Source: a virus. From it: a DNA stretch of 55,273 nucleotides. Position 1 is the stretch's first letter. Every line of letters begins with the position of its first letter. Where the stretch lies: the IMG/VR virus record IMGVR_UViG_3300047157_000034, positions 1 through 55,273 of that record. The stretch is one strand, 5' to 3'. Shown in pieces: positions 1 to 55,273 of the stretch. The notes under the pieces are model-generated. The model was not told the origin of the DNA and made no database searches. It worked only from the letters and a program-made list of their open reading frames with translations. Position numbers and translations under genes: made by a program.

Positions 1-519
1 GTAGAAGAAAATCGTGTTGGAGATATTTCTGATGCGCAAATGCAACAAGATCAGAGAGAGATAGAAAAAAGATATGACCCAGACACAACCCAAACCATCG
101 ACAAAGTACCGAGTGACAGGATTGCTGAAAGCTCAGAAAGCAGGAATACAACTGAACAAGTCGGAGTTAAGGATAATAGCGAGGCACAATCCGAAGACGC
201 AGACCCAGACAGCTTCAATGCAGTCACCGAACAAGCCAAACCAAACGTAGAAACAAAAACAAAAAAGAAAATAAATAAACCTAAATTTGCCGTTAATCCG
301 TTAGCTGCTTGGACTGGACGTATTCCGTTTAAACCAGCATCACGTGATTCATTAGAAAAAGAAATTAATAAGTTAACAGGCGAAAGATCAAATCTGCGTG
401 TACACGTATTTAACACAGAAGCTGAAGCCGTAGAAGCTATTAACCAAGACAATAATATACCTAACGTAGATGCGGAAGAAATTAAAAGAGTTCAACCATA
501 TGGTTGGGGTAGCAGATGA
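1..519 (+). CDS. Large internal virion protein, fragment 1 (gp16-like; open at left edge)
   Basis: The reading frame is already open at base 1 and codes up to a TGA at 517-519, so the first in-window ATG (40) is not a real start. The product begins with a charged, Gln/Lys/Thr-rich and probably disordered stretch. From about base 380 it becomes a folded-looking segment leading into RVQPYGW. The next frame continues smoothly with VADDEAG if one G is removed from the GGGG run at 506-509, giving RVQPYGWVADDEAG. The fragment is therefore the middle of one long protein that also includes the ORF at 54332-55273 if the genome closes. Proteins of this kind are ejected into the host with the DNA in T7-like phages. 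That assignment rests on position and length, not on a strong motif in this piece. Confidence 0.6.
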   Translation, partial: VEENRVGDISDAQMQQDQREIEKRYDPDTTQTIDKVPSDRIAESSESRNTTEQVGVKDNSEAQSEDADPDSFNAVTEQAKPNVETKTKKKINKPKFAVNPLAAWTGRIPFKPASRDSLEKEINKLTGERSNLRVHVFNTEAEAVEAINQDNNIPNVDAEEIKRVQPYGWGSR

Positions 520-1489
520 TGAAGCAGGAGTACCACACGCTCATTTTATTCTTGATCGTATTCCTGAGGGCGGTGAAGTAGCTGCTTTTATGCATGAAGT
601 TGGCGGACATTTAGGTATCGACAGAATTCTTGATAACAATGACAGGCTAGAAATAGCAAAACAAATTGGAAAATGGGCTAATTTAGCGGACGGATCTATA
701 GAAAGTAAAATAGCAAACAGAGCGCTTGACTCTTTAGACAACGCATTAGCGCAGGGAGATTTGTCTGACCCTGAACTTATTTCAGAAACTATTGCCTACT
801 TTCTTGAGCAATCAGCATTAGCTGGAGTTAACCCTAGTGTAAATAATTCTATTAGTGAGTTTGTAAAAAAACTACGCGACTTATTTGTAAAAGCGTTAGA
901 TAAACTTGGGGTAAATACAGCTGATTTAACTATGCAAGATATTACTGACATGGCATACGGTGCGGCTCGTATAGAATTAATGCACGGTCGAACAGATGCT
1001 ACTGTTAAAAGACCATTTGTATATCCTTCAATGGAGGGAGCTACGAGTTTTGGTGTAAGATCTAACAAACTAAAAAATTGGATAAACGGAACTCACGGTG
1101 AAACTACACAAAGTGTAATAGCCGATGGTGCAGAAATTGCTAAGCAAGCCGCAACTCAAGTTGAGTTTTTGCATCAAGTTATTAGAAGAACAAAAGAAAT
1201 AATGCCTTCTCTAGGTCGATGGTACGAGGGGATACTAGATGTTGAGGCTACTAGAACCGAAATAAGAAAAAGTTTTGAAGACATAGCTTTGCGATCACGC
1301 AGTTTAAAAGCTGATAGATTATATTTAGTAAATGATTTTTTAAGCAAATCTACATTTTTCCAGAAATGGGGGTATGACCCAGAAATAGAAGGAAAAGATG
1401 TAAAAATTGATCCAATTATGCAAAAAGCTTTTGCGCGGCTAAATAAAAAAGAACAACAAATCGTAAAAGATGTATTTTTCTCATGGTGA
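470..1489 (+). CDS. Large internal virion protein, fragment 2 (HExxH zincin-like domain)
   Basis: This is the continuation of the large virion protein in the next frame; real coding probably enters near base 510 rather than at the ATG at 470. The early part carries a clear HEVGGH motif (bases 593-610) in the context AAFMHEVGGHLGID. It follows the segment DRIPEGGE, an arrangement seen in the large polyvalent proteins of phages and plasmids, where a zincin-like domain is fused to other activities. The remainder is alpha-helical and charged. The frame ends at TGA 1487-1489 just after a T5 run (1475-1479). Removing one T joins DVF to SHGEKMRQRK of the next fragment. A metalloprotease role in the particle or on entry (cell-wall or host-protein cleavage) is inferred from the HExxH motif only. 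Confidence 0.6.
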   Translation: MRKKLKEFNHMVGVADDEAGVPHAHFILDRIPEGGEVAAFMHEVGGHLGIDRILDNNDRLEIAKQIGKWANLADGSIESKIANRALDSLDNALAQGDLSDPELISETIAYFLEQSALAGVNPSVNNSISEFVKKLRDLFVKALDKLGVNTADLTMQDITDMAYGAARIELMHGRTDATVKRPFVYPSMEGATSFGVRSNKLKNWINGTHGETTQSVIADGAEIAKQAATQVEFLHQVIRRTKEIMPSLGRWYEGILDVEATRTEIRKSFEDIALRSRSLKADRLYLVNDFLSKSTFFQKWGYDPEIEGKDVKIDPIMQKAFARLNKKEQQIVKDVFFSW

Positions 1490-2708
1490 AAAAATGCGTC
1501 AAAGAAAGATAAAAATAGCTAAACAGTTTGGCGTATCAGGTAAATTTTTTACAGACGCCGCACTAGAGGGGCCGTATGCTCCGCTTAAACGATTCGGTCA
1601 ATATGTTACTGTACTTAAGTCTCAAGAAATGAAAGACGCAGAAGACGCAAAAAACGCAGAAGGTGCAACTAAAGAAGATAGAGAACTTTATAACAAACTT
1701 AGCCAAGACCCAAACCATTATGTTGTTAGTTTTTTTGACACTATGGGAGCTGCAAAATTATTTGAAAAAGCAAACAAAAACAAATTTAAATTTACTAGTT
1801 CTACTGAAAAGAGACCTGATATTGACACCGATAGAATTTCTAATCCTGATGCTTTTGAAAAAGTTCTTGGGGCGTTAAATGCTGGAAAAGATTCAGGAAT
1901 TGACAGTAATGCTAAACAAGCATTTACAAAAATGGTTAAAGATCTTTATTTTAATTCTTTAGACGAACGTAACGCAAGACTTTCTGGGTCTAAACGATTA
2001 AACCGTGCAGGCTACGAGCAAAACATGATGCGGTCGTTTATATCACACGCAAAAGCTGAAGCAAATCTTATTGCGCAAATGGAACATGGAACTAAAATTA
2101 ACACAGCATTTGCTGAAGCAGGAAAAGAAGTTAACACTGAAGGAAATGTTCCTGATTCTCAAAAAAATGCTGCTTACGTGTTAGTAGCAAAACATTACAA
2201 CCAAGTTCTTAAAGGCGATCAAACGCCTATTCAAGATAGGATAAATGCGGCTAACTCTGTTTACATGCTTTTAACAAGTGTTGGCTATCACGTTACAAAT
2301 GCTACTCAACCTACCATGGTTACAGTTCCCCGAATTGCAGGAGACTTTAATGACTATACTGGTGCTTGGAAAGGACTTACTAAAGGGTATGGTTTAGCAA
2401 CAGATATAGTACGTATGTCTAGCTCTTTGGAAACTAACGTTGACGTAGAAAAAGCACCTAAAGAATACCAAAAATTACTAAAACGAATGGAACTTTATCA
2501 GTTACTAGACGTTGGTATGGAAGAAGATTTATCTAGCTTTGAGAGATTTGATTCAGGGTATGATGCTTTAAATCTTGCAGCTGACACAGCAGGAAAAGTA
2601 ACACATAAATTATATCAAGTTTCTCGTTTAGTTGAAGCTGTTAACCGTATATCTACTGCAGTATCAGCATATGATATGGCAAGAAAAAACCCTGCAAGGA
2701 CTACGTAA
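1470..2708 (+). CDS. Large internal virion protein, fragment 3
   Basis: This is the third piece of the large virion protein, in a third frame. The ATG at 1470 is not a real start; coding should flow in from fragment 2 near base 1480. The product is mostly helical, rich in Lys/Glu/Ala, and has no recognisable catalytic motif. It contains a segment around SVGYHVTNATQPTMVTVPRI that resembles the middle of phage internal virion proteins of this class. The frame ends at TAA 2706-2708, shortly after an A6 run (2684-2689). Dropping one A gives DMARKTLQGLRNMKMTAEEY, joining directly to fragment 4. There is no ribosome-binding site or intergenic gap at either junction, which argues against separate genes. 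Confidence 0.6.
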   Translation: MYFSHGEKMRQRKIKIAKQFGVSGKFFTDAALEGPYAPLKRFGQYVTVLKSQEMKDAEDAKNAEGATKEDRELYNKLSQDPNHYVVSFFDTMGAAKLFEKANKNKFKFTSSTEKRPDIDTDRISNPDAFEKVLGALNAGKDSGIDSNAKQAFTKMVKDLYFNSLDERNARLSGSKRLNRAGYEQNMMRSFISHAKAEANLIAQMEHGTKINTAFAEAGKEVNTEGNVPDSQKNAAYVLVAKHYNQVLKGDQTPIQDRINAANSVYMLLTSVGYHVTNATQPTMVTVPRIAGDFNDYTGAWKGLTKGYGLATDIVRMSSSLETNVDVEKAPKEYQKLLKRMELYQLLDVGMEEDLSSFERFDSGYDALNLAADTAGKVTHKLYQVSRLVEAVNRISTAVSAYDMARKNPARTT

Positions 2709-3672
2709 CATGAAAATGACTGCTGAAGAATATGCTATTGCAGTGGTTGAAGACACCCAAGGTAATTTCTCTTCATTGGACACACCATTACTGCTTAAAC
2801 GACTTCCTAAAGTTATGACGCAGTATCGTAAGTACCAACTTTTAATGGGGTGGCATTACGCAAACGCGTTTAAACAAATTAAATGGGGATCTCCCCAAGA
2901 AAAAGCAGCTGGTGCACGTATTCTTGCGTACTCACTCGCGCATGCAGGAGTGTTTGCAGGTACAGTTGGAATGCCTTTAGTGTCAACATTGTTCTGGCTA
3001 ACAACATTTATAGGAGACCAAGACGAACCAGATGATCTTGAACGATGGATTGATAGAAACATTGACGATGGTTTGTTTGGAGACATTCTTTCGCGAGGTG
3101 TTTTATCTTCTGTAGGAATAGATTTTAGCGCAAAGTTAGATCAATCAAAAATATTTAGTCCGTTTCCTTTTGTAGAATTTAAATCAGGAGAAGCAGGGTT
3201 TAATGAAATGGCGGCGGGTGCGCTTACGGGCCCTGCTGGTACAACTGGTGCTAATTTTTACAGAGCGTACGAATATTATTCAAAAGGTGATATAATGAAA
3301 GGCATTGAATACTCAGTGCCTAAAGGTATTAGAACAGCTTTAGAAAGTTATCGCTTAGCTACTGAAGGATACAGCCTTAAGAATGGTGATGTTGTAGTCG
3401 ATCCTAGAGATATGGGGAGTGTAAGTCTCTTTTTAAATGGTCTTGGTATTCCTGTTGGAGATGTGCAAAAAATTAAATGGACAAGAGGGCAACAATACGT
3501 TCTTGAAAATTACTATACTAAAGAAACTAGTAAAATTACACGTAAATATATTGAAGCTCATAAAAATAGAGATCGCGATACAAAACGTGCGTTACGTAAA
3601 GAATGGAAAGAGCTGCAAAAATCAAAAGCTAGAGTACGATCGTTTTTTAACAACGCTCGAGGACGTACTTAA
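2632..3672 (+). CDS. Large internal virion protein, C-terminal fragment
   Basis: This is the C-terminal part of the large virion protein; real coding enters near base 2690. It includes the segment SSLDTPLLLKRLPKVMTQYRK followed by MGWHYANAFKQ. A hydrophobic stretch follows (LAHAGVFAGTVGMPLVSTLF, bases about 2930-3010) that could insert in a membrane, consistent with a channel-forming T7 gp16-like role during DNA ejection. The C-terminus is strongly basic. The frame ends at TAA 3670-3672, but the same frame stays open for another 30 codons to a TAA at 3763-3765, encoding a plausible basic tail just two bases before the next gene. The TAA at 3670 may be another sequence error. If the window closes into a circle, the full protein would be about 1,540-1,570 residues. 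Confidence 0.6.
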   Translation: MKLLTVYLLQYQHMIWQEKTLQGLRNMKMTAEEYAIAVVEDTQGNFSSLDTPLLLKRLPKVMTQYRKYQLLMGWHYANAFKQIKWGSPQEKAAGARILAYSLAHAGVFAGTVGMPLVSTLFWLTTFIGDQDEPDDLERWIDRNIDDGLFGDILSRGVLSSVGIDFSAKLDQSKIFSPFPFVEFKSGEAGFNEMAAGALTGPAGTTGANFYRAYEYYSKGDIMKGIEYSVPKGIRTALESYRLATEGYSLKNGDVVVDPRDMGSVSLFLNGLGIPVGDVQKIKWTRGQQYVLENYYTKETSKITRKYIEAHKNRDRDTKRALRKEWKELQKSKARVRSFFNNARGRT

Positions 3673-3767
3673 ACAGTTCAACCTCTTACAGATTTAATTA
3701 AGAGCTCCAATGCGGCGAGTAAAACGAGAAAAAGAAAAGCAGAGCACTATTTGGGAACTAAATAACA

Positions 3768-4004
3768 ATGCACTTTAACAGTTTTGTAAAAGAAAAAAAA
3801 CTTGCTAAGCCTATATACTGTTGTGTGTGCACAAAAGAAATAAATAACATAATGGATAGCCACGACCCAGAACCTTTATTCCAAAAACCAAATAGGGTTT
3901 GCAATGTGTGTAATGAAGTTGTTGTATCAATACGATTAGAAAAAATAAGAAAAAGGAACAAGTATGGCTGGGATGAAAGGACACACAATAAAAGGTGGGC
4001 ATAA
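3768..4004 (+). CDS. Small zinc-ribbon-like protein
   Basis: A 78-residue protein with two CxxC-type knuckles, YCCVCTKE near the N-terminus and VCNVCNE about 28 residues later, spaced as in a four-cysteine zinc ribbon. The C-terminal third is strongly basic (RLEKIRKRNK). The gene starts two bases after the longer possible end of the virion protein (3765) and overlaps the next gene by 41 bases. No obvious Shine-Dalgarno is visible, so translation may be coupled to the upstream gene. The protein probably binds nucleic acid, but no family is recognised beyond the knuckles. Confidence 0.6.
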   Translation: MHFNSFVKEKKLAKPIYCCVCTKEINNIMDSHDPEPLFQKPNRVCNVCNEVVVSIRLEKIRKRNKYGWDERTHNKRWA

Positions 4005-4242
4005 ACGTGCTACTAAATCTGGAGCGGGAATGACTAAAAAAGGTGTTGCTAAGTATCGACGTGATAATCCTGGTTCTAAGTTAAAAACTGCTGTTACAGG
4101 TAAAGTTAAGAAAGGAAGCAAAGACGCTAAAAGGCGTAAATCTTTTTGCGCTAGATCAGCAGGTCAAATGAAAAGATTCCCAAAAGCGGCTAAAGATCCA
4201 AACAGTCGATTACGTCAAGCTAGAAAAAGGTGGAAATGCTAA
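3964..4242 (+). CDS. DUF6321-like basic phage protein
   Basis: A 92-residue, very basic protein containing GAGMTKKGVAKYRRDNPGSK, then KTAVTGKV, RRKSFCARSAG, and ending in RKRWKC. This sequence of motifs is the hallmark of the DUF6321 family found in many cyanophages and other marine phages, where the closing motif is usually SRINKSLRKWNC. The function of the family is unknown. The lysine/arginine content suggests nucleic-acid contact, but this is inference. It lies in a run of four small basic genes at the end of the late transcript and overlaps the next gene by one base (TAATG). Confidence 0.8.
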   Translation: MAGMKGHTIKGGHKRATKSGAGMTKKGVAKYRRDNPGSKLKTAVTGKVKKGSKDAKRRKSFCARSAGQMKRFPKAAKDPNSRLRQARKRWKC

Positions 4243-4388
4243 TGAGTTTATACAGAAATATACATGCAAAAAAGAAACGTATCGCCGCTGGTTCAGGTGA
4301 AAAAATGCGTAAACCAGGCACTAAAGGTGCGCCAACTGCGGCAAATTTTAAACGTGCCGCTAAAACAGCAAAAAAGAAAAGGAGCTAA
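4242..4388 (+). CDS. Small basic phage protein (48 aa)
   Basis: A 48-residue ORF starting MSLYRNIHAKKKRIAAGSGE and continuing KMRKPGTKGAPTAANFKRAA. The N-terminus and the KPGTKGAPT segment match a small conserved protein that I recognise from marine phage genomes near DUF6321 genes. Its ATG overlaps the stop of the preceding gene by one base, which implies coupled translation. Nearly a third of its residues are Lys or Arg. Function unknown; a late, perhaps virion-associated, DNA-binding peptide is possible. Confidence 0.65.
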   Translation: MSLYRNIHAKKKRIAAGSGEKMRKPGTKGAPTAANFKRAAKTAKKKRS

Positions 4389-4391
4389 TCA

Positions 4392-4526
4392 ATGCCACAA
4401 GTGGGGAAAAAATCATTTTCGTATAGCAGTGCAGGAAAAAAGAAAGCTAAAGCTTACGCCACTAAAACTGGTAAAAAAGTTGTGAAAAAGCCTATGGCTA
4501 AACGAATGGGTAGTAAGAGGTATTAA
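4392..4526 (+). CDS. Small basic phage protein (44 aa)
   Basis: A 44-residue, lysine-rich peptide beginning MPQVGKKSFSYSSAGKKKAK and ending KRMGSKRY. The pattern (short aromatic patch, then repeated AKAYA/KK) is typical of small marine-phage proteins encoded beside DUF6321 genes. AAAGGAG 10 bases upstream serves as ribosome-binding site. It is the last gene of the plus-strand transcript before the terminator at 4564. Function unknown. Confidence 0.6.
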   Translation: MPQVGKKSFSYSSAGKKKAKAYATKTGKKVVKKPMAKRMGSKRY

Positions 4527-4540
4527 CAAATAACCTCCCT

Positions 4541-4591
4541 GTTGGCTACGCCAACCACCTCAGCCCCCGATCCCAGTTCGGGGGTTTTTTT
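4541..4591 (+). terminator. Rho-independent terminator ending the late transcript
   Basis: The stem CCCCCGA (4564-4570) pairs with TCGGGGG (4578-4584) around a 7-base loop and is followed directly by seven T residues (4585-4591). A second, smaller hairpin (GTTGGC 4541-4546 / GCCAAC 4550-4555) precedes it. The element lies between the last plus-strand gene and the converging last minus-strand gene, whose stop codon it touches. The T-run is only on the plus side, so it mainly stops late transcription. Confidence 0.85.
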
Positions 4592-5927
4592 ATGACTGAG
4601 AGACGTTTGCCGTTGTGTCGGCTTTCTCTGGAGCAGTAGCTAGCCCTACACCCACACCGTCCATCAGTTTATGGTACTTTAACTCATAACAGCGAGACAT
4701 ACCGCTCGGTATAGTAGAACCTTGACCGAGATACATTCTCTTATTTGGTTCTCCAGTTGGTTGCATTACAAGATAACCTGAATTATCTAGTTCGTCGCGT
4801 AGTGCTTTTGGCGCAACACTATTCTCCTTGCACCAGTCAGCGAGAGCTTTAACTGAAATAAACGCTTTGCGGTCTTCCGTACACAACCGTCCTGCAGGCG
4901 GAGCACGTAACGGCATCGACGTATCTTCTTTGTTTGTGTTCGCAGATCCTAGCCGCTTGGTAACGATGAGTCGTCCGTGTAATGTAGCAATGAATGTAGC
5001 AAGGTGTTCACGTATATCTGTGTTAACTTCACGCCTGCTTTCACGCATCTGTACTACTTGAGCAGATGCCCACTTCTTCATTGCGTTTACATCAAACGAA
5101 ACTAGCCCAATCTTTTCTGCAATCTTACCCGCAACTAACGCTGTGACAATTGTATCACGATAGAAACGTTCCTTGTTATCGTCTTCTGATTGTGGATTAA
5201 ACTTACTTCTTGCGGCTACTATCTGCCGTCGTACCCAATCTTTGTTTTTTATAATAAAACGTATGAAAGGAAGACATGCTTCTCCGTAAACATTATCCAT
5301 GTGGTGTTCGACAAAAGACTGAGTAATATCAGGAAACGTATCTTTTACAAAACCTTCAGACAACGGTACTTCAAAGAAGCGTAACTGTGTTGCTTCAACC
5401 TTATATCCAGCAGGTAGTTTTGCGATGCTTTCTAAAATGCTATCGTTGGAAGTAATAAACGAGTTCTTAAACCACTGACCGCCTACTGTAGCAAACCGCC
5501 CATTGGTAGATAATCTTTCTTTGTCTCGTCCGTTGGCGAGCGCGTATCCAGTCCTGGTTAGCTCCTCCGACGTTCTACCAGAAAACTCGTCAAGGAGTAG
5601 AGGGACAGCACCCATGATTGCGATTCGCTTAATGACTGCGTTGAGTGTAGAACCTTGTTCCCCTGTTTGGCGTTCCATATATTCTGGCTTACCATAAAAA
5701 CCGCAAGCAATCTTAGCGGCGGTAGATTTACCTGTACCCCCATGACCTGTAAAGGCGAGAGGTAATCCATGCCAGTTCGACGATCCCATGAGTTCTACAA
5801 GAACCGATCCCATTGAATGACAGAGCGCAAACTGAAAAGGTTCAGCACCTTTCCTATTATACAAAGTATCAATGTTTGCTATCCACTCTTCTAGTCGTAC
5901 CTTTCCTACCAAAATCAACTGCAACAT
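4590..5927 (-). CDS. Replicative helicase domain of primase-helicase (C-terminal fragment)
   Basis: A P-loop ATPase with Walker A GHGGTGKST at residues about 61-69 and Walker B LLLDEF at about 110-115, followed by GRTSEEL and a sensor-like SFITSND. The order and spacing resemble the DUF927/D5-like superfamily 3 helicases that phages fuse to AEP primases. The ORF has no credible start: it overlaps the upstream fragment by 59 bases in another frame. Removing one base from the AAAA run at 5911-5914 (TTTT on the coding strand) joins TDVAVD to LVGKVRLEEWIANID. The C-terminus has a winged-helix-like region (VKALADWCKENSVAPKALRD). It should unwind DNA at the phage replication fork. Confidence 0.75.
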   Translation of the reverse strand: MLQLILVGKVRLEEWIANIDTLYNRKGAEPFQFALCHSMGSVLVELMGSSNWHGLPLAFTGHGGTGKSTAAKIACGFYGKPEYMERQTGEQGSTLNAVIKRIAIMGAVPLLLDEFSGRTSEELTRTGYALANGRDKERLSTNGRFATVGGQWFKNSFITSNDSILESIAKLPAGYKVEATQLRFFEVPLSEGFVKDTFPDITQSFVEHHMDNVYGEACLPFIRFIIKNKDWVRRQIVAARSKFNPQSEDDNKERFYRDTIVTALVAGKIAEKIGLVSFDVNAMKKWASAQVVQMRESRREVNTDIREHLATFIATLHGRLIVTKRLGSANTNKEDTSMPLRAPPAGRLCTEDRKAFISVKALADWCKENSVAPKALRDELDNSGYLVMQPTGEPNKRMYLGQGSTIPSGMSRCYELKYHKLMDGVGVGLATAPEKADTTANVSQS

Positions 5928-6834
5928 CTGTTGGTACGTTAGGGTCGCATAAAACTTCGTGAGAACCTTTTTCTGTAATCATTTTTGTGCCCATCACAAA
6001 GCCTTTGCGGTCTTCTGTCCACCCGAACTGCCCATAGGTTTTTGTTTCAACACGGTATTTCTGTAATGTTTCAATGAGAGTTTCAGCAAATTCTGCCATA
6101 TCATTCCTCGCGTTTCTTGTTCTCGTTAAAAATACTTCATGGGAAGCTAACGTTTCTGACATTTGCGAAGGAGACGCTAACTCTGAGGTTGGCATAAAAA
6201 ACTCACGCCATTGTCCATTTTTTTCTTTAGCTTTCCAATGTATAACCCACGTACCTTCGCTATCTCTAATACGGTTAATCGGGTACACAAAACTCTTACA
6301 AAACGGTTTCCATGATACAGCTCCATCGTCGTCAGTATAGGCCCGACTCAGAGCAACTCCGTTCCATCTAAAATTCTTATCCCACCAAGTCCTTGTTATC
6401 CAAGGTATTGTTTGTCCTTCAACTATCACCGCGTTACTAGCTTGTTGACCGTCACCGTCGTCGTCGCTCCCGGCTGCAGCTGTTTCCTGAACGACGGGAG
6501 GTTTTATGTCTGGAGGGCAGAAACCTTTGTCTCTTGCGCCATCAATCATCTTCTGAACTTCATCATGTGTGTCTTCAGCAGAGTACCCTTCTAGGGTTAA
6601 CTCTCTAGCTAATCTGTGAATTTCAGCATCTGTGTTGCCTTTAGTTACCCATGAGGCAACTAATTTAAGCATGTTGTTATGCCATTCTTCGCCGTTTAAT
6701 ACAGCTTCACGCGCCTCAGTGCGATCAAGTTTTTCTCCGTACTCAACAAAATCTCCAAAACCACCTTTAGTAGTAGCTGCGTTGCACATCGTTATTTGCA
6801 ATGAACTCAAGCATTGTTGTACGCAAGTGTTCAA
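5869..6834 (-). CDS. Middle fragment of primase-helicase
   Basis: This is the middle third of the broken primase-helicase. The nominal start (TTG at 6834) is an artefact of the upstream frame break; real coding begins about base 6790 with KGGFGDFVEYGEKLDRTEA. The segment includes EEWHNNMLKLVASWVTKGNT and ARELTLEGYSAEDTHDEVQ, a linker/primase C-terminal-like helical domain. An acidic Gly/Asp-rich hinge (SDDDGDG) and a beta-rich region with FGWTEDRKGFVMG follow; this last region is typical of the part preceding the Walker A of DUF927-type helicases. It ends at TGA 5869 within the next fragment's overlap. Confidence 0.65.
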   Translation of the reverse strand: MNTCVQQCLSSLQITMCNAATTKGGFGDFVEYGEKLDRTEAREAVLNGEEWHNNMLKLVASWVTKGNTDAEIHRLARELTLEGYSAEDTHDEVQKMIDGARDKGFCPPDIKPPVVQETAAAGSDDDGDGQQASNAVIVEGQTIPWITRTWWDKNFRWNGVALSRAYTDDDGAVSWKPFCKSFVYPINRIRDSEGTWVIHWKAKEKNGQWREFFMPTSELASPSQMSETLASHEVFLTRTRNARNDMAEFAETLIETLQKYRVETKTYGQFGWTEDRKGFVMGTKMITEKGSHEVLCDPNVPTDVAVDFGRKGTTRRVDSKH

Positions 6835-7444
6835 CAGAATAACGTTTTCCTTGCTTAAGAAGCTTTACAGGTAACGGCCTTCCATACTTTTTATTGTGCG
6901 TACCTACAGGTCTGAGCACACGTGCAGAATCTAAATCAACAGCCTTATCAATTTTCATACTAAGAAAGGTTGTCACGTCTCGCTTCAACGTTGAAAGTTC
7001 TAGCCAAGTTGCTTTGTCTACTTCCTCGTCAATATGAAAATACGTGTGGTAGCCACCTCCGCTATCAACAACCGTTGGCGTCAGCCGTAGCGCCTGGGCC
7101 AGCTTTGCAACGTCGGCAATTGCTTCTTGTTTACTGTTGTATTTTTTATCTTCGTCAGGGTGTACGTCGTAATCATCGTACAGCGCTTTACAGCACGCGA
7201 CGTTATCTTGTGTACGTATTCTAAACTTATCTTTGTCGTCTTTGTACCAGTCATTAAACGAGTTAATAGCAACGTAAACTTCATTAGTTTGATCTAACTT
7301 TATAGCTTCAGCCGCCGCTTCTGCTACGGTTGTAAACTTTCTATTTTTCCACCAACTTCTGCCATGTTCGTTTGTTTCTGGGACACCTAGCACAATGTGC
7401 CCATTCGACGGCAGTAGCCACTCGAAGAACTCTAGGGTCTCCAT
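6767..7444 (-). CDS. AEP-type primase domain (N-terminal fragment of primase-helicase)
   Basis: This is the true start of the primase-helicase: ATG at 7444 preceded by GGAGGTG. The product has the archaeo-eukaryotic primase signature: LYDDYDVHP with the D-x-D pair (residues about 89-95), DSGGGYHTYFHID with the sxH motif, and AVDLDSARVLRPVGTHN with the third acidic/hD motif. These residues bind metals and the incoming nucleotide in PrimPol/RepB-like enzymes. The frame ends at TAA 6767 because of one surplus base somewhere in about 6790-6815. With the three fragments rejoined the enzyme would be about 920-930 residues. It primes, and may unwind, phage DNA. Confidence 0.75.
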   Translation of the reverse strand: METLEFFEWLLPSNGHIVLGVPETNEHGRSWWKNRKFTTVAEAAAEAIKLDQTNEVYVAINSFNDWYKDDKDKFRIRTQDNVACCKALYDDYDVHPDEDKKYNSKQEAIADVAKLAQALRLTPTVVDSGGGYHTYFHIDEEVDKATWLELSTLKRDVTTFLSMKIDKAVDLDSARVLRPVGTHNKKYGRPLPVKLLKQGKRYSVEHLRTTMLEFIANNDVQRSYY

Positions 7445-7481
7445 TATACACCTCCATATTGTGTCTATGTGTTAAAAGTAT

Positions 7482-7506
7482 GGTAGCCGAAAACAATCCG
7501 ACTACC
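7482..7506 (-). terminator. Hairpin between SSB and primase genes
   Basis: On the minus strand GGTAGTCG (7506-7499) pairs with CGGCTACC (7489-7482), eight pairs with one G-U, around a 9-base loop. Only a short TTTT follows five bases later. It could be a weak terminator, an attenuator or an mRNA processing site separating SSB mRNA from the primase genes. The G-U pair is favourable only in the minus-strand transcript. Confidence 0.4.
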
Positions 7507-7524
7507 TAGATTTTTTGGCAGAAA

Positions 7525-8263
7525 TTAAGCGTCTTCAAACTCTAAATTATCTAACGCATCATCGATGTCGTTAAATTCCTCTACTGCTTTTGTTTCTGTT
7601 TTAGCTACAGGCTCAGCTTTTTTTGGCTTTGGCTTAGGAGCTTCAACTTCTTCTGCTACTTCAGCCGCACCAGTGGTAGGCGTTTCAAAACTTGTAGCAA
7701 ATCCATCGGCTTGAGAGTTAAACCCACCTTCAACAGCATCAAACGCAGACCGTTGCGACATTTCTTTTAGCTCAACTACCTGTATCTGACGCAATCTTAG
7801 TGATACTCCATGTCCAGCTATATGAGTTGGGTCATATACTATTAACCCCAACAAGACGTTTACTTTAGATCCTGTTGTTAACATAAAGTCCTTTGGTAGC
7901 ACATTGTTGCTTGCATCAAACTGAGTAATAGATGTCGCTTCTCCGTTATACCAACCTTTAAGTTTAGTTTTAGCAATGTACTCGCCGTTGTCGGTAACTT
8001 CAAAAAGTTCATCGTGCGATGGGTAAGAAGCCCATTTAGTTTGTTTACCCGCTTCGTAAGCATTCTTCATAGCTTTGTAGAGCGGTACAGCCTGCGCTTT
8101 AGTAAGAACAAGATTAAGAGTGTACTCCGCACCATCATCAGATGGAGTCGCAAGAAACCCTTTCTTTTTTGCCGTTATTTTCAATAAACTTATAAGTTTG
8201 GTTTAGTCTTGGGTATAGAGCGGTAGCTCCAGTGACAATTATATTGTTAGCTTTATCAGCCAT
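7525..8263 (-). CDS. Single-stranded DNA-binding protein (one frameshift)
   Basis: The natural start is ATG 8263, with AGGAGA ahead of it. The first frame reads MADKANNIIVTGATALYPRL, an N-terminus typical of DUF2815-type phage SSBs. The rest lies one frame over (frame open 8184-7525): SDDGAEYTLNLVLTKAQAVPLYKAMK, then beta-strand blocks GSKVNVLLGLIVYDPT and GVSLRLRQIQVVEL. A Pro/Lys/Glu-rich linker leads to an acidic tail DDALDNLEFEDA, the usual protein-interaction tip of SSBs. Removing one base from the T6 run at 8165-8170 (A6 on the coding strand) restores one frame of about 245 residues. It protects ssDNA during replication and recombination. Confidence 0.7.
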
Positions 8264-8282
8264 AGTAGTCTCCTCTTAGGTT

Positions 8283-8798
8283 TTAGTGGATATATCCATC
8301 TGTTTTTTCGAACCGTGAATAAGAACGCATAGACAGATGTTTTATAGAATTAAGCTGAGCGTCATTTAAAAAACGAACAAGCCTAAAAGTTAATAGATCA
8401 TAGTTATCCAAGGGCTGTACATTAATAAACGTTACAACACTTTTCAGACCATAACCTCTGCTCGAAAGTGACTTCTCATAAGTTCGAAAAGAACGCAAAG
8501 AAGTCGATGGTACACGTAACATAAGAACGTGGCTTGGCTCGTCGAGTACAAGTAGTTTAAGCGCGGCGTACTCTGTACAAGCTTTTGCACGTTTTCCGTT
8601 AGGTGTAATTCTTGAACCCCATGAATTTTTAGGGCATGCGGCACATTGTTTAGATTGTGGCGTAATACTTTTTTCTGATGGAGTAATACCATTAGCTGAA
8701 ACACATGTAAGCTGTTCGTCATCTGCGTAGTAAGCCCGCATATTATCCATAGCTTTAGTAATTACTGCTTCAACTGGAGGTTCTGCAATAGTTAACAT
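8283..8798 (-). CDS. Cysteine-containing conserved phage protein, unknown function
   Basis: A 171-residue protein with Cys32 and a cluster CAAC (52-55) followed by Cys74 in KACTEY, separated by a basic KRAK segment. This could be a small metal site. The remainder is alpha/beta without a recognisable family. It lies directly upstream of the SSB gene (20 bases) and one base overlaps the gene before it, so it belongs to the replication operon. Co-location with SSB suggests an ssDNA-related or replisome accessory role, but this is inference. Confidence 0.6.
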   Translation of the reverse strand: MLTIAEPPVEAVITKAMDNMRAYYADDEQLTCVSANGITPSEKSITPQSKQCAACPKNSWGSRITPNGKRAKACTEYAALKLLVLDEPSHVLMLRVPSTSLRSFRTYEKSLSSRGYGLKSVVTFINVQPLDNYDLLTFRLVRFLNDAQLNSIKHLSMRSYSRFEKTDGYIH

Positions 8799-9220
8799 TA
8801 TTTACGCCTAAAGTTTACAACTTGAGTTTCACTGTATTTTGTCCCAGGAACTATCTCTCCATGCACTTCAGCATATTCTTGGGCGGATTTCTTATTAGCC
8901 CTATGCTCAAGTAGTTCCCATGCTTCATTCTTTTTGACGTGCTTTAGAAAAATATCCCAATCGTCTATCGTTACCGACGACCGTGTAGATCTGTACGCTG
9001 TACCGTAATCACGAGAAGATACGTTATCTATACCGCGTTCGTTGAACCGACGTAGAAATTCTACTTCAATTCCAGATTGTTTTTCTTTATCCGTAGCATC
9101 GTCTGCGTCGAATGCCGCTTTTCGTTGTGCGCGTCTATCACGTAACTTGATAAACATTTGCAACAAAGATTTATCATCAAGATCAGACGCTTTCAATTTC
9201 GGCGCTATCTGTATATTCAT
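8798..9220 (-). CDS. Conserved hypothetical early protein
   Basis: The ATG at 9220 (MNIQIAPKLKASDLDD) is preferred over the longer upstream start at 9349 because AAGGAAAG lies properly spaced ahead of it and the upstream extension would run inside the AlpA-like gene. The 140-residue product is charged and helical, with FNERGIDNVSSRDYGTAYRS and DDWDIFLKHVKKNEAWELLE. I recognise this as a widespread phage hypothetical family without an assigned role. It overlaps the AlpA-like gene by 38 bases and the next gene by one base. Confidence 0.7.
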   Translation of the reverse strand: MNIQIAPKLKASDLDDKSLLQMFIKLRDRRAQRKAAFDADDATDKEKQSGIEVEFLRRFNERGIDNVSSRDYGTAYRSTRSSVTIDDWDIFLKHVKKNEAWELLEHRANKKSAQEYAEVHGEIVPGTKYSETQVVNFRRK

Positions 9221-9401
9221 GGTTACTTTCCTTCTTTTTGATTGTAAGCCATCTTTCGATGTCATTTTCGTCCCACCGAAGGATTTTGGGAGATACTTTG
9301 ATGGGGGCGGGGAAACTAGTCTCTCGTCTACGTAATTGGTGCAACGCACCTTCAGAGAGTCCTAGTTTTTCTGACAACTGTGCAGTGTTTAAAAGATTCA
9401 T
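9183..9401 (-). CDS. AlpA-like helix-turn-helix regulator
   Basis: A 72-residue protein in the AlpA/excisionase fold: LLNTAQLSEKLGLSEGALHQ forms the helix-turn-helix, and FPAPIKVSPKILRWDENDIE the wing plus final helix with the typical RW..DIE..L closing motif. Such proteins bind DNA as transcription regulators or recombination directionality factors. With no integrase here, a regulator is more likely. It is the first gene behind a promoter that overlaps a perfect 8-bp-arm palindrome (9422-9445), so autoregulation is plausible. Confidence 0.75.
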   Translation of the reverse strand: MNLLNTAQLSEKLGLSEGALHQLRRRETSFPAPIKVSPKILRWDENDIERWLTIKKKESNHEYTDSAEIESV

Positions 9402-9421
9402 AGTTCACCTATTTTTAATGA

Positions 9422-9468
9422 TATGTGTTAACATATAAACACATACAAGAACAAATGCTTTAGGTCAA
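9422..9468 (-). promoter_or_regulatory. Promoter and palindromic operator upstream of AlpA-like gene
   Basis: On the minus strand TTGACC (9468-9463) is followed after 17 bases by TATGTG (9445-9440), a fair sigma-70 promoter. The -10 is the left arm of a perfect inverted repeat: TATGTGTT (9445-9438) and AACACATA (9429-9422) with an 8-base spacer. A repressor bound here would cover the start site, so this looks like an operator, perhaps for the AlpA-like protein it precedes. Confidence 0.55.
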
Positions 9469-11036
9469 GCTATTAAATGTTCTCGGTGGGCTTTTACTTC
9501 ATCAAGTAATAAACCTTGCAGTCGTTGTTTCTTTTGTAGTCGTGCATAGATACGATGTTCAACTGGTGAACCCTCTAGCATGATAATAAAGTTGTTCATC
9601 TTCTGGCCTGGCCTGTTGATGCGACCGTTGGCTTGCTCAAACGTTTCATTACTAGTTACGCAACTATACCATATTATAGTGCTTGCGGCAGTCAGAGTTA
9701 AGCCGTGGGACATAGCCGCAGGCTGAGCAACTAAAACTTTAGGGTCTTTACTAGATTGAAATGCTTTAAATATTCGGTCACGCTCATTCTTTTTAACGCC
9801 ACCGTGTATTACTTCCACGCTAAAATCCTTAGCAAGTTCTTCTGCTACCATTTTTACTGATGATACATAAGGCACAAATACTATAACTTTACCCTCTGCC
9901 GATTGAATTATTGATCGTGTTTCGTCAATACGAGGTGTAGCAGGGAGAGAAACTTCTGTTCCATCGTTGGCGTACACAACACCACAAGCTATTTGTACAA
10001 GCTTTCCCATCTTAACTGCTTCGTTGACGGCTGTGATTTCACCTTCGTCTGCTTCTGTTCGCAGTTTAGTTACCATATCTTTGTAGGCTTTATTCTGTTC
10101 AGTAGTTAACTGAACACTGCGTGTTTCAAACATAACAGGTGGTAGGTCTAAGCACTCGTCGCGTGTAAACCGTACAGCAGGTTGCATAACGTTACGTACG
10201 ACGTCGGTTGCTTCGGGTCTAGGTATCCATTGAAACTGTGTTAGTTGCTTCATAACTTGCGCTTTAAATCTACCGAAGTATGGTGGTACATTTTGCGGAG
10301 ACACTAACCTACACTGCGCCCAAGCGTCTGTCGGAGCATTTGGAGTTGGCGTACCAGACATAGCCCAACACGCTCTAGGTTTTGCGTGTCGATTAACTAC
10401 TGTGTTAATAGCTTTCCATTTTGCCGTTCCTGCGTTACGGGCACATTGTGCAACTTCGTCTACAATAACAAGATCTATATCAGGTCTGTTCTTTAGTTGG
10501 GACTCAATAATCCCAACACCATCATGGTTTATGATATACACATCAAAGTCATGTTCTAGTAACTGAAGTCTTTTCTTCTTAGTTCCGTGCAATACACCAA
10601 AAGTTAGGTGCGGAAAATGATTAAACAATTCGTCAGCCCAAGTGCGTTCGAGTGTCGATAGTGGAGAAATAACTAACGCCTTGTTAAATTGACCGACACT
10701 TTTTAGATAATCGTACGCCCATAATGATGCTAGAGACTTTCCAGTACCTAGCTCGCTTAAGTTAAATGCACGTTTGTGAGTAGATAGAAAAGCGGCGGCT
10801 TCCATCTGTGCTTTGAAAGGTGTGTACTGCCCCGACCATTTATAATAAGTTTTAATAGGCGCAGGAGCGTTGTATCCTAAGTTTCGTAGCAAGATTGTTT
10901 CGGCTGTTTTGTGGGGAACAGCGACAAGAGGATTACCTCTAACATTAATTTGTTTTGCGCTTGGTACGATATTAAGTATTTTTTCTGGAGCTTTAGTTTT
11001 TAATATCAACGCTTGTTTATCTTGCCATACTAGCAT
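9465..11036 (-). CDS. SNF2-like superfamily 2 helicase
   Basis: A 523-residue SF2 ATPase. Motif I is SELGTGKSLAS (about residue 93), motif II is DEVA (about 193), motif III is SGTPTPN (about 226). The second RecA domain has VIHGGV, and motif VI is QANGRINRPGQ (about 480), characteristic of SNF2/Rad54-type translocases. The N-terminus carries YTPFKAQMEAA, a Q-motif-like element. It probably acts as a DNA translocase or branch-migration helicase in replication and recombination. Its neighbours are nucleases (HNH, VRR-NUC, RecB/Cas4-like), as in many phage recombination cassettes. Confidence 0.9.
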   Translation of the reverse strand: MLVWQDKQALILKTKAPEKILNIVPSAKQINVRGNPLVAVPHKTAETILLRNLGYNAPAPIKTYYKWSGQYTPFKAQMEAAAFLSTHKRAFNLSELGTGKSLASLWAYDYLKSVGQFNKALVISPLSTLERTWADELFNHFPHLTFGVLHGTKKKRLQLLEHDFDVYIINHDGVGIIESQLKNRPDIDLVIVDEVAQCARNAGTAKWKAINTVVNRHAKPRACWAMSGTPTPNAPTDAWAQCRLVSPQNVPPYFGRFKAQVMKQLTQFQWIPRPEATDVVRNVMQPAVRFTRDECLDLPPVMFETRSVQLTTEQNKAYKDMVTKLRTEADEGEITAVNEAVKMGKLVQIACGVVYANDGTEVSLPATPRIDETRSIIQSAEGKVIVFVPYVSSVKMVAEELAKDFSVEVIHGGVKKNERDRIFKAFQSSKDPKVLVAQPAAMSHGLTLTAASTIIWYSCVTSNETFEQANGRINRPGQKMNNFIIMLEGSPVEHRIYARLQKKQRLQGLLLDEVKAHREHLIA

Positions 11037-11038
11037 GT

Positions 11039-11308
11039 TTAACCTTTCTTCGTATACATAGATGGGCGTGTTTTACGCCAACCTTTATTTACCTTCGCAC
11101 TTACTACTCTTGTGTTGGATTTGGCAGTACTTCCCCCTGCATCAAGAGGTACTTTGTGATCTATGTGTTTGCCGTCACCTTTTTTAACACGTCCATCACG
11201 TAATGCCTGCCGTCGAACTTTGTTATTGGCGACACGTTTCTTCTGGACACTGGGTTTTTTATTATACCTAGCTTTGGTTGCTAGTTCTTTCTTTGACGAT
11301 TTTTTCAT
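11039..11308 (-). CDS. Small HNH-type endonuclease
   Basis: An 89-residue basic protein with the HNH core HIDHKVPLDAGGSTAKSNTRVV: the first His pair in HIDH, the Asn of SNTRVV, and a final KVNKGW in place of a canonical last histidine. This short form is common in phages. It may nick or cut DNA during replication or packaging. The gene overlaps the VRR-NUC gene by 41 bases and ends two bases before the helicase start, so the three are cotranscribed. The missing final His makes activity uncertain. Confidence 0.75.
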   Translation of the reverse strand: MKKSSKKELATKARYNKKPSVQKKRVANNKVRRQALRDGRVKKGDGKHIDHKVPLDAGGSTAKSNTRVVSAKVNKGWRKTRPSMYTKKG

Positions 11309-11597
11309 TGTGCACCTCTATAATTGTTTTCACTTGCTCAACACAGTCTACCACATGTGCCACCCCATTAGCACGTCTAATCTCGTCAATCTCACGTTTT
11401 TGATTAGCCGTGACGTTATTGATCTTACCAAGAGCTTTAGTTTCAAACGCCATAAAGTGTCCATCTAAGCACACAAGAATATCAGGGCAACCTGATCTAC
11501 CCATGCCGTTAGACACAGGCATATAGTACCAAGCCCCAATAGATTTTAGATACTCTTTAACTTTTTTCTTTACTTTACCTTCGGGAGTTGTTGCCAT
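11268..11597 (-). CDS. VRR-NUC domain nuclease
   Basis: Start at ATG 11597 (MATTPEGKVKKKVKEYLKS), four bases after the stop of the upstream nuclease gene; the longer ORF from 11636 would overlap that gene without reason. The 109-residue product matches the stand-alone VRR-NUC fold: E6 and the basic helix, NGMGRSGCPDILVCLDG with the catalytic Asp, and FETKALG with the E-x-K pair. VRR-NUC enzymes are PD-(D/E)XK nucleases; phage forms are thought to resolve branched DNA. Confidence 0.85.
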   Translation of the reverse strand: MATTPEGKVKKKVKEYLKSIGAWYYMPVSNGMGRSGCPDILVCLDGHFMAFETKALGKINNVTANQKREIDEIRRANGVAHVVDCVEQVKTIIEVHNEKIVKERTSNQS

Positions 11598-11601
11598 AAA
11601 A

Positions 11602-12267
11602 TTACTGCCCGCAAAATTCGCATAATGATTTACCAACAGGACACCAGTTTTTACATAAACCAGATGGTTTTGGTAGCCACTTATCAGTTTCGTAAGAGTG
11701 CGCTAATCTATTTAGTCGAGGTAAAAAATTATTCCAAATGTCTGGTAACTGTTCACGAGTAAACTTTTCTTTATCAAACTTTTCTACTTTTAACCATATA
11801 AAACCAGTTACGACATTGGTTATCCAAGGATACATAGCAAAAGCTAAAGCCGCAAATAGTTTTAGTTGGTCGTTGTCAGGTCGATGTTTACCTGTTTTCC
11901 AATCTAACAAATAGGCAGTGTCCGAACCAACTACACCAATATCAATTATGCCACGTACCCATACATCTTTTGCCATCCATGTAGTCTGGCGAAAGTTCTT
12001 TGTGAGAGCAACGCGTTCTTCTACTACTCGCTTACCTTCTAACTTTTGTATCTTTCGTACATATCTACCGTATTCTTTCATAGAATCAGGTAAAGGCTTC
12101 TGACCTTTTGCGTATAGTTCAAGAGCTTTGTGTACTTCGTTACCCCATCTCGTCGCTTCAGTCTGTGCTTCTACTACTTGCTTTGTTACCCTTGTAAGTT
12201 GGTAACGCTTTGGGCAAGTCTCGTATGAAGTTAGAGCTGAATAACTCCAAGGGTGTTTTAGTTCCAA
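11602..12267 (-). CDS. PD-(D/E)XK exonuclease, RecB/Cas4-like
   Basis: A 221-residue protein with the RecB-family order: SYSALTSYETCPKRYQL at the N-terminus (first Fe-S Cys), HKALELYAKG with the alpha-helical His, GIIDIG then LLDWKTGK carrying the D...D-x-K catalytic set, and QLKLFAALAF (the QxxxY-like motif, here QLKLF). A C-terminal cluster CKNWCPVGKSLCEFC would complete a Cas4/AddB-type iron-sulphur site. It probably is a 5'-3' exonuclease for recombination or host DNA degradation. It sits immediately downstream of a promoter after DNA polymerase. Confidence 0.85.
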   Translation of the reverse strand: MELKHPWSYSALTSYETCPKRYQLTRVTKQVVEAQTEATRWGNEVHKALELYAKGQKPLPDSMKEYGRYVRKIQKLEGKRVVEERVALTKNFRQTTWMAKDVWVRGIIDIGVVGSDTAYLLDWKTGKHRPDNDQLKLFAALAFAMYPWITNVVTGFIWLKVEKFDKEKFTREQLPDIWNNFLPRLNRLAHSYETDKWLPKPSGLCKNWCPVGKSLCEFCGQ

Positions 12268-12299
12268 AATGGAGCACTCCTTTTTTATATTTCTGTACG

Positions 12300-12329
12300 T
12301 TTATATGCATACATGTAAACACATTGCAA
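12300..12329 (-). promoter_or_regulatory. Promoter for nuclease/helicase operon
   Basis: On the minus strand TTGCAA (12329-12324) lies 18 bases before TATAAA (12305-12300). The interval holds TGTGTTTACATG (12323-12312), which resembles the operator-like sequences near 9.44 kb and 19.6 kb. A ribosome-binding site AAAAGGAG follows about 20 bases downstream for the gene starting at 12267. Confidence 0.55.
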
Positions 12330-12332
12330 GGA

Positions 12333-14258
12333 TTATTTTGCACTTCCGTAACTATCTGCAATGTCACCTTCGCTCCAAGTTACTAACTCAGGCCACCAAT
12401 CAGGAGGTGTCCTCATTATAGACTGAACGTCGTCGAGTACTCCCTGGGCCCTGGAAGCGGGAACGACGTAGACGAGTTCATCATGCACCATGAGTGCAGG
12501 ATTTAAACCAAGAACTTGTTGTACAGTTATTGCATTGTCAGCAATCACACATCTGGCTAAGTGTTGAACTATATTCTCGTCTATCTTCCCTGCATAAATT
12601 CTAGCTTTGTTACGACCATGACCATACCACCACTCTTGTTGGTTGTGTTCGTCGTCGTACTCTATGCGCAAGTCAGGGTAACGTATAATACCTTTAGGCG
12701 TTTTCAGTCCGTCGGGGGTAGGGATTACCATACCCCACGGATCGACGGCACTACCCTCTGCACCTCGCATAATTGTCGGTAAAGATTTATGGCATGTGCG
12801 CCACCCTGCACAGATTTCGTTATACTCATATCGCCATCTGTCTACGATATCTCTGCTTTCATCTTCTGTTAGGTCTACACCGCCCATAAGTTTAGCAACC
12901 TTCTGAAATGTGACATGCCCTGCCCCAAATCCAAGCCCTAGATGTGCTACCTTACCAACTTGTCGTTGCTGTTTAGATACATCTTCTGGCGGTATCTCGT
13001 ATAGTTTACTAGCAAAGTCTTTGTATAAGTCAGCTTTCTCAGGATCATTCTGAAACATTTCTACACTAGATGGAACTTGCCATAAGAAGTGGTTAACACG
13101 TAATTCTATGCCGCTAAGATCGGCAACCACAACTTTGTAGCCTGAAGGCGCACGCAACGACGACCGCAACGCATCGGACGGCTTTGGGTTGTATGGATTG
13201 ATACGTGGTAAGTTCTGTGGATTATACCCCCAACCAGACCACCTACCAGTAGTATCAGCCCCATAGTATTTTAAAGGTATCGGTACTTTTGTATCAGGGT
13301 GTGCGTTAGCCGCGTCTATAAACGCCTGTATACGTGTTTGTAGGATAGTGGACTTCGCGTCGAGGCGGGCTGCAGCAACTGTAGCGACGAGCGGATTTTC
13401 GTGTTCTTGGAGTGCTAGGAAGTCTTCATCAGTTTTTGCTAACGCAGGAATTTCTTTACCAGTAGCTATAGAAATTTTAGTAGGAACTTGTACTCCCAAG
13501 GTCTCCAAGAACGCCTTAAATTTATTCGCTGATGCCAAAACTGTCAAGCTTTCTTGGGCGGCTTCGTCGTCCGTCATCTCTTCAGATCTTACACCCATAA
13601 CGTCAGCGGCTTCTACTAACATCGCCTGCTTACGAGCACTTTCATCAGCTAACGTGTTAATCAGTAAATCCATATCTACATTAAACTGTGGTTCGATTAA
13701 CATTCGTATTGTCATGTCGATTAATTTTATCTCGTCTTTGCGTGACTGCCTGATGAGTCGTGTAAGTAAATCGTAGCACTGGTCAACGTCAGCGGCGTTG
13801 TAGTACCGCATGTCCGCCACTTCATCGTCGGTAAAATCAGCAAGCCGTTTACCTTTTGTTGCGACTAACACAGATTGGTCTTTGAACCCTAACTTGTAAT
13901 GTTGAACAAGTTTAGCCAAGGATAGCCCCACATCTTTTGCGTGGATAGGTCTAGCCATTGCGAGGGTACAGCCCCATAGTTTGGGTTTTATTCCTAGTCG
14001 CCACGATAGTATCATAGCGTCAAAGCCAGATAGGTTATGCCCTACCACCCAATACTCTGACCAATCTGTGTTGTCGCAGATGTCACGTACCTGCTGTTCC
14101 CCAAACGCGACGACAGTTTTCTCTTCGCCAAATTTAAACGCGCAAGAGATTATCTCCGTGTCAGGGTGCATACAGTACGCAATGGGCGACATCTTAGTAA
14201 GCGAGTGACCAACCGCCCAATAAGTTTCTAGGTCAACTACTGCTATCTTCACTCTCAA
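12333..14258 (-). CDS. polA: DNA polymerase I (family A) with 3'-5' exonuclease
   Basis: A 641-residue replicative polymerase. The exonuclease domain shows VVDLETYW (Exo I, D9/E11), WVVGHNLSGFDA (Exo II, about 70-81) and YYNAADVDQCYDLL (Exo III, about 155). The polymerase domain shows TGRWSGWGYNPQNLPR, motif A VVADLSGIELRV (about 375), the fingers helix RQVGKVAHLGLGFGAG, and motif C MVHDELVYV (about 600). All expected catalytic acids are visible. The first bases overlap the 3' end of the upstream gene by 26. It copies the phage genome together with the primase-helicase and SSB encoded further along. Confidence 0.95.
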   Translation of the reverse strand: MRVKIAVVDLETYWAVGHSLTKMSPIAYCMHPDTEIISCAFKFGEEKTVVAFGEQQVRDICDNTDWSEYWVVGHNLSGFDAMILSWRLGIKPKLWGCTLAMARPIHAKDVGLSLAKLVQHYKLGFKDQSVLVATKGKRLADFTDDEVADMRYYNAADVDQCYDLLTRLIRQSRKDEIKLIDMTIRMLIEPQFNVDMDLLINTLADESARKQAMLVEAADVMGVRSEEMTDDEAAQESLTVLASANKFKAFLETLGVQVPTKISIATGKEIPALAKTDEDFLALQEHENPLVATVAAARLDAKSTILQTRIQAFIDAANAHPDTKVPIPLKYYGADTTGRWSGWGYNPQNLPRINPYNPKPSDALRSSLRAPSGYKVVVADLSGIELRVNHFLWQVPSSVEMFQNDPEKADLYKDFASKLYEIPPEDVSKQQRQVGKVAHLGLGFGAGHVTFQKVAKLMGGVDLTEDESRDIVDRWRYEYNEICAGWRTCHKSLPTIMRGAEGSAVDPWGMVIPTPDGLKTPKGIIRYPDLRIEYDDEHNQQEWWYGHGRNKARIYAGKIDENIVQHLARCVIADNAITVQQVLGLNPALMVHDELVYVVPASRAQGVLDDVQSIMRTPPDWWPELVTWSEGDIADSYGSAK

Positions 14259-14529
14259 CCTCCTCTAGTTTATCTAAAACTCTTCTAAGATATCCTCTTG
14301 TCAAGCCTGCACTATCAAACGCCGCTTTCAAATTGATATCATCAATAGGTGATATTCTAGCTTTTTGCTCAGTAGGCTCTTGTACAGTTGAGCCAACCTT
14401 GTGTGCGTTAAGGAACTCAAGCAGTGTAGGCTTATCCGTTGGCACTTCGACTTGCTCAAACTCACCAAACTTTTTAGCGTCAGCTTGTGTGCCTGCCCAC
14501 CTACCTTGGTTATCTGTGTATAGTTTCAT
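14233..14529 (-). CDS. Small conserved phage protein, unknown function
   Basis: A 98-residue protein starting MKLYTDNQGRWAGTQADAKK, an N-terminal motif common to small phage proteins encoded just before DNA polymerase. The middle is polar and the C-terminus has a helical, basic-then-acidic tail (RGYLRRVLDKLEEVESEDSS). Its ATG overlaps the stop of the upstream gene by one base, and its end overlaps the polymerase start, implying coupled translation. Function unknown. Confidence 0.6.
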   Translation of the reverse strand: MKLYTDNQGRWAGTQADAKKFGEFEQVEVPTDKPTLLEFLNAHKVGSTVQEPTEQKARISPIDDINLKAAFDSAGLTRGYLRRVLDKLEEVESEDSSS

Positions 14530-14810
14530 TATTCATCCTCCAGTTCGCACTCGTAGGCGATGCCCGTATACGCCATGATGTCGACGTAATGATCTTTCTT
14601 GAGTGGGCTTGTACGCTTACGAGCAAGTTTAGTTGCTATGTGGAATATAGGAACATCTGATGCTTTAAGTTGATGACCAGTTATAGCGTTAAATATATTT
14701 GCTATGTGAGTCATGTTATCAACAGGATTACCATATTCCTTATTACGATCTCGCGATGTCAGAGCAGACGCTTCCGACAGAAGATCACACCGATTAGCTT
14801 TTTTATCCAT
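14529..14810 (-). CDS. DUF6378-like protein
   Basis: A 93-residue helical protein with the DUF6378 layout: LLSEASALTSRDRNKEYGNP, NMTHIANIFNAIT, VPIFHIATKLAR, and HYVDIMAYTGIAYECE at the end. The spaced acidic and His residues resemble all-alpha NTP-pyrophosphatase (MazG-like) folds, so a nucleotide-related role is conceivable but unproven. It lies between the membrane HTH gene and the pre-polymerase gene. Confidence 0.7.
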   Translation of the reverse strand: MDKKANRCDLLSEASALTSRDRNKEYGNPVDNMTHIANIFNAITGHQLKASDVPIFHIATKLARKRTSPLKKDHYVDIMAYTGIAYECELEDE

Positions 14811-14813
14811 CAG

Positions 14814-15134
14814 TTATAGTGCCGTGTACAACCATACTGAAAGAACGCCAACTATGACTAGCATAATTATCGCCTGTACTGTACGACCGCCCCACGTTTT
14901 ACCGCGTGCAACTGGCTCTCTCATAGGAGCAGACATTATAGACTTCTCAAAGTCGTTCTGTTCTTTAAGTGCTTCAGCTTCAAATACTTCTCGCGGAGTG
15001 CCTATATTTTTCATCAGTTTGTGGGCGTAGGCGTATGATACCCCAGTAGCCCGCGCAACTTGTGCAGGCGTGGCTAACTTGTTCTTGAGTAAATACTTCC
15101 ACACCTTGTCTGATTTTTTAGTTTTCTTAGCCAT
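14814..15134 (-). CDS. Membrane-linked helix-turn-helix protein
   Basis: A 106-residue protein. Residues about 10-42 (VWKYLLKNKLATPAQVARAT...YAYAHKLMKNIG) form a helix-turn-helix that looks MarR/winged-helix-like. Residues about 86-104 (AIIMLVIVGVLSVWLYTAL) form a single C-terminal transmembrane helix, so the DNA-binding domain would face the cytoplasm. Such a tail-anchored DNA-binding protein could tether phage DNA to the membrane or act as a membrane-bound regulator. This is inferred from architecture. It starts one base after the stop of the sigma-like gene. Confidence 0.6.
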   Translation of the reverse strand: MAKKTKKSDKVWKYLLKNKLATPAQVARATGVSYAYAHKLMKNIGTPREVFEAEALKEQNDFEKSIMSAPMREPVARGKTWGGRTVQAIIMLVIVGVLSVWLYTAL

Positions 15135-15135
15135 T

Positions 15136-15444
15136 TTATTTATCTCCTGTTACTAAGTGTTTTAATTTTTGCATCTCTGGGTTGTTACGCATTTTACGCA
15201 TACCTCTGGCTTCAATTTGACGGACACGTTCTTTAGAAATGCCAAACAATTTTCCAATAGCACTAAGTGTCCAACCTTCCTCGTTCGGCATATCAATACC
15301 AAAACGCATCTTAACAATAATAAGTTCTCGCTCGGTTACATTACCTGATTGATAACTATCTTTACTTAGTCTTCCTGTTTCTAACTCTTTTAAAGTTTCG
15401 TCAGAAAAGACTTCGTATTGTTTATACAGATCGCCGTAAACCAT
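15136..15444 (-). CDS. Sigma-70 region 4-like protein
   Basis: A 102-residue protein whose second half is a clear sigma region 4: ELIIVKMRFGIDM, then GWTLSAIGKLFGISKERVRQ and IEARGMRKMRNN, the helix-turn-helix that contacts the -35 element and binds the RNA-polymerase flap. There is no region 2 for -10 recognition or core binding. The protein therefore cannot be a full sigma factor. It may be an activator or appropriator that swaps the host sigma contact at phage promoters, as small phage sigma-4 mimics do. This is inference. Confidence 0.8.
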   Translation of the reverse strand: MVYGDLYKQYEVFSDETLKELETGRLSKDSYQSGNVTERELIIVKMRFGIDMPNEEGWTLSAIGKLFGISKERVRQIEARGMRKMRNNPEMQKLKHLVTGDK

Positions 15445-15447
15445 GAC

Positions 15448-16152
15448 CTATCCTGCTGATGCTATTTGATGTGCAACTGCCGCGCTTGTCAACGCATCGA
15501 CATCTATATCCAATTCCTCTTTAGGAGCAGGAGTAGCCGCTTTGCCACGTGGTGGCGACGGAGCGTGAAGTTTCTGTATATACTCGTCAGGCACATAATG
15601 CTCTATCTCTGGCATGGCTTTGATAGCCGTATTCAAAGACGAGTGTTGATTCATAAACGATTTCAGTTGCTCACGAACTTTGTCAAACTTTGTCTTGATG
15701 CCTGCCCTTGTAGCTTCATTAGACTTACCGCCTTTAAACCAAGCCATAACAATAGGTGGTATGTCGCTCTCCGCAAAAGTAATTTTAGTATTATTATAGT
15801 AACTACCTGTATTGGGGTCAAAATGCTCTGGCGATAAACAGAATGGTTTGTCTTCTCTCTCAATAGTCACTCGTAGCCTACCACTCTCAGGGCAGTCAAC
15901 AGGCGGTTCTATAGTAACGTCTACACGTTTTGAGCGTGCTAAACGTGATGACCACTCGCTTGGCATTTTATCTCTTAGCTCTGGTGCTAGCTTCCATGAA
16001 ACTGTCTCTATCGCATCAGATAACGCTTTATACTCTGCGCTATTTTCTGTGACTGTCGCAGTCTCGTAAGGTTTTTGCGCAACACGAGACATATCATCTA
16101 CCTTAGATAATATCTCGTGTACAAGTGTGTCAGTTTTTCTTACATAAGCCAT
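15448..16152 (-). CDS. Hypothetical early protein (234 aa)
   Basis: Start ATG 16152 is preceded by AAAGGAGAAAC. The N-terminal half is helical (DTLVHEILSKVDDMSRVAQK) and includes a PxxLRDKMPSEW-like segment. The middle is beta-rich (GRLRVTIEREDKPFCLSPEH). The C-terminus has a Pro/Ala linker and an acidic helix. The layout faintly resembles small phage proteins annotated as Nmad5, but the similarity is too weak to assign. It lies between the VWA gene and the sigma-like gene in one operon. Confidence 0.55.
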   Translation of the reverse strand: MAYVRKTDTLVHEILSKVDDMSRVAQKPYETATVTENSAEYKALSDAIETVSWKLAPELRDKMPSEWSSRLARSKRVDVTIEPPVDCPESGRLRVTIEREDKPFCLSPEHFDPNTGSYYNNTKITFAESDIPPIVMAWFKGGKSNEATRAGIKTKFDKVREQLKSFMNQHSSLNTAIKAMPEIEHYVPDEYIQKLHAPSPPRGKAATPAPKEELDIDVDALTSAAVAHQIASAG

Positions 16153-16175
16153 ATGTTTCTCCTTTTTGGCTAGGT

Positions 16176-17351
16176 TTACGCATCGACATCAAACTCTATT
16201 ACTTGACCCCAATCAAAGTCGGGGCTATGAGTCGTGAGCCATACAGTGTCGTGCTTGGATGTGAAGTCGTTCTGATTGCCGTAACCATCAGTAAAATAGA
16301 CAACGACTTCGGGGTCTAAATCATGTTCATCAATATAATCGAAAACAGGATCAAACGCAGTACCACCTCCTCCATGCGGAGTTAGTTTGATTGGAAACTC
16401 TTCGGGTTCGTAAGTATCTACGTGTGCAACATCTGCGTCGCAATATATAACTGTCACAGACTTTGGATTGCACTGCTCGATTATCCTATTAACGTGTCCA
16501 CCAAATACATTCAGTTCTTCTTGTCTAATAGAACCTGATGTATCTATACCAAACACCACGTTACCCATGCGTGGGACGTAGTCATCTCCAGGGAGGTAAA
16601 GACCACGACCGATAAACCTACGATTAGGTCTTTTCCATGACCTACCATCTTTTAGCTTACTATTGAAGTATCGCTCTAGTTTATCGTACCAAGGTGTTTT
16701 TACGTTAACCAACTCGTCTATCATACGCTCGAGAGATGCAGGCAACTTACCCTTCTGCTTGGCTAGAGTCGCGGATTGTATAGCTTCGACCTTGGCTTTG
16801 GCTTCTATCTCTTTTACCTTACTCTCATCAAGTGGCTTACCCTGAGCATCTACAGGATCACCTATGTCTAAGCCAATACCACCGCCTGCTCCACCACCAG
16901 TATCTTCTGGTGGATCGTTGTACAGTTCTTCGGTGGCCTTATCTCTTGCACCATCAAAGTGACAACCACCTTCTATGAACTTACCGACTTTGGCGTCTAT
17001 AAGAGTATCGTTGATAACTAAGTCAGCGGATATGTTCCACATCTCAGGATCACGTGCGCCACGTCTTGTTGAATGGCATAGCATAAAGTGCATAGCTTCG
17101 TGTGCTAATAGAAAAATAGTATTCTGCAAGGGGTCTGGTAGGTGCGCTATGAAATGTGGGTTAAGCCGCATCTGCCCTACAGCGTCCATCGACGCAGTTT
17201 GTGTGTCGTAATCATATATAATAGTACGCTTACTCACAGCCATACCAAAGAAGGGGTGATGCAATATCAACCTCGCTTTGGCTTTAGTAACTAAGTCTTC
17301 CACCTTCTTTTGTTCTGGTGGTGACAATGGTTCTGGTATTTGGTCAAACAT
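16176..17351 (-). CDS. VWA/metallopeptidase-like protein (DUF2201 type)
   Basis: The ATG at 17351 (MFDQIPEPLSPP) is chosen over one eight codons upstream because GAGAGG precedes it and it overlaps the small upstream gene as TAATG. The 391-residue product has an N-terminal zincin-like domain with HEAMHFMLCH (HExxH at 84-88). A Gly/Asp linker follows (GGGAGGGIG), then a VWA-like domain with the MIDAS motif DTSGS (about residue 270), a Thr in GGGGTAFDP and YFTDG near the end. DUF2201 proteins pair with MoxR ATPases in bacteria. With its neighbour the protein may form a chaperone-like remodelling complex acting on an unknown target. Confidence 0.85.
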   Translation of the reverse strand: MFDQIPEPLSPPEQKKVEDLVTKAKARLILHHPFFGMAVSKRTIIYDYDTQTASMDAVGQMRLNPHFIAHLPDPLQNTIFLLAHEAMHFMLCHSTRRGARDPEMWNISADLVINDTLIDAKVGKFIEGGCHFDGARDKATEELYNDPPEDTGGGAGGGIGLDIGDPVDAQGKPLDESKVKEIEAKAKVEAIQSATLAKQKGKLPASLERMIDELVNVKTPWYDKLERYFNSKLKDGRSWKRPNRRFIGRGLYLPGDDYVPRMGNVVFGIDTSGSIRQEELNVFGGHVNRIIEQCNPKSVTVIYCDADVAHVDTYEPEEFPIKLTPHGGGGTAFDPVFDYIDEHDLDPEVVVYFTDGYGNQNDFTSKHDTVWLTTHSPDFDWGQVIEFDVDA

Positions 17352-17494
17352 TATAACCTCTCTTCTTTCTGCCATTTTTCATGTATAGCTTCTGCCATAC
17401 ATCTGGCGGTTAAACCTTCACGTTTTTCTATTTCGTCAAACGCTTGGTCGTTTGTCATGTCTTCGAGAAGACTACTCAACAACTCTTCTATCAT
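17351..17494 (-). CDS. Small linker gene in MoxR/VWA operon (47 aa)
   Basis: A 47-residue acidic/helical peptide (MIEELLSSLLEDMTNDQAFD, then EIEKREGLTARCMAEAIHEK) encoded on the minus strand. Its ATG overlaps the previous stop as ATGA, and its TAA overlaps the next ATG, so it is tightly coupled on both sides. The tight packing is strong evidence that it is a real gene. Function unknown; possibly an adaptor of the MoxR/VWA complex. Confidence 0.65.
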   Translation of the reverse strand: MIEELLSSLLEDMTNDQAFDEIEKREGLTARCMAEAIHEKWQKEERL

Positions 17495-18543
17495 AACACC
17501 AAGCCTTTCATTTTACCCATTAGGCTCTCAATGTCAGTCTTAGCTTGCGATCTAGCATTAGGGCTATGTCGTATGATCTCTTTACTTCCTGCTAGCCCTG
17601 AAGCGAGGGTGTTTAACTCAGTAATCTGTTTTCTAATTACTGGGTCGTCACTGAGACAGACTCGATTCATACGATCTGCAACCTCTACCATATTGTCGAT
17701 CAAGCTATCTCTAAACACAGAGCCATCTTCGCCTATAGGTATAGATAGTTTTTTAACGGCTTCGCCTAATGGTTTAACCATCTGCTCTACTACATGAGTA
17801 GCCGCCGTCGTCTGCACATCGTCCAGCTGGCGCTGTAACGACGACTTCTCTGCATCAGACATTCCGAAACGTGGGTCAAAGTCATCTACTTTAGGTATCG
17901 GACTATACTGCACGTCGATTGAGAAACGAGACCGCAAATCATCTACATCAGGATAGTCATTTATATTGGCAAGATCAGGATTACCTTTTGCATTACCTAT
18001 CTGCTGAATACGTGCAAAATCAGTCTGCACAACTTGATCCCAATTATCGCACAAAGTATCAATTGATGCATAAGCGTCGTCGACGAGGCCGCGCAGCCCC
18101 GATGTAAAATCGCTCCACGTCATCATGTTTAACATGCGTTGGCCTACTGCCCAAGGGACTGTGTTGTCGTTGACGTAAGTATAGACCGCCGTAAACTTAG
18201 CAACTGTTCGCTTGACAAGATTGTCTCGCCCATCAAACAGATGTTTATTAACACGGCCTGCACCATACTCTTCTGTTGCCGAAGCATCAGAGATGTAAGG
18301 GCGATACATACCACGCTTAAGCGTAACAAGGATTGCTTTCTCGTTGAGCGGTTTAACCTCTATCAACTGGCGAACAGGTTGTTCAGTTGGTAGTTTTTGG
18401 TTTGGTACGGGGCAGGGCTCATCAGCGACTACGTCGTCGTTTTCCGTACCAATCCCCACGTTGCCACCACTGTCGATGCTAGCTGATGAGTCGTCACTAT
18501 GCTTGAGCGCATCAGCTAAGGCTTGTTGTAATAACATATTCAT
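17491..18543 (-). CDS. DUF3150-like partner of MoxR/VWA module
   Basis: A 350-residue protein without enzymatic motifs. After a polar N-terminus it has VTLKRGMYRPYISDAS, FTAVYTYVNDNTVPWAVGQR and a helical C-terminus. The G-R-V-N-K...F...V...Y..V spacing is reminiscent of DUF3150, a family encoded next to MoxR ATPases and VWA proteins. I assign it mainly from context. It begins 11 bases after the MoxR gene and overlaps the small 47-aa gene, so it is translated with them. Confidence 0.5.
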   Translation of the reverse strand: MNMLLQQALADALKHSDDSSASIDSGGNVGIGTENDDVVADEPCPVPNQKLPTEQPVRQLIEVKPLNEKAILVTLKRGMYRPYISDASATEEYGAGRVNKHLFDGRDNLVKRTVAKFTAVYTYVNDNTVPWAVGQRMLNMMTWSDFTSGLRGLVDDAYASIDTLCDNWDQVVQTDFARIQQIGNAKGNPDLANINDYPDVDDLRSRFSIDVQYSPIPKVDDFDPRFGMSDAEKSSLQRQLDDVQTTAATHVVEQMVKPLGEAVKKLSIPIGEDGSVFRDSLIDNMVEVADRMNRVCLSDDPVIRKQITELNTLASGLAGSKEIIRHSPNARSQAKTDIESLMGKMKGLVL

Positions 18544-18554
18544 TTACTTTCCTC

Positions 18555-19562
18555 CTATTTAAATATGTCTTGGTTCTTAACTGCATACTCAGTAAACGCT
18601 TTGGTTGTCTGAATTGCAGGGTTCATTTTGAGTGCGTCAGTTAGATACACAACTGCAAACTCTTTGGGCATACGTGTCACGTACTTCATATCAACCTCAA
18701 AGCTATCTACTGTTGATGTCACAGACAAAGACGTTGCTACTGCGTAACGTACCGCAGGCTCTTTGGGTGTCTCCGTCGTCTCTGGATGCATTCTAATGAC
18801 GTCGATGTTAGGCATTTTTGACATCATATCTTTGGCCGCTACCCATTCAGCCGCCGCCCCTTCACCAACTTTACCCTCACATGCCATAAGATAAAGATCA
18901 GATGGTAGATCAGATGGTACTTCAGTGAATAGCTTAGTCCATGATCTCTGCGTAGGATTACTACGCCTACTAGGATCATAGTCATTCAGAAGATTAGGGC
19001 GTAGTCGCAAGAACGCTATGCCAAGTGGATCAACGTCATTCTCTAACGCCCAAGCACACCAGTCGTCGAGAGATGTCTCAACATCAAAGTGATACATGCG
19101 GTCGTTAAGGTGTCCTAACAACGGCTTCGCCCCCGCTCTGTCTTCGGCGCGGTTGCCAGTAGCGATGATGCACACATCTTTATCTAACTTAAAACATGGT
19201 GTTTCACGCTCTAACATAAAGCCTGCCGCCCATGTCTGGTGATGCAACGACGATTGATGCAATTCTTCCAAGACAATTAACCCACCGCCAGTGCCTTCGC
19301 GAAAATCGTAAAACATTTTAGATGGATTAAAGATTGTCATGCCGTCGTCGGTGACACTAGGTACACCAGTGAAGTCAACGACATCATGGTTGTTGATATG
19401 CACAACTAAGATGCGATCATCAGAGAACCCTAGTGCTTTACCTATTTGAACACTTACGTCGCTCTTGCCTTCCCCAGGTTTACCGACGATGTCGACAACA
19501 ACCTTGGGTGATTTTTGGTACATAGCTACCGCAGTAGCTTTGATTTGGGATATAGAACCCAT
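18555..19562 (-). CDS. MoxR-like AAA+ ATPase
   Basis: A 335-residue AAA+ protein: Walker A GKPGEGKSD (about residue 27), a Walker B-like GLIVLEEL (about 95), sensor 1 IIATGNR (about 132), and GHLNDRMYHFDVE, the MoxR arginine-finger block. The start at 19562 is chosen because GGAGGT lies 5 bases ahead; the upstream in-frame ATG (19574) is itself part of that ribosome-binding site. It heads an operon with a DUF3150-like protein, a 47-aa peptide and a VWA/metallopeptidase protein. It should power remodelling of a protein complex; it resembles CobS and other MoxR partners of VWA proteins. Confidence 0.9.
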   Translation of the reverse strand: MGSISQIKATAVAMYQKSPKVVVDIVGKPGEGKSDVSVQIGKALGFSDDRILVVHINNHDVVDFTGVPSVTDDGMTIFNPSKMFYDFREGTGGGLIVLEELHQSSLHHQTWAAGFMLERETPCFKLDKDVCIIATGNRAEDRAGAKPLLGHLNDRMYHFDVETSLDDWCAWALENDVDPLGIAFLRLRPNLLNDYDPSRRSNPTQRSWTKLFTEVPSDLPSDLYLMACEGKVGEGAAAEWVAAKDMMSKMPNIDVIRMHPETTETPKEPAVRYAVATSLSVTSTVDSFEVDMKYVTRMPKEFAVVYLTDALKMNPAIQTTKAFTEYAVKNQDIFK

Positions 19563-19616
19563 ATTTACCTCCATTTAGTTTGAGTGTGTATAAACGTGTT
19601 TAAATAATGTTACATG

Positions 19617-19645
19617 TAAATACACGTAAACATCTAAACTGTCAA
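19617..19645 (-). promoter_or_regulatory. Sigma-70 promoter for the MoxR operon
   Basis: On the minus strand TTGACA (19645-19640) is followed after exactly 17 bases by TATTTA (19622-19617). It lies about 55 bases ahead of the MoxR start. The spacer and downstream bases contain several GTTTACGTG / TTTACATG / AACACGTTTA variants related to the 9.4-kb and 12.3-kb sites, and may bind a common phage regulator. Confidence 0.65.
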
Positions 19646-19714
19646 CACGTTTATGGATAGACAGTTTGAATTAGCTGGCTGCGAGCTGTAACCACGACGG
19701 CTCTTCTCTTACAT

Positions 19715-19888
19715 TCACAGTGTTTCTTGTTGAACTTTAACTTCAATACCAAGTGATTTGACTAATGATATGACGCGGTCAGTCAGCGTCGTCGTTCCCG
19801 CAACTTTGGCGAATGTGTGAGCACGTTGGCAAACAGGATAAATAACTCGGTTGCCATAGTTGTTTGCGATGCGTACCGTTATGCTCAT
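19715..19888 (-). CDS. Small conserved phage protein (57 aa)
   Basis: A 57-residue protein beginning MSITVRIANNYGNRVIYPVC with FAKVAGTTTLTDRVISLVK after it. I recognise NNYGN..IYPVC...A..FA..AGT.TLT as a recurrent small phage family of unknown function, often encoded among early genes. The ATG overlaps the stop of the previous gene (ATGA) and GGAGGAGG lies just ahead, so translation should be strong. Cys20 is within the conserved block. Confidence 0.75.
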   Translation of the reverse strand: MSITVRIANNYGNRVIYPVCQRAHTFAKVAGTTTLTDRVISLVKSLGIEVKVQQETL

Positions 19889-20247
19889 GCTACCTCCTCC
19901 TGAAATTGTGACAACACGTCGTTAATCAGTTCATCAGTTAAAGTCTTGAGGTTGCGATGAGTCGTACTAGAAACTATGCAGTGTTGAGCATAGGCCGTCG
20001 AACACTGAGCATCATGTGCAGTGTACTTGGTAAACTCTGAAATAACGAAAGTACGCATAGCCTTTAGGTCGTGTCGGTGCGCGTTTACATATTCTCTATT
20101 ACGCAACCCATGATCTTGTCCAAGGTAAGAACCCTCTATCCAACAGCCAAATAGACTACGCGTTATGTGGTTGCAGTCAGTCAAGATTGCACCGCTTAGA
20201 TCGGACATGATGCGACCCTTTACGGTGTCGCGATTAAATGTATTCAT
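19885..20247 (-). CDS. Hypothetical early protein (120 aa)
   Basis: A 120-residue ORF with an upstream AAGGAGGTAGT Shine-Dalgarno. The product is polar, rich in His and Arg, with a probable helical core (LKAMRTFVISEFTKYTAHDA) and four Cys spread along its length. No family recognised. It is translationally coupled to the 57-aa gene downstream and follows a 43-aa membrane peptide gene. Confidence 0.6.
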   Translation of the reverse strand: MNTFNRDTVKGRIMSDLSGAILTDCNHITRSLFGCWIEGSYLGQDHGLRNREYVNAHRHDLKAMRTFVISEFTKYTAHDAQCSTAYAQHCIVSSTTHRNLKTLTDELINDVLSQFQEEVA

Positions 20248-20256
20248 ACTACCTCC

Positions 20257-20388
20257 TTACCCACCAAAACCGTAGGCTATAAAATTTAATAATACTGGTA
20301 TTGCTATGACGATAAGAAATGCACCTAATGATGTTGTGATGATTTCCCACCATGTCATGCTTGATAAGATTTCTTTGATAAGTCTCAT
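20257..20388 (-). CDS. Small membrane protein (43 aa)
   Basis: A 43-residue ORF (MRLIKEILSSMTWWEIITTS...) with one strong transmembrane helix (GAFLIVIAIPVLLNFIAYGF). The preceding AGGTGCAAC gives a weak ribosome-binding site. It lies just downstream of the tRNA in the direction of transcription. Its function is unknown; small membrane peptides in early phage regions often modify the host envelope. Confidence 0.55.
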   Translation of the reverse strand: MRLIKEILSSMTWWEIITTSLGAFLIVIAIPVLLNFIAYGFGG

Positions 20389-20403
20389 GTTGCACCTATT
20401 AAT

Positions 20404-20477
20404 TGGCAGAGGTTGTAGGAATTGAACCCACATCTACAAGGTTGGAACTTGTCGTGTTACCATTACACTAAACCTCT
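20404..20477 (-). tRNA. tRNA-Trp (anticodon CCA)
   Basis: A full cloverleaf on the minus strand: acceptor AGAGGTT/AACCTCT (7 perfect pairs), D arm GTGT/ACAC, anticodon arm ACAAG/CTTGT with loop TTCCAAC (anticodon CCA at the expected place), T arm GTGGG/CCTAC with loop TTCAATT, discriminator G and an encoded CCA tail. A1-U72 and G73 are the bacterial tRNA-Trp identity elements. It reads UGG codons, probably to support late translation. Confidence 0.93.
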
Positions 20478-20484
20478 ATGTGTG

Positions 20485-20751
20485 TGACGTTTGTTACTTA
20501 TGACGTTGCATTATGACGTTACGATAGTTGTAAGCCATTGAATACAAAGCGTTATGACGTTATGACGGACTAAAAGAGTAACAAGTAGAATTGTTGAACG
20601 TGTGGCAAAAATTGTACTACTGGCACACATATTTAACATTTTGGTATTCTTCTATATTAACGTCATAACGTCATAACGTCATAAAGGTCATACTAAATGG
20701 CTGTTTTTATTGAACATTTCATTATGACGTTTCATATGACGTTATGACGTT
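20485..20751. repeat. ATGACGTT / AACGTCAT 8-bp repeat array (candidate iterons)
   Basis: The octamer ATGACGTT occurs at 20500, 20513, 20554, 20724, 20736 and 20744, with near copies at 20484 and 20562. Its complement AACGTCAT occurs three times in perfect tandem at 20659, 20667 and 20675, with a degenerate fourth at 20684. Left and right clusters therefore read in one direction and the central block in the other, and the region between (20569-20658) is AT-rich and gene-free. The arrangement resembles iterons of a replication origin or a regulator-binding array. It sits between the first early gene and the tRNA, in a 281-bp stretch without ORFs. Confidence 0.75.
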
Positions 20752-20758
20752 TGTATGA

Positions 20759-21253
20759 TTAAGCAACTTCTCTTAGTTCTACAGTGTTAGAACCTTCGCG
20801 ATACTCGCTTAGTGCTCTGATCATAGCTTCTATTTGATCTGGGTGCTTCTTGAACTGTGTAGCCGCCCAAACTTTAACATCGAAAGGCTTCTCTTCTACT
20901 TCAGCCTTAGGTGGATCTATGTGCCACTGTTGGACTTCAGTAAAAAGATGCAAACAGAATGCTTGAACATCGTCAAACTCTGTGACTCTCTCGTTCTTCT
21001 GTTTTTTGTTAAGGGTGTACTGGCTCTTCTCTTTGTTCCAAGTCACTAACCCGTTGTCTTTTATCCAACGTTTGATGCGTTGTTGATTTATGCCGTTAGT
21101 CGCATTTATTAATCTTGTGAAGTACGTGGCATCACCATGTTCAAATGCATACCCTGCCGCGTTGCAAAGTACTTCGTGAACATTCTTTCTGATAGCTTCC
21201 GACGACTTTCTGATGCCACCAATTTTAACTCCCATTTGCTTAGATGTAAGCAT
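20759..21253 (-). CDS. Early protein, possibly DNA-binding
   Basis: A 164-residue protein, the first gene of the minus-strand arm, with GGAGG and then ATG at 21253. The N-terminus (SSEAIRKNVHEVLCNAAGYA) is followed by INQQRIKRWIKDNGLVTWNK, which looks like a winged helix, and an acidic C-terminal half with DVKVWAATQFKKHPDQIEAM. The repeat array starts 8 bases past its stop codon. A role as initiator or regulator acting on those repeats is an attractive guess from location only. I recognise the general type as a conserved phage early protein. Confidence 0.65.
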   Translation of the reverse strand: MLTSKQMGVKIGGIRKSSEAIRKNVHEVLCNAAGYAFEHGDATYFTRLINATNGINQQRIKRWIKDNGLVTWNKEKSQYTLNKKQKNERVTEFDDVQAFCLHLFTEVQQWHIDPPKAEVEEKPFDVKVWAATQFKKHPDQIEAMIRALSEYREGSNTVELREVA

Positions 21254-21309
21254 AGTATATCCTCCGATTAGGTTTAAGGGTTGTGGTAATATGCACCTGA
21301 GTGATGCAC

Positions 21310-21334
21310 ATTATATAAACCCCTTCAGGTTTAT
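21310..21334 (-). promoter_or_regulatory. Early promoter with embedded palindrome
   Basis: A perfect TATAAT (21315-21310, minus strand) lies about 57 bases ahead of the first early gene. Immediately upstream, within the -35/-10 spacer, is an inverted repeat with arms ATAAACC (21315-21321) and GGTTTAT (21328-21334) around a 6-base loop. The -35 is poor (CATAAT-like), so the promoter may need an activator or be controlled by a protein binding the palindrome. Confidence 0.5.
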
Positions 21335-21337
21335 TAT

Positions 21338-21438
21338 GGCCGCCGAACTTAATCGGTGAGGAACCTATTCATCGCACTAGGTGTGCGCTAGGTATCATGC
21401 GTGCGATTACACGCGTCCTATCCCATCTACTAACGGCC
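21338..21438 (+). other. Cloverleaf-like structured segment
   Basis: A GC-rich intergenic segment that can fold into a closing helix GGCCG (21338-21342)/CGGCC (21434-21438) enclosing three hairpins. These are CCGA/TCGG (21343-21356), CCTA..CGCAC/GTGCG..TAGG (21364-21392) and ATGCGTG/CACGCGT (21397-21416, with one U-G pair that favours a plus-strand RNA). It has no TTCRANY T loop and is not a normal tRNA. It may be a small RNA or leader element, or a DNA structure used in packaging. This assignment comes from hand folding only. Confidence 0.4.
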
Positions 21439-21653
21439 CCAGCTCTCTACCCACACCTACGCACTTGTCACGTGCTACGCCTTTCGACTTGCCTATGGTT
21501 TATCCTCGTCAGAGGGCATGCGCTCCAATCCATTGCGCGTAAATAATACGCTCGCAAAACTGTCACACGAATACCCTGAAGCATCTTCCGAAGGAGTAAC
21601 CTTAATTCCCGTCCTAAGACCTGAGGGCTTTCAAACTCCTTACTACTGGCGCA

Positions 21654-21692
21654 GGGGAAATGGAGAGGGGGAGGGGCCGATGGGGTGGCCCC
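21654..21692 (+). other. G-quadruplex / GC hairpin motif upstream of terminase
   Basis: Four runs of four or more G occur at 21654-21657, 21667-21671, 21673-21676 and 21682-21685, with loops of 9, 1 and 5 bases, fitting a G4 motif. The same bases can alternatively form a hairpin GGGGCC (21673-21678)/GGCCCC (21687-21692). This GC-rich block stands out from its AT-richer surroundings and lies about 120 bases before the small terminase gene, where pac or cos sites often are. The rest of 21439-21776 has no gene I can support; an ORF open from 21518 lacks a credible protein sequence before the terminase start. Confidence 0.5.
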
Positions 21693-21776
21693 CCAGCCCC
21701 AGCCCTTATGTAGTCCGTATATCGCAACCCCTATTTTTTACTAATGTTCCCCTTTTGTTCTACGTCATGCAGTTTC

Positions 21777-21805
21777 TTGACGAAAATCTGTGTATCTGTT
21801 ACTGT
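21777..21805 (+). promoter_or_regulatory. Possible late promoter before small terminase
   Basis: TTGACG (21777-21782), a 17-base spacer and TACTGT (21800-21805) make a reasonable sigma-70-like promoter directed into the packaging genes. The predicted transcription start would fall at or very near the ATG at 21812, so a leaderless message or an additional upstream promoter would be needed. Confidence 0.35.
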
Positions 21806-21811
21806 GTGCGT

Positions 21812-22162
21812 ATGAACGAGCGCGTAAATCATGTTATTGATCCGACAAAGGTAGACCAACCTATCTTAACCTCTGCTGAACTGGCCAAGATTGAGGAAGA
21901 TCCCTCTTTAATGGAGACTGTTGCGAGGCTGCTGGGGGCTGTAAACCTCGACAATTTGTTTCGCACCATGCAAAACCCTGAGATAAATCCAACTGCGCGT
22001 ATAGAATTTCAAAAAATGCTTAATAAAATGGGCCGACTAGAACCTGACACCAAGGCAGATGTCTCTGGGCAGGGCCCGCAAGTTGTAATCAACATTACAA
22101 GAGCCAAAGACCAAGACGATGCGATCACGATAGAAGGGCAACCTATTCCAGATGATGCATGA
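21812..22162 (+). CDS. terS: Terminase small subunit (probable)
   Basis: ATG 21812 gives a 116-residue protein, MNERVNHVIDPTKVDQPILT onward. Start at 21518 is rejected because the extra sequence is Pro/Gly-rich and derived from the G-rich structured region. The protein is mostly helical (LTSAELAKIEEDPSLMETVA, then EFQKMLNKMGRLEP) with a short beta C-terminus VVINITRAKD. It lies immediately before and overlaps the large terminase gene by 11 bases, the standard place for the DNA-recognition subunit of the packaging motor. The family match is by position and general features. Confidence 0.65.
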   Translation: MNERVNHVIDPTKVDQPILTSAELAKIEEDPSLMETVARLLGAVNLDNLFRTMQNPEINPTARIEFQKMLNKMGRLEPDTKADVSGQGPQVVINITRAKDQDDAITIEGQPIPDDA

Positions 22163-23567
22163 AATTAATTTCGAGGTTATAGAAAGCCTTGATGAGTTCT
22201 TTTACAGCAAAAAATTTATTTCGTTGGCGGTGGGCCCCGTAGGATCGACGAAAACTACAGCTGGAATAATGAAAATCTTACACCATGCAGCGTTAATGGC
22301 CCCATGTAAGGACGGAATTAGACGTTCCAGAGCGATTTGGGTGCGAAATACGCGAGAACAGCTGCGCGATACGTCCATTCCTGACTTCCTAAAGTGGATT
22401 CCAGACGGAGTTATGGGTAGTTTTCTTAAAACTGAGTACAAATTCCTGCTAAAAGTAGGCGATATTGAGTGCGAAGTGCTGTTTAGGGGCCTCGACGACG
22501 CCAACGACGTACGTAGATTGCTGTCTTTACAGGCTAGTTTCTTCGTATTTGACGAGTTTAGAGAGATACACCCCGACATTTATAACGCTGCACAGGGTAG
22601 AATAGGCCGATATCCCGATAAAATGATGAATGGGGTGGGATGTCAGACAGATGACGGAGAACCTAACATGCACCTCTGGGGCATGACAAACCCCCCTGAT
22701 ATGGACACATATTGGGAAGATTTGCTTACAGAACCCCCTGAAAACGTCCATGTGACGATACAACCAAGTGGTTTAGCCCCTGAAGCAGACTGGACACAGT
22801 TCCTACCTGATGATTACTACGACAACTTAGCCCAAGGTAAGACTGAAGACTGGATTGATGTGTATATACACGCTCAGTTTGGTAAGTCTTTAAGTGGGCA
22901 ACCTGTGTTTAGATCGTTCGACAGGGCAGTACATGTGTCTAAGACAGAGCTAACGCCTATGTTCACAGATTCTTCTCTTATAATCGGTGTAGACGCGGGG
23001 CTGACGCCTGCTGCAGTAATCGGCAACGTCGCCTACGACGGTCGCCTGGTAGTCTACGACAGTCTTATCTCTGACGGAATGGGGGCGCTACGCTTTGTAA
23101 GAGAGCGACTCAAGCCCCTTCTTGTGAATAAGTACCCTGGGCGTAGGGCGCTGATAATAATTGACCCAGCGGCGTTCCAACGCGTGCAGACGGATGAACG
23201 TACGGTAGCTGACATATATAAAAACGAAGGGTTTACTGTAAGACCCGCTCGTACTAATTCTGTAGCTGCAAGGATTTCTGCTGTAGATAAGTACATGACT
23301 AGAATTGTAGACGGTAAATATGGTTTTCTTGCTTGCCCTACCCATGCGACAAATTTGATACAGGCGCTAGCGGGTAAGTACCGTTACAAAATAAACACCA
23401 AAGGTGTACGAGATGAGAAGCCAGAAAAATCCCACCCCTGGTCAGATGTGGCTGATGCGTTTCAATACATGTGTTTACATGCTGACGGCGGTGAGGTATT
23501 TGGAGCGATGAACTTTTCGAACCAAAGGAAATCAGTTGTCAAAGTTTCATCTGGCGGCTGGACATAA
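22152..23567 (+). CDS. terL: Terminase large subunit
   Basis: A 471-residue packaging ATPase-nuclease. The ATPase domain has the P-loop GPVGSTKTT (about residues 28-36), an arginine-rich WVRNTREQLRDT and the Walker B segment SFFVFDEF (about 130-137). The nuclease domain has IGVDAGLTPA (about 277) and IIDPAAF (about 335) and closes with SDVADAFQYM, the last acidic residue of the RNase H-like site. The start overlaps the small subunit; a second ATG one codon on is equally possible. The Ser-Thr-Lys-Thr variant of the P-loop is unusual but keeps the key Lys and Thr. Confidence 0.93.
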   Translation: MMHEINFEVIESLDEFFYSKKFISLAVGPVGSTKTTAGIMKILHHAALMAPCKDGIRRSRAIWVRNTREQLRDTSIPDFLKWIPDGVMGSFLKTEYKFLLKVGDIECEVLFRGLDDANDVRRLLSLQASFFVFDEFREIHPDIYNAAQGRIGRYPDKMMNGVGCQTDDGEPNMHLWGMTNPPDMDTYWEDLLTEPPENVHVTIQPSGLAPEADWTQFLPDDYYDNLAQGKTEDWIDVYIHAQFGKSLSGQPVFRSFDRAVHVSKTELTPMFTDSSLIIGVDAGLTPAAVIGNVAYDGRLVVYDSLISDGMGALRFVRERLKPLLVNKYPGRRALIIIDPAAFQRVQTDERTVADIYKNEGFTVRPARTNSVAARISAVDKYMTRIVDGKYGFLACPTHATNLIQALAGKYRYKINTKGVRDEKPEKSHPWSDVADAFQYMCLHADGGEVFGAMNFSNQRKSVVKVSSGGWT

Positions 23568-23606
23568 TCTGTTGACGCGTTGACAGTTTAATGATAGGAA
23601 TCTGAT

Positions 23607-25640
23607 ATGACGCTTGGCCCAGCTATAATTCCTGTTGCCCGTGCTAGTGATTTGGAAGCGGCAGCAAAACGCGAGTCTGACGACACGCAAAATAGACCTG
23701 TTGTTCAGGGCCTAGCTGCGCATACGCGCAAACGTTGGGAAATTATGAGAGATCATTTTCGTGATGATCTTGAAGATAGACTCATTGCTTGCATCCGTGC
23801 ACGTAACATGGAGTACGAACCTTCCAAACTTGCAGAGATAAAAGAACAAGGTGGTTCTGAAATATTTATGGGTATCGTTAGTTCTAAGTGTCGTACAGCG
23901 ACAGCTTGGCTAAGAGATACTCTTTTAGGACAGGGTCAAGATAAACCTTGGTCACTCTCCGCTACTCCTATTCCTGAAGTACCCCCTGATATTGCGCAAG
24001 CCATGCAGAATATTATGCGTGAAAATTTAATGCAGTACTACGCAGAAGGTGGGCCGCAGCCTAATCCACAGGAGCTAAAAGAATTAGCTAGTGGCATGAA
24101 AGACACAGCTATGCGAGCTATGAAGTTCGAAGCAGAAAAACGTGTCGAGCGCATGGAATTAAAAATGGAAGACCAAATGACAGAGGGTGGATACACCAAA
24201 GCTCTGTTTGAGTTTACAAACGATATTGCTACGTTCCCTTACGCTATAATGAAGGGGCCGATACCACGTAAACGAAAAACAATGAAGTACATGGAAGGTG
24301 GACTTGGTGTTGTTGAAGTATTTCGTGATGAGTGGGAGCGCGTAGATCCGTTTAAGTTTTACTGGTGTCCTTGGGGCGATAATGTGCAAGACATGCCAGT
24401 TATTGAAGTTCATCACTTAACCCGCGAAGACGTTGAAGGTATGATTGGCGTTGAAGGATATGATGAAGCGTCTGTACGTTCCTTGCTTGTAGATTTTGGT
24501 GCAGGTGGCATGGGATGGCTTGACCAAGATAGTAATGAATATGAAGATGCTACAAGCATAGATATGGATGATGCAAGTTCTGATGTTATTGCAGCATTGC
24601 AACTGTGGGATACAGTTCCAGGAAGTTTATTATTAGAGTGGGGAATAGACGAAACTGAAATAGAAGACCCTCAAAAATCTTATCCGTGTGAAGTGTGGAT
24701 GGTAAACAATACTGTCATTCGTGCGGTTCTTAATTATGACCCAATCGGTCGTAAACCTTACTACGTTACCTCATTTGAAAAAGTGCCAGGCCGTCTTGAT
24801 GGTAACGGAGTCTCCGATCTTTGTATGGACGCTCAAAATATGTGCAACGCCGCTGCTCGTGCGCTTGCTAATAATATGGGCATCTCCTCAGGTCCACAGG
24901 TTGGTGTTAACATTAGTCGACTCCCTGCGGGCGAGGATATTACACAGATGTACCCTTGGAAAATCTGGCAGTTCCAACAATCTGACTACAATGATTCCTC
25001 GCCCCCAATGACGTTCTTCCAACCTAATTCTAACGCGGGGGAGTTAATGACTGTGTTTGATAAGTTTATGAACTTAGCAGATGAAGTGTCAGGTATACCT
25101 AAATATATGACTGGGCAGCATGTTCCTGGTGCGGGGCGCACATCGTCAGGGCTGTCTATGTTAATGAGTAACGCAGGAAAATCTATTAAACAGGTTATAA
25201 GTAATATTGATTTTGACGTAATACGTCCAATGCTTGAGCGTCAGTACCAAAGAAACTTGCGATACGCAGAAGACCCTGATTTGATTGGGGATGTACAGAT
25301 ACTTGCACGTGGAGCGATGTCTCTTGTTGTTAAAGAAGCTGAAGCTGTACGTAAAAATGAGTTTCTCAGACTTGTTTTGGAAAGCCCAGTTGCACAACAG
25401 ATTGTTGGTTTGCCAGGTACTGCAGAACTTATGCGCGATATGGCAGGCAACCTTAATACAAATGTTGATCGTCTTGTTCCTTCACGAGAAGATATCCAAA
25501 AACAACAAGAAGCCGCGCAGCAACAACAAATGATGATGCAGCAGATGCAGATGCAAGAAGCTGCAAATTTACAAGAAGACGGTACACCGCAAGGTGGCAG
25601 GCAATCTAATACAATAAGCCCCAGACCAAACGGGCAGTAA
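23607..25640 (+). CDS. Portal protein (head-tail connector)
   Basis: A 677-residue protein of the podovirus portal class. It follows the large terminase, with AGGAA upstream of the ATG. Features typical of this family include the early helical block AHTRKRWEIMRDHFRDDLED, the wing segment around WERVDPFKFYWCPWGDNVQD, and DLCMDAQNMCNAAARALANN with SSGLSMLMSNAGKSIKQVI near the crown. The C-terminus is a Gln/Met-rich tail (QQQQMMMQQMQMQ). Twelve copies would form the DNA gate at one capsid vertex and bind the terminase. Confidence 0.92.
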   Translation: MTLGPAIIPVARASDLEAAAKRESDDTQNRPVVQGLAAHTRKRWEIMRDHFRDDLEDRLIACIRARNMEYEPSKLAEIKEQGGSEIFMGIVSSKCRTATAWLRDTLLGQGQDKPWSLSATPIPEVPPDIAQAMQNIMRENLMQYYAEGGPQPNPQELKELASGMKDTAMRAMKFEAEKRVERMELKMEDQMTEGGYTKALFEFTNDIATFPYAIMKGPIPRKRKTMKYMEGGLGVVEVFRDEWERVDPFKFYWCPWGDNVQDMPVIEVHHLTREDVEGMIGVEGYDEASVRSLLVDFGAGGMGWLDQDSNEYEDATSIDMDDASSDVIAALQLWDTVPGSLLLEWGIDETEIEDPQKSYPCEVWMVNNTVIRAVLNYDPIGRKPYYVTSFEKVPGRLDGNGVSDLCMDAQNMCNAAARALANNMGISSGPQVGVNISRLPAGEDITQMYPWKIWQFQQSDYNDSSPPMTFFQPNSNAGELMTVFDKFMNLADEVSGIPKYMTGQHVPGAGRTSSGLSMLMSNAGKSIKQVISNIDFDVIRPMLERQYQRNLRYAEDPDLIGDVQILARGAMSLVVKEAEAVRKNEFLRLVLESPVAQQIVGLPGTAELMRDMAGNLNTNVDRLVPSREDIQKQQEAAQQQQMMMQQMQMQEAANLQEDGTPQGGRQSNTISPRPNGQ

Positions 25641-25651
25641 AATATTGATAG

Positions 25652-25939
25652 ATGGGAAATATTAACTTCCAATCAATAGCACTGGGAGTCTATCTTTTTG
25701 TATGCGTATTTGATTTTGTCGTCGTGCCAATTTGGTTTGGGGTAAACAGACCAGACATTTCAAGTTTTATAGCCACTATGAACACATTGAACAATGTAGA
25801 ACTGCAAATGGAGCTTATGCGGAAAATGACAGACCACCATAGTCCTTATACATTAATAGGCGGCGGGTTGTTTCATTTATCTTTTGGCGCTATTTTAACG
25901 GGCAGCGTGTTAAATAAAAAGAAAAAGGATGAATCGTAA
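25652..25939 (+). CDS. Small two-helix membrane protein
   Basis: A 95-residue ORF with a transmembrane helix near the N-terminus (SIALGVYLFVCVFDFVVVPI) and another near the C-terminus (IGGGLFHLSFGAILTGSVLN), a hydrophilic loop between, and a KKKK-rich end. It starts 12 bases after the portal stop. No family recognised. Its place among head genes is odd for a membrane protein; it may affect the envelope late in infection or be a second holin-like protein. Confidence 0.55.
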   Translation: MGNINFQSIALGVYLFVCVFDFVVVPIWFGVNRPDISSFIATMNTLNNVELQMELMRKMTDHHSPYTLIGGGLFHLSFGAILTGSVLNKKKKDES

Positions 25940-25951
25940 ACTGACAATCTG

Positions 25952-25980
25952 TTGACACGTTATTCCTTTTGAGATATTGT
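25952..25980 (+). promoter_or_regulatory. Sigma-70 promoter before scaffold/capsid genes
   Basis: TTGACA (25952-25957), a 17-base spacer and TATTGT (25975-25980) form a near-consensus promoter. It lies just ahead of the small gene at 25987 and would drive the scaffold and major capsid genes that need high expression. The start site would fall close to the ATG at 25987, which has no visible ribosome-binding site. Confidence 0.55.
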
Positions 25981-25986
25981 TTTTTT

Positions 25987-26220
25987 ATGATTGACTTGAA
26001 TCTTTGCGACAAACAACAAATTAACGCGTTGTTAAAAATTAAAGAAACAGGCAATACTGCTTTGATAGCATTGCTAGAAGAGCAAATTCAAAAAGCCGTT
26101 TCGCGGCTACAGCAAGCAGATGACATGGTTATGATCCACCGTCTGCAAGGTCGCTGCGAAGCATTTAATGATTTACTTACTGCGATTGAAGAGTCGCCTA
26201 AAGTAGTTAATCGCTCGTAA
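25987..26220 (+). CDS. Small helical protein between portal and scaffold
   Basis: The ATG at 25987 (MIDLNLCDKQQINALLKIKE) is preferred to the one at 25969, which would lie inside the promoter. The 77-residue product is almost all helical (LIALLEEQIQKAVSRLQQA) and polar, like the short proteins encoded between portal and scaffold genes in T7-like phages. No ribosome-binding site is visible, so it may be translated leaderless or poorly. Confidence 0.55.
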   Translation: MIDLNLCDKQQINALLKIKETGNTALIALLEEQIQKAVSRLQQADDMVMIHRLQGRCEAFNDLLTAIEESPKVVNRS

Positions 26221-26301
26221 GAGCACGAAGAAGCAGACCAAAGACGGGAGCAGCATACTCAAGGCGCTGTGTAACAGAGTTGGAGCTTTAAGGAGAAAAA
26301 T

Positions 26302-27324
26302 ATGGCGTTACCTAAACAGGTACAGAAACAATTAAAAGAAGTTGAAGCGTTAGAGAAAGCGTTACAAGCCCAATCTGACCCTAGTAAAGCTGAAGTTGTA
26401 GAAGATTCCGATATTAAGGAAGTAAAGTCTAAAGAAGCTAAAGCTAAAAAGGTCAAACAGGACACTGAAACAGTTGAACCAACCGAAGCTGAATTAAAAA
26501 CTGAACCTGCAGAAGTAAAGCCAGCTGACACGTCACCGACGGGCGTAGAGGACGATTTTAAGCAGAAGTACAATACCTTACGAGGTAAGTACGACGCCGA
26601 AGTTCCAAGGCTGCACCAACAACTAAAGCAGCTAACTGATGAACTAGGCAGCATCCGAAAGGAAGTAACTGCGAAGAAAGAAGCTCCGACAAAGCCGAAG
26701 GAGAAAGTCAGTTTAGTGACCGACGCAGATCGAGAAGAGTTTGGAGAAGATCTGCTCAACGTTCAACGAAAAGTTGCGCAAGAAGTTTCTCAAGAATACG
26801 AGAGTCGTTTTGAGCAACAAGAAAAAATTATTAGAGACTTGCAAGATAAAGTTGCAGGAACTGATAAGCAAGTTGGCGAAGTAGGGTTTAGTCAGAGACT
26901 AGTAAATTTAGTTCCTGATTTTGCTCAAATCGACAGCGACGAACGTTGGGTAGCGTGGCTTAATGAGCATGATCCCATGTTAAGAGCCCCGCGTAGAGTA
27001 CAGGCTCAGGCTGCATTTGATTCTGGCGACGCTGAAGCCATAGCAGATTATATAAAGTTATGGAAATCAACGCTTGCTGAGACACCAGATGAACCTGAAA
27101 AACCTGTTCGCCAAGCAGAGCTCGAAAAACAGGTCGCGCCTAATCGGAGTGCAAATTCTGTGAAGACGCCGACAAACCAGAACGGTAAGTATTATTCTGC
27201 AAGAGATATGGATAATGCTTGGGTTAAGGTAAGAACGTTGAACACAAGAGGAAAGTACGATGACGCGGCAAAACTTGAAGCAGAATTGACGGCGGCGTAT
27301 ATGGAGAACCGCGTTAGAACCTAA
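26302..27324 (+). CDS. Scaffold/head assembly protein
   Basis: A 340-residue acidic, highly charged protein with coiled-coil character throughout: LKEVEALEKALQAQ at the start, a long Lys/Glu/Pro low-complexity region (residues about 25-80), then KQKYNTLRGKYDAEVPRLHQ and RFEQQEKIIRDLQDKV. The C-terminal part has NLVPDFAQIDSDERWVAWLN. Its location directly before the major capsid gene, the composition and the length match the scaffolding proteins of T7-like phages. A strong AAGGAG precedes the ATG. It guides capsid assembly and leaves before DNA packaging. Confidence 0.85.
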   Translation: MALPKQVQKQLKEVEALEKALQAQSDPSKAEVVEDSDIKEVKSKEAKAKKVKQDTETVEPTEAELKTEPAEVKPADTSPTGVEDDFKQKYNTLRGKYDAEVPRLHQQLKQLTDELGSIRKEVTAKKEAPTKPKEKVSLVTDADREEFGEDLLNVQRKVAQEVSQEYESRFEQQEKIIRDLQDKVAGTDKQVGEVGFSQRLVNLVPDFAQIDSDERWVAWLNEHDPMLRAPRRVQAQAAFDSGDAEAIADYIKLWKSTLAETPDEPEKPVRQAELEKQVAPNRSANSVKTPTNQNGKYYSARDMDNAWVKVRTLNTRGKYDDAAKLEAELTAAYMENRVRT

Positions 27325-27386
27325 AGGTGTTAACGTGTTAACTGTTGAGCAGCTGTCCTAACCAACTAACTTAATAGGAGGCCAAA

Positions 27387-28397
27387 ATGGCTGCAGTGTT
27401 CCCCGTCGTAGGCTCAGGCTCATTCGACACAAATCCGAGTTACTCGGGTACTTTCATTCCACAGTTGTGGAGCAACAAACTAAACGCAAAATTTTATGCG
27501 AACACCATGATGACTGAAATCGCTAACACTTCTTGGGAAGGCGAAATCAAAAACCAGGGTGATACTATAACAATCCGTACAGCACCATCGATCACAATCA
27601 ATGACTATGCTGGCGCGGGTACAACCCTAACTAACGAAGTTCCAGTACCAGTTACTGTCGATATGCAAATCGACAAAGGTAAATACTTCTCTGTTCAGGT
27701 CAACGACGTGCTAGCGCACCAAGCTGACATGGATCTGATGAACATGTTTACTGAAGATGCTGCAAAACAATTGAAAATTTCGATCGAAAACGAAGCTTTC
27801 TTTCAGTATTTTGTAACTGCTGGTGCAGCTGCGGCAAACAAAGGTGCTACAGCGGGTGCTAAATCTGCGGGATATAATCTCGGAACAGATGTAGCTCCTA
27901 TTGACCAAGCAACACCTGCGAATGTACTAAAAGCAATTCTTAAAATGTCTGCAACCCTCGATGAGCAGAATGTTCCTGAAGATGGCAGATGGTTGATTAT
28001 GTCACCGTTTGATCGTCAGCTTCTAATGCAAACAGATATTGCTCAAGCGTACTTCACTGGAGATGCAGCAAGTACCGTTCGTACTGGCAAAATCGGAATG
28101 TTAGATAGGTTTACTGTTTATGTATCTAACCTACTTCCAAAAGGCCAAGCAGCTAAAGCTCTTGTTCCTGGTTTGTCAGCAACATCAAGTGGCGCAACAG
28201 TTTCTAATGCCAAAGCCAGACGTATGATGGTAGCTGGTACTTCTGATGCTTGTGCGTTTGCTTCGCAAATTAGTAAAACCGAACCCCTACGTAACCAAAC
28301 TGACTTTGGAGACATAGTTAGAGGGTTAGCGGTGTACGGGAGAAAAGTTGTTAAAAACGAAGCTCTCTGTACTGCAATAGTAGGTTCAGCAAGTTAA
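27387..28397 (+). CDS. Major capsid protein
   Basis: A 336-residue protein downstream of the scaffold with a strong GGAGG. The sequence has the appearance of podovirus coat proteins: an N-terminal arm (YSGTFIPQLWSNKLNAKFYA), a central beta/alpha block with KNQGDTITIRTAPSITINDY and ISIENEAFFQYF, and the C-terminal segment TSDACAFASQISKTEPLRNQ. It contains few charged runs and balanced Ala/Thr/Asn, typical for HK97-fold subunits. A stable hairpin follows the gene. It forms the icosahedral shell. Confidence 0.9.
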   Translation: MAAVFPVVGSGSFDTNPSYSGTFIPQLWSNKLNAKFYANTMMTEIANTSWEGEIKNQGDTITIRTAPSITINDYAGAGTTLTNEVPVPVTVDMQIDKGKYFSVQVNDVLAHQADMDLMNMFTEDAAKQLKISIENEAFFQYFVTAGAAAANKGATAGAKSAGYNLGTDVAPIDQATPANVLKAILKMSATLDEQNVPEDGRWLIMSPFDRQLLMQTDIAQAYFTGDAASTVRTGKIGMLDRFTVYVSNLLPKGQAAKALVPGLSATSSGATVSNAKARRMMVAGTSDACAFASQISKTEPLRNQTDFGDIVRGLAVYGRKVVKNEALCTAIVGSAS

Positions 28398-28404
28398 CAA
28401 ACCT

Positions 28405-28426
28405 GAGGGGGTGTAATAGCCCCCTC
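28405..28426 (+). terminator. Hairpin after the major capsid gene
   Basis: GAGGGGG (28405-28411) pairs with CCCCCTC (28420-28426) around an 8-base loop, eight bases past the capsid stop. Only a short TCTT follows, so it is probably a partial terminator or an RNA-stabilising structure that raises capsid message over downstream tail genes. Confidence 0.6.
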
Positions 28427-28444
28427 TCTTACTGGAGATTTGCA

Positions 28445-28735
28445 ATGGATATATACCAACTACTAGAAAAGCTTGATGGTGAAATTGTCAGCAATAAAGC
28501 GGTTGTTCGAATTAATGACGAGCCAATTGAAATTGGTGGAATTATTGGGAATGAGTTTCAACTAAACGAAAAAGGCAAAGAGCTTGCAGCTGCTAACAAA
28601 AGTTCTACAGCAAAGCCTAAAGCTAAACCTGCATCCACAAAACGAAAGCGTGCGCGTAATGATGATGGAACTCTAAAAGCAGACGACCCCAGCACGCCTA
28701 ACATAAATGAGGCTTGGGAAAATGGCGACGATTAA
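28445..28735 (+). CDS. Hypothetical virion-region protein (96 aa)
   Basis: A 96-residue protein following the capsid gene, with TGGAG ahead of the ATG. The first half has short beta strands (DGEIVSNKAVVRINDEPIEI), the second is a Lys/Ala/Pro-rich, probably disordered tail with KRKRARNDDGTLKADDPSTP. The closing AxNDDGTLKADDPSTPxxNEAW pattern is common in phage proteins at this location. Function unknown, possibly head decoration or completion. Confidence 0.6.
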   Translation: MDIYQLLEKLDGEIVSNKAVVRINDEPIEIGGIIGNEFQLNEKGKELAAANKSSTAKPKAKPASTKRKRARNDDGTLKADDPSTPNINEAWENGDD

Positions 28736-29420
28736 AGTTATAGATGTAATTTCACGCGTTGAGTCTATCCTGCAGGACACAAATGTCCGTTGGCCTCGCC
28801 TTGAATTACAAAGATGGTTAAACGAATGTTACCTTAGTATTGTACTATTACGCCCTGATGCAAATGCTAAGTGCGCAACATTTACTTGCGCTGCTGGAAC
28901 TAAACAAACTCTAACGGCTTCTGCTGGAGGATTTCCGTCTGCGTTACGTTTGTTAGATGTTACACGAAATGTTAAAACGGGGTCTAATAAAAAAGTAGTT
29001 CGTGTCGTTAACCGAAGTGTTTTAGATGACCAAAGACCTGGTTGGCACGCTGAAACGCAAACAGATAATATTCAACATTATACTTATGACCCCAGATCGC
29101 CAAAACAATTTTATGTTTATCCTCCTGCTACAGCTGTAGCGCAGTTAGAAGTTGTGTACGCGGACGCACCTGGAGCTCATACAATGACAGAAGCTGAACT
29201 TGACCCAGCAAATAATGATAATGAAGTTATTTTACTAGACGATATTTACTTAAGCCCCATTACAGATTGGATTTTGTATCGAGCTTATTCAAAAGACGCA
29301 GAGTACGGGGCAAACGAAGCTCGTGCTGTAGCTTCTTACCAAGCATTTAACGCTGCTATTGGAACAAAAACTCAAGTGGATGCGGCTGTTACGCCAACGC
29401 CAGGGAGTGTGGTGACATAA
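28722..29420 (+). CDS. DUF6682-like head-tail adaptor
   Basis: Start at ATG 28722 (MATIKVIDVISRVESILQDT) because this matches the family N-terminus; an upstream in-frame ATG at 28707 lies deeper in the previous gene. The 232-residue product has RVESILQDTNVRWPRLELQR, the WLN block and RPDANAK typical of DUF6682, phage proteins that occupy the head-tail adaptor position. Further on are FPSALRLLDVTRNV and the Asp-rich LLDDIYLSPITDWIL. It overlaps the preceding gene by 14 bases. Confidence 0.75.
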   Translation: MATIKVIDVISRVESILQDTNVRWPRLELQRWLNECYLSIVLLRPDANAKCATFTCAAGTKQTLTASAGGFPSALRLLDVTRNVKTGSNKKVVRVVNRSVLDDQRPGWHAETQTDNIQHYTYDPRSPKQFYVYPPATAVAQLEVVYADAPGAHTMTEAELDPANNDNEVILLDDIYLSPITDWILYRAYSKDAEYGANEARAVASYQAFNAAIGTKTQVDAAVTPTPGSVVT

Positions 29421-30061
29421 TGGCAACTGTTTTATGGGATAAATTTTACCCTTACCTACAGCCTTATGTTTCTGGTTGCCCTGAAATTGTAATGGAAGCT
29501 CACTTACAAGAAGCTGCTGCAAAGTTTTTTGAACGTAGCGAAGTATGGCGTTTTGACATCGAAAAAGATTTTGCGGTAAAAAATGTTGCTGATTACGCTA
29601 TTTTTCTACCGTCTAGCGAAGCCGTGTTAGAAAATGTGTACGAAATTGTATTAGATGGACGTGTTATACCACGTATTTCTGACCGACATTTAAAATCTAC
29701 GGCGGTATCTACAAAAGCTTGTCCTAAATACTATTCAATTTATCAAGATGCTTCTATAAAATTTTATCCTACCCCTGATGCTAAATATGAATTTACAGGT
29801 TCAGGAGTTTTAAAAACAAAACTTACCGCTACAGGTATTGAAGATTGGATTTTTGAATCCCACGGACGTTGCATTGCTTATGGTGCGATCTCCCAACTTA
29901 CATCTGTTCCAAATAAAGAATGGAGTAATCCTGAGTTATCTGTATATTATAACCAAAAGTTCTTGAGGGAAGCTGATGCAGCTAAAACACGAGATTATAG
30001 ACGTGTTGGAATGCGTGTTCGCGGACCGAATTTTACTGGCGCTAAAGTAGGAGCATACTAA
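29420..30061 (+). CDS. Head-tail/tail-tube adaptor protein
   Basis: A 213-residue protein whose ATG shares one base with the stop of the adaptor gene. It starts with WDKFYPYLQPYVSGCPEIVM and has EAAAKFFERSEVWRFDIEKD and YAIFLPSSEAVLENVYEIVL, then ends in a basic tail (RDYRRVGMRVRGP). This organisation is typical of the second adaptor-like protein of podoviruses, comparable to T7 tail tubular protein A by position. The assignment is from order and general pattern. Confidence 0.6.
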   Translation: MATVLWDKFYPYLQPYVSGCPEIVMEAHLQEAAAKFFERSEVWRFDIEKDFAVKNVADYAIFLPSSEAVLENVYEIVLDGRVIPRISDRHLKSTAVSTKACPKYYSIYQDASIKFYPTPDAKYEFTGSGVLKTKLTATGIEDWIFESHGRCIAYGAISQLTSVPNKEWSNPELSVYYNQKFLREADAAKTRDYRRVGMRVRGPNFTGAKVGAY

Positions 30062-30396
30062 TGAGTACTTCATTTAATTATGTCCAAGGTGATACTGGCC
30101 CGCAAATTAAGTTAACTTTTGTAGACGAAGACACAAACACTGCTACAGATTTAACTGGAGCAACTGTTACGTTACACTTTAGGGCTGCAGGAGAATCTAC
30201 TGTTCTGTTTTCTCGCGCTGTTTACGTTAATCCAGATACAGCTGATACAGGTATTGGAGTTATACAGTGGCAAACAACTGATCTTAATCAAGATCCTGGC
30301 ACTTACGAAGGCGAAATAGAAATTGTTCGCGCAACAGGTTTACGAGAAACAATATACGACATTCTTAAGTTTAGAATACGAGAGGATTTTGCATGA
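30061..30396 (+). CDS. Ig-like/BppU-N-type baseplate protein
   Basis: A 111-residue beta protein beginning MSTSFNYVQGDTGPQIKLTF, with DLTGATVTLHFRAAGES and GVIQWQTTDLNQDPGTYEGE. The order D-T-G-P-x-I...DLTGATV...W...D....G.YEGE is that of the N-terminal domain of BppU and related receptor-binding or baseplate upper proteins. It sits at the start of the fibre gene array and overlaps the next gene by four bases. It probably helps attach fibres. Confidence 0.65.
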   Translation: MSTSFNYVQGDTGPQIKLTFVDEDTNTATDLTGATVTLHFRAAGESTVLFSRAVYVNPDTADTGIGVIQWQTTDLNQDPGTYEGEIEIVRATGLRETIYDILKFRIREDFA

Positions 30397-31244
30397 AGCT
30401 TAAATCCGCAGTCTTTGTTAACGCTCTTAAAGTTGCATTTAAGCAACTTCGTACAACTATGTCTGCTGCGGAGTATCAAAGTATTAAAGTAACAGCCGAA
30501 GCTGGAAACTTTGTTTTGTTTGCCGAGTTTATTGATAATTTTACTATTAAAGATGGTGTCGGTTCAAATGATGGTGCAGTATTATCTTTTTTCAAAACAC
30601 TTACCGATAATCCAGCAGCAGCTGAACAAGCAACGCTTGCTTTTAATAAAACACTTTCTGAAACAGTAAATATAGCAGACGCTGACCAAATTGTTAAAAG
30701 TTTTTCTCGGCCTGTTTCTGATACAGCGTTTATTACTGACCCAGTCGCTAAATCGTTTTCAACAGGATTTTCAGATAGTACAGGAATTAGCGAAGATGCA
30801 GCTTTACTAGCTATAAATAAAATTTTGTCAGAAGTACCTTCGGCAGCTGACGAGTTAAATTTTCTTCCGTTTGGAAAAAATCCAAGTGACGCTCCTGTTG
30901 CAACAGATGAAATAACTTCTCGATCTTTTACAAAACTTTTAACGGACATTGTCGATTCAACAGATGATATTGATGGGTCGGCATCAACACAAGACGACCA
31001 AGAACTACAGTTTGCTAAAGTAACAACAAATATTGCTTCACTAACAGACGTATTGTTTTTAGCAACAACGTTTAATAGAGCGCATGCAGATGCTTTTGGA
31101 GTTACCGATGGAGACGTTTTAAATTTTGGAAAACGACCATCAGAGACGACCTCGATAACCGACGCGGGGTCTTTAAGGAATCAGGGTTACTCTGATTTTA
31201 CATATTTTCAGGAAGACTATGTCGGTGCTTCCCGAACCTTTTAG
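30393..31244 (+). CDS. Repeat-containing fibre protein
   Basis: A 283-residue protein. After an N-terminal head (LKSAVFVNALKVAFKQLRTT) it consists of about eight degenerate repeats of roughly 20-25 residues with the pattern F.K.LS(D/E)T..ITD, for example FSRPVSDTAFITDPV, FSTGFSDSTGISEDA and FTKLLTDIVDSTDDI. Such Ser/Thr/Asp repeats form thin beta fibres in phage tails. The C-terminus is aromatic (YSDFTYFQEDYVG). It probably is a slender tail fibre or spacer. Confidence 0.65.
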   Translation: MKLKSAVFVNALKVAFKQLRTTMSAAEYQSIKVTAEAGNFVLFAEFIDNFTIKDGVGSNDGAVLSFFKTLTDNPAAAEQATLAFNKTLSETVNIADADQIVKSFSRPVSDTAFITDPVAKSFSTGFSDSTGISEDAALLAINKILSEVPSAADELNFLPFGKNPSDAPVATDEITSRSFTKLLTDIVDSTDDIDGSASTQDDQELQFAKVTTNIASLTDVLFLATTFNRAHADAFGVTDGDVLNFGKRPSETTSITDAGSLRNQGYSDFTYFQEDYVGASRTF

Positions 31245-31253
31245 GAGATCGTT

Positions 31254-31712
31254 ATGATTAACGAAAATTTAAAGCTCTCCGGTCAGCTTAGTATAGTCCT
31301 GAAGGACAAGGCCGGGAACATTAAAGACACGCGAGAAGTTAAAAATCTCGTAGTTAACAAAGGCTTAGAGTATATTGCGTCCCGTATGAAAGATGCTAGT
31401 AAAGGTGTCATGTCTCATATGGGGTTAGGTTCTGGTACAACAGCAGCCGCTGCGGCCCAAACAGATCTAGTAACGTTGTTAGGAGCTCGTGAAGCTCTCG
31501 ACAGTACGACAATTGCAGGAAGTAACAACGAAAAAATTGTTTATGTTTCTGCGTTTGAGGCTGGAGACGCTACAGGAGCAGTTACTGAAGCAGGTATATT
31601 TAATGCTTCTACATCGGGTGACATGCTCTGCAGAACCGTGTTTAGTGTTGTTAATAAAGCCGCTGATGACACAATGTCCGTTACTTGGACAATAACATTG
31701 TCAGCAAGCTAA
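31254..31712 (+). CDS. Tail fibre-associated protein
   Basis: A 152-residue beta-rich protein with GAGATC..ATG spacing and the conserved block VVNKGLEYIASRMKD, SHMGLGSGTTAAAAAQTDL and VTEAGIFNASTSGDMLCRTV. This series (NKG..YIA.R, MGLGSGTTA, EAGIF) is a known phage family annotated as tail-fibre or structural protein. It probably is a small virion protein between the fibres. Confidence 0.65.
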   Translation: MINENLKLSGQLSIVLKDKAGNIKDTREVKNLVVNKGLEYIASRMKDASKGVMSHMGLGSGTTAAAAAQTDLVTLLGAREALDSTTIAGSNNEKIVYVSAFEAGDATGAVTEAGIFNASTSGDMLCRTVFSVVNKAADDTMSVTWTITLSAS

Positions 31713-31729
31713 GTGTTAGGGGGTAAATC

Positions 31730-32068
31730 ATGGCTACAATAGTATCAAGATCTGGCAAAGGTTCGCCCCTAACCAACACTGAAGTTGATGCGAATTTTAC
31801 TAACCTTAATACGGACAAGGTCGAGACAAGCGCAATTTCCACGTTTGGGGCTTCTTTGATTGACGACGCAGATGCTTCAGCAGCTAGGACAACACTTGGT
31901 TTAGCCGCATTAGCTACAGTAGCGAATGTAAGTAATTCAAACTGGAGTGGTACAGACTTGGCGGTTGCTAACGGTGGTACTGGTGCATCGACAGCGGCGA
32001 ACGCCCGAACAAATTTAAACGTAGACGAGGCTGGAACAGCTCTCGCCTTATCAATAGCATTGGGGTAG
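31730..32068 (+). CDS. Short tail fibre head protein
   Basis: A 112-residue protein starting MATIVSRSGKGSPLTNTEVD with DANFTNLNTDKVE next, the very common phage-fibre N-terminal motif. It continues with ASAARTTLGLAALATVANVS and VANGGTGASTAANARTNLNV, the standard GGTGASTA fibre repeat. It lacks a receptor-binding tip, so it is a short adapter or a truncated fibre. AGGGGG lies nine bases upstream. Confidence 0.75.
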   Translation: MATIVSRSGKGSPLTNTEVDANFTNLNTDKVETSAISTFGASLIDDADASAARTTLGLAALATVANVSNSNWSGTDLAVANGGTGASTAANARTNLNVDEAGTALALSIALG

Positions 32069-32071
32069 TTC

Positions 32072-32383
32072 ATGGCAAATGTATTTAAAAATTATACTAC
32101 CGACGGGGGTGGGACATCTCTTTCCACTGTCTATACGGTAGGAAGTAATAAAACAGCAGTTATAATAGGGATGAATATAGCAAATGTCACAGCTTCTCAA
32201 ATAGCAGTTGATGTTACACTCGGAAGTATATTCCTTGTAAAAGGAGTCCCAATTCCTGCAAACACTGCATTTTCGGTGCTTGACGGAAAAATAATTGCAG
32301 AAGCTGCAGATACAATCAAAGTTCAATCTGACACAGCCGCTTCGGTGGACGTTGTCTTATCAGTATTGGAGCAAGACGTATAA
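32072..32383 (+). CDS. Small beta virion protein
   Basis: A 103-residue, nearly all-beta protein (NKTAVIIGMNIANVTASQIA, DVTLGSIFLVKGVPIP). The strand pattern with ..YTVGSNKTAVIIGM...N....I.VDV and VKGVPIP is typical for small fibre-collar proteins encoded before large fibres in marine phages. It overlaps the following fibre gene by one base. Function inferred from neighbours. Confidence 0.6.
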   Translation: MANVFKNYTTDGGGTSLSTVYTVGSNKTAVIIGMNIANVTASQIAVDVTLGSIFLVKGVPIPANTAFSVLDGKIIAEAADTIKVQSDTAASVDVVLSVLEQDV

Positions 32384-34986
32384 TGGCAGGTTATTTAGGA
32401 TCACGCCCAGTAGTTGTACAAGTAGACGGCTACCAGCGTACAGAAGCTGAATCACGTTACGTGAATGTGTCTGGGGATGATTTTACAGGCCATTTAGACT
32501 TTACTGACGACGCAAAAGCTCGTTTTGGTAGCTCAGATGAAATGCACATTTACACAGAAAGTTCTGGCAGTGGGTACAGTTATATCCAAGGCGACAGTAT
32601 AGTTCTTAGAAAAGCTAACCAAAGTACAAACTATCTTACCGCTATAGGCGGCGTTGTTTCCTTGATGCACAACGGAACTACTAAACTAGCTACAGCTTCT
32701 GGTGGTATCGATGTAACTGGCACATTAACAGCAAAAGTAGCACAGACAGCAAACACAGTTATGCCAGTTGCAAAGATAACAACCTCTGGAACTTACAATA
32801 GTAGTGGTTCTTCAAATGCTGGTGGTGCACTTTCTTTTGGTCAATATGATGATTCATATCCAGCTTGGAATCTTGGTCAAATTGCTGGCATAAGAAATGG
32901 TTCAGGGTGGAATGGAGATTTACTTTTTTATGTAAACAACGGTACTTCACAAACTAGCATTTCTGAACGTGCTAGACTGGACTCGGCAGGCAATGTTTTG
33001 GTGGGTAAGACTGCATTAAATGATGCGGTTGTAGGTGTCGAACTCAGAGCATCTGGGATTGTAGTAGGGTCTGCGGCAAGTAACGTTGGAGCAGTATTTA
33101 ATCGCAATACATCAGATGGCGCAATTGTTTCACTTAAAAAAGGTGGTGCTGAAGTAGGTACTATAGGTGCTAATGGCACATACCCTTACATCGGTTCTCA
33201 CGGCACATCTGGCAAAGGCATAAAAATTACTGATGCTCTGTTGCCAGCAACAAACGCTGGTGCTTTTAACGATGCAGACGTAAACTTAGGTGCCTCAAAC
33301 GTGCGTTGGAAAGACCTCCATCTGTCTGGCACAGTATACGTTGGAGCTGGAATGCAAGTTGCTGGACACCCTGTTGTTGGGTACGATTCTTTTGATGGTG
33401 GTTATGCTGCACGACTAGGCAGTACTGGAAGTTCAACTCTAAACGCTACCCAAATTTATGCTGGCGGTAGTGTGCAAGCTACTTTTAAAGGTGGCAAAGT
33501 GGCAATTGGGACTACTTTAGCACCATTTACCCAGTTAGATGTGGTAAGCAGTAGCAATTCAGAGATGTTAATCCACGCTGACACTGACACTGTTGGTAGT
33601 CTTGCATCCTTAATGTTTAAGACAGACTCTCAGAATTTAGACTCTCGAATGAAGGGTGCTATTATCTTCAAAAGAGATGACCCTGGCACTAGAGGAACTG
33701 GTTCGTTACACTTTTGTGTCAATGGAGTTAATAGTGATGTTAGCGCTGGAATAGCTGACTCTAAACTAAATATATCAGCGGCTGGTAATGTGGGAATTGG
33801 CATATCCGCGCCACAAGCAGAGCTACACGTACACGACCCAGCAGGTCATGCTAAAATAAGATTGTCAGGGACGGCATCAAATGCAGACACTTTTGAAATA
33901 TATCAAGGTATAACTGGAGTAACAAATGGTGGTCTAACTATTCGAGATGTTGAAGCATCTGCTGATAGATTAGTAATAGACTCATCAGGCCGAGTGGGAA
34001 TTGGAACTTCAAGTCCAGATAATCCTTTAGAAGTCGTAGGTGCTGATAGCGGCATTAAGATTTCATCAGGAAGTAGTAATCGACCCATGTTACGATTAGA
34101 ATGTGGAAGCGATGAAAAACTTATATTATCATCTAATACTACATACGGTGCAATTGGCGATGGTTCAGATGCTAATCGTTATATGATACTTAAAGATGGC
34201 AACGTGGGTATTAAAAATACAGATCCCCAAAGACTTTTGCACGTTTCGATGGGTGGGTCAAATATAGCTGGAAATGGTTATGACTGTGCAATTTTCCAAA
34301 ATAATGATGCGGTTGCGATAAGACTAGTTGATGCAGGGGATGCAGGAGGTAATGGAGGTAACGCAGGGATAGGTAACGATAACGGAAATCTTAATGTTGC
34401 TTCTGCAGGGGCATTGACCTTTGCAACAGGCTTAACCGCTAATATGTCTTTATACCAAGGAAGTAGTACTGGTGGTACAGAACGTATGCGTATTCATGTT
34501 TCTGGTGGTATTTCTTTTGGGACTGGTAATGATTTTGGAAGCGTTACTTCGTTTTGTACACAATCAGGTAAAGTTGCTAGTGTGTATAGAGATATTGAAG
34601 GTAATGGTAATTACATTATTTTTCAAAATAGCAGTAACACAGCGGTTGGATCTATTACTAGAAGTAGTTCCTCGACGGTTTATGCAACATCTTCCGATTA
34701 CCGATTAAAGGAAAACGTGGACTATAGTTGGGACGCAACAACTCGTTTAAAGCAACTCAAGCCAGCACGATTTAACTTTATAGCTGATGATACAAACACA
34801 CTTGTCGATGGTTTCCTTGCTCACGAAGTTTCAAGCGTAGTACCAGAAGCAATCACAGGAACTAAAGATGCAGTAGATGGAGATGGAAACCCTGACTATC
34901 AAGGCATAGATCAGTCTAAACTAGTCCCACTTCTCGTAAAAACAATACAAGAGCTTGAGGCTCGCATCACAGCACTGGAGGCATAG
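32383..34986 (+). CDS. Tail fibre with C-terminal peptidase S74 chaperone
   Basis: An 867-residue fibre. The N-terminus MAGYLGSRPVVVQVDGYQ is an attachment-type head. The body carries many beta-helix repeats such as GNVGIG and SGRVGIGTSSPDNPLEV. The end is a peptidase S74 intramolecular chaperone domain: SSDYRLKENVDYSWDATTRL (with the S-D-x-R-L-K-E-N signature), FLAHEV, DYQGIDQSKLVPLLVKTIQE and a terminal coiled-coil EARITALEA. S74 domains help trimerise beta-fibres and then cleave themselves off at the Ser. Receptor binding would be just before that. Confidence 0.88.
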   Translation: MAGYLGSRPVVVQVDGYQRTEAESRYVNVSGDDFTGHLDFTDDAKARFGSSDEMHIYTESSGSGYSYIQGDSIVLRKANQSTNYLTAIGGVVSLMHNGTTKLATASGGIDVTGTLTAKVAQTANTVMPVAKITTSGTYNSSGSSNAGGALSFGQYDDSYPAWNLGQIAGIRNGSGWNGDLLFYVNNGTSQTSISERARLDSAGNVLVGKTALNDAVVGVELRASGIVVGSAASNVGAVFNRNTSDGAIVSLKKGGAEVGTIGANGTYPYIGSHGTSGKGIKITDALLPATNAGAFNDADVNLGASNVRWKDLHLSGTVYVGAGMQVAGHPVVGYDSFDGGYAARLGSTGSSTLNATQIYAGGSVQATFKGGKVAIGTTLAPFTQLDVVSSSNSEMLIHADTDTVGSLASLMFKTDSQNLDSRMKGAIIFKRDDPGTRGTGSLHFCVNGVNSDVSAGIADSKLNISAAGNVGIGISAPQAELHVHDPAGHAKIRLSGTASNADTFEIYQGITGVTNGGLTIRDVEASADRLVIDSSGRVGIGTSSPDNPLEVVGADSGIKISSGSSNRPMLRLECGSDEKLILSSNTTYGAIGDGSDANRYMILKDGNVGIKNTDPQRLLHVSMGGSNIAGNGYDCAIFQNNDAVAIRLVDAGDAGGNGGNAGIGNDNGNLNVASAGALTFATGLTANMSLYQGSSTGGTERMRIHVSGGISFGTGNDFGSVTSFCTQSGKVASVYRDIEGNGNYIIFQNSSNTAVGSITRSSSSTVYATSSDYRLKENVDYSWDATTRLKQLKPARFNFIADDTNTLVDGFLAHEVSSVVPEAITGTKDAVDGDGNPDYQGIDQSKLVPLLVKTIQELEARITALEA

Positions 34987-35490
34987 ATGACCAAAACCAG
35001 AGATCTCGCCAATCTAATTGCTGATAGTAAAGTTGGCCCAACTGAAATAGATACTTCGGGTACATACACCCTGGGCGGTATAGCGGCTACTGGTGACTTA
35101 ACACTAGACGTTGCAGGAGATATTATACTTGATGCTGATGACGCACAAGTTATATTTAAAGATGCTGGAACAACAATCGGTGGATTTAATAATAGCAGTA
35201 GCAATTTAAATATCTTTGCTCATGTACAAGATAAAGACATCACATTTACTGGTGACGATAACGGTTTAACTATTACTGCCCTCACCCTTGATATGTCAGA
35301 AGGTGGTCGTGCTAACTTCAATAATGATATTGGGTTAAATGACGGAAGAGTTTTACGTTTAGGAAATGGTGACGATACTTCTATTTATAATGATGGTTCT
35401 CACTTTAACATTGTAAACACTACTGCAAACCACGACATAATGCTTAAAGGTAATGATGATGGCTCAACCTATCACAGCCCTCACCCTTGA
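34987..35490 (+). CDS. Tail fibre 2, N-terminal fragment before in-frame TGA
   Basis: This fragment starts one base after the previous fibre (MTKTRDLANLIADSKVGPTE, a typical fibre head). It has LDADDAQVIFKDAGTTIG and GLTITALTLDMSEGGRANFN. The frame meets TGA at 35488-35490, but the same frame then runs open to 37065. The stop is explained by a local double indel: an extra T near 35470 would push the stretch encoding ITALTLDMS out of frame, and a missing base near 35497 restores it. The same 21-base core seen at 35282 recurs here one frame off. The real gene is most likely continuous with 35491-37065. Confidence 0.65.
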   Translation: MTKTRDLANLIADSKVGPTEIDTSGTYTLGGIAATGDLTLDVAGDIILDADDAQVIFKDAGTTIGGFNNSSSNLNIFAHVQDKDITFTGDDNGLTITALTLDMSEGGRANFNNDIGLNDGRVLRLGNGDDTSIYNDGSHFNIVNTTANHDIMLKGNDDGSTYHSPHP

Positions 35491-37065
35491 TATGTCAGTA
35501 ACGCTGGTGCGGCTACATTTAATTCAGGTGCAACTTTTGGTGGAAATCTGTTAGTAGGAAAAACTACTATAGCTACAGGCACTGCTGGTGTTGCTCTCAG
35601 GTCTAACGGAGAAGTTCGAGGCACTGTCTCTGGTGCTGAAGCGGCTAGGTTTTCAAGACTGAGTTCAGACGGAAGTATAGTTGGCTTCGAAAAAGACGGT
35701 GCAAGTGTAGGAAGTATTAATGTTGTAGCTAGTGAAATAACTATTGGGTCAAATGACGCTTTCTTATGGACATCAGGAAATAATAACGCATTTTTACCAG
35801 CATCAACCACAACTGGTGGTGCAAGTAATGGACTGTTAGACCTAGGAAGCACTGGAAGACGTTTTAAAGACCTACATCTTTCAGGCACAGCTAATTCATA
35901 CAGAATGAAAGTATCCACAGCTTCGTCTGGGGCAAGTGCTGACGCATCTGCCGATGAACTTGTAGTAGAAAGTAACGGAAATGCTGGTATATCCATATTA
36001 TCAGGTCAGTCATACAATGGTTCAATTTATTTCGGGGATGCTGGCGTAAATTACGATGGCTTTATTACTTATGGTCAGGGCACTAGAAGTATGAGCTTTG
36101 GAACTGCGGCTGGAACGCGCATGACCCTTGACTCCTCGGGAAACTTGGGAATTGCAAAAGCCTCTCTAAATACATGGAGTTCAGGTTATAACGCATTGCA
36201 AGTTGGCGGCAGAGGGTTTGTTGGAGCGCATACTGGTAGTGACCTTTATCTTGGACAAAACGCTTCGTTTAACAGCGGTTGGAAATACGAACAGTCAGTA
36301 GCCGCATCGATGACTCAACACTCAGGTGGTAAAATTACCCACTTTGTTGCTCCTGCTGGTACCGCAGGAAATGCTATAAGTTGGAATACTGCGATGGATA
36401 TTACCGCAGAAGGAACTACAACGTTAGCTGGTACTTATTCTTCAACAAATTCTGTGAATTATGTTCTGCGACTTCAAAGTTCAAGTAGTGGTTCAGCAGT
36501 AGCTGGTCACGGTACAGGAATACAGTTTTTAGGTGAAAGAAACGATGGAAACGTTCAATCATTAGCACTAATCCAGGCTGTAACATTAACAAACTCTGGC
36601 ACAAGTATTGCCGCGGGTTTACATTTTTATACAGGTTCGGGTGGTGCGCCAAGTGAACGTATGAGTATCACAAGTGCTGGTCAATTTGTAATGCCAGGTG
36701 TTTATAATGACACTACCTCTGACGCTGCAAATATAAATGTTAGAAGTGATGGGTTACATAGGCGTAGTACTTCTTCCTTACGTTATAAAAATACTATTAA
36801 CGATGCTACTCATGGATTAACAGAATTGCTTGCATTGCGTCCTGTTACTTACAAAGGGAATAATGATGGTGACACTGTATTTGGTGGTCTAATTGCAGAA
36901 GAAGTACACGATGTAGGACTAACGGAGTTTGTTGATTATGACTCTCAAAATAGACCTAATGCTTTGCGTTATTCCCATATGATATCTCTTTGCGTCAAAG
37001 CACTACAAGAACAACAAGAAATAATTGAGTCTCTTACGGCTCGCATAACAGCACTGGAGGCATAA
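35491..37065 (+). CDS. Tail fibre 2, C-terminal part with peptidase S74 domain
   Basis: Coding continues directly after the in-frame TGA (NAGAATFNSGATFGGNLLVG), so the ATG at 35905 is probably not a start. The body has DLGSTGRRFKDLHLSGT and LDSSGNLGIAKASL. The C-terminus is another S74 chaperone: TSSLRYKNTINDATHGLTEL with a Ser-x-x-Arg-Tyr-Lys-x-x-Ile core, VFGGLIAEEVHDVGL, and the coiled-coil ARITALEA almost identical to that of fibre 1. With the break repaired the protein is about 692 residues. Confidence 0.75.
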   Translation, partial: YVSNAGAATFNSGATFGGNLLVGKTTIATGTAGVALRSNGEVRGTVSGAEAARFSRLSSDGSIVGFEKDGASVGSINVVASEITIGSNDAFLWTSGNNNAFLPASTTTGGASNGLLDLGSTGRRFKDLHLSGTANSYRMKVSTASSGASADASADELVVESNGNAGISILSGQSYNGSIYFGDAGVNYDGFITYGQGTRSMSFGTAAGTRMTLDSSGNLGIAKASLNTWSSGYNALQVGGRGFVGAHTGSDLYLGQNASFNSGWKYEQSVAASMTQHSGGKITHFVAPAGTAGNAISWNTAMDITAEGTTTLAGTYSSTNSVNYVLRLQSSSSGSAVAGHGTGIQFLGERNDGNVQSLALIQAVTLTNSGTSIAAGLHFYTGSGGAPSERMSITSAGQFVMPGVYNDTTSDAANINVRSDGLHRRSTSSLRYKNTINDATHGLTELLALRPVTYKGNNDGDTVFGGLIAEEVHDVGLTEFVDYDSQNRPNALRYSHMISLCVKALQEQQEIIESLTARITALEA

Positions 37066-39648
37066 ATGTCAGGATACATAGGAGTTCAACCAGTACCGAA
37101 AGCCACGCAACGGCGTGAGTACTTTACTGCAACTAACGGGCAAACTAGTTTTAGCACTAGCGGGTACACTCCTGAGTATATTGATGTGTATATGAACGGA
37201 GTTAAACTTTCTCCAGCTGACTTTACTGCTACAAACGGATCTGACGTTGTTCTAGGGTCTGGCGCAGCAACAGGCGACTTACTTCAAATTATTAGCTTTT
37301 TACCTTTTTCAGTCTTAAACCAAGCGTTTAGCGGCACTCTTAGCGTAGCTGGAGCAGTAACAGCCAACGCTGGTGATGTAAAAGTAAGAAGCACTTCTGG
37401 CTCTACACTAGAACTTACCAACACTTCAACTACTCTTGGAGATAATGCTTTTGTAGGCGGTTTAGCTTTTAGAAATGATGACACTTCAGGAAGTCCACCT
37501 CACTATGCTGGTATAAAAGCAAGGACTGATGGTTCTGGTGGTACTGAAATGGATTTGGAGTTTTATGCTAACAGAGATAAGTATGAAACTGATGCTCCCC
37601 ATATGATATTGAGGAGCACTGGTAATCTTGGCATAAATATTGCAGACGCTTCTCAGAAACTGCACGTCGGTGGAAACGCAATTATTACTGGTCTTACTCG
37701 GCTAGGCAATGGAACAGAAAGTTCTCCAGCGTATCAATTTGTCGATGACACAAACACTGGTATGTATAGGAGCTCTAGTGATGTACTAGGTTTTTCTACT
37801 GGTGGTGCAAATAGACTAACTCTCAATTCAACTGGTGCTATCTTTGCTGGCAACGTGGGAATGGGAACTATAAGTCCAGCCCCTGACTATGGTTCAGATA
37901 TTGCTTTAGAAATTAAAGGTGCTAGTTCACCTGGTCTTGTCATTAATGATACTGGTCAAGGGTCTAAGTATGGTATTCATGCAGATTCAAATGACTTAAA
38001 AATTACATATGGCTCAGGAGCCTTAGCTACATTTCAGAATGATGGCAAAGTGGGTATTGGAACTTCTGCACCCAAACGACACATTCATTTGAATGGTGGT
38101 AACGAAACCACTAAGATTCAAATCACAAACCAAACAACTGGCAGTGGTTCAGATGGCGATGGTTTCCAAATTGGTATCGCAACCGACGGAACAGCAAATA
38201 TAGAACAACGCGAAAATGCCGATTTGGTATTTACTACAAATAATACAGAACGGTTTAGGATTGATTCTGCTGGTTTAATTTCTGCTGGCCCATTTGGCGG
38301 TGGAGGTAATGCCATTATCGCTGGCTCTTCTTCACCTTCATTTACAAACCAACCTGGCACAAACTTACTTCTAAAATCTGGTGATGGTTCTGGTACTGGT
38401 GGCTCGTATATGACCTTCTCTACTAGTGAGGGTGGTGCAAGTGGTACTACTGTGAGGACAGCACAAGAACGTATGCGTATCGACAACTCAGGCCGAGTGG
38501 GAATTGCTAATGATACCCCTGGAGATTTTAATGCCTCTGGTGATGATTTAGTCATAGGTAATTCTAGTGGAAACCGTGGGATTACAATTCGTTCAGGAAC
38601 TAGTAACAGTGGTAATCTTTTCTTTGCAGATGGCCTATCAGGTGATCAACTTTATAGAGGTTTTATTCAGTATCAACACGCCGACGATAGATTGGTTTTA
38701 GGTGCTGGAGGTGATGATAGAGTATGGATTTCTAGCTCAGGCAACGTGGGAATTGGAAATGCAGATCCTAGTGCAAAGATTGATGCCGTAACCAATAGCA
38801 ATGTTTATGCGGCTGAGTTTATACAGCAAAACACCTCAAACGGTGATGGCGTACTTATACAAGTAGGCAGTACCGCAGCGGCAGACTATGTTTTAACGTG
38901 TAGAAGTAATGCTGGTGCGGTTTCTGCATTAGCAGTTAAAGCAGATGGTAAAGTTGGTATTGGGACGTTTTTACCTACTTGTCACCTTTCAGTAAAAGGC
39001 CCAACTAGTGATTCAGGTAAAATTACCGAGTTTTATGGTAGTCGCCAAGAAGGTTCTTTACAGGTAACAAATTATTTAACGGGCAGTGATAACGATAGAG
39101 TAGGGTTGTATTGGAGAAATTCAGGTGTTGTTAACACACGAATGTGGTGCGACGATACAATGGACATTCGTGTCCATTCTGGAGACCCAAGCTCCGATAC
39201 TGACGGAACAGTAGTAGGAACACAAACCTTTAGTGGAACACACATTTATAAAACAGACGCTACTGACTTGGTTGTTGGACAAGCTGTAAGATTAGTCGGT
39301 AGAAAACTTGTTAAAACCACATCCGCTAACGATAAACTTTGTGTGGGAATTTATGCTGGGCAAAGTGGTAAAATTGTAGATAGTTTTGGTCAGGCTTGTA
39401 ACGAAACAGACGGATATGGTCACGCTGTTATTGCTCTGGGTGACACTAGAATGAAACAGTCTGGTACTACAACAATAGGTGTTCTTGTAGACGGCTCAGT
39501 CGAAGCAGGAGATTTGTTATGTACCTCAGGCACAGCAGGAAAACTTACTGTACAAGCAGATGATATTATTAGATCATACACAGTAGGTAAAGCAATAGAA
39601 GATGGTAATGCATCAGCCCCTGTATATGCTTACATATATTGTGGATAA
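37066..39648 (+). CDS. Tail fibre 3 without S74 domain
   Basis: An 860-residue fibre starting directly after the fibre-2 stop. The N-terminal domain (RREYFTATNGQTSFSTSGYT, then PEYIDVYMNGVKLSPADFTA) is the widespread phage fibre head (NGQT.F...Y.PG.I.V..NG..L). The body has many GNVGIG / GKVGIGT repeats. The end differs from its neighbours: ATDLVVGQAVRLVGRKLVKT, GYGHAVIALGDTRMKQSGTT and SVEAGDLLCTSGTAGKLTVQ, a beta domain known from phage fibres with cleavable or exchangeable tips. It probably is the third fibre of the set. Confidence 0.82.
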   Translation: MSGYIGVQPVPKATQRREYFTATNGQTSFSTSGYTPEYIDVYMNGVKLSPADFTATNGSDVVLGSGAATGDLLQIISFLPFSVLNQAFSGTLSVAGAVTANAGDVKVRSTSGSTLELTNTSTTLGDNAFVGGLAFRNDDTSGSPPHYAGIKARTDGSGGTEMDLEFYANRDKYETDAPHMILRSTGNLGINIADASQKLHVGGNAIITGLTRLGNGTESSPAYQFVDDTNTGMYRSSSDVLGFSTGGANRLTLNSTGAIFAGNVGMGTISPAPDYGSDIALEIKGASSPGLVINDTGQGSKYGIHADSNDLKITYGSGALATFQNDGKVGIGTSAPKRHIHLNGGNETTKIQITNQTTGSGSDGDGFQIGIATDGTANIEQRENADLVFTTNNTERFRIDSAGLISAGPFGGGGNAIIAGSSSPSFTNQPGTNLLLKSGDGSGTGGSYMTFSTSEGGASGTTVRTAQERMRIDNSGRVGIANDTPGDFNASGDDLVIGNSSGNRGITIRSGTSNSGNLFFADGLSGDQLYRGFIQYQHADDRLVLGAGGDDRVWISSSGNVGIGNADPSAKIDAVTNSNVYAAEFIQQNTSNGDGVLIQVGSTAAADYVLTCRSNAGAVSALAVKADGKVGIGTFLPTCHLSVKGPTSDSGKITEFYGSRQEGSLQVTNYLTGSDNDRVGLYWRNSGVVNTRMWCDDTMDIRVHSGDPSSDTDGTVVGTQTFSGTHIYKTDATDLVVGQAVRLVGRKLVKTTSANDKLCVGIYAGQSGKIVDSFGQACNETDGYGHAVIALGDTRMKQSGTTTIGVLVDGSVEAGDLLCTSGTAGKLTVQADDIIRSYTVGKAIEDGNASAPVYAYIYCG

Positions 39649-39689
39649 AGGATAATATAAACTACTAACTAACCCTGAAAGGAAATAAA

Positions 39690-39911
39690 ATGACGGACAA
39701 AAAAACAAAAACTCCAGTCACTATAGATAATACAGAATACATGCTTGAGGATATGTCAGAATTAGGTCAACGCTTAGTTCAACATGTAGCAGACCTTGAT
39801 AGAAAAATTCAAAACCTTGGCTTTCAGTTAGAGCAAATGCAAATGGGTCGAGATAGTGTTTGGGCTAAACTTCAAGGAGAAATAAAAGTTGAAGAAGCTG
39901 AAATAAGTTAG
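39690..39911 (+). CDS. DUF6447-like protein
   Basis: A 73-residue helical protein: TPVTIDNTEYMLEDMSELGQ followed by VQHVADLDRKIQNLGFQLEQ. The motif VTIDG.EY..EDLS..A......V..LD.KI..L...L...Q..R resembles DUF6447, small proteins common in cyanophages and other marine phages. Strong GAAAGGA ahead of the ATG. Function unknown. Confidence 0.7.
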   Translation: MTDKKTKTPVTIDNTEYMLEDMSELGQRLVQHVADLDRKIQNLGFQLEQMQMGRDSVWAKLQGEIKVEEAEIS

Positions 39912-39919
39912 GATTAACA

Positions 39920-40111
39920 ATGGCAAGAACAGTAGTGCAAGCTCACGACCGCATAGACATAATCGAACCTAAGATTACTAAACTAGAGACTGAAAATCAT
40001 ATTCAGTTTAAAGAGGTGTTCTATAGATTAAAACGTTTGGAGATGTTCTTAGTGGGTGGGCTTGGCGCTACTATTGCTATGTTAGTGAGTATATTACTTA
40101 AAATGGGATAA
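39920..40111 (+). CDS. Small tail-anchored protein, XhlA-like
   Basis: A 63-residue protein with an N-terminal coiled-coil (HDRIDIIEPKITKLETENHI, then FYRLKRLEMF) and one C-terminal transmembrane helix (VGGLGATIAMLVSILLKM). This is the architecture of the hemolysin XhlA family, small membrane proteins that assist phage lysis. It is eight bases from the DUF6447-like gene and three from the exported protein gene that follows. Confidence 0.6.
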   Translation: MARTVVQAHDRIDIIEPKITKLETENHIQFKEVFYRLKRLEMFLVGGLGATIAMLVSILLKMG

Positions 40112-40114
40112 ATA

Positions 40115-40732
40115 ATGAAAAAATCTTTTCTGTATATAACATGGGCTTTTTTAGTATTTTTGTTTTTAATAGTATTAGTACCGATGGTCTATGCAGATAC
40201 TACGTTACAACCTTGCGATAGTACTACTAATAGCAATTGTATAGAAACAAACAGTACTACAAACTCCACAACCAACTCTAAGATAGACAGTACAACTACT
40301 GTTAAGTCTCCCCCTCCTTCTGCTATGGCTCCAAGTATTAACTCGTCTAACTCAGATACGTGTCATATAAGCGTAGCGGGGGCTGTACAAACCCAGATTC
40401 TTGGTATTAGTGCTGGTAAGACAGTTCGAGATTTAAACTGCGAACGTTTAAAAAATGCAAAAGTTATGTATGATATGGGGCTTAAGGTAAGTGCTGTGGC
40501 AATAATGTGCCAAGATAAAAGAATCCATTTAGCGATGGCAAATTCTGGTACACCATGTCCAATCAACGGTCTTGTAGGTGACGCAGCTACGACTGAGTGG
40601 GAAAACAATCCACATCTTGTACCTGGGTATGTAGCTGGAAAAAAGGAGGATTGGGATGAAGATGATATCAATACTGCCAAAGGTGCTGCTGGTATTGGTG
40701 GTCTTTTGTTGGCCTTGCTATTCTTACTCTGA
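40115..40732 (+). CDS. Exported membrane-anchored protein of marine-phage type
   Basis: A 205-residue protein with a Sec signal peptide (MKKSFLYITWAFLVFLFLIV, cleavage after VYA), an Asn/Thr/Ser-rich low-complexity stretch, and the conserved block AGAVQTQILGISAGKTVRDL, NCERLKNAKVMYDMGLKVSA and AIMCQDKRIHLAMANSGTPC. It ends in a hydrophobic helix AAGIGGLLLALLFLL. I recognise the QTQILGISAG...C...MGMKVAAV..MCQD block as a family recurrent in marine phages, function unknown. The paired Cys residues fit a periplasmic location with disulphides. Confidence 0.7.
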   Translation: MKKSFLYITWAFLVFLFLIVLVPMVYADTTLQPCDSTTNSNCIETNSTTNSTTNSKIDSTTTVKSPPPSAMAPSINSSNSDTCHISVAGAVQTQILGISAGKTVRDLNCERLKNAKVMYDMGLKVSAVAIMCQDKRIHLAMANSGTPCPINGLVGDAATTEWENNPHLVPGYVAGKKEDWDEDDINTAKGAAGIGGLLLALLFLL

Positions 40733-41546
40733 AAATATTTTTGGTAACACAGAAAACGCGGCTTCAGACGCACACAAATGGGTAATGAATAACCTGTTAC
40801 CGAGTCAAACTGGTTTGACTATCGAAGGTATATTCCACCGCTACACACTAACTAAGGATGCAACAAAAGACTCTACTGTGTCTATTACTAATAAAAAAGT
40901 GGGCAGTGAGGAGTATATCTACGAATATATAGATGACTGGAACAAAATTCCTGGGGGCACTAAAGTTACATACGACCCAATACCCTCTACTCTTGGTAAT
41001 TTGTTTGGGGATGGTGAGATAAAAGTAACAGGAGATGGGTCGTTGTCAGATGTCACTATTCTTTACCACTACAAGTTTGATCCGTGCCACACACCACTCA
41101 GCGATCCGACGTGCCCAGATTTTCAAGATGCATTATATCAATATTTACTTGATAACAACTTGTTAGATTCTCCTAACGTCGAAGATCCTTTTTATAATCA
41201 ATGGGTACAAATACAATTAGATGAGCAAGCAGAAGCAGAAAAACAAGAAGCTTTAGAAGCTCAAGAGGAAGAAGAAGAAACTGAAGAGCTAAGTGTAGAA
41301 GAAATACTTTCTGTGGCAGGAGCAGCAGAAAAAATTGCAGACTCTGCGCAACAGTTAGACATGATGAAACAGATAGCTGCTGTAGGAAAACTTGAATTAT
41401 ACTACAATACTGTTATAGATGGTGGTATATATAAAGATACCTTAACAATAGAAGGCGGTACTATAGAGGACAATTTTAGCGGATTGAGAAATCTGACTCA
41501 GGATAGTGTTCATAGAAGTATAGTTCGTTCTCAGTACGGCGACTAA
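40656..41546 (+). CDS. Exported protein overlapping the previous gene
   Basis: A 296-residue protein that starts 77 bases inside the preceding gene in another frame. Its N-terminus is a good signal peptide (MKMISILPKVLLVLVVFCWP, then CYSYSENIFG), so the overlap encodes a C-terminal membrane helix in one frame and a secretion signal in the other. The mature part is acidic, has beta-rich segments (GTKVTYDPIPSTLGNLFGDG), a Cys pair (FDPCHTPLSDPTCPDF) and a long Glu-rich coiled-coil (residues about 185-220). Unknown function; envelope or virion-surface role is likely. Confidence 0.65.
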   Translation: MKMISILPKVLLVLVVFCWPCYSYSENIFGNTENAASDAHKWVMNNLLPSQTGLTIEGIFHRYTLTKDATKDSTVSITNKKVGSEEYIYEYIDDWNKIPGGTKVTYDPIPSTLGNLFGDGEIKVTGDGSLSDVTILYHYKFDPCHTPLSDPTCPDFQDALYQYLLDNNLLDSPNVEDPFYNQWVQIQLDEQAEAEKQEALEAQEEEEETEELSVEEILSVAGAAEKIADSAQQLDMMKQIAAVGKLELYYNTVIDGGIYKDTLTIEGGTIEDNFSGLRNLTQDSVHRSIVRSQYGD

Positions 41547-41559
41547 TAACGGAGCTAAT

Positions 41560-42057
41560 ATGATTAAAAAAATAACACCTATACTATTCTTGCTGTCAGC
41601 CACCTGTGCTTGGGCAGTCAATTCACCAATTAACGGTTTAGTGCAAGCCAACTGTTCTATATATACCACAACACCAGGCCAATATGGAAATCCTAGCCCT
41701 TGGAAACTTTCTACAACCCCTGCTGACGGTGGCGTAGAAGCAATCATACGCGTAGATATAGCTGCCGCTAACTACTACAATACTAAGTTTACCCACCCAA
41801 ACAGCTTTAGTTCATCTCCAACTTTGGTTGATGCTATAGCGTGGACAGGAAGCACAGCAGTAAGTTCACATTCCGTTTCTGGTATGTCAGCCTATGAAGC
41901 GGCCAAAGTAGTTGTGAATAATACTACAACATTTAATATGACTTTAGCGGGTTCTACTTGGTTTAAAGTTGCATCAACCGCAAGTTATGGTTCCTCTAAA
42001 GCATTACCAGCAGGTAATTATACTGCTATGATCGTTGCTGAATGTATTGCAAAGTAG
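41560..42057 (+). CDS. Exported pilin/coat-U-like protein
   Basis: A 165-residue protein with signal peptide MIKKITPILFLLSATCAWAV and a beta-rich mature part: INGLVQANCSIYTTTPGQYG, PADGGVEAIIRVDIAAANYY, TTFNMTLAGSTWFKVAST and a terminal LPAGNYTAMIVAECIAK. The early and late Cys, the beta pattern and the PAGxYTxxIxxxC end resemble spore-coat-U/CfaB-type secreted pilin domains. Its partner gene downstream resembles a small pilin chaperone. A phage gene of this kind may build or block a surface fibre. The fold is inferred by eye. Confidence 0.5.
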   Translation: MIKKITPILFLLSATCAWAVNSPINGLVQANCSIYTTTPGQYGNPSPWKLSTTPADGGVEAIIRVDIAAANYYNTKFTHPNSFSSSPTLVDAIAWTGSTAVSSHSVSGMSAYEAAKVVVNNTTTFNMTLAGSTWFKVASTASYGSSKALPAGNYTAMIVAECIAK

Positions 42058-42416
42058 TTCTTTTACTGTTTGCGTTGAATTTAAACGCTCAAGCGCACGA
42101 GATGACTCCTGCGTACCCTAAGTTTAAACAAAGTTACATCGAAGGTGTATCAGTTACTGGTATGTCTTTGTTTAACAGACGCAGTGATGCTTCATACTAT
42201 GAAATTGGTGTATTTACAGAAGGTTGGAAAACAATCCCGTTTGCTTCTACGTCGAAACTTATAAAGGTACGCTACACTAGAAGACATTCTTTTGACGTGT
42301 ATGTCCGTAACGAAGACTTGGATAGAGTATATTATATTTGTACTATTTCAAAAATACTCAAAGGAAAAGCACAGACTAGTCAAATAGCATCAAGAATATG
42401 TTCCAGAGTTAAGTAA
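42042..42416 (+). CDS. Exported protein resembling a short pilus-type chaperone
   Basis: A 124-residue protein with a signal peptide (MYCKVVLLLFALNLNAQAHE). The mature part is one beta domain with NRRSDASYYEIGVFTEGWKT, IKVRYTRRHSFDVYVRNEDL and YYICTISKILKG, ending in SRICSRVK. The order Y.I.V...W..IP.AS...I.V......F.VYV is reminiscent of the N-terminal Ig domain of fimbrial chaperones (PapD/EcpB type). It overlaps the pilin-like gene by 16 bases and the next lipoprotein gene by one base, which ties the three together. Confidence 0.5.
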   Translation: MYCKVVLLLFALNLNAQAHEMTPAYPKFKQSYIEGVSVTGMSLFNRRSDASYYEIGVFTEGWKTIPFASTSKLIKVRYTRRHSFDVYVRNEDLDRVYYICTISKILKGKAQTSQIASRICSRVK

Positions 42417-42841
42417 TGAAATTATGGTTATACATTTTAATTATTATGCTAGTAACGGGTTGTACGTGTACGTTTGCGTATGCTGATAGCACAAGTAATT
42501 CATTAAGTTTATCTATTCCTAACTCAGGAAACAACTATCAATCAGATAAGTTTAGATCTGGCGACTTAGATTGTAGTAATGCTATTGGGTCTGCAACAAA
42601 TATTGAATTTGGCCTTACATCTATTATTCAAGGTGGCACAGCAGAGAACAGCGGTAAAACAGGCGATATTGGTATTTACAGTAGAATTACTATACCATTA
42701 GGAAAAAGAGCTAAATCTAGGATAAATTGTAATAGGTTGTACGAACTGGAGCTGAAGAAAAAACAACTAGAAGTGATGAAGTTACAACAGGAAATTAACA
42801 GGTTGCGTGAGTTGGGTAATGACTTATCGTTTGAGAATTAG
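42416..42841 (+). CDS. Exported lipoprotein-like, coiled-coil protein
   Basis: A 141-residue protein. The N-terminus (MKLWLYILIIMLVTGCTCTF) contains a lipobox VTGC, though an alternative signal-peptidase I site AYA-D follows. The mature part has SGDLDCSNAIGSATNIEFGL, IGIYSRITIPLGKR and a Cys before a terminal coiled-coil (LYELELKKKQLEVMKLQQEI). The D(L/V)DCS....A..IEFG....GVY.R...PLGK...R..C..LYELE pattern is one I have seen in marine phages. It probably anchors to the outer membrane with the helix as a spacer. Confidence 0.6.
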   Translation: MKLWLYILIIMLVTGCTCTFAYADSTSNSLSLSIPNSGNNYQSDKFRSGDLDCSNAIGSATNIEFGLTSIIQGGTAENSGKTGDIGIYSRITIPLGKRAKSRINCNRLYELELKKKQLEVMKLQQEINRLRELGNDLSFEN

Positions 42842-42850
42842 GAGAAGATT

Positions 42851-43408
42851 ATGGCTGAAATGGAGGTAGGTGGTGTAAAGTTTTCTGGTTTTGGTAAGAT
42901 TGGTATTGCAGTCACAGCATTAAGCACATTAGCAGGGTCAGCTTATGTGGGCTACGAGTTTTATTTTGATTATCTTGACCTGCGCGAAGTGGTGCAAGAG
43001 ATTGATATTGATGCAATTAAAGCGGAAAATGAGCTCGTCTTAACAAAGCTAGATGACGCTATTGTCTACACCAGAGATATTAAGAACAACCTTAGAGATG
43101 ATCTCCTTAAACTAGAAGGGTATATTGATAAGCTTGAAACAAAGATTGAAACTTCCTCAGAACGTATAAAAACAACGCAAAGTTCTATAGACTTGGTACT
43201 AGAAGACGTTCTTAATCAAATGAACGAGGTGCAAAAAGACGTGACAGCTGCAATAAGAGAGGTTGAAACGTTAAATAGGGAGACAGAGAAGGATGTTCGT
43301 GATACAATGCGCGAAGTTGAAAATAGAATAGAAGAAGACATGACTAAGCTTGAAGATAAACTAAATGAAAGATTACAGGAAGCATTAGATAATCCCTTGG
43401 CTAATTAA
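42851..43408 (+). CDS. Membrane-anchored coiled-coil protein
   Basis: A 185-residue protein with a hydrophobic helix near the N-terminus (IGIAVTALSTLAGSAYVGYE) and a very long charged coiled-coil (residues about 45-178) with heptads such as LLKLEGYIDKLETKIETSSE and VETLNRETEKDVRDTMREVE. The layout suggests an inner-membrane protein with a rod-like domain, perhaps spanning the periplasm like a spanin. There is no lipobox partner nested inside it. AGGAG precedes its ATG. Confidence 0.6.
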   Translation: MAEMEVGGVKFSGFGKIGIAVTALSTLAGSAYVGYEFYFDYLDLREVVQEIDIDAIKAENELVLTKLDDAIVYTRDIKNNLRDDLLKLEGYIDKLETKIETSSERIKTTQSSIDLVLEDVLNQMNEVQKDVTAAIREVETLNRETEKDVRDTMREVENRIEEDMTKLEDKLNERLQEALDNPLAN

Positions 43409-43420
43409 GGATTTTATGAT

Positions 43421-43486
43421 ATGATAACTATTATTATAAACATATTTTTTGCACTAGTAATATTAGACTCAGCAGGAGTTATTTAA
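43421..43486 (+). CDS. Possible 21-aa membrane peptide
   Basis: ATG 43421 opens a 21-codon ORF (MITIIINIFFALVILDSAGV plus I) that is almost entirely hydrophobic, with AAGGATTTT ahead of it. It fills the gap between the coiled-coil gene and the EF-hand gene, ending two bases before the latter's ATG. Single-span micropeptides occur in phage lysis regions, but this one is supported only by position and composition. Confidence 0.35.
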   Translation: MITIIINIFFALVILDSAGVI

Positions 43487-43488
43487 TT

Positions 43489-43812
43489 ATGGCTAAAAAA
43501 TTACAAGAAGATAGCAAGTACGCAATGGCAGATGCCGATGGCGATGGGGTTATTACAGATGCGGAACTTGATCGACACGAGAGATGGGTTCGCCTAGAGA
43601 ACGAAGATAAGTTGGCTGACACGCAACGTATGATGGCGTGGATTGCAATGGTTGTAACGATTGTAGCGGTCATTGTTTTATTAACTCCAGTTGTGGCTAT
43701 AGACAGAGTTGCTACCGCGTCAGGTTTCTTAAATACGTTTATTGTGGCTCAGTTAGGAGTTGTTGTCGGTTTTATGGGGGCTACAGCCTTATCTAAAACT
43801 AAGTTAAAATAG
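43489..43812 (+). CDS. EF-hand membrane protein in lysis region
   Basis: A 107-residue protein with a textbook EF-hand loop DADGDGVITDAE (residues about 16-27: D-x-D-x-D-G-x-I-x-x-x-E). After it come two transmembrane helices (MMAWIAMVVTIVAVIVLLTP and FLNTFIVAQLGVVVGFMGAT). It could bind Ca2+ on one face of the membrane. It lies right before the holin and endolysin genes, so a modulator of lysis timing is possible. A similar EF-hand plus two-helix protein is known to me in some marine phages without assigned function. Confidence 0.65.
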   Translation: MAKKLQEDSKYAMADADGDGVITDAELDRHERWVRLENEDKLADTQRMMAWIAMVVTIVAVIVLLTPVVAIDRVATASGFLNTFIVAQLGVVVGFMGATALSKTKLK

Positions 43813-43821
43813 GAGGATAAC

Positions 43822-44286
43822 ATGTTATCACTGCTAGGAGCAGCACTAGGGTTTGGTACTTCTATCATTCCTAGTATTCTTGATTTATTTCAGCAAAAAC
43901 AAAAAGACGCTCAAGAGCTTAAAATGCTTGAAGCTAAAGGTAAATACGCGGCACAGCTATCTTCCCTGAAGTTAGATGAACTAGATGCCAAGGCAGACAT
44001 TGCTGAATCAGAAGGTATATACAAGGCAATGGCAGCGGCAAACGCCAAGTCTGGATTTGCGGCAGCTTTATCAGGATCGGTACGACCAGTTGTAACATAT
44101 TTATTTGTGGGTTTGTTTCTGACTGTAAAAATTAGTGGGTTATTCTATTCTATGAGTACAGGCGTTACATTTAACGATGCGGCACAAGCTATATGGAATG
44201 ACGACACAAATTTACTGTTTACAAGTATAATCAGTTTCTGGTTTGGGTCACGTCAGTTTGCTAAACTAAGGAAAGGCGCTAAATGA
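43822..44286 (+). CDS. 3TM-type holin
   Basis: A 154-residue protein: a short hydrophobic N-terminus (MLSLLGAALGFGTSIIPSIL), a Lys/Glu-rich helical linker (QKQKDAQELKMLEAKGKYAA), and two C-terminal helices (VRPVVTYLFVGLFLTVKISG and LLFTSIISFWFGSRQ). The closing ..S.ISFWFGSR.. block is the signature of the 3TM phage holin family. The stop overlaps the endolysin start by four bases. It makes the membrane lesion that lets the endolysin reach the cell wall. Confidence 0.8.
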   Translation: MLSLLGAALGFGTSIIPSILDLFQQKQKDAQELKMLEAKGKYAAQLSSLKLDELDAKADIAESEGIYKAMAAANAKSGFAAALSGSVRPVVTYLFVGLFLTVKISGLFYSMSTGVTFNDAAQAIWNDDTNLLFTSIISFWFGSRQFAKLRKGAK

Positions 44287-44795
44287 GACAAAATTTTAAA
44301 GAGTGTATAACACGCCTTCTTGAACACGAAGGAGGTTTTGTAAATCATCCTGATGATCCAGGCGGAATTACTAATCACGGTGTTACTAAAAAAGTATATG
44401 AAGAGTGGGTTGAGCGTGAAGTGTCTGAACAAGAGATGCGTGACTTAACGCATGAAGATGTAGCTCCAATATATAAAAATAACTATTGGGATAGGCTTCG
44501 GGCAGACGATCTTCCTTCTGGGGTTGACTGGAGTTGCTTCGATTGGGGTGTGAATAGCGGGACAAGTCGAGCAGCTAAAGCACTGCAACGTATTGTAGGT
44601 GTAGAACAAGACGGCGGCATCGGGCCAATGACACTACAAGCAGTCGCTGAAGTAGAGCCCACAGAAATAGTAGAACAAATGCACCATATGCGTGATAAGT
44701 TTTACAGAGACCTCAGCACCTTTGACACTTTTGGACGTGGTTGGATAAGACGAAATGATGAGACTAAAGAGCAGGCACTTAATCTAGTAGAGTAA
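44283..44795 (+). CDS. GH108 endolysin (N-acetylmuramidase)
   Basis: A 170-residue endolysin with the GH108 catalytic motif LLEHEGGFVNHPDDPGGITN, Glu16 of EGGF being the catalytic acid. YWDRLRADDLPSGVDW and FDWGVNSGTSRAAKALQ follow, then the predicted peptidoglycan-binding segment GVEQDGGIGPMTLQAV. The length and order match TtsA-like muramidases. It cleaves the glycan strands of murein. No signal peptide, so it needs the adjacent holin. Confidence 0.93.
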   Translation: MRQNFKECITRLLEHEGGFVNHPDDPGGITNHGVTKKVYEEWVEREVSEQEMRDLTHEDVAPIYKNNYWDRLRADDLPSGVDWSCFDWGVNSGTSRAAKALQRIVGVEQDGGIGPMTLQAVAEVEPTEIVEQMHHMRDKFYRDLSTFDTFGRGWIRRNDETKEQALNLVE

Positions 44796-44806
44796 AGGAG
44801 AATATT

Positions 44807-44968
44807 ATGGATTGGATTAAAGGAAGACTAAAAGAACCTTCAACCTATGGAGCTGCGGCTGTTGTAGGTGTAGGACTTGGTATACTATTTACTATGCCAA
44901 TACTAACCTGGGCAGGTATTGTTTGTGCTATTTTTGGGTTAGTACTTAAGGAAAAATCAGACGAGTAA
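44807..44968 (+). CDS. Small two-helix membrane protein (53 aa)
   Basis: A 53-residue ORF (MDWIKGRLKEPSTYGAAAVV...) with two closely spaced hydrophobic segments (AAAVVGVGLGILFTMPI and WAGIVCAIFGLVLKEK). AAAGGAG lies ahead of the ATG. It follows the endolysin and resembles small lysis-region membrane proteins found in many phages (second holin or antiholin). Function inferred from location. Confidence 0.6.
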   Translation: MDWIKGRLKEPSTYGAAAVVGVGLGILFTMPILTWAGIVCAIFGLVLKEKSDE

Positions 44969-44980
44969 GGAGTTAAATTT

Positions 44981-47554
44981 ATGGCTGTTTTTTCCATAAG
45001 GTCATTTGGGGGCATAGCACCTGTTGTCCCTGCTCGGTATCTTCAAGATAACCAAGCGCAAACAGCTATAAATTGTCCTGTGTTCCAAGGAAGTATTCAA
45101 TCTTTGGGAGATATAGGAGCTTCTGTTGCTACCTTACCAAAAGTAGGAACTGTTCAGTGTTTGTATAGGTATGGTCAAGATGCTGTATCTGAAAATAATT
45201 ATTGGTTTCATTGGACATCTGATGTTGATGTATGTCGCTCTCAGATAGCGGGAGATGTTTCTGAATGGACATTTTTTACAGGTGATGGTGGGCCAAAAGC
45301 TACTTATAACGCTATTGCTTTAACAGGTTCTAATTTTCCTGCAAACACAAGACCTTTAGGTTTACCTGCGCCATCAGCAGCTCCAGCAGTTTCGGCTGAT
45401 ACGTTTACGCCTGCTGCGCATCCGGCTCTCGTTATGCTTACTGACGCACACGTTGATAGTTTAACTACTGCGCATGGTATTTTAATAAGTACAACAGCTT
45501 CTGGCACTCCAAGTTATACAACAGTATCTTTGTCAGGGACTATTACTTCAACAAGTGTAGCAGCCGCTATTAACGCAACATCTTTAGCTGTTACAGCAAC
45601 AGAAAAAAGTGGAAGCGTTGAGATAAAATCAACTGGTACTGGAGATGCGGCTAAACTTTTTGTTAAATTTCAAACAGGAACAACTCCAGACACAGAAGGC
45701 ACATTTACCTTACAAACTAACCCTAATCTTTCAGCTTCAGGTACTGCTGATAATTCTGCTTTTGTTGTTATTGAAGACTCAGAAATAGGATCGATTACGT
45801 CTGGCGATAAAATATTTGTAAGTACAAATAACGGCACGCACGCTAATGATGTTACATATACATTTAGCGGAACTCTAACAGCTTCTGCGTTCGCCACTTA
45901 TCTTGATACTCAATTAGGTACAAATGTTGAGGCAACTGCGTACGGCTCTTGTGTTGTTTTAACCCCTCACAATAGTGGAACAGGAGCAAACGGAACTATA
46001 ACTTACCGACGCAAGGCAAGCAATGTTGCAGTAACAGAACTAACAAGTAGTGGTTCAGAATCTGCTGGCCCTGCTAGAATATTTGTAACGCAGACAGATG
46101 TTGATAACCTAGAAGGGAAGTATTTAAAGCTTACTGTTAACGGGGTCGATACTATTTTACCTGTTTCTTCTGCAGCTTATGTTAGCACATTTGCCACGCT
46201 TTCGTCGTATGGAGTTGGCACTAAAGTATATGGAAGTATTGATCCTTTTGCAGTAGTTGAAACAACGGCTGTAGGCACTTCTGCATCTATTTCAGTACGC
46301 GGTGGAACGTACCCAGACACAGCTGTTTTTACTGAACAACAAAGCGTTGGGTATTCAGACGAAGACGAAACGTTAGAAACTCGTGTTTATGCGTACACTT
46401 ATGTAAATAAAGAGTCTGGTTTTGAGTTTGAATCTGCGCCTTCTGCGGCTTCTGCTTCTGTTGATGTACGAGATGGACAGACTGTTTCTGTATCAGGATT
46501 TGCAGCAGTTCCCAGCGCAGGGTATTTAACGACGCACAAACGTATATACCGCTCTGTTGTAGGAACGTATTTATTTGTTGCAGAGATAACAGCAGCCGAA
46601 GCAAGTTTTACTGATGATATAAAGCCAGAAAGTTTAGGAGAAGTACTTCCTTCTTTGACTTGGAGTGAGCCACCTCAAACGCTTTCGGGGCTTATTAATC
46701 TTCCAAATGGTATAATGTCAGGTTTTACAGGAAGGGATGTTTACTTCTGCGATCCGTACCATCCTCACGCGTGGCCTGAAAATTATGTTCAAACACTTGA
46801 TTTTCCTATTGTCGGCTTAGGTCGTATGGACACAACACTTGCTGTGCTTACTAAAGGTACACCGTACTTAATTCAAGGTACGCACCCATCTAATATGGCT
46901 GTTGTTAAATCTGATCTTGAACAGGCTTGCGTATCTAAAAAAAGTATTGTGAGTTTAATGGGAGGCGTTTTATACGCTGCACCTGATGGTTTAATGTTAC
47001 TTTCCCCAGGAGGATCTCGTATTGTAACAGAGAATTTGTTTGATTATTCTCAGTGGCAAACATTCTTTAAACCTGAGTCGATACATGCTTACCAACAAGA
47101 TAATCAGTATATAGCTTTTTATAATAACGGAACTCAAAGTGGAGGTTTTATTTTTGATGTTCGTAGTGGACAATTTATTTTACATGATATGTACGCAGAT
47201 GCGGGATACCACGATTTACTTTTAGATAAACTTTTTCTTGCGGTTAACGACAGTGGAAACAAAGTAAAAACGTGGGGGACAGGTAGCAGTAAATCTTATA
47301 CATGGAAGTCTAAAAAATTTACTATGCCCCAAGTTATGGGTTTTTCATGCGCTCAATTAGAAGCTGAAGGTTACCCCATGACTGTAAAATTCTATGCAGA
47401 TACCACGTTAGTACATACACAAACTGTACAAAATAGAGATCCTTTTAGGCTTCCTTCTAAAGTTGGGCGCGATTGGGAAATGCAAATAGAAGGGTCTAAA
47501 GAAGTTTTTTCTCTTTCTATTGCTAATTCTATGTCGGAGCTTGCAAGTGGCTAA
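44981..47554 (+). CDS. Tail nozzle/hub-type protein
   Basis: An 857-residue beta-rich protein starting MAVFSIRSFGGIAPVVPARY with LQDNQAQTAINCPV after it and PANTRPLGLPAPSAAP before a long Thr/Ser-rich insert (residues about 145-430). The C-terminal half has YTYVNKESGFEFESAPS, GVLYAAPDGLMLLSPGGSRI and YDYSQWQ-like segments seen in podovirus tail nozzle proteins that close the tail tube. AGGAG is present. By order it corresponds to tail tubular protein B of T7-like phages, but sequence alone does not prove this. Confidence 0.65.
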   Translation: MAVFSIRSFGGIAPVVPARYLQDNQAQTAINCPVFQGSIQSLGDIGASVATLPKVGTVQCLYRYGQDAVSENNYWFHWTSDVDVCRSQIAGDVSEWTFFTGDGGPKATYNAIALTGSNFPANTRPLGLPAPSAAPAVSADTFTPAAHPALVMLTDAHVDSLTTAHGILISTTASGTPSYTTVSLSGTITSTSVAAAINATSLAVTATEKSGSVEIKSTGTGDAAKLFVKFQTGTTPDTEGTFTLQTNPNLSASGTADNSAFVVIEDSEIGSITSGDKIFVSTNNGTHANDVTYTFSGTLTASAFATYLDTQLGTNVEATAYGSCVVLTPHNSGTGANGTITYRRKASNVAVTELTSSGSESAGPARIFVTQTDVDNLEGKYLKLTVNGVDTILPVSSAAYVSTFATLSSYGVGTKVYGSIDPFAVVETTAVGTSASISVRGGTYPDTAVFTEQQSVGYSDEDETLETRVYAYTYVNKESGFEFESAPSAASASVDVRDGQTVSVSGFAAVPSAGYLTTHKRIYRSVVGTYLFVAEITAAEASFTDDIKPESLGEVLPSLTWSEPPQTLSGLINLPNGIMSGFTGRDVYFCDPYHPHAWPENYVQTLDFPIVGLGRMDTTLAVLTKGTPYLIQGTHPSNMAVVKSDLEQACVSKKSIVSLMGGVLYAAPDGLMLLSPGGSRIVTENLFDYSQWQTFFKPESIHAYQQDNQYIAFYNNGTQSGGFIFDVRSGQFILHDMYADAGYHDLLLDKLFLAVNDSGNKVKTWGTGSSKSYTWKSKKFTMPQVMGFSCAQLEAEGYPMTVKFYADTTLVHTQTVQNRDPFRLPSKVGRDWEMQIEGSKEVFSLSIANSMSELASG

Positions 47555-49286
47555 TCTACCAACAGTATCGTCTCCGCTCCCAAGAGATCTGCAACAGTTT
47601 ATTAGTCGAGTTCGAGAGGCACTAGACGGCGGAGGAGAAGATGCTGTTGTAACTGCCCGCCAACTTATAGCAGCGGGTGTAGTAAAAAATAAAAACGGTG
47701 GAGGGTTTACTACTGTAAACGGACCAATTGAAGCACCTCGCGCTCCTAGTAACTTAAGCGCGTCAGGAGCACTTGCTAATATTATTCTTAGTTGGAATGC
47801 TCCTACTTATAACGGTCATGCTTACACTGAAATTTGGGCACATACATCAAATGTTATTGGTGACGCCGTTCTTGTAGGTATGACTGCTGGAAATAATTTT
47901 GCGCATAATTTAGGTGATTCCGCAACACGTTATTATTGGGTTCGAAACATAAATCAAAATGGGACAGCTAGTGCTTTTAATGCTACAGATGGAACTCAAG
48001 CTACAACAGGGACAAGCCCTACGTATTTGCTATCATTGCTTACAGATCAAATTACTTCTTCTCAACTTGCTACAACTCTTAGCACTCGAATTGATTTAGT
48101 CGATGGAGCTGATACAGTTAGCGGATCTGTAAACGCAAGAATAAAAATAGAAGCTGACCCTCTTAAAGCACAATACACTGTTAAGATTGATAGTAATGGT
48201 CACGTTTCAGGATTTGGGCTTGGGTCTGAAGATGTAGATGGCACGTTAATAAGTAACTTTATGGTAGCGGCAGATAGATTTTCTGTTGTTAACCCTAACG
48301 TAGTTAATGGTGCAATTACAATGTCTGTTGAGGGGTCTTCTAGTACAAGACGATATGTAAAAGTCCCTGAGACTGTTTGGAATGCATATACATATGTTAA
48401 CGGTGATACACTAATTATAACTGGCATGGGAGAACACCCTACTAATGGACTTAATGGAACCTATACAATTTTTGGCAAAGCTAATGTTGTAAGTCCTGGG
48501 TATGGTAAAGTTATAGAAGTTGGTAGAATAAGACAGGGAGGTACATCTGGTTTTTTACCAGACTTAGACGCTGCTAGTGGGCAAACCGCAGAACAACGTA
48601 TGGCTGCAGCATACCCCGATGCTAGAGGAGCTATAAACTTAGACCAGAAAGCTCCGTTTATTATTAGTACAGGGTCTACTACAATTAACGGAGTTACAGT
48701 ACCTGCTGGCGTTTATATGAACTCTGCTATGATTGGCGATGCTACAATCACAAACGCTAAGATAGGTAGTTTAACTGCTGATAAAATTACAGCTAGTTTA
48801 CTTAACACTGTAGATTTTTATGGAAATACTATTGCAGGGTCTACTATTTATCTTGGAGGTTCGGTTACATATACTCAAGATAGTGGTGGAAACAATATAG
48901 GTATTCAATCTGTTGCATCACCAAAAATTACCTTAGACAGCAACGGAGCAACGTTTTTAGTAGACGCATTTAAAGTTAGCAACGGTACTTCAAACGAAAC
49001 ACCTTTTGAAGTTTCTAGTGGGACTGTAAGAATTAAAACTGCAAACATCGGCGATGGTACAATTACCAATGCAAAAATTTCAAACGTGATTCAATCAGCG
49101 GCTTATTCTGCTGGTTCTGCTGGCTGGAAGATAGATAAAGCTGGTGCTATGGAAATGAATAACGCTACGTTTCGAGGGACATTAGACGTTGGCGGTTCTT
49201 CGGGAAGTCGTATGACAATCAGCAGTACAAAAATAGAGGTATACGACGGCTCAACTCTTCGAGTTAAGATAGGAGATTTATCCTAG
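47547..49286 (+). CDS. Tail tip protein with FN3 and gpJ-like C-terminus
   Basis: I prefer the GTG at 47547 (product then VANLPTVSSPLPRDLQQFIS) over the start at 47520, since it overlaps the upstream stop in the usual way. The 579-residue product has an FN3-like domain (RAPSNLSASGALANIILSWN, then YYWVRNINQNGTAS). A central region typical of tail-tip host specificity proteins follows (LATTLSTRIDLVDGADTVSG, FMVAADRFSVVNPN). A repeated ATITNAKIGSLTADKITASL-type segment then leads to the end. It is likely to form the tip that first meets the cell surface. Confidence 0.75.
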   Translation: MANLPTVSSPLPRDLQQFISRVREALDGGGEDAVVTARQLIAAGVVKNKNGGGFTTVNGPIEAPRAPSNLSASGALANIILSWNAPTYNGHAYTEIWAHTSNVIGDAVLVGMTAGNNFAHNLGDSATRYYWVRNINQNGTASAFNATDGTQATTGTSPTYLLSLLTDQITSSQLATTLSTRIDLVDGADTVSGSVNARIKIEADPLKAQYTVKIDSNGHVSGFGLGSEDVDGTLISNFMVAADRFSVVNPNVVNGAITMSVEGSSSTRRYVKVPETVWNAYTYVNGDTLIITGMGEHPTNGLNGTYTIFGKANVVSPGYGKVIEVGRIRQGGTSGFLPDLDAASGQTAEQRMAAAYPDARGAINLDQKAPFIISTGSTTINGVTVPAGVYMNSAMIGDATITNAKIGSLTADKITASLLNTVDFYGNTIAGSTIYLGGSVTYTQDSGGNNIGIQSVASPKITLDSNGATFLVDAFKVSNGTSNETPFEVSSGTVRIKTANIGDGTITNAKISNVIQSAAYSAGSAGWKIDKAGAMEMNNATFRGTLDVGGSSGSRMTISSTKIEVYDGSTLRVKIGDLS

Positions 49287-49558
49287 TGGCGTATGGAATA
49301 CAAGTTGATGGACAAAATCTTACTTACAGCGCTTTAAGTGTTATAACTAAAGGCTCTTTAAGTAGCGCAGGTTCTATAAACTTAAGCAAAAATAATTTTT
49401 CCGATGTAAGTGAGTTTAAAGTTGTCTTTATTGCTACGGGTATAAGAGATACTTCTGAGGAAGAGTTGCGCCCTACAAGCTCGCAGTCGTCTACAATCAT
49501 AACAATAACACAACCTACTAACGGTACTCCTCATCAATATTTGGTGCTTGGTCGGTGA
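49286..49558 (+). CDS. Small tail tip accessory protein
   Basis: A 90-residue beta protein starting with GTG at 49286, one base inside the previous stop. It begins AYGIQVDGQNLTYSALSVIT after the initiator and continues with KGSLSSAGSINLSKNNFSDV. The next gene shares the opening YG(I/V)..YG..G pattern, so the two may be related by duplication. No family recognised; probably part of the tail tip. Confidence 0.55.
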   Translation: MAYGIQVDGQNLTYSALSVITKGSLSSAGSINLSKNNFSDVSEFKVVFIATGIRDTSEEELRPTSSQSSTIITITQPTNGTPHQYLVLGR

Positions 49559-50631
49559 GTTATGGGGTAGCAGCATACGGGACTGATGGAAAATTAACAT
49601 TCCATAGCGATTATTCGTCGATAGTTTACTATGGAACAATGTCTACAACAACAAGTGCTATACGTCCTACTTATACAGGCGATCACCACATAGCTATTTC
49701 AAGTTCTATAAAAGATAGCAATTATGATATGGGGTGGATTGTACAGTACACTATTACATTAGATGTAGATTACATGATTCCTTTTTACTGTCCTACTTAT
49801 AGTGGGCAAGAAATTGCAATCATGGACATTATAAACGAAGGAACTACCTGGGTTGTTAACGTACTTTTTAGTGGTACGCAGTCTCAGTACCCTGCGTTAT
49901 ATGCTTTTTGCCCATTAACAGAAATATCTTCATCTGTTTCATTAAATAGTTACGGTATTGCTGTGTATGACTCAAGTAGTGCGCTTGTGTTTACAGATAG
50001 CAAACGACCTCTTCGTATTGATGAAGTTATATCTATTACTCACCCAAATTCAATAAAAACAGGGTCAAAAGGAACTTGTGGGTATTCTGGTGCAAGTAGT
50101 ACGTGCCATGTAAGTTTTACTCCTGATCAATCGCAAACGTATTCTGGTTCTATATCAAATACAGCAAACAAACTTTATCACATAGTACCATCTGCGTACG
50201 GAGGACTCGCGTACAATAACAATGGTACAGGCTCTCATTCATGCGGTTTTTTAAATTTATTTACTCGTAATTACTCGTGGGCTTATAAATCTTGGAACTC
50301 TTTTAGAGGTACGGTTGCACATCCGCGCGGCACTACAAACCATATTGCTGGATGGGAAAGTGATTTTAGTGGAGCTGCTTACCAATATGCGGAAGGCGGG
50401 TGCGGTATAGGAGGATTTTTAGGAGCGTTAATCGGTGTGTTTCTTGTAGTTTTTACAGGTGGTGCTGCTTTAGCTCTTATTGGCGGGGCTCTTGCAGGTT
50501 TTGTAGTCGGAGATTTGTCGGTAGGAACTGCACCTTCTATAAAAGCTTATGATGCTGATGAAGTATTTGACCAAAACGGTAGACCTGTTAATTTAATGGT
50601 AACAGATAAAACTTATTACGGGATTAGTTAG
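49555..50631 (+). CDS. Tail tip protein with membrane-like segment
   Basis: A 358-residue protein starting with GTG (overlap GTGA with the previous stop). It has two related beta units opening YGVAAYGTDGKLTFHSDYSS and YGIAVYDSSSALVFTDSKRP, an aromatic/Cys-containing central part, and a Gly/Ala-rich hydrophobic stretch (residues about 285-325: GGFLGALIGVFLVVFTGGAA and onwards) long enough to cross a membrane twice. Such a segment in a tail gene suggests insertion into the host membrane during DNA entry. Function inferred. Confidence 0.55.
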   Translation: MSYGVAAYGTDGKLTFHSDYSSIVYYGTMSTTTSAIRPTYTGDHHIAISSSIKDSNYDMGWIVQYTITLDVDYMIPFYCPTYSGQEIAIMDIINEGTTWVVNVLFSGTQSQYPALYAFCPLTEISSSVSLNSYGIAVYDSSSALVFTDSKRPLRIDEVISITHPNSIKTGSKGTCGYSGASSTCHVSFTPDQSQTYSGSISNTANKLYHIVPSAYGGLAYNNNGTGSHSCGFLNLFTRNYSWAYKSWNSFRGTVAHPRGTTNHIAGWESDFSGAAYQYAEGGCGIGGFLGALIGVFLVVFTGGAALALIGGALAGFVVGDLSVGTAPSIKAYDADEVFDQNGRPVNLMVTDKTYYGIS

Positions 50632-50639
50632 GAGATAAT

Positions 50640-50984
50640 ATGGCGTATAACAGAGAATTTATTGTTGATAAAATATATGTAATTGATGATTTTCATGGTT
50701 GGACTAAAGCAATTGCTCGGGTTGAAGCTTACTGGAAAATAACAAATACAGAGTACCCAAAAGGCTTTAAAAACTATGATTTAACTAAAGATCTTCCGAT
50801 TGAAGACATTACAAGAGATACATGGATTGAGATAAATGAAGTAACAAACAATGATATAGAAACATGGCTTACAGTTGGCATGACAACACAAGATAAACTT
50901 GAAATTGAATTAGACTCTCAACCAGAACTTATAAAAACAAATCGTATGGATAGCTGGGTTGTGCATTATGATAGAAATGCTTAA
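50640..50984 (+). CDS. Small conserved phage tail-region protein
   Basis: A 114-residue protein with AGGAG and ATG at 50640. Motifs IYVIDDFHGWTKAIARVEAY, then LTKDLPIEDITRDTWIEINE and IETWLTVGMTTQDKLE, resemble a small family common behind fibre/tip genes in marine phages in which an Ig-like strand set precedes a helical end. Function unknown. Confidence 0.55.
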   Translation: MAYNREFIVDKIYVIDDFHGWTKAIARVEAYWKITNTEYPKGFKNYDLTKDLPIEDITRDTWIEINEVTNNDIETWLTVGMTTQDKLEIELDSQPELIKTNRMDSWVVHYDRNA

Positions 50985-51058
50985 ACTAAAATTAACCAAA
51001 TCTTGTTTTCAATGTTGGTTTGGGCGTTTACTTTTACTTAGTTTTATTGTGGTTTTAG
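50969..51058 (+). CDS. Possible 29-aa hydrophobic peptide
   Basis: ATG 50969 overlaps the end of the previous gene by 16 bases and encodes MIEMLKLKLTNLVFNVGLGV plus YFYLVLLWF, with a hydrophobic C-terminal helix. No clear ribosome-binding site, but the overlap could couple it. The remaining gap to 51158 is AT-rich and holds no other gene. Low confidence because of its size. Confidence 0.25.
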
Positions 51059-51158
51059 GGTTTGAATTGTGGAGTTAGCTAAATAGTAATTTAAGTAAAA
51101 AGAAGAAAAGCATTGTTTTCGCGCGTAAATACGTGTTAACGTGTAAACAGGAGTATTT

Positions 51159-51425
51159 ATGTCTGAACCTCGACTAGTATTCGATGATAAATATCGAGTG
51201 GGAGAGTGGGTAGCCGAGCATATGCCTGACGGCGCATCCTGGCATGATTACTACGCAATGGGCGCTGAGGCAAACGGCGATTTAGTAAGTGGCATAGTGT
51301 TTGAAAACATGAACGCTCACAATGCTAACGTCCACATTGCAGTTAGCAAACCCACCAAGCTATTTTTGGAGCTTTTAGATCACGCTTTTATCTATGCGTT
51401 TGAAACTTGCGGCTTCGAAGATTAA
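51159..51425 (+). CDS. GNAT acetyltransferase, N-terminal part (frameshifted)
   Basis: ATG 51159 with CAGGAGT upstream. The 88 residues (MSEPRLVFDDKYRVGEWVAE...) contain strands and helices of a GNAT fold up to FLELLDHAFIYAFETCGFE. The frame ends early at TAA 51423-51425. One missing base near 51417-51421 puts it out of register with the C-terminal half: inserting a base gives TCGFERLTGLVEADHVKAL, an uninterrupted GNAT core. Phages often carry such acetyltransferases next to internal virion proteins; substrate unknown. It has its own upstream region with GTGTTAACGTGTAAAC. Confidence 0.65.
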   Translation: MSEPRLVFDDKYRVGEWVAEHMPDGASWHDYYAMGAEANGDLVSGIVFENMNAHNANVHIAVSKPTKLFLELLDHAFIYAFETCGFED

Positions 51426-51622
51426 CAGGACTGGTGGAGGCCGATCACGTTAAAGCTCTCCATTTAGATTTACATATTGGCTTCCAAGTTGAAGCTGTAA
51501 TGAAAGGGGCTGGGTCGTCTGGCCAAGATTTATTAATTCTCGTGCTTTGGCCCGAGAACTATCGTAGAGGAAAAAGGCTATGGGCAAAAACAATGTCGCC
51601 GCACCAGACTACGCTCCACTAG
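51407..51622 (+). CDS. GNAT acetyltransferase, C-terminal part
   Basis: This is the C-terminal half of the broken GNAT gene; the nominal TTG start is not meaningful. The residues RRLTGLVEADHVKALHLDLH and IGFQVEAVMKGAGSSGQDLL form the acetyl-CoA-binding end of the fold, with a V...N/H.KAL.LD...GF..E signature, then LVLWPENYRRGK. It overlaps the next gene by 43 bases. With the base restored the enzyme has about 155 residues. Confidence 0.6.
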   Translation: MRLRRLTGLVEADHVKALHLDLHIGFQVEAVMKGAGSSGQDLLILVLWPENYRRGKRLWAKTMSPHQTTLH

Positions 51623-52602
51623 CAGAAGCTAGCGCAGAAGCTGCTCGTATTCAAACGGGCTTAGGTCGCGAACAATTAGACTTTGCACGACAACAATATG
51701 ATCGATCAGCACCTATTCTTGAAGGAATAGCTCGCCAACAAATGTCTGCTCAAGATGAACAAATGGCGCAAGCAAGAGATTATTATAACTATCAGAGAGA
51801 TACATATCGTCCTCTTGAACGTTCTATAGTACAAGACGCAGAACGATTTAACACAGAAGCTTATCGAAATGAGCTTGCGTCAAAAGCAGCTGCTGATGCT
51901 GGACAAGCATTTGGTATATCACAACAACAAAACCAAAGAGCTATGGCAGCAATGGGAGCAAATCCTAATTCTGGAAGATTCGCAGGGATGCAAAACGCAT
52001 CTGGTTTGCAACAAGCAGCACTTCGCGCTAACGCTATGACAGGTGCAAGATCGCAAGCACAACAAATGGGGTATGCACGAAAGCTAGATGCAGCAGGATT
52101 AGGACGTGGATTAGCAGGCGCATCTGCTGCCGCATACGGCGGCGCTACAGGCGCAGGTTCTGCAGCAGGACAAAATGCTCAGTCGGCAGGCCAGAATTAT
52201 ATGGGTAACATGGCAATAGGTTCTGGTACAATAGGTGCAGGACAGCAAATGCAGCTGTCTGGACTAAGTAATGTTTTAAACAATCAGACGCAAACATATA
52301 TTAATACATCAGGTAGTTTCCTTGGTGATCTAGGTGGAATATTAGGTGGAGCGGCTTCTGCTTACACTGCATTTGGTTCTGATCGAAAGATAAAAGAGAA
52401 CATTGAAGAAGTTGGAGTCGACCAACGTACAGCATTAACCCTTTATGAGTTTAATTATATAGGCGATACTACACGTCGTTTCCGTGGAGTTATGGCTGAC
52501 GAAGTTGAAATGGTTTTCCCAGATGCAGTTATAGACACAGATTTAGGGTTTAAAGCAGTCGATTATGGTGCTCTCGGAATAGAGTTTAGGGAGGTAGCAT
52601 AA
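51580..52602 (+). CDS. Internal virion protein A with C-terminal S74 domain
   Basis: A 340-residue protein. The first 260 residues are Ala/Gln/Gly-rich and helical (EASAEAARIQTGLGREQLDF, then ARQQYDRSAPILEG), like the smaller internal core or ejected protein of T7-like phages. The end is a short peptidase S74-like domain: AFGSDRKIKENIEEVGVDQR with the S-D-R-K-I-K-E-N signature, FRGVMADEVEMVFPDAVIDT and GFKAVDYGALGI. S74 domains normally belong to fibres, so this fusion is notable. It precedes two further internal virion protein genes, overlapping the next by one base. Confidence 0.75.
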   Translation: MGKNNVAAPDYAPLAEASAEAARIQTGLGREQLDFARQQYDRSAPILEGIARQQMSAQDEQMAQARDYYNYQRDTYRPLERSIVQDAERFNTEAYRNELASKAAADAGQAFGISQQQNQRAMAAMGANPNSGRFAGMQNASGLQQAALRANAMTGARSQAQQMGYARKLDAAGLGRGLAGASAAAYGGATGAGSAAGQNAQSAGQNYMGNMAIGSGTIGAGQQMQLSGLSNVLNNQTQTYINTSGSFLGDLGGILGGAASAYTAFGSDRKIKENIEEVGVDQRTALTLYEFNYIGDTTRRFRGVMADEVEMVFPDAVIDTDLGFKAVDYGALGIEFREVA

Positions 52603-54329
52603 TGGCTCGTAAATCACCGTGGCAAGAATTTGCTGATAATTTTGATTCTGTTTATGGCACATTTCAAAAAGTAGGAAAGAATATTGAAACTAAGCGTCTT
52701 ATGGACGACGAAAAATTTACTGCAGAAGGTGGACTTGGTTTTGGGTTAGAGGGTAATGCGCTAGAAAAAGCTCGTTATAAAGCACTTGGTGACATTTACA
52801 CCAAATACGGTGATGCAGATAAAGGTCTTGCTGTTCGACAGCAATTATCAAATTTAGAACAAACAACACGGGCAAATGATATAGCTGAAGCAACGCTCAA
52901 TGAAACAATTGCACAAAAAGGTGATCTTGCATCACTATTATTAAAAGCCCAAATAGGAGATACGGAGGCAGGTGCAGAATTAAAACAAGCGCAAGCAAAC
53001 AAAATAACAACACTTCTAGGCGCAGACCTTGAATTTGCAATACAGACTGCTAAAAATGCAGGCTACACCGCTAACATAAACGGGGTAAAGGCTTATCTTG
53101 CAAAAGAAACTCAAGGAGAAACTTTAGACGCACAGCTATCAGATTTAAAACTAAAGATGGCACAGAATAAAGGACTTATAGCTGCAGCAGATAGCGAAAC
53201 CTACGAACAAAGTTTAATTGCAGGCCAAGAACAAATAATTGACAATGCAGGACTAGTAGCAAATCAGCGTAAACGTTCAGACGCAACTATAGATACTGAT
53301 ATACAATCAACAAACTTAACAAACCAAGTAGACATTTCTAAGAGTGAAACATTTTTAGCTTTTGAAGGTTTAAACCAAGAACTTTTTGGAGAAGAGCTTA
53401 AAAATCGTATATCAAAAGCTAAAGCTGATGGAAACACCTCGCAACTAGCAGAAATAGAGTCTGCCGCTTTTCTTAAATTTACAAAAGATTCTCAAGCGGG
53501 ACTTTACAAAGATGATGATAAAGCAGCGTCAGACGCGTTTATAAATATAGTAAAACAATTTGACCCAGGTAGAGCTGCTAAACTAGAAAGCGATTATACA
53601 GCAACTGAAGTTGGGCAAATAGCTAATAATGGGATGAAAGTCCAAAACGAAGTAGCATCGTTTTTACAAAACCAAGATTTCGAGGGGTTGGCTGAATATT
53701 TTGACGAGAAAAATGGAGATGATTTTGGTATTAAAATTACACGCACTGAAGCAGGAGGCGTTAAAATTGTAGAAACAGGTGCTAATGGTGAACCTGTAAA
53801 TACTATATTAGATGCTGCAGATCAGGCTACAGCTTTAGAAAATATGCAAGCACTTAGTACTTTTGGTAATACTGCTTCTTATGCTGAGTTGTTATTTAAG
53901 CGAGAGAAGGGTGAAGCAGAAGTAAGTAAATTAGAAGCTGAAACTGGTAGTATTAAAACAAGTACAGAGTACCAAGAAATTCTTAATGACTCAGCTAAAC
54001 TAAGTGAAGAACTAAAAAATAGCAATATGGAAACACGCACAGAATTAGCTAACGCTCAAATTGCCAAACTCAAACAAGAGGTTAAACAAGAAGAGGGACT
54101 AACTTGGAATAAAAAACAAGCTATAAAATCTTACGGTGCATGGTTAAGCAGTAGTGTGTACCGAGATCTAGTAGTGCTTCTTGAAGACGAACCTGAAATG
54201 CTTTTAAACTACCAAAACAGAATAAAACTAGGACTTGGTGTAATGGAAAAACCTCCAGCGGGAATAAAAACAGAAGACTGGTTAAAACTAGAGGACGTTG
54301 AAAGAGCAGAAATACTAGCGGCGGGATAA
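52602..54329 (+). CDS. Internal virion protein B (gp15-like)
   Basis: A 575-residue, almost wholly helical protein, rich in Ala/Glu/Lys/Gln. It begins MARKSPWQEFADNFDSVYGT, with repeated coiled-coil-like blocks such as LGDIYTKYGDADKGLAVRQQ and LKQAQANKITTLLGADLEFA. Its length and composition correspond to the middle internal virion protein of T7-like phages, which is ejected with gp16 to form the DNA-ejection channel. There is no catalytic motif. ATG shares one base with the preceding stop. Confidence 0.7.
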   Translation: MARKSPWQEFADNFDSVYGTFQKVGKNIETKRLMDDEKFTAEGGLGFGLEGNALEKARYKALGDIYTKYGDADKGLAVRQQLSNLEQTTRANDIAEATLNETIAQKGDLASLLLKAQIGDTEAGAELKQAQANKITTLLGADLEFAIQTAKNAGYTANINGVKAYLAKETQGETLDAQLSDLKLKMAQNKGLIAAADSETYEQSLIAGQEQIIDNAGLVANQRKRSDATIDTDIQSTNLTNQVDISKSETFLAFEGLNQELFGEELKNRISKAKADGNTSQLAEIESAAFLKFTKDSQAGLYKDDDKAASDAFINIVKQFDPGRAAKLESDYTATEVGQIANNGMKVQNEVASFLQNQDFEGLAEYFDEKNGDDFGIKITRTEAGGVKIVETGANGEPVNTILDAADQATALENMQALSTFGNTASYAELLFKREKGEAEVSKLEAETGSIKTSTEYQEILNDSAKLSEELKNSNMETRTELANAQIAKLKQEVKQEEGLTWNKKQAIKSYGAWLSSSVYRDLVVLLEDEPEMLLNYQNRIKLGLGVMEKPPAGIKTEDWLKLEDVERAEILAAG

Positions 54330-54331
54330 AA

Positions 54332-55273
54332 ATGAATCAAGCACAACGGGAACTTTTAGGTAAATTTTTAAACCCAAAAGATGATGAAGACGATGATAAT
54401 CTAACGCCAGCTACTTATACAAGTCCGCGCATTGGTTATGAGTCAGGTCAAGATCTTCTTATGTCTAGCCCTAATTACTTAACTGGCTTAGATGGAAGCG
54501 GCCCAAATACAGTTGGTCTAGCAAATGATTCTTTGTATGGTGGTATTCCTACGTCAAGCGCGGGTGGAGAAAACGAAGAAGAAAACACTGAGCAAAATAA
54601 TGTAAACGAAATTCAACAAAAAATGCTTGAACGTATGTTGTCTCAAAAGAATAGCGGTTCAGTGTCAGCTGACGCGCCGACAGGATTTTTAGATACAACT
54701 TATAATACTTCCCGTCGAGCTATATCAAACTTAGCTAATATCCCAAACGTGTCAATGGCAGAAGATTTTGCTACTTTAGCAAAACTTAAAAGAGAACGCG
54801 AAGCAAAAGATGCAGAACTAGAAGCTAAAGGAGAAGAGCGGCCTTGGTGGTATAAAATACTTACTTGGGAGAGAGCTGGCAAAGAAACTGCGGAAGAGTT
54901 AGATGCGTTAGCGGCTGACAAAGCAGGAGACGCATACGACAGAGCAAGATGGGCGCAAGAAAACTTTCCTATGTCCGAAGCGGGACAAAATCAACTTAGA
55001 GAAATAGTAGAAACTGATACGTGGTTCGGTCAAGATGGAGCAATTATGAAAGCTCTTTCTAGCCCTCTAGTCACAAGTTCTGCTATGTTGCAAGTTGCAG
55101 GAGAACAATTACCAACACTTGCGGCTGTAATGTTAACTGCAAAGAAAAATCCAAAGTTAGCAATGGGTATCATGGGAGGTTCTTCTTATCTCCAAGAACG
55201 TTATGGACAACTTTTAGAAGAAGCACAAAAAGCAGGATACGACTTAAGTAGACCCCAAGACGCGTTGAAAGCT
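54332..55273 (+). CDS. Large internal virion protein, N-terminal part (open at right edge)
   Basis: ATG 54332 starts two bases after the previous stop. The 314 residues visible are acidic and partly disordered at first (FLNPKDDEDDDNLTPATYTS), then helical with a hydrophobic stretch (GEQLPTLAAVMLTAKKNPKL, AMGIMGGSSYLQERYGQLL) typical of the membrane-active front of such proteins. The last complete codon ends exactly at 55273 and the window's first frame opens at base 1, so both ends can belong to one gene if the genome is circular or permuted. Confidence 0.7.
   Translation, partial: MNQAQRELLGKFLNPKDDEDDDNLTPATYTSPRIGYESGQDLLMSSPNYLTGLDGSGPNTVGLANDSLYGGIPTSSAGGENEEENTEQNNVNEIQQKMLERMLSQKNSGSVSADAPTGFLDTTYNTSRRAISNLANIPNVSMAEDFATLAKLKREREAKDAELEAKGEERPWWYKILTWERAGKETAEELDALAADKAGDAYDRARWAQENFPMSEAGQNQLREIVETDTWFGQDGAIMKALSSPLVTSSAMLQVAGEQLPTLAAVMLTAKKNPKLAMGIMGGSSYLQERYGQLLEEAQKAGYDLSRPQDALKA

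Follow-up and report, generated by a model that had tools for sequence, protein, structure and literature searches.

An octamer array between early phage genes as a probable IHF-assisted iteron replication origin

Introduction

Iteron origins, such as lambda ori with its iterons for the O protein and those of plasmids, combine repeats with an AT-rich region, and their cognate specificity differs between relatives. Repeated protein sites are also combined with IHF bends in lambda attP and cosB, and repeated operators with IHF are a common promoter design. SaPI Rep and SCCmec Cch2 read their origin iterons through a C-terminal domain (PMC7581432), and in primase-helicase fusions a C-terminal winged helix has been predicted to serve origin recognition (PMC5862659). 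In the Vibrio satellite PLE, the iterons of ori and the DNA-binding domain of the initiator RepA covary as a module between related elements (PMC8263062).

We analyzed an array of octamers in the virus record IMGVR_UViG_3300047157_000034, whose whole stretch of 55,273 nucleotides is called the window below. An earlier note on this DNA had proposed the array as a candidate replication origin. A literature search found no description of such arrays, and a DNA search of a phage collection with the region returned tRNA matches only. The array is very probably where the copying of the DNA of this marine phage starts.

Results

Genome context

The early genes of the window run leftward from ~21.2 kb and the structural genes rightward from ~21.8 kb. 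The record has no terminal repeat, and an open frame of 496 codons spans the join of its ends, positions 1 and 55273, so that the record looks circular and is probably a complete circular assembly. The early operon includes a small protein (15136-15444) that consists of a sigma-70 region 4 domain alone (Pfam, E 3e-15) and is a possible phage transcription regulator. A conserved early block at 16176-19574 encodes a VWA protein, a 350-aa protein and a MoxR-like AAA ATPase, and resembles CobS/CobT-annotated genes of Zobellviridae phages.

The array in the window

The array occupies the entire gap from tRNA-Trp (20404-20477, minus strand) to the gene of a 164-aa early protein (20759-21253, minus strand), which agrees with the location between an early gene and the tRNA given before. 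Nine exact copies of the octamer ATGACGTT/AACGTCAT lie within 252 bp (20500-20751). Of the near copies claimed in addition, which were put at three or more, three were also recovered, and the central triple is indeed head-to-tail, on the minus strand, with the flanking copies on the plus strand. The parts of the array are as follows.

20484-20520, plus strand: left outer octamers, with the near copy GTGACGTT at 20484-20491 and ATGACGTT at 20500-20507 and 20513-20520; the steps of 16 and 13 are kept in relatives.
20531-20543, minus strand: IHF-like site ATTCAATGGCTTA, one mismatch to WATCAANNNNTTR, within a conserved 41-bp step; many relatives have the exact consensus here.
20554-20569, plus strand: left inner octamer pair, 8 bp apart, with ATGACGTT at 20554-20561 and the degenerate or partial copy ATGACGGA at 20562-20569.
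20570-20658, no strand: gap from the inner pair to the triple, whose right end (~20626-20660) has the lowest duplex stability in the array and is a candidate unwinding element.
20659-20682, minus strand: central triple of head-to-tail octamers with period 8 (starts 20659, 20667 and 20675), reading AACGTCAT three times on the plus strand; a triple is present in most relatives.
20684-20691, minus strand: near copy ATGACCTT.
20694-20706, minus strand: right IHF-like site AAACAGCCATTTA, degenerate with two mismatches; the exact consensus stands at the equivalent place in relatives including L064, L119 and L121.
20724-20751, plus strand: right outer octamers, exact copies (starts 20724, 20736 and 20744).

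The octamer is rare elsewhere. Only 2 of the 11 copies in the whole window fall outside the array, and 100 dinucleotide shuffles of the window gave a mean of 1.73 copies and a maximum of 7; the word thus passed the count against a shuffled control that the earlier note had proposed. No second cluster of short repeats of this kind was found in the other 300-base stretches of the window. As at iteron origins, multiple short repeats occupy a non-coding stretch. The classical plasmid iteron origin of Rep_3 type was set aside on repeat length, as its iterons measure about 17-22 bp and the repeat here 8 bp. A search of the region with Rfam for structured RNA gave the tRNA and below-threshold noise only. 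The cumulative GC skew, suggested as a further check, reaches its minimum 1.1 kb rightward of the array, at ~21.8 kb. This minimum coincides with the switch in gene direction, however, and is therefore not independent evidence for an origin.

A fixed layout with a changing word

Relatives were fetched from IMG/VR by TerL, the 164-aa protein, the VWA protein, the AAA ATPase and the primase-helicase. An array stands at the same place in more than 50 related records, nearly all of those that cover this place, as would be expected from the earlier origin proposal, though with other octamers. The steps between sites (16/17, 13, 41, 8, ~100, 8 and 8) are kept almost to the base. Within a single genome nearly all copies share one word, i.e. 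they have changed together, and at least 15 different words occur across the relatives, with octamers grouped by eye and some arrays mixed. Near relatives carry TTATGACG, TTATTACG, TTATGACA, TTATTACA, TTAAGACA, ACAAGACA and TTTAGACA; distant relatives carry TTGGATAA, AATTATCC, CTATTATCC, AGAGATAA, GAATATTC, GAAAATTC, TATTGTTC, GGAACAA, GGAACCA, TGGTACA and ACTATCT. Comparable arrays are present in the cultured Pseudomonas phage Rollin (word TATGCAA, triple at a 9-bp step) and in the cultured phage KPP25 (word TCGTAACA). Of 9 TATGCAA copies in the first 49 kb of Rollin, 8 lie in the array at 1-760 of its record, which has one exact IHF site. The primase-helicase of KPP25 is of the DUF5906 helicase family instead, and a search for IHF sites gave no exact match, both of which count against the reading proposed below.

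A strict detector was applied upstream of the ATPase, requiring at least five copies of one 7-mer in 400 bases, counted on both strands, with one same-strand pair 8 bases apart. It reported an array in 28 of 41 relatives' records, compared with 0 of 820 first-order randomized sequences and 0 of 39 downstream in-operon control stretches. Several of the 13 misses show visible but degenerate arrays (e.g. L107/L130, L131 and L133). Most relatives have no tRNA at the border of the array, and the tRNA is therefore incidental to it. In many relatives the equivalent of 20570-20658 is bounded by GAGAGA and CTCTCT tracts that could pair, a feature that is not clear in the window.

IHF sites and an easily melted stretch

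The 46 dereplicated arrays together contain 24 exact matches to the IHF consensus WATCAANNNNTTR, where shuffles give 1.9 ± 1.4. The majority of the 24 stand at two fixed positions, one within the 41-base step and the other to the right of the triple. Both IHF-like sites of the window itself are imperfect. An intergenic stretch of Rhizobium phage RHph_TM27A (19340-20140) contains two exact IHF-consensus sites.

In 23 relatives duplex stability is lowest immediately next to the triple, and their mean AT content directly before it is 0.85. In the window the equivalent is 20631-20660, and the 30-mer at 20631 ranks ~27th of 11049 in stability, among the least stable. The array therefore has an AT-rich, easily melted stretch beside its repeats, as iteron origins do.

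A candidate initiator

The protein that we propose as the initiator is encoded far to the left of the array.

4590-7444, minus strand: primase-helicase, proposed initiator, in three overlapping frames.
6767-7444, minus strand: N-terminal primase.
5869-6834, minus strand: middle part.
4590-5927, minus strand: DUF927 helicase and C-terminal winged-helix-like domain.

In relatives, which are up to 90% identical, the primase-helicase is one frame of about 930-1000 aa, and, apart from some truncated records, every long relative checked has it. The split in the window may come from sequencing or assembly indels or may be a real disruption. A domain search identified the helicase part as DUF927. Profile comparison matched the protein to Cch (PDB 5dgk, E 7e-24) and SaPI Rep (PDB 8tch, E 1e-13), and the best fold matches of its model were Cch and SaPIbov1 Rep (E 2e-12 to 1e-11). 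These two are its only clear homologues of known structure. The phage thus encodes a homologue of initiator helicases by both sequence and fold. A predicted winged-helix-like domain closes the protein, modeled with moderate confidence (mean pLDDT 80); the C-terminal domain comprises about the last 110 residues. The gene is ~13 kb from the array, and the array lies upstream of it, not directly downstream of the initiator gene. The "putative integrase" of phage RHph_TM27A (L091, 42248-45331) is a homologue of this primase-helicase.

Covariation of the octamer and the early proteins was analyzed in 8 genomes with AAGACA- or TAGACA-type octamers, whose phylogeny splits them otherwise than octamer type does. 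Seven strict columns of the primase-helicase follow the octamer type against the phylogeny, whereas the other ten shared early proteins tested have 0-1 such columns each (Fisher p 0.0009 by length, 0.008 by informative columns). Of these seven, the C-terminal domain contains only 2; within this domain, residues 888 (K/R), 890 (Y/(T,V)), 891 (I/L) and 907 (F/(I,L)) separate the octamer types. The 8 genomes represent about two independent octamer changes, and recombination inside the primase-helicase gene could contribute to the pattern. Since the data set is small and partly hand-labelled, the covariation is support and not proof; it indicates, without proving, that the primase-helicase reads the octamer. 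A ribbon-helix-helix binder, to which the 8-bp period might point, was considered as another possible reader.

The neighboring 164-aa protein

The 164-aa protein (20759-21253, minus strand; phrog_1448) had been named earlier as a candidate binder of the array. It is unlikely to be the specificity factor, and we rejected it as the reader of the octamer. The slot beside the array holds either of two protein families, A (phrog_1448) and B, and the same octamer is found with either. A copy 67% identical to that of the window adjoins an array of TTAAGACA, whereas copies 53-55% identical adjoin the window's own octamer; an operator that tracks its regulator was thus not found. Some relatives carry the gene on the opposite side of the array. 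The predicted fold is winged-helix-like, and a comparison of the model with the PDB gave no significant match. Families A and B share a similar C-terminal tail (F-D-x3-W..HP-x-Q-L-E-A-M-I-A-A-L), which suggests modular exchange at the array border.

Discussion

We read the array as an IHF-assisted iteron replication origin whose octamers are read by a primase-helicase of the SaPIbov1 Rep/SCCmec Cch kind, with a probability of roughly 0.78. The conserved architecture, the IHF sites, the unstable AT-rich stretch and the covarying homologue of initiator helicases all lend weight to the origin first suspected in the earlier note. We infer the following course of events. The octamers would serve as iterons for the primase-helicase, a putative DUF927 self-loading initiator of that kind, which would bind them with its C-terminal winged-helix-like domain. 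Bends introduced by host IHF at one or two fixed sites would draw the outer, inner and central groups of iterons close to each other. Next, the AT-rich DNA adjoining the central triple would melt, and the helicase could load from two facing iteron groups, the inner pair and the triple.

A multi-operator region, in which a phage regulator on the octamers would control leftward early transcription with the help of IHF, is an unlikely alternative reading of these data. In many relatives the array does immediately precede the next leftward gene, and the predicted fold of the adjacent 164-aa protein would suit a regulator. That protein, however, does not track the octamer and its model lacks a significant PDB match, no other shared early protein covaries with the word, and a scan of the region for sigma-70 promoters gave no excess. 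Such a reading would also leave the link to the initiator helicase unexplained. The array might have a regulatory role nonetheless, alone or in addition to that of an origin. Concerted evolution, in which recombination between copies keeps the octamers alike with no cognate reader, is extremely improbable. Near copies exist and recombination genes are present, but in more than 50 records the spacing, the orientation and the places of the IHF sites hold to the base while only the octamer changes, and copies also occur singly on both strands, beyond one tandem block.

Two other functions of lambda-like sites were considered and rejected. A packaging site of the pac or cosB kind, read by the small terminase subunit TerS, would fit the start of the TerS gene (21812) ~1 kb from the array in the window, and the IHF sites, since lambda cosB likewise combines repeats with IHF. 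We consider it very improbable, as the seven genomes compared for both proteins show 1 octamer-type column in TerS and 18 in the primase-helicase, and the array is in the wrong place for a pac or cos site in Rollin, where 5-6 kb separate it from the gene preceding TerL, as well as in KPP25, where it is ~4 kb away. The tandem arm-like triples and IHF sites also resemble the layout of lambda attP with its arm-type sites, yet the window and 22 of 25 relatives, among them array-bearing records of 54-60 kb, yielded no Phage_integrase domain. With the cognate tyrosine integrase absent from the window and most relatives, an integration site is largely refuted and its probability is close to nil.

Returning to the iteron origin, we suggest tentatively that the whole phage family keeps one origin scaffold, made up of the fixed spacing, the IHF bends and the unstable stretch, and repeatedly re-codes all iterons together with the DNA-reading domain of the initiator. 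If this is true, origin identity would be a fast-switching recognition code, driven perhaps by parasites of the origin, by nucleases that cut it or by competing co-infecting phages. The analysis offers a predicted origin and initiator for a family of mostly uncultured marine phages and for cultured relatives such as Pseudomonas phage Rollin. With at least 15 octamers on one scaffold, the matched initiator-iteron pairs form a natural series for deciphering the recognition code of DUF927 initiator helicases, and why origins and initiators switch specificity becomes a directly testable question.

Among the known systems, lambda and plasmid iteron origins differ from the array in their longer iterons and in having no helicase-type initiator, and lambda ori lies inside gene O, unlike the array. 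The difference from lambda attP and cosB is that here there is no integrase and TerS does not covary. The SaPI origins with Rep (SaPIbov1 Rep, PDB 8tch) and SCCmec with Cch/Cch2 (PDB 5dgk) are alike in their short repeats and in the C-terminal domain of a self-loading initiator helicase as the reader, which is proposed here, and their DUF927 proteins are homologous to the phage primase-helicase in sequence and fold. They differ in that here the element is a phage genome and not an island, the primase is fused to the helicase, and 8-bp iterons stand in fixed facing groups with IHF sites; moreover, SaPI origins adjoin rep, whereas the proposed origin is 13 kb from the initiator gene. The Vibrio PLE has an unrelated RepA_N initiator and ~30-bp iterons, whereas the phage arrays keep their layout and change the word alone. 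This change of word on a fixed scaffold nevertheless parallels the swaps of initiator-origin modules among PLEs (PMC8263062).
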